This document shows, one piece after another, positions 1 to 11,552 of a stretch of 11,552 nt of DNA. The notes under the pieces are model-generated. The model saw only the letters and a list, made by a program, of their open reading frames with translations, was not told the origin of the DNA and did not search any database. This DNA comes from an uncultured Bacteroidota bacterium. GTDB taxonomy: Bacteria > Bacteroidota > Bacteroidia > Chitinophagales > Chitinophagaceae. Position 1 is the stretch's first letter. Every line of letters starts with the position of its first letter. The DNA lies in the NCBI GenBank assembly GCA_946479535.1, contig CAMLGP010000031.1, positions 1-11,552 on the forward strand. The letters are read 5' to 3'. The position numbers and the translations under genes are program-made.

Positions 1-71
1 ATCGCATTATTGGGGCAGTCAGGTTCGCAAGCCCCGCAGTTGATACATTCTTCTGTGATTTTAATAGCCAT
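1..71 (-). CDS. 4Fe-4S ferredoxin, N-terminus only (cut by window edge)
   Basis: The visible 23 residues start at the ATG at 71 and read MAIKITEECINCGACEPDCP followed by NNA. The CxxCxxCxxxCP spacing (Cys9, Cys12, Cys15, Cys19 of the visible peptide) is the first iron-sulfur cluster motif of bacterial-type dicluster ferredoxins, which are small soluble electron carriers. The second cluster motif and the stop lie outside the window, so full length and cluster number cannot be seen. It diverges from an acyl-CoA reductase gene; my recollection is that this pairing recurs in Bacteroidota, which would make a functional link plausible, but none is shown here. A good -7 promoter element lies about 80 bases upstream of the start (153-160, minus strand). 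Confidence 0.9.
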   Translation of the reverse strand, partial: MAIKITEECINCGACEPDCPNNA

Positions 72-94
72 AAACGTTATTCAATTAATGGGTT

Positions 95-126
95 GAGGTT
101 ATTTTTGCAATTCTCATGATAACCTC
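95..126 (-). other. Inverted repeat / hairpin in the predicted ferredoxin leader
   Basis: GAGGTTAT (95-102) and ATAACCTC (119-126) form a perfect 8-base inverted repeat with a 16-base spacer; the next inner pair would be G-U. If transcription starts from the TAATTTTG element at 160-153 (minus), the repeat lies inside the 5' leader, with the ferredoxin start codon 24 bases beyond its end. It could be a regulatory or stabilising hairpin, or a protein-binding palindrome. There is no run of U after it, so it is not an evident terminator. Confidence 0.4.
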
Positions 127-152
127 CAGTTTTTGGAATTGGTTAATCGGAG

Positions 153-160
153 CAAAATTA
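153..160 (-). promoter_or_regulatory. -7 promoter element for the ferredoxin gene
   Basis: The minus strand reads TAATTTTG, an exact match to the Bacteroidota primary sigma -7 consensus TAnnTTTG. The expected -33 TTG is not clean: the region 19 bases upstream reads GTTTTC. Predicted transcription start is near 147, giving a leader of about 75 bases. The CGAAAAC repeats at 166-182 sit directly over the spacer and -33 region, so a bound protein would be placed to control it. Confidence 0.5.
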
Positions 161-163
161 CTA

Positions 164-207
164 TTCGAAAACTATCGAAAACGATAAATATTTCAATAGT
201 TTTCGAA
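164..207. promoter_or_regulatory. Operator-like repeats between divergent ferredoxin and acyl-CoA reductase genes
   Basis: TTCGAAAACTAT (164-175) and ATAGTTTTCGAA (196-207) are a perfect 12-base inverted repeat with a 20-base spacer. A second CGAAAAC copy at 176-182 follows the first (166-172) at exactly 10 bases, about one helical turn, and the reverse copy GTTTTCG is at 199-205. Three copies of one heptamer, in phase and around divergent starts, suggest a transcription factor site. The regulator is unknown. AT-rich chance repetition is the alternative. Confidence 0.4.
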
Positions 208-233
208 ATTTATTAATTATTTGCTATCTGGCG

Positions 234-1223
234 ATGAATTTACAACAGAGAATAGATTTATTGAGTCGTTTAGGTAAATATATTTTATCGGACAATCCTG
301 CCTGGTTACAGGCTAAAGAAAGAGCATTCCATGAAAATAGCTGGTTCATTCCATCCTTTATTGACCTGGCAGTTGAAACCATTGCAACTGAATTTCTGCA
401 AAAGAAGATACTGGAAGATTGGACAAAAGGACTTTCTCTTCCCCCCTCATTTAAAACGGTAGGCGTTGTAATGGCAGGGAATATACCGATGGTTGGATTT
501 CACGACTGGCTGGCAGTATTCATATCCGGAAAAAGAGCAATGATCAAGCTTTCATCCAAAGATGCCGTTCTAATCCGACATCTGACTGATACAATGGCAT
601 CTTGGGAACCTGAGATTAAGGAGCTGATTGTTTTTGCCGATATGCTAAAGGGCTGTGATGCCTATATTACCACCGGCAGTAATAATTCTGCGGGATATTT
701 TACCTATTATTTCAAAAAATATCCCCATATCATTCGGCGCAACCGGACCTCTGTAGCAATATTAGATGGTCAGGAAAAAAATGCTGACATGGAAAAACTG
801 GCAGATGATATTTACCTGTATTTCGGCCGGGGATGCCGGAATGTAACCAAACTCTTTGTGCCCCGAGGCTACGATTTTGTACCCCTACTTACGGTTTTTA
901 GAAAATATAACTGGCTTGCAGATCATAACAAATACAAGAACAATTATGATTATAACCTGGCACTTCATGTTCTGAACAAGAAGTTTTACATGACAAATGA
1001 CTCGTTACTGCTCATTGAAGACCGCCATCTTTTCTCTCCCATAAGCCAGGTCAACTACCAGTATTATGACAGCAAGGAAGACGTTTTACAATTTCTTTCA
1101 GGAAATGAAGAATTACAATGCATTGTAGGAAATGGATTTATCCCGTTTGGTGATTCCCAAATGCCCGGACTAACGGATTATGCGGACGGGGTGAATACCC
1201 TTGAATTCCTGCTTCAACTCTAG
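234..1223 (+). CDS. LuxC-family acyl-CoA reductase (short Bacteroidota form)
   Basis: Likely an NADPH-dependent acyl-CoA reductase related to LuxC and the aldehyde dehydrogenase fold, reducing acyl-CoA or acyl-thioester to aldehyde in the cytosol. The 329-residue product has a nucleotide-binding-like segment GVVMAGNIPMVGFHDW (residues 77-92), an ALDH-like TTGSNNSAGYF (146-156), and FGRGCRNVTKLFVPRG (197-212) whose Cys201 is the likely thioester-forming nucleophile. LuxC itself is about 480 residues; the difference is mainly at the N-terminus, so this is a compact family form rather than a truncation. The start at 234 has no Shine-Dalgarno sequence, usual for the phylum, and no better start is apparent. 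The gene diverges from a ferredoxin gene. The physiological substrate cannot be read from sequence. Confidence 0.85.
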   Translation: MNLQQRIDLLSRLGKYILSDNPAWLQAKERAFHENSWFIPSFIDLAVETIATEFLQKKILEDWTKGLSLPPSFKTVGVVMAGNIPMVGFHDWLAVFISGKRAMIKLSSKDAVLIRHLTDTMASWEPEIKELIVFADMLKGCDAYITTGSNNSAGYFTYYFKKYPHIIRRNRTSVAILDGQEKNADMEKLADDIYLYFGRGCRNVTKLFVPRGYDFVPLLTVFRKYNWLADHNKYKNNYDYNLALHVLNKKFYMTNDSLLLIEDRHLFSPISQVNYQYYDSKEDVLQFLSGNEELQCIVGNGFIPFGDSQMPGLTDYADGVNTLEFLLQL

Positions 1224-1318
1224 ACAGAATCCTGTATTTATGGCCCTAATTCCTTCAGTTCCAGGTAAAATATGGACAACAGTGAAAAACGGGCATTTCA
1301 TTTTCCATTTTTCTTTAA

Positions 1319-1326
1319 TAAATTTG
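1319..1326 (+). promoter_or_regulatory. Candidate -7 promoter element for the HtrA protease gene
   Basis: TAAATTTG matches TAnnTTTG exactly. At the 19-base spacing upstream lies TTTC (1296-1299), one base from the -33 TTTG. Predicted start near 1332 gives a leader of roughly 150 bases before the ATG at 1480. The rest of the 256-base gap (1224-1479) shows no convincing gene. A second, poorer candidate lies at 1422-1430 (TAAATTTTG, one base too long). Confidence 0.45.
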
Positions 1327-1436
1327 TAATGAAGTACGAAGGTCTTAGTAAACGATTTGTTAAACGTTGTGAACGGGTAGGAACTCCTTCTGACAGTTTG
1401 TTATTTTGTAGTGCTAAGGCATAAATTTTGAACCTA

Positions 1437-1456
1437 TTGATGGTGTAAGTCATCAA
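1437..1456 (+). other. Small inverted repeat in the htrA leader
   Basis: TTGATG (1437-1442) and CATCAA (1451-1456) are perfectly complementary around an 8-base loop, ending 23 bases before the start codon. It could fold in the leader mRNA or mark a protein site. Six base pairs is weak evidence alone. Confidence 0.25.
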
Positions 1457-1479
1457 AAACATTAAAATACGTCACGAAT

Positions 1480-3012
1480 ATGAAATGGAAACAACTATTG
1501 CTGATCGTCGCTATTAGCGCCTCCTCAGCTGTTGGCAGCGTATGGACCTATGGAAAATTAACACACAGGAACGATTCCTTTGTCCACCAGACTTCCGACT
1601 CTAAGCTCCCTGCCAATTACGCAGGATTTTTTGACAATGTGGCCACTACCGGTGCTGGTGAACCTGTAGATTTTACGAAGGCCGCTAATGCATCTGTACC
1701 CGCTGTAGTACATATTAAAACCAAAATACCTGCACGCAAGGTCAGTAATAATCTGCCCCGCAACCGCAGCAATGGCGGAATGGAAGACCTGTTTGATCAG
1801 TTCTTCAATTTTGGGCCACAGGTACAACCTGAACAGAGAGCTTCTGGTAGTGGTGTGATCATCAGCGAAGATGGATATATTGTTACCAATAACCATGTTA
1901 TTTCCGATGGCGGAAATGGAGTGGCTGATGAAATCACTGTTACACTAAATGAAAATAAAAAGACTTTCAAGGCAAAGGTGATTGGCCGTGACCCGGACAG
2001 TGATCTGGCCGTTCTGAAAGTTGATGGAACACACTTACCCTATATGATCTATGGCAACTCAGACAATGTTAACCTTGGTCAGTGGGTGATGGCTGTAGGA
2101 TATCCTCTTACCCTGGAAGCTACCGTTACAGCAGGTATTGTGAGTGCAAAGGGTAGAACAATCGGTATCAATGGCCGTCAAAGCAAGTCTCCAATTGAAT
2201 CATTCATTCAGACCGATGCTGCAGTTAACCAGGGAAATAGCGGTGGCGCGCTGATCAATACAGACGGACAACTGATCGGTATCAACTCAGCTATCCTTGC
2301 ACCTAGTGGTACCTATGCAGGTTATTCTTTTGCAATTCCGGTTAATATTGTAAAGAAGATCGTGAATGATCTGATTGAATATGGCGGTGTAAAACGCGGT
2401 TATCTGGGCATTCAATACTCGCCTAATGATAATGAAGGCTGGTTAAGAAGAGCTGGTATTAAAGATGGCATTGGAGTATATGCACAGGATGTTCCATCTG
2501 ATGGAGCCGCTTACAAGGCAGGTTTGAAGAAAGGTGATGTGATCACTAAAGTAAACAATGTACAGGTAACAACAGGCATGGAAATGAGCGGTCAGATCGC
2601 CAGCTACAAACCCGGGGACAAGGTAAAGATAACTTACCTCCGTGGTGGTAAAGAATATGTAGCAGATGTGTATCTTAAAGACAAGATCAGCGAAATTACA
2701 ACTAGCACTGCTGACCTGATTGGCGACAGACTGGGAGTTGACCTTGAAAACCTGAGTAAAGAAAAAGCTACAAAATATGATGTTGAAGGTGGTGTGATAG
2801 TGAAGAAGATCAAAGAAGGTCCTTTGAGTAAAACACGTATGGAAGAAGGTTTTATCATCACTACAGTCAATGGAAGCGATATTAAGAACACTGAAGAATT
2901 AGGACAGGCGCTCGGCTCTGGTTATGGTAAAATAAAACTGGAAGGTATCTATCCTGGATACAATGGAGTATATACTTACACCATTGACCTGGGAGATGAG
3001 AGCGATAATTAA
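1480..3012 (+). CDS. Do/DegP-family (HtrA) periplasmic serine endoprotease
   Basis: HtrA protease and chaperone that degrades misfolded envelope proteins. Of 510 residues, 5-22 form a hydrophobic signal or membrane anchor after MKWK, with no lipobox. The trypsin-like domain spans about 65-300. The catalytic triad is His139 in VTNNHVI, Asp175 in DPDSDLAVLKV and Ser254 in GNSGGALIN, all intact. Two PDZ domains follow: about 305-400 (starting RGYLGIQ; repeat core GAAYKAGLKKGDVITKVN) and about 415-505 (DRLGVDLENL, then EEGFIITTVNG). Length and architecture are standard for the Do subfamily, which oligomerises through trimers. A Gly/Asn/Arg-rich stretch (about 92-118) matches the variable LA-loop region. 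The gene is monocistronic with a strong terminator directly after the stop. Heat or envelope stress control is usual for the family but no specific operator is seen. Confidence 0.96.
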   Translation: MKWKQLLLIVAISASSAVGSVWTYGKLTHRNDSFVHQTSDSKLPANYAGFFDNVATTGAGEPVDFTKAANASVPAVVHIKTKIPARKVSNNLPRNRSNGGMEDLFDQFFNFGPQVQPEQRASGSGVIISEDGYIVTNNHVISDGGNGVADEITVTLNENKKTFKAKVIGRDPDSDLAVLKVDGTHLPYMIYGNSDNVNLGQWVMAVGYPLTLEATVTAGIVSAKGRTIGINGRQSKSPIESFIQTDAAVNQGNSGGALINTDGQLIGINSAILAPSGTYAGYSFAIPVNIVKKIVNDLIEYGGVKRGYLGIQYSPNDNEGWLRRAGIKDGIGVYAQDVPSDGAAYKAGLKKGDVITKVNNVQVTTGMEMSGQIASYKPGDKVKITYLRGGKEYVADVYLKDKISEITTSTADLIGDRLGVDLENLSKEKATKYDVEGGVIVKKIKEGPLSKTRMEEGFIITTVNGSDIKNTEELGQALGSGYGKIKLEGIYPGYNGVYTYTIDLGDESDN

Positions 3013-3035
3013 TAGATAATAAAGTCTTAGTACAA

Positions 3036-3068
3036 TAAAAAACCCCAATACTCTGTTGGGGTTTTTTA
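3036..3068. terminator. Bidirectional intrinsic terminator between htrA and the amylase gene
   Basis: A 13-base perfect stem, TAAAAAACCCCAA (3036-3048) with TTGGGGTTTTTTA (3056-3068), closes a 7-base loop TACTCTG. The CCCC/GGGG core flanked by A and T runs gives a U-tract on either strand, so it can stop both convergent transcripts. The TAA stop codon of the minus-strand amylase gene (3066-3068) is the outer end of the stem. Confidence 0.93.
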
Positions 3069-4352
3069 TTTCTCAAATAACAGGTAATCCCACGCATTCA
3101 TTTCAAATGACCTTTGACTGGAAAAGTCATGAATAGATCCCGTAAACACATTCCTAAATTCTCCACTGACCTCTTCATCAATGATCGCAACAGTTATTTT
3201 GGGAGTATAACCAAAGTTCAGCACTACCAGAACTTCTTTTGTACCCTGCCTGCGGAGGTACATAAGAACATGTGCATCATCCGTGGATTTAATCCTGAGT
3301 GTATGAACGGTTGGATCCCCACCTCGTAAGGCCGGATGGCTTGCATGTAAGTTCAATAATATCTTATAGAAATCATGCATTTCAAATTTCCCATTCCAGG
3401 GAATAGGATCCTTCTCAAAAAAAGCGAGACGCTTGGCCAGCATAGGCATTTCCTGTCCGTTATAGATCAACGGTACGCCATCCCAGGTACAGCTAAAGAC
3501 AGCGAGTGCCTTAGCCATATTGCCATATTTTTCATATTCGGTACCGGTCCATGTATTCTCATCATGATTGGCAGTAAACCAGGCCCGCATACTGTTACCC
3601 TGGATATTGGAATATTGAGCCAGCAATGCCTCAAGCGTAACCAGGGGCAAATGATTCTGATAGAATTCCTGTGTTTTATGCATCCATTTCCACGAATAAC
3701 TGGCATCAAACACACGACCCCACTCAGGACTTTCCAGTTCATCAAATTCACCCAGCCAGAATAATGGCTTAACAGCATCTATTATAGGTCTGGCTTCCTG
3801 CCAGAAATCAACCTGCACCCAGGAGGCAAGATCACAGCGATATCCATCAATATCACATTCCTTTACCCAGTAGATCATGGCATCTATCATGGCCTTGCGG
3901 AGCGCAGGATTTTCATAATCCAGTTCAATGATATCATCCATCCCACTTGCAGTTTTGAAATCACCGGTAACAGGATTCTTCTTAAAATAGGCAGGATTGG
4001 ATTTTGTCCACACGTGGTCCCATCCGGTGTGATTGGCTACCCAATCAATAATCACTTTGAACCCCAGGTTGTGTGCTTCATTTACAAGTGCTTTGAAATC
4101 TTCTAATGTGCCAAATTCAGGATTGATGGTTAGATAATCGGAGCAGGCATAAGGACTGCCAAGGCTGCCTTTCCTGTTTTTGACTGCAATGGGAGTAATG
4201 GGCATGAACCAAAGGGTATGAATACCCATTTCTTTTAATCGCGGCATGGCGCTGGCAAAAGCTGCAAAAGTGCCATCCTGGGTATACTGCCTTATATTCA
4301 CTTCATAGATACTTGTTGTATGTGCCCAGGGAATGGGGGTAAAGGTTGCCAT
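3066..4352 (-). CDS. GH13 alpha-amylase family glycoside hydrolase, cytoplasmic
   Basis: Hydrolyses or rearranges alpha-1,4-glucans. The 428 residues carry all four GH13 signature regions: DWVANH (103-108); GYRCDLASW (170-178) with nucleophile Asp174; WLGEFDE (199-205) with acid/base Glu202; and FTANHDEN (259-266) with transition-state stabiliser Asp264. SPYACSDYLTINPEFGT (66-82) is the usual GH13 loop after beta-strand 2. A C-terminal beta domain follows from about 350. There is no signal peptide: the protein starts MATFTPIPWAHTTSIYEVNI, straight into the first barrel strand, so it should act inside the cell on maltodextrin or glycogen. A phosphorylase-like gene is encoded nearby, on the far side of ispH. 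Exact specificity (amylase, cyclomaltodextrinase, transferase) cannot be told. Its stop lies inside the shared terminator. Confidence 0.93.
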   Translation of the reverse strand: MATFTPIPWAHTTSIYEVNIRQYTQDGTFAAFASAMPRLKEMGIHTLWFMPITPIAVKNRKGSLGSPYACSDYLTINPEFGTLEDFKALVNEAHNLGFKVIIDWVANHTGWDHVWTKSNPAYFKKNPVTGDFKTASGMDDIIELDYENPALRKAMIDAMIYWVKECDIDGYRCDLASWVQVDFWQEARPIIDAVKPLFWLGEFDELESPEWGRVFDASYSWKWMHKTQEFYQNHLPLVTLEALLAQYSNIQGNSMRAWFTANHDENTWTGTEYEKYGNMAKALAVFSCTWDGVPLIYNGQEMPMLAKRLAFFEKDPIPWNGKFEMHDFYKILLNLHASHPALRGGDPTVHTLRIKSTDDAHVLMYLRRQGTKEVLVVLNFGYTPKITVAIIDEEVSGEFRNVFTGSIHDFSSQRSFEMNAWDYLLFEK

Positions 4353-4371
4353 GCGCGAAATTCGCTATTTT

Positions 4372-4504
4372 GGAATTTTAAAATTGGGAAATTTCAAAAT
4401 TTCTTTAGGGTGAACACCAAACTTTTTCGGGTTAATCATTGAATCCAGGTCATTTGTTAGGTACAACTGAAAGAAATTTCCCAATCTCAAAATTTCAAAA
4501 TTCC
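4372..4504. repeat. AT-rich inverted and direct repeat cluster between amylase gene and ispH
   Basis: ATTGGGAAATTTC (4383-4395) pairs perfectly with GAAATTTCCCAAT (4473-4485). Outside it GGAATTTT (4372-4379) pairs with AAAATTCC (4497-4504), and AAATTTCTTT (4397-4406) pairs with AAAGAAATTT (4470-4479). TCAAAATTTC occurs directly at 4394-4403 and 4487-4496. The arms cannot all pair at once, so alternative structures are possible. The cluster spans most of a 171-base divergent intergenic region. It may be a dispersed intergenic repeat or regulatory; a genome search would decide. Confidence 0.6.
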
Positions 4505-4510
4505 CTTCGG

Positions 4511-4518
4511 TATCTTTG
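4511..4518 (+). promoter_or_regulatory. ispH: -7 promoter element abutting the ispH start (leaderless)
   Basis: TATCTTTG is an exact TAnnTTTG match and ends only 5 bases before the ATG at 4524. The family's usual start point, a few bases downstream of the G, falls on or beside the A of the ATG, so the mRNA would be leaderless or nearly so. No -33 TTG is visible at the usual spacing; the upstream DNA is the AT-rich repeat. Confidence 0.6.
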
Positions 4519-4523
4519 CAGCC

Positions 4524-5756
4524 ATGAAGTCGTTTGACGTTCCCATTATTTACAGAAGTCCCCTCATCACCGCCATCAAAAAGAAGAGAAAGGAATGGGA
4601 TAAACTGAAAAAAGACTTTACCCCCACCCTTCTTGATTTTGGTCCACTTCACATTTATCTCGCCAGGCATTTTGGTTTTTGCTATGGTGTTGAAAATGCC
4701 ATTGAAATAGCGTTCCGTACGATAGAAGAAAATCCCGGCAAAAGAATATTCCTGTTAAGTGAAATGATCCACAACCCACAGGTTAATGCAGACCTGCAGG
4801 CTCATGGTGTAACTTTTTTGCAGGATACTTATGGCAAACAGCTCATTCCATTTGAGGAATTGAAGGTGGATGATGTTGTATTGATCCCGGCATTTGGGAC
4901 TACCCTGGCTATTGAAGAGAAATTAAATAATATTGGTATTCCCACGGAAAAATATAATACTACGTGCCCCTTTGTTGAAAAAGTATGGAACAGAAGTGAG
5001 CAGATTGGGCAGAAAAATTACAGCGTGGTGATCCATGGGAAGCCCAATCATGAAGAAACAAGGGCCACTTTCTCCCATGCAGCAAAAAATACTCCTTCCG
5101 TAGTTGTAAAGGATATGCAGCAGACAGTAGAACTGGCAAAGTATATTACCGGAGAAAAAAAAGCTGAACAGTTTTACGAAGATTTCAAAGGGCAATATTC
5201 AGAAGGGTTTGATATTAACAAAGACCTTGAACGTATTGGTGTAGTTAATCAAACCACTATGCTTGCCAGCGATACACAGGCGATCGCTGATTATCTTAAG
5301 AAAGTAATGATTGATAGGTATCAGTTGACCCCTGCCAGTACCAGTGAAAGATTTGCAGATACGCGTGATACGCTTTGTTATGCAACTAATGATAACCAGA
5401 CAGCGGTAACGGGAATGCTGGGCACAGATGCAGATCTGGCCATTGTAGTAGGCGGATACAATTCATCCAACACCTCTCACCTGGTGGAATTATGCGAAGA
5501 GAAACTGCCGACCTATTTTATCAATAATGAAGAGAAAATTATCTCTGAAAAAGCGATCCTTGCTTATAATTTTCACACTCACCAGGAACATTTGACCCCA
5601 GATTTCCTTCCCAAAAAGCAACCCGTAAAAGTCCTAATTACAAGCGGTGCATCCTGTCCTGATGCAATTGTGGAATCAGTCATTACAAAACTGGTGAGTT
5701 TCTATCAAAATGGTAAAACGATAGATAAAATGACGGAGTCCTTTTTACATTTGTGA
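4524..5756 (+). CDS. ispH: 4-hydroxy-3-methylbut-2-enyl diphosphate reductase, long Bacteroidota form
   Basis: IspH (LytB) carries out the last step of the MEP pathway, the reductive dehydration of HMBPP to IPP and DMAPP on a [4Fe-4S] cluster. The three cluster cysteines are Cys53 (HFGFCYGVENAIE), Cys148 (NTTCPFVEKVW) and Cys285 (DTLCYATNDNQ). Substrate-binding landmarks are His83 (SEMIHNPQV), His176 and Glu178 (PNHEET), Thr244/Thr245 (VNQTTML), SSNTSHL (314-320) and SGASCPD (374-380). At 410 residues it exceeds the E. coli enzyme (316): about 40 extra residues precede the first cysteine, a charged insert lies around 195-235, and a short tail follows. The ATG at 4524 is fixed by the promoter element 5 bases upstream. 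Its 3' end overlaps the convergent membrane-protein gene by 12 bases. Confidence 0.96.
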   Translation: MKSFDVPIIYRSPLITAIKKKRKEWDKLKKDFTPTLLDFGPLHIYLARHFGFCYGVENAIEIAFRTIEENPGKRIFLLSEMIHNPQVNADLQAHGVTFLQDTYGKQLIPFEELKVDDVVLIPAFGTTLAIEEKLNNIGIPTEKYNTTCPFVEKVWNRSEQIGQKNYSVVIHGKPNHEETRATFSHAAKNTPSVVVKDMQQTVELAKYITGEKKAEQFYEDFKGQYSEGFDINKDLERIGVVNQTTMLASDTQAIADYLKKVMIDRYQLTPASTSERFADTRDTLCYATNDNQTAVTGMLGTDADLAIVVGGYNSSNTSHLVELCEEKLPTYFINNEEKIISEKAILAYNFHTHQEHLTPDFLPKKQPVKVLITSGASCPDAIVESVITKLVSFYQNGKTIDKMTESFLHL

Positions 5757-6167
5757 CTGAACAAAAAAGATCAGAAGAGTCATAAGATTCAGAATGGCCA
5801 CCACCAGCAGGAATCGTATATTGCTATATAAGTGTTTAAATGACTGATTGAACTGAGTTTCATTAACATCTGCAATACCTTTTCTCAAATAAATAATAAA
5901 TGTCCAGTATTTAATTATTGCAAAAATATTGAGGACCATTATGCTTATTGTAAAAATATCTGTAGTGATAATTCTAGTGTTATAAAAAGCATATGGACCC
6001 GAGGAGAATCTGATTATTCGATATATTGTGGCAATTATTGACAGAGCCGAACTAAGGATGGCGATTATAAGGGTGCCTCCCGCGATTTTGGCCGTTTTTA
6101 TAATATAATTTCGACCATCCTCTGTTAGTTTGATCTCAAATAAATCTTCCTGTTTTTCAGGTTCCAT
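5745..6167 (-). CDS. Small integral membrane protein, DUF5362-like
   Basis: Function unknown. The 140-residue product has a charged soluble N-terminus (about 1-25, with the segment LTEDGRNYIIKTAK) and three hydrophobic segments near 30-48, 70-93 and 117-136. Between the last two lies an amphipathic stretch (about 94-115: RKGIADVNETQFNQSFKHLY). This layout resembles the DUF5362 proteins of Bacteroidota as I remember them, but that is recollection, not a search. It starts 11 bases after the stop of the phosphorylase-like gene, so the two are probably cotranscribed. No Shine-Dalgarno sequence is present. Its last codons interlock with those of ispH on the other strand. Confidence 0.75.
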   Translation of the reverse strand: MEPEKQEDLFEIKLTEDGRNYIIKTAKIAGGTLIIAILSSALSIIATIYRIIRFSSGPYAFYNTRIITTDIFTISIMVLNIFAIIKYWTFIIYLRKGIADVNETQFNQSFKHLYSNIRFLLVVAILNLMTLLIFFVQSQM

Positions 6168-6178
6168 AAATGTTCTAA

Positions 6179-7834
6179 CTATTTATAGAGAAGCGTATAA
6201 TACTCATGCGCCATTCTATTGCTCTCAAACTGGAAGCGAACGTCCTGCATGCTGTTCTTCATTACCTGCCGCCAGGTAGCATAATTCTCATAATAGAGAG
6301 GGAGTATCTCTTTTTCCAGTATCTCATAAAGGCAATTCAGGTCATACATATCCTGATCGTGCACAGACATATTTGCATAATCTGCTTTGGGAACAACAAA
6401 TCCGTTATGTCCATGATTGATGAATTCAGGTATCCAGCCGTCATCAGTAGAAAAATTAATAGCGCCATTCATGGCTGCGGTCATCCCGCTGGTTCCAGAC
6501 GCTTCACGAGGTACGCGTGGATTATTGAGCCAGCAATCTGCAGCCTGTTTCAATCTTTTGGACAGTGTAAGTTCGTATCCGATCACTACTGCCACATTTT
6601 TATAGCGCTTGCTTAAATGCACCAGTTCATTGAATTCACTGATAGCCGGATGGTCAACAGGATACGGTTTACCCGCCCAGATGATCTGAACAGGATATTT
6701 TTTGTTAGTAAGAAGTTTTTCAAATCTCTTTTCATCAGAAGCAATAAGACCTGCTCTTTTATATCCTGCAAATCTGCGTGCCCAGACAATTGTAAATATA
6801 TCCGGGTTGTACAACTTGCCTGTTTGATCGGCTACAATTTCAAATGCCCTGCGTTTCAGGTATTTTTTTCGATCATCAATTCCATAATCATCAACTGCCT
6901 CTTTAAAACGGTATAACTGTTTATCTGCCCAATAGGTATAGTTCTGGGCATTTGTAATGGATATGATCGGGCAGATGCCGTCATATTTTGCCCACATTGC
7001 CCTGGCCACTCTACCGTGTAATTGCGAAACACCATTGGCAATATGTGCAAAACGCAAAGCCACCAGTGAGTGATTGAATGCATCATCCTGGATGCCGGTC
7101 AGTTTCTTAACCTCATCAACACTTAGTCCGCAGAAATAACTCATTTTATGGCAGAGGTAGATATCATGCTTTTCATTCCCTGCTTCTTCCGGAGTATGAG
7201 TGGTAAACACCAGTCTTTTCCTGACTTCTTCCGGCTTGCGGTTGAATTTATTATAGAGGTAGAATGCTGCAGGTAATCCATGTGCTTCATTCAAATGATA
7301 GAGTTCAGGATTAAAACCGATTATATCCAGCAGTTTGGCACCACCCACACCCAGCAAAATAAACTGCGCCACCTTGGTAGCCACATTGGCATCATAAAGA
7401 CGATGGGTAATGGTTTGTGACACATAATCATTCTCAGGCACATCTGTGCTGAGCAGGAAAAGCGGTGCAGATTTAAATGTTTGAGGATTGAGGTAATAGA
7501 CCTTTACCCAAACCGGATGCTCATGTACGTTGATCTGATAACGGATTCCGGTATCTTCCAGGAATCCATATTGTTTTTCATTCCAGGTGACTTCCAGTGT
7601 CTGGTCCTGGTTTCTTTCCTGATCATAATATCCATATTTCCAGAGAATGCCGATAGACACCATGTTCTGTCCAAGTTCATAAGCACTGCGCAAATGAGAA
7701 CCGGCAAGAAAGCCAAGACCACCGCTGTATATTTTCAGGGGCTGGTGGATGGCAAATTCCATCGAGAAATAAGCTACGCGTTTGGAATAATTGGGATCAA
7801 TAGTGTACGGGACCTGATAATTCGTAAAACTCAT
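6179..7834 (-). CDS. GT35-like alpha-glucan phosphorylase family protein lacking the PLP lysine
   Basis: By homology a glycogen/starch phosphorylase relative (phosphorolysis of alpha-1,4-glucan to glucose-1-phosphate, cytosolic). Landmarks in 551 residues: RVAYFSMEFAI (19-29), YSGGLGFLAGSHLRSAYELG (36-55), HLNEAHGLPAAF (180-191), FTTHTPEEAGNE (210-221), NGVSQLHG (267-274), and the donor-phosphate-binding region TIVWARRFAGYKRAGL (348-363). At EASGTSGM (444-451), where phosphorylases continue with the lysine that binds pyridoxal phosphate, this protein has Thr452 (codon ACC, 6479-6481), followed by AAMNGAINFSTDDGW. Length is that of a compact catalytic core; classical phosphorylases are about 800 or more. 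There is no frameshift. Loss of the PLP lysine makes ordinary phosphorolysis doubtful; it could be a divergent clade with another donor. The start matches the conserved N-terminus. It follows the lipoprotein gene by 74 bases and precedes a small membrane-protein gene. Confidence 0.88.
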   Translation of the reverse strand: MSFTNYQVPYTIDPNYSKRVAYFSMEFAIHQPLKIYSGGLGFLAGSHLRSAYELGQNMVSIGILWKYGYYDQERNQDQTLEVTWNEKQYGFLEDTGIRYQINVHEHPVWVKVYYLNPQTFKSAPLFLLSTDVPENDYVSQTITHRLYDANVATKVAQFILLGVGGAKLLDIIGFNPELYHLNEAHGLPAAFYLYNKFNRKPEEVRKRLVFTTHTPEEAGNEKHDIYLCHKMSYFCGLSVDEVKKLTGIQDDAFNHSLVALRFAHIANGVSQLHGRVARAMWAKYDGICPIISITNAQNYTYWADKQLYRFKEAVDDYGIDDRKKYLKRRAFEIVADQTGKLYNPDIFTIVWARRFAGYKRAGLIASDEKRFEKLLTNKKYPVQIIWAGKPYPVDHPAISEFNELVHLSKRYKNVAVVIGYELTLSKRLKQAADCWLNNPRVPREASGTSGMTAAMNGAINFSTDDGWIPEFINHGHNGFVVPKADYANMSVHDQDMYDLNCLYEILEKEILPLYYENYATWRQVMKNSMQDVRFQFESNRMAHEYYTLLYK

Positions 7835-7908
7835 AATGTGTTTAATTTACACGAAGGCGCAAGATAATCGATTGTACAGATATTTTATAATACCTGATTT
7901 GCTGTCTG

Positions 7909-8886
7909 TTATTTTTTCTTTGCCTTCATCACCGCTTTAGGTTTGGCTTCCTTCTTTCTGGGATAAGAGCCATTAAAAGAACAGCGCAAACCCCTGCGTG
8001 CACCGCAGCCACCAACTTCTTTTATAGTGACGGAGGAAGAAGAAAAATTGAACTGGAGCCCACAAGGATCACCCGCTTCATGATATTCAGCCATGGTATT
8101 TGTAACCATACGCGCCACGCCTTTCAGTTCTCCTATGCACTCGCCTTTATTCTTTTCAAAATGTATAAAGAATCGCATGCGATCGGCTTTTCTTCCATCG
8201 CGGAAGGACACCAGGTTCATTGCACCACTGCCATAATCAGCTGTAAACTTCTGTTTGTGGGAAAATGTATCGATCGGATTGATCAGTTCAGTTACCTTAT
8301 CTTCCAGAGATTCCGTAAGGATCAGGGTAAAACCTGCATCATTGTTGAGTACATACTGATCGCTTCCATCACTGGTGCTCCCGTCTTTGTTCCTGCGGGT
8401 AACTTTGCTTGACAGTACAAAGCGGGTATCAATGTCGGCAGTTTGTGTAGTAGCGGAAGAATTATCTGGCTGCAGGATGGGAATACCATCAATAAATTCA
8501 TCATCCTTGTTAAAGCCAAGTGCAAAAACCGCTTGTTTATCTCCACTTGTAACCTTTGCGAAGAGATAGGTCTCTTTTGTTTTGGCGGCCTTGATCCTGG
8601 CCATAGGATATATTTTTAGCTTGGCGTTTTTAGGAAACGCGCGTGTTATTATGGAGTCAGGAACAAATTGGGAAAATACTTTATGGCTGATCAGCAGTGA
8701 ATCATTGTTTTTTTTCGTCAGTGAAGTGTCAGCAAAACGATAAGGCAGTTTGACTTGCGGAAAAAAATCAAGGAAATCAGCCACTTCTACCGGGTCCTCT
8801 CCGGAAAGAGAGACTTTTTTTGATTTACAGGCGAAGACGGCCAGTGCTGTGATAATGACCAAACAGTACGTCCTAAAAACCCTCAT
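7909..8886 (-). CDS. Putative lipoprotein of unknown function
   Basis: I do not recognise this family. The 325-residue product has a signal peptide ending in a lipobox: MRVFRTYCLVIITALAVFAC, with Cys20 the predicted lipidated residue. The residues after it are KSKK, without the acidic run that marks surface export in many Bacteroidota, so a periplasm-facing location is the simplest inference. The middle is polar and beta-rich in appearance, with a low-complexity Ser/Thr/Asp stretch near 140-175 (DNSSATTQTADI; DGSTSDGSD). Near the C-terminus is a cysteine cluster, GGCGARRGLRCSF, plus Cys in GDPCGLQF, possibly disulfides or metal ligands. The last 16 residues are strongly Lys-rich (RKKEAKPKAVMKAKKK). 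It diverges from mntR and is followed on its strand by the phosphorylase-like gene. Confidence 0.8.
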   Translation of the reverse strand: MRVFRTYCLVIITALAVFACKSKKVSLSGEDPVEVADFLDFFPQVKLPYRFADTSLTKKNNDSLLISHKVFSQFVPDSIITRAFPKNAKLKIYPMARIKAAKTKETYLFAKVTSGDKQAVFALGFNKDDEFIDGIPILQPDNSSATTQTADIDTRFVLSSKVTRRNKDGSTSDGSDQYVLNNDAGFTLILTESLEDKVTELINPIDTFSHKQKFTADYGSGAMNLVSFRDGRKADRMRFFIHFEKNKGECIGELKGVARMVTNTMAEYHEAGDPCGLQFNFSSSSVTIKEVGGCGARRGLRCSFNGSYPRKKEAKPKAVMKAKKK

Positions 8887-8901
8887 TTTTAACTTAGTTG
8901 G

Positions 8902-8928
8902 ACCGGCAAATTAAGCGATTCAGCCGGT
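8902..8928. promoter_or_regulatory. Inverted repeat upstream of the lipoprotein gene
   Basis: ACCGGC (8902-8907) and GCCGGT (8923-8928) form a perfect GC-rich inverted repeat with a 15-base AT-rich spacer, 16 bases from the lipoprotein start. Between the arms the minus strand carries TAATTTG, one base short of a TAnnTTTG element. It could be an operator or a leader hairpin for the minus-strand gene. Confidence 0.3.
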
Positions 8929-8980
8929 AATTGGGCAGTTAATTTTATTTGAAAATGCAAAGAGACTTACACCTGTTATT

Positions 8981-9010
8981 TTGATTTCTCGTAAAAATTT
9001 TTTAGGTTTG
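8981..9010 (+). promoter_or_regulatory. Complete Bacteroidota promoter for the mntR-mntH operon
   Basis: TTG at 8981-8983 (within TTTTG) and TAGGTTTG at 9003-9010 are separated by exactly 19 bases, matching the Bacteroidota sigma consensus TTG-N19-TAnnTTTG at both elements. The predicted start is near 9016, about a dozen bases before the GTG at 9030. The -7 element lies within the palindrome at 8999-9018, so metalloregulator binding would block the promoter. Confidence 0.75.
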
Positions 9011-9027
9011 TCTAAAAATAATTTTAG
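8999..9027. promoter_or_regulatory. MntR/DtxR-type operator with three alternating half-sites
   Basis: TTTTTAG (8999-9005) pairs with CTAAAAA (9012-9018) across GTTTGT, giving a core TTTAGG-N4-TCTAAA close to the TTTAGG-N4-CCTAAA pattern I associate with DtxR/MntR sites. CTAAAA (9012-9017) also pairs with TTTTAG (9022-9027) across ATAA, so the central half-site is shared by two overlapping palindromes. The array ends 2 bases before the mntR start codon and covers the -7 element and predicted start. Autoregulation by the adjacent MntR is inferred. Confidence 0.7.
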
Positions 9028-9029
9028 CT

Positions 9030-9692
9030 GTGCTGAACTACTCTACCAGTGAAGAGAATTATATCAAAGCGATCTTCCACCTGCAGAAGGATGGAACAGT
9101 AACCACCAATGAGCTTTCGGCTGAATTGCAAACAAGGCCGGCATCGGTGACTGATATGATGAAAAAATTAAAGACGAAAAAACTGGTGCATTACAAGGCA
9201 TACAAAGGGTTCAGACTAACAGCTGAAGGCAGCCGTGTAGCTCTTCTAATTATCCGGCGTCACCGACTTTGGGAATTTTTCCTGGCTGAGAAATTAAAAT
9301 TCAATTGGGATGAAGTACACGAAGTAGCAGAGGACCTTGAACATGTAAGCAGCAAAAAACTGATTGATAAACTGGATGAATTCCTGGATTTTCCAAGATT
9401 TGATCCTCATGGTGATCCTATTCCTGACAGCAATGGCAAAATTGAGAGCACAAAACAGGTTTGCCTTACCGATGTTCCCATCAATAAACTTACTGTTGTA
9501 GGTCATGTAAGTGATCAATCAAGCGAAATGCTTGAATTATTAGGACATAAAAAAATTGGGATTGGTACGCGACTGGAAGTAATAAAGAAATTCAGTTTTG
9601 ACCTATCCATGGAAATTAAGGTGAAACAACAGCCACCTACCCATATCAGTTGGGACCTGGCGAAAAACATATTTGTGAAGTATGAGAATTGA
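9030..9692 (+). CDS. mntR: MntR/DtxR-family metal-dependent transcriptional regulator
   Basis: Metal-dependent repressor of manganese (possibly iron) uptake. In 220 residues: winged helix-turn-helix about 4-65 (ENYIKAIFHL; recognition helix RPASVTDMMKKLK), dimerisation and metal-binding domain about 66-140, and C-terminal SH3/FeoA-like domain about 145-218. Ligand candidates by alignment to DtxR are His78, Glu82 and His97 (one site) and Glu101, Glu104 and His105 (VAEDLEH, the other). Glu101 replaces the DtxR cysteine (Cys102), as in manganese-specific MntR. Asn10 takes the place of the N-terminal ligand (Met10 in DtxR, Asp8 in B. subtilis MntR), a variation to note. Start is GTG at 9030, since an in-frame TAG at 9003-9005 rules out a longer form. 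Its last 11 bases overlap the start of the transporter gene. Confidence 0.92.
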   Translation: MLNYSTSEENYIKAIFHLQKDGTVTTNELSAELQTRPASVTDMMKKLKTKKLVHYKAYKGFRLTAEGSRVALLIIRRHRLWEFFLAEKLKFNWDEVHEVAEDLEHVSSKKLIDKLDEFLDFPRFDPHGDPIPDSNGKIESTKQVCLTDVPINKLTVVGHVSDQSSEMLELLGHKKIGIGTRLEVIKKFSFDLSMEIKVKQQPPTHISWDLAKNIFVKYEN

Positions 9693-11552
9693 TACACACG
9701 CAGACATTTCCCTGAGCGAGGTACACGAGAGCATCGATACCACCACCCATCACCGTTCTTTGTGGAGGCGAATACTGGCTTTCTTTGGTCCCGCCTACCT
9801 GGTAAGTGTGGGTTATATGGATCCAGGAAACTGGGCTACAGATCTTGCAGGAGGTAGCAAATTTGGCTATTCATTGATCTGGGTTTTGTTAATGAGCAAC
9901 CTGATGGCTTTATTGCTACAAAGTCTTTCAGCAAGGTTGGGAATTGTAAGAAGAAGAGACCTTGCCCAGGCTAACCGGGAAACCTATCCACGCAGTATCA
10001 ATTTTGTTTTATATGTGCTGGCAGAAATAGCTATTGCAGCCTGCGACCTTGCAGAAGTTTTGGGAATGGCGATCGGTATTCAATTGTTGACAGGATTGCC
10101 ATTGATCTGGGGCGTGTTGATCACAGTACTTGATACTTTCCTGCTGTTATTGCTGCAAAGACTGGGAATGCGAAAAATGGAAGTATTCATAATTGGATTG
10201 GTATTTATCATTGGCATGTCTTTTCTGGTTGAAATTATTTTGGCAAAGCCGGAAATGGGAGAAGTGATAAAAGGTTTTGTTCCCAATATTCCCGGGAAGG
10301 AAGCGCTTTATATCGCAATAGGAATTATTGGTGCCACTGTAATGCCCCATAATCTTTACCTGCACTCAGCACTGGTACAAACAAGAAAGATCAAACGCAC
10401 CAAAGAAGGAATAAAACGTGCATTGAAACTGAATTTTATTGATACAACTGTTGCCTTAAATCTTGCATTTCTGGTAAATGCTGCCATTCTTGTACTCGCA
10501 GCTGCTGTATTTTTTAAAACCGGAAGAAATGATATTGCCGATATAAAAGATGCCCACCACCTGTTAGATAAATTGTTGGGAACAAGCCTGGCTCCCATTC
10601 TGTTTGCTGTGGCATTAATTGCTGCCGGACAAAGCTCAACAGTAACCGGAACACTGGCTGGTCAGATTGTGATGGAAGGATACCTGCGGCTTCGCATTAA
10701 TCCCTGGATGAGAAGATTGCTCACCCGGCTTATCGCCATCATTCCGGCAGTAATTGTGATATTGATAAATGGAGAAGACAATATCGAGAGCCTTCTTATA
10801 TTAAGCCAGGTTATATTGAGTCTTCAGTTGGGATTTGCAATCATTCCACTAATACATTTCGTGAGTGATAAAAAAACTATGGGGATTTTTGCGATAAAAC
10901 TTCTGGTACAGATTCTTGCATGGCTAATCACTGCTGTACTGGTATATCTAAATCTGAGAATGGTGAGTGAGCAGGCGGCAGATTATTTTAAGAGCTCCCA
11001 TAATATATTCTGGAAAATTGTGATCATTGCAGGTGGTATCGGTTATGTGCTTTTGCTTATCGTTTCTGTCCTCTACCCTCTTATTAAGAGAAAATGGAAA
11101 AATGTGTTGGTACAAATGCATCCGGAAGCAACTGCCTTACAAACACTTACTACACCCAGCTATTCTTCGGTGGCTGTGGCGCTCGATTTCAGTGAAAATG
11201 ATCAAAAATTACTATCGCATGCACTGGGACAGGGAAGCAATTCTTCAAAATTTATTCTGCTTCATGTGGTAGAGAGCGTGCCTGCACGTATTTATGAATA
11301 TGAAAGTGATGACCTGGAAACGGAAAAAGATAAAGAGCACCTGCACTCCTATGCACAACAATTACGGGAAAGAGGATTTGATGTAGAAGCAAAAGTAGGT
11401 TTTGGCAGCAGGGCAAAAGAAATTGTTCGATTGGTAAAAGAATCTGGAGCAGATATGCTGGTTATCGGAGCGCATGGTCATAGCGGGATAAAAGATTTCT
11501 TCTATGGGGAAACGATCAACACCGTGAGACATGAATTGAAAATACCGGTATT
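9682..11552 (+). CDS. mntH: NRAMP manganese/divalent metal transporter fused to a C-terminal UspA domain (3' end off window)
   Basis: Proton-coupled Mn(II)/Fe(II) importer of the inner membrane. The open frame starts at the ATG at 9682, overlaps mntR by 11 bases and stays open to the edge: 623 full codons plus two bases. TM1 carries the metal-binding motif DPGN (Asp47-Asn50, in VSVGYMDPGNWATDLAGG) and TM6 carries MPH (Met221-His223, in GATVMPHNLYLHS), both diagnostic and intact. Repeated hydrophobic helices run to about residue 470. After a linker (about 470-492), SSVAVALDFSEND (495-507) begins a universal stress protein domain that ends with the nucleotide-loop pattern GAHG-N9-GE (Gly596, Gly599, Gly609), where Glu610 replaces the usual Ser/Thr. 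The domain is nearly complete at IPV, so only a few residues should be missing. Cytoplasmic sensing of ATP or stress by this tail is inference. Confidence 0.95.
   Translation, partial: MRIDTHADISLSEVHESIDTTTHHRSLWRRILAFFGPAYLVSVGYMDPGNWATDLAGGSKFGYSLIWVLLMSNLMALLLQSLSARLGIVRRRDLAQANRETYPRSINFVLYVLAEIAIAACDLAEVLGMAIGIQLLTGLPLIWGVLITVLDTFLLLLLQRLGMRKMEVFIIGLVFIIGMSFLVEIILAKPEMGEVIKGFVPNIPGKEALYIAIGIIGATVMPHNLYLHSALVQTRKIKRTKEGIKRALKLNFIDTTVALNLAFLVNAAILVLAAAVFFKTGRNDIADIKDAHHLLDKLLGTSLAPILFAVALIAAGQSSTVTGTLAGQIVMEGYLRLRINPWMRRLLTRLIAIIPAVIVILINGEDNIESLLILSQVILSLQLGFAIIPLIHFVSDKKTMGIFAIKLLVQILAWLITAVLVYLNLRMVSEQAADYFKSSHNIFWKIVIIAGGIGYVLLLIVSVLYPLIKRKWKNVLVQMHPEATALQTLTTPSYSSVAVALDFSENDQKLLSHALGQGSNSSKFILLHVVESVPARIYEYESDDLETEKDKEHLHSYAQQLRERGFDVEAKVGFGSRAKEIVRLVKESGADMLVIGAHGHSGIKDFFYGETINTVRHELKIPV

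What the first reader, a model, noticed from the sequence alone, without database searches (positions are those of the whole stretch)
6460..6510. Glucan phosphorylase-like protein has threonine where the PLP lysine should be
The motif reads EASGTSGM-T-AAMNG; in GT35 phosphorylases the residue after GxM is the lysine that forms the Schiff base with pyridoxal phosphate (Lys680 in the muscle enzyme). Codon 452 is ACC and the frame is intact around it. The donor-phosphate-binding RRFAGYKR motif and HTPEEAGNE remain. A PLP-less protein with the rest of the site conserved may use a nucleotide sugar, act as a glucan-binding regulator, or use another chemistry. I suspect the substitution is shared by a Bacteroidota clade, which would make it an adapted enzyme rather than a dead one.
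Basis: partly seen in the sequence, partly recalled or inferred. Interest (0 to 1): 0.75.

Follow-up and report, generated by a model that had tools for sequence, protein, structure and literature searches.

The report
Glucan phosphorylase with a swapped lysine
A large group of Bacteroidota glucan phosphorylases has lost the lysine that holds vitamin B6 in the known enzymes and always carries a new lysine elsewhere, so this textbook enzyme may hold its cofactor differently, or work without it, in these bacteria.

Summary
Residue 452 of the 551-aa ORF (6179-7834, minus) is Thr (ACC, 6479-6481) where PLP-bearing glucan phosphorylases have Lys. It is neither an error nor a decayed gene: 470 of 470 non-redundant short relatives lack Lys there (T 359, A 80, S 24, V 6, G 1), while 35 of 35 long Bacteroidota relatives have it. 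H213, N295, R354, K359, E444 and T448 are invariant in both groups. The form occurs in 19 of 148 sampled Bacteroidota genomes, and in 0 of those 19 was another phosphorylase homologue found. In a few genomes it sits beside phosphoketolase, acetate kinase or type II GAPDH, as some lysine-bearing relatives do. Best reading: a working alpha-glucan phosphorylase whose PLP lysine moved to K429 on the preceding helix. A PLP-free phosphorylase or a nucleotide-sugar enzyme is not excluded. Ten searches of an open-licence library showed nothing on it. New variant of a known kind, directly testable.

The parts
6179..7834 (-). Alpha-glucan phosphorylase-like protein without the PLP lysine, 551 aa
   Evidence: TIGR02094 431 bits against cut-off 191.7; PF00343 50 bits against 27; AF2 model pLDDT 92.4
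6479..6481 (-). Codon 452, ACC, Thr in place of the PLP Schiff-base Lys
   Evidence: column is Lys in 47 of 47 PLP-type relatives and never Lys in 470 short forms
6548..6550 (-). Codon 429, Lys, new invariant lysine of the short family
   Evidence: K in 470 of 470 short, V 31 I 3 T 1 in 35 long, I 11 M 1 in 12 canonical
6572..6574 (-). Codon 421, Glu, new invariant residue next to Y420
   Evidence: E in 470 of 470 short, N 26 D 9 in 35 long
6482..6505 (-). EASGTSGM, residues 444-451, sugar- and phosphate-binding loop and helix start
   Evidence: E444 and T448 470 of 470 short and 35 of 35 long; roles by homology
6755..6778 (-). RRFAGYKR, residues 353-360, donor-phosphate site
   Evidence: R354 and K359 invariant in short and long; role by homology
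7172..7198 (-). HTPEEAGNE, residues 213-221, glucose-side loop
   Evidence: H213 470 of 470 short and 35 of 35 long; role by homology
7712..7723 (-). GGLG, residues 38-41, N-domain active-site loop
   Evidence: Invariant in A1 and conserved in all three groups; role by homology

Best explanation
The protein is an active alpha-1,4-glucan phosphorylase (alpha-glucan + Pi to glucose 1-phosphate) of a Bacteroidota subfamily in which the PLP-holding lysine has moved. Position 452, on the helix that starts at T448, became a small residue, and a new lysine, K429, on the preceding helix 422-431 reaches into the same pocket and binds PLP (Schiff base). The PLP phosphate still sits on G447/T448, R353/R354 and K359 and does the same acid-base work with Pi as in ordinary phosphorylases. 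Shown: loss of K452, gain of K429, invariance of the other catalytic residues, the predicted fold, and that no other phosphorylase homologue was found in the sampled genomes. Inferred: that K429 points into the PLP pocket, that PLP is bound, and the activity.
For: Reciprocal lysines: K429 470 of 470 with non-Lys at 452 in short forms; non-Lys at 429 with K452 35 of 35 in long forms, 12 of 12 canonical and 9 of 9 relatives read from plasmids of other phyla. K429 takes a position that is V, I or T (one L, one M) in the lysine forms, so probably a buried one. K429 and residue 452 lie on consecutive helices of the C-terminal Rossmann domain, and K429 is 81 degrees clockwise from the buried face, the flank expected to face the next helix (inference). 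Other pocket residues are as in the lysine-bearing long forms: Y420 469 of 470, N437 and W302 470 of 470. Sole homologue: 0 of 19 short-form genomes has another TIGR02094 or TIGR02093 match. Shared gene company with lysine-bearing relatives: phosphoketolase and acetate kinase (L232), phosphoketolase (L213), type II GAPDH (L252), compared with L254, L255, L257.
Against: The K429-to-pocket distance was not measured (no coordinates). The helix wheel of 448-457 is weak (0.69) and taken alone turns residue 452 away from helix 422-431. K429 is the only lysine at 100% that is new, but K34 (432 of 470) and K87 (458 of 470) are also absent from the long forms (and from the canonical ones), K34 being Arg in 27 of 35 long. 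E421 is new and invariant too, so an E421-K429 ion pair that fills an empty pocket is possible. No PLP content or activity data exist. In the separate ten-genome set one genome (G003) has both types. Neighbour evidence rests on a few loci.
Confidence: 0.45

Rival explanations
1. PLP-free phosphorylase: the family has dropped PLP. K429 and E421 fill or charge the vacated pocket, and Pi alone does the chemistry on R354/K359, as in GT4 trehalose phosphorylases.
For: K452 is replaced by T, A, S, V or G, with no common chemistry; E421 and K429 change together. Retaining GT4 phosphorylases exist, with phosphate itself as proton donor (PMC8950772, passages; that they lack PLP is recalled). Same sole-homologue and neighbour evidence as for the best explanation.
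Against: The residues that bind the PLP phosphate and line the ring in PLP enzymes stay conserved, which needs another reason if PLP is gone.
Confidence: 0.27
2. Nucleotide-sugar enzyme: an NDP-glucose-dependent alpha-glucan synthase or transferase that uses the PLP pocket for a nucleotide.
Confidence: 0.15
3. PLP is still used but held non-covalently, with no Schiff base; K429 is structural.
For: It is the PLP phosphate, not the aldehyde, that does the chemistry in phosphorylases (PMC11046441, passages); the phosphate site is conserved.
Against: Leaves the perfect reciprocal gain of K429 unexplained.
Confidence: 0.07
4. Glucan-binding regulator or inactive protein.
For: Loss of a residue held to be essential; 5 of 10 Chitinophagaceae genomes carry a second short paralogue with S or A.
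Against: The other catalytic residues are invariant over a clade with members down to about 50% identity; no other phosphorylase homologue was found in these genomes to regulate.
Confidence: 0.06

Closest known systems
TIGR02094 alpha-glucan family phosphorylase, long Bacteroidota type (Segatella copri glycogen phosphorylase, 9l6i)
   Different: Has K452 and V at position 429, and longer chains (852 aa)
Canonical GT35 glycogen and maltodextrin phosphorylase (TIGR02093)
   Same: GT-B fold, EASGT loop, R-R...YKR phosphate site
   Different: PLP lysine present in 12 of 12 read; I or M at 429; below the TIGR02093 cut-off here (37 against 553 bits)
GT5 starch and glycogen synthase (GlgA, SSIV)
   Different: ADP-glucose enzyme; no usable sequence alignment (a flawed test)
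GT4 trehalose phosphorylase
   Same: Retaining GT-family phosphorylase (PMC8950772, passages)
   Different: Different family and substrate; used only as a mechanistic precedent, no sequence compared
WNK kinases (recalled)
   Same: An essential catalytic lysine supplied from another position
   Different: Unrelated fold and chemistry; an analogy only

Membership tests
GT35 alpha-glucan phosphorylase | Sequence homology over the family model | tested here: met
   PF00343 50 bits against 27; TIGR02094 431 against 191.7
GT35 alpha-glucan phosphorylase | GT-B fold of the phosphorylase type | tested here: met
GT35 alpha-glucan phosphorylase | PLP Schiff-base lysine in the EASGT..MK motif | tested here: not met
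   Thr452 here; Lys in 0 of 470 short relatives
GT35 alpha-glucan phosphorylase | Residues of the phosphate and glucose sites | tested here: met
   R354, K359, E444, T448, N295, H213 470 of 470 short and 35 of 35 long
GT35 alpha-glucan phosphorylase | PLP content and phosphorolysis of alpha-1,4-glucan | not testable with these tools
   Needs purified protein
Canonical TIGR02093 phosphorylase | Score over the curated cut-off | tested here: not met
   37.3 bits against 552.9
GT5 glycogen synthase | Score over the curated cut-off of TIGR02095 | tested here: not met
   36.4 bits against 328.45
GT4 trehalose phosphorylase | Sequence homology and activity | not tested
   Considered only as a mechanistic precedent

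The most novel reading that the evidence does not exclude
The subfamily is a naturally PLP-free member of the GT35 line that still breaks down (or builds) glycogen, with Pi or a nucleotide doing what PLP does elsewhere: a living test of the idea that PLP was added to, and can be removed from, a GT-B glycosyltransferase.
Probability: 0.4. Interest if true: 0.88.

Novelty: new variant of a known kind. Interest (0 to 1): 0.7.

Why it matters
The PLP lysine is treated as a defining feature of glycogen phosphorylase. Here 470 non-redundant homologues lack it, many of them named glycogen or starch phosphorylase by their sources, and they are the only phosphorylase homologues found in 19 of 19 sampled genomes that carry them (9 of 10 in a second, overlapping set). 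If PLP hangs on K429, this is a natural relocation of a cofactor-anchoring residue from one helix to its neighbour. If PLP is gone, phosphorolysis of glucan does not need it, which bears on how GT35 arose from nucleotide-sugar enzymes. One protein preparation and one mutant set would decide.

Tried and rejected
Sequencing error or private mutation: rejected (120 of 120 and 80 of 80 close relatives agree). Shortness (551 aa) as the cause of the lysine loss: rejected, because lysine-bearing relatives of 564-576 aa exist (L254, L255, L257, L260). Gene neighbourhood as a general clue: weak. I scanned 30 neighbour proteins chosen by hand in 18 of the 33 short-form loci L200-L232; most were unrelated, and none was a GT5 synthase or a glgC family protein. 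Relatives of the window's GH13 gene lie near the short form in L212, L227 and L232 and in 26 of 80 loci (many of those loci are truncated); not followed further. Pyridoxamine-oxidase-type genes (PF12900) beside three short forms (L200, L204; L253): taken as an FMN split-barrel family and not as PLP supply (recalled), so given no weight. A profile comparison with GlgA gave no usable alignment, but 3 of the 10 sequences in that GlgA set, the template among them, were antisense frames (found), so it is no negative. Hydrophobic moment of helix 448-457: too weak to orient residue 452. Two phage-collection records with a homologue (H33, H34): unannotated faecal contigs, not read. Literature: no paper on a GT35 protein without the PLP lysine was seen in the listings; the library holds open-licence papers only, so subscription work could exist. 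Other phyla were seen only through 9 of 32 plasmid records, so the K429 form outside Bacteroidota is not excluded.

Full report
OBSERVATION. The window encodes on the minus strand a 551-aa protein at 6179-7834. Its motif is EASGTSGM-T-AAMNG and codon 452 is ACC at 6479-6481. It scores 431 bits to TIGR02094 (alpha-glucan family phosphorylase, cut-off 191.7) and only 37 bits to canonical TIGR02093; Pfam gives PF00343 at 50 bits against a cut-off of 27. The nearest solved protein, Segatella copri glycogen phosphorylase (9l6i), has Lys at this column. No whole genome is held for the window.

HOW FAR THE SUBSTITUTION REACHES. The 120 listed best homologues (of 8000 scored) all have Thr, as do 80 of 80 loci from genome contigs, mostly labelled Chitinophagaceae, Chitinophagales or Bacteroidetes (a few labels such as Comamonas or Williamsia are probably binning errors). 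Two further searches, from a Flavobacteriaceae-type protein with Ser and from a Niastella paralogue with Ala, listed 120 each: T 112 and S 8, and A 79, T 22, S 11, V 6, G 1 with one not matched by the motif expression; tallies. After removal of duplicates, and with the loci added, 505 proteins remain: 470 short (<650 aa) with T 359, A 80, S 24, V 6, G 1 and K 0, and 35 long with K 35. The 470 were mostly found by similarity and are not a census. In an even sample of 295 Bacteroidia genomes an exact pattern (blind to Lys) found 29 sites in 26 genomes, 27 Thr and 2 Ser. Five of ten Chitinophagaceae genomes carry a second short paralogue, with Ser or Ala.

THE RECIPROCAL LYSINE. In a comparison of 152 short, 35 long and 12 canonical sequences, one lysine is fixed in the short family and absent from both other groups: K429, 23 residues before T452. 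Over all 470 short forms it is K in 470, and over the 35 long ones V 31, I 3, T 1; canonical forms have I 11, M 1. Two other lysines are nearly fixed and new: K34 (432 of 470; Arg in 27 of 35 long) and K87 (458 of 470). Relatives read from plasmid records of other phyla behave the same way: 9 of 9 lysine forms have K452 and I, V, T or L at 429, and 2 of 2 Bacteroidota short forms (Pontibacter, Runella) have T452 and K429. I fetched 12 of 32 matching records; one of them, L261, was not picked up by the motif expression and is not counted. E421 is likewise new and fixed (470 of 470; N 26 and D 9 in long). H213, N295, R354, K359, E444 and T448 are 470 of 470, and so are W302 and N437; Y420 is 469 of 470.

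NICHE. In an even sample of 148 Bacteroidota genomes, 127 have a TIGR02094 match and 19 of these carry the short form. None of the 19 has any other TIGR02094 match at E 0.001, and a TIGR02093 search hits only the short-form genes themselves. The other 108 genomes have other types; over the session 35 long and 12 canonical proteins were read, not all. In the overlapping ten-genome Chitinophagaceae set one genome (G003) holds both forms. So the short form almost always stands alone. Of the 19, 14 have a strong glgC match (over 400 bits; 12 over cut-off), 13 a GT5 glgA over cut-off (11 of 17, plus G001 and G009) and 3 a GT3 synthase. G128 has glgC but no glgA over cut-off, and G086 and G121 have neither glgC nor a synthase over cut-off. 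Genome completeness is not told, so single absences are soft. Gene neighbours vary. In L232 the T form is followed on the same strand by phosphoketolase and acetate kinase, in L213 it follows phosphoketolase and a BON protein, and in Pontibacter it is near type II GAPDH. Lysine forms in two Alphaproteobacteria sit with type II GAPDH and, in one, phosphoglucomutase, and in Criblamydia with phosphoketolase and a cation ATPase. I scanned 30 hand-picked neighbour proteins in 18 of 33 loci, so no frequency can be given.

EVOLUTION. A FastTree tree (columns 429 and 452 masked, 543 columns, 121 sequences) puts all 65 short forms in one group on a long stem (1.06, support 1.0), next to 44 lysine-bearing TIGR02094 sequences (support 0.82) and 12 canonical ones (support 1.0; supports from the unrooted tree; one search printed 0.154 for the short clade after rerooting, a shifted label). 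With Lys in both other groups, loss of K452 and gain of K429 on the stem is the simplest reading. A root on the short stem would turn this round, and I cannot exclude it.

MECHANISM. I think most likely that the enzyme is a glucan phosphorylase that holds PLP through K429 (0.45). A PLP-free phosphorylase is the main rival (0.27), then a nucleotide-sugar enzyme (0.15), non-covalent PLP (0.07) and a dead or regulatory protein (0.06). A lysine fixed at a position that is V or I in the other forms, so probably buried, is natural if it forms a Schiff base, but an E421-K429 ion pair that fills an emptied pocket would also do.

KNOWN AND NEW. By homology and fold it belongs to the GT35 line, but the PLP lysine, a defining feature, was tested and is not met. 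It is filed as a new variant of a known kind. Reviews say that glycogen and maltodextrin phosphorylases carry covalent PLP and suggest that GT35 came from an NDP-sugar enzyme (PMC11046441; [quoted passage not shown] passages). I also saw passages of PMC11465516. Ten literature searches (listings) showed nothing on a GT35 subfamily without this lysine.

Noticed in passing
window 7909-8886 (-): Putative lipoprotein of 325 aa (lipobox-like start) directly upstream on the same strand, found beside the short form in 75 of 80 loci with no Pfam match up to E 0.1; a conserved neighbour of unknown role.
   Followed up: partly
window 9030-9692 (+) and 9682-11550 (+): DtxR/MntR-type metal regulator overlapping the start of a large membrane-protein ORF that reads like an Nramp transporter with a Usp-like tail and runs off the window (the Nramp and Usp reading is by eye and by analogy to L220).
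   Followed up: no
window 5745-6167 (-): 140-aa membrane-protein-like ORF that overlaps the end of ispH; no Pfam match and no blastp hit at 1e-10 among ORFs of 80 related loci.
   Followed up: no
L088, L092, L093, L094, L096: Second short paralogue with Ser or Ala at 452 in 5 of 10 Chitinophagaceae genomes; in two of them (L200, L204) next to Pyridox_ox_2 genes, in one also a BON gene.
   Followed up: partly
G086, G121, G128: Short form present but no GT5 or GT3 glycogen synthase over cut-off, and no strong glgC in the first two: either other glucans are used or synthesis differs.
   Followed up: no
20yr_A: An R583A mutant of the Segatella copri enzyme has been solved; by my reading of the alignment R583 falls on helix position 426, three residues from position 429. 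No paper on it was seen.
   Followed up: no
L067, L077, P0025: Chitinophagaceae-type genes filed under Williamsia, Comamonas and Citrobacter freundii names, probably mislabelled metagenome bins.
   Followed up: no
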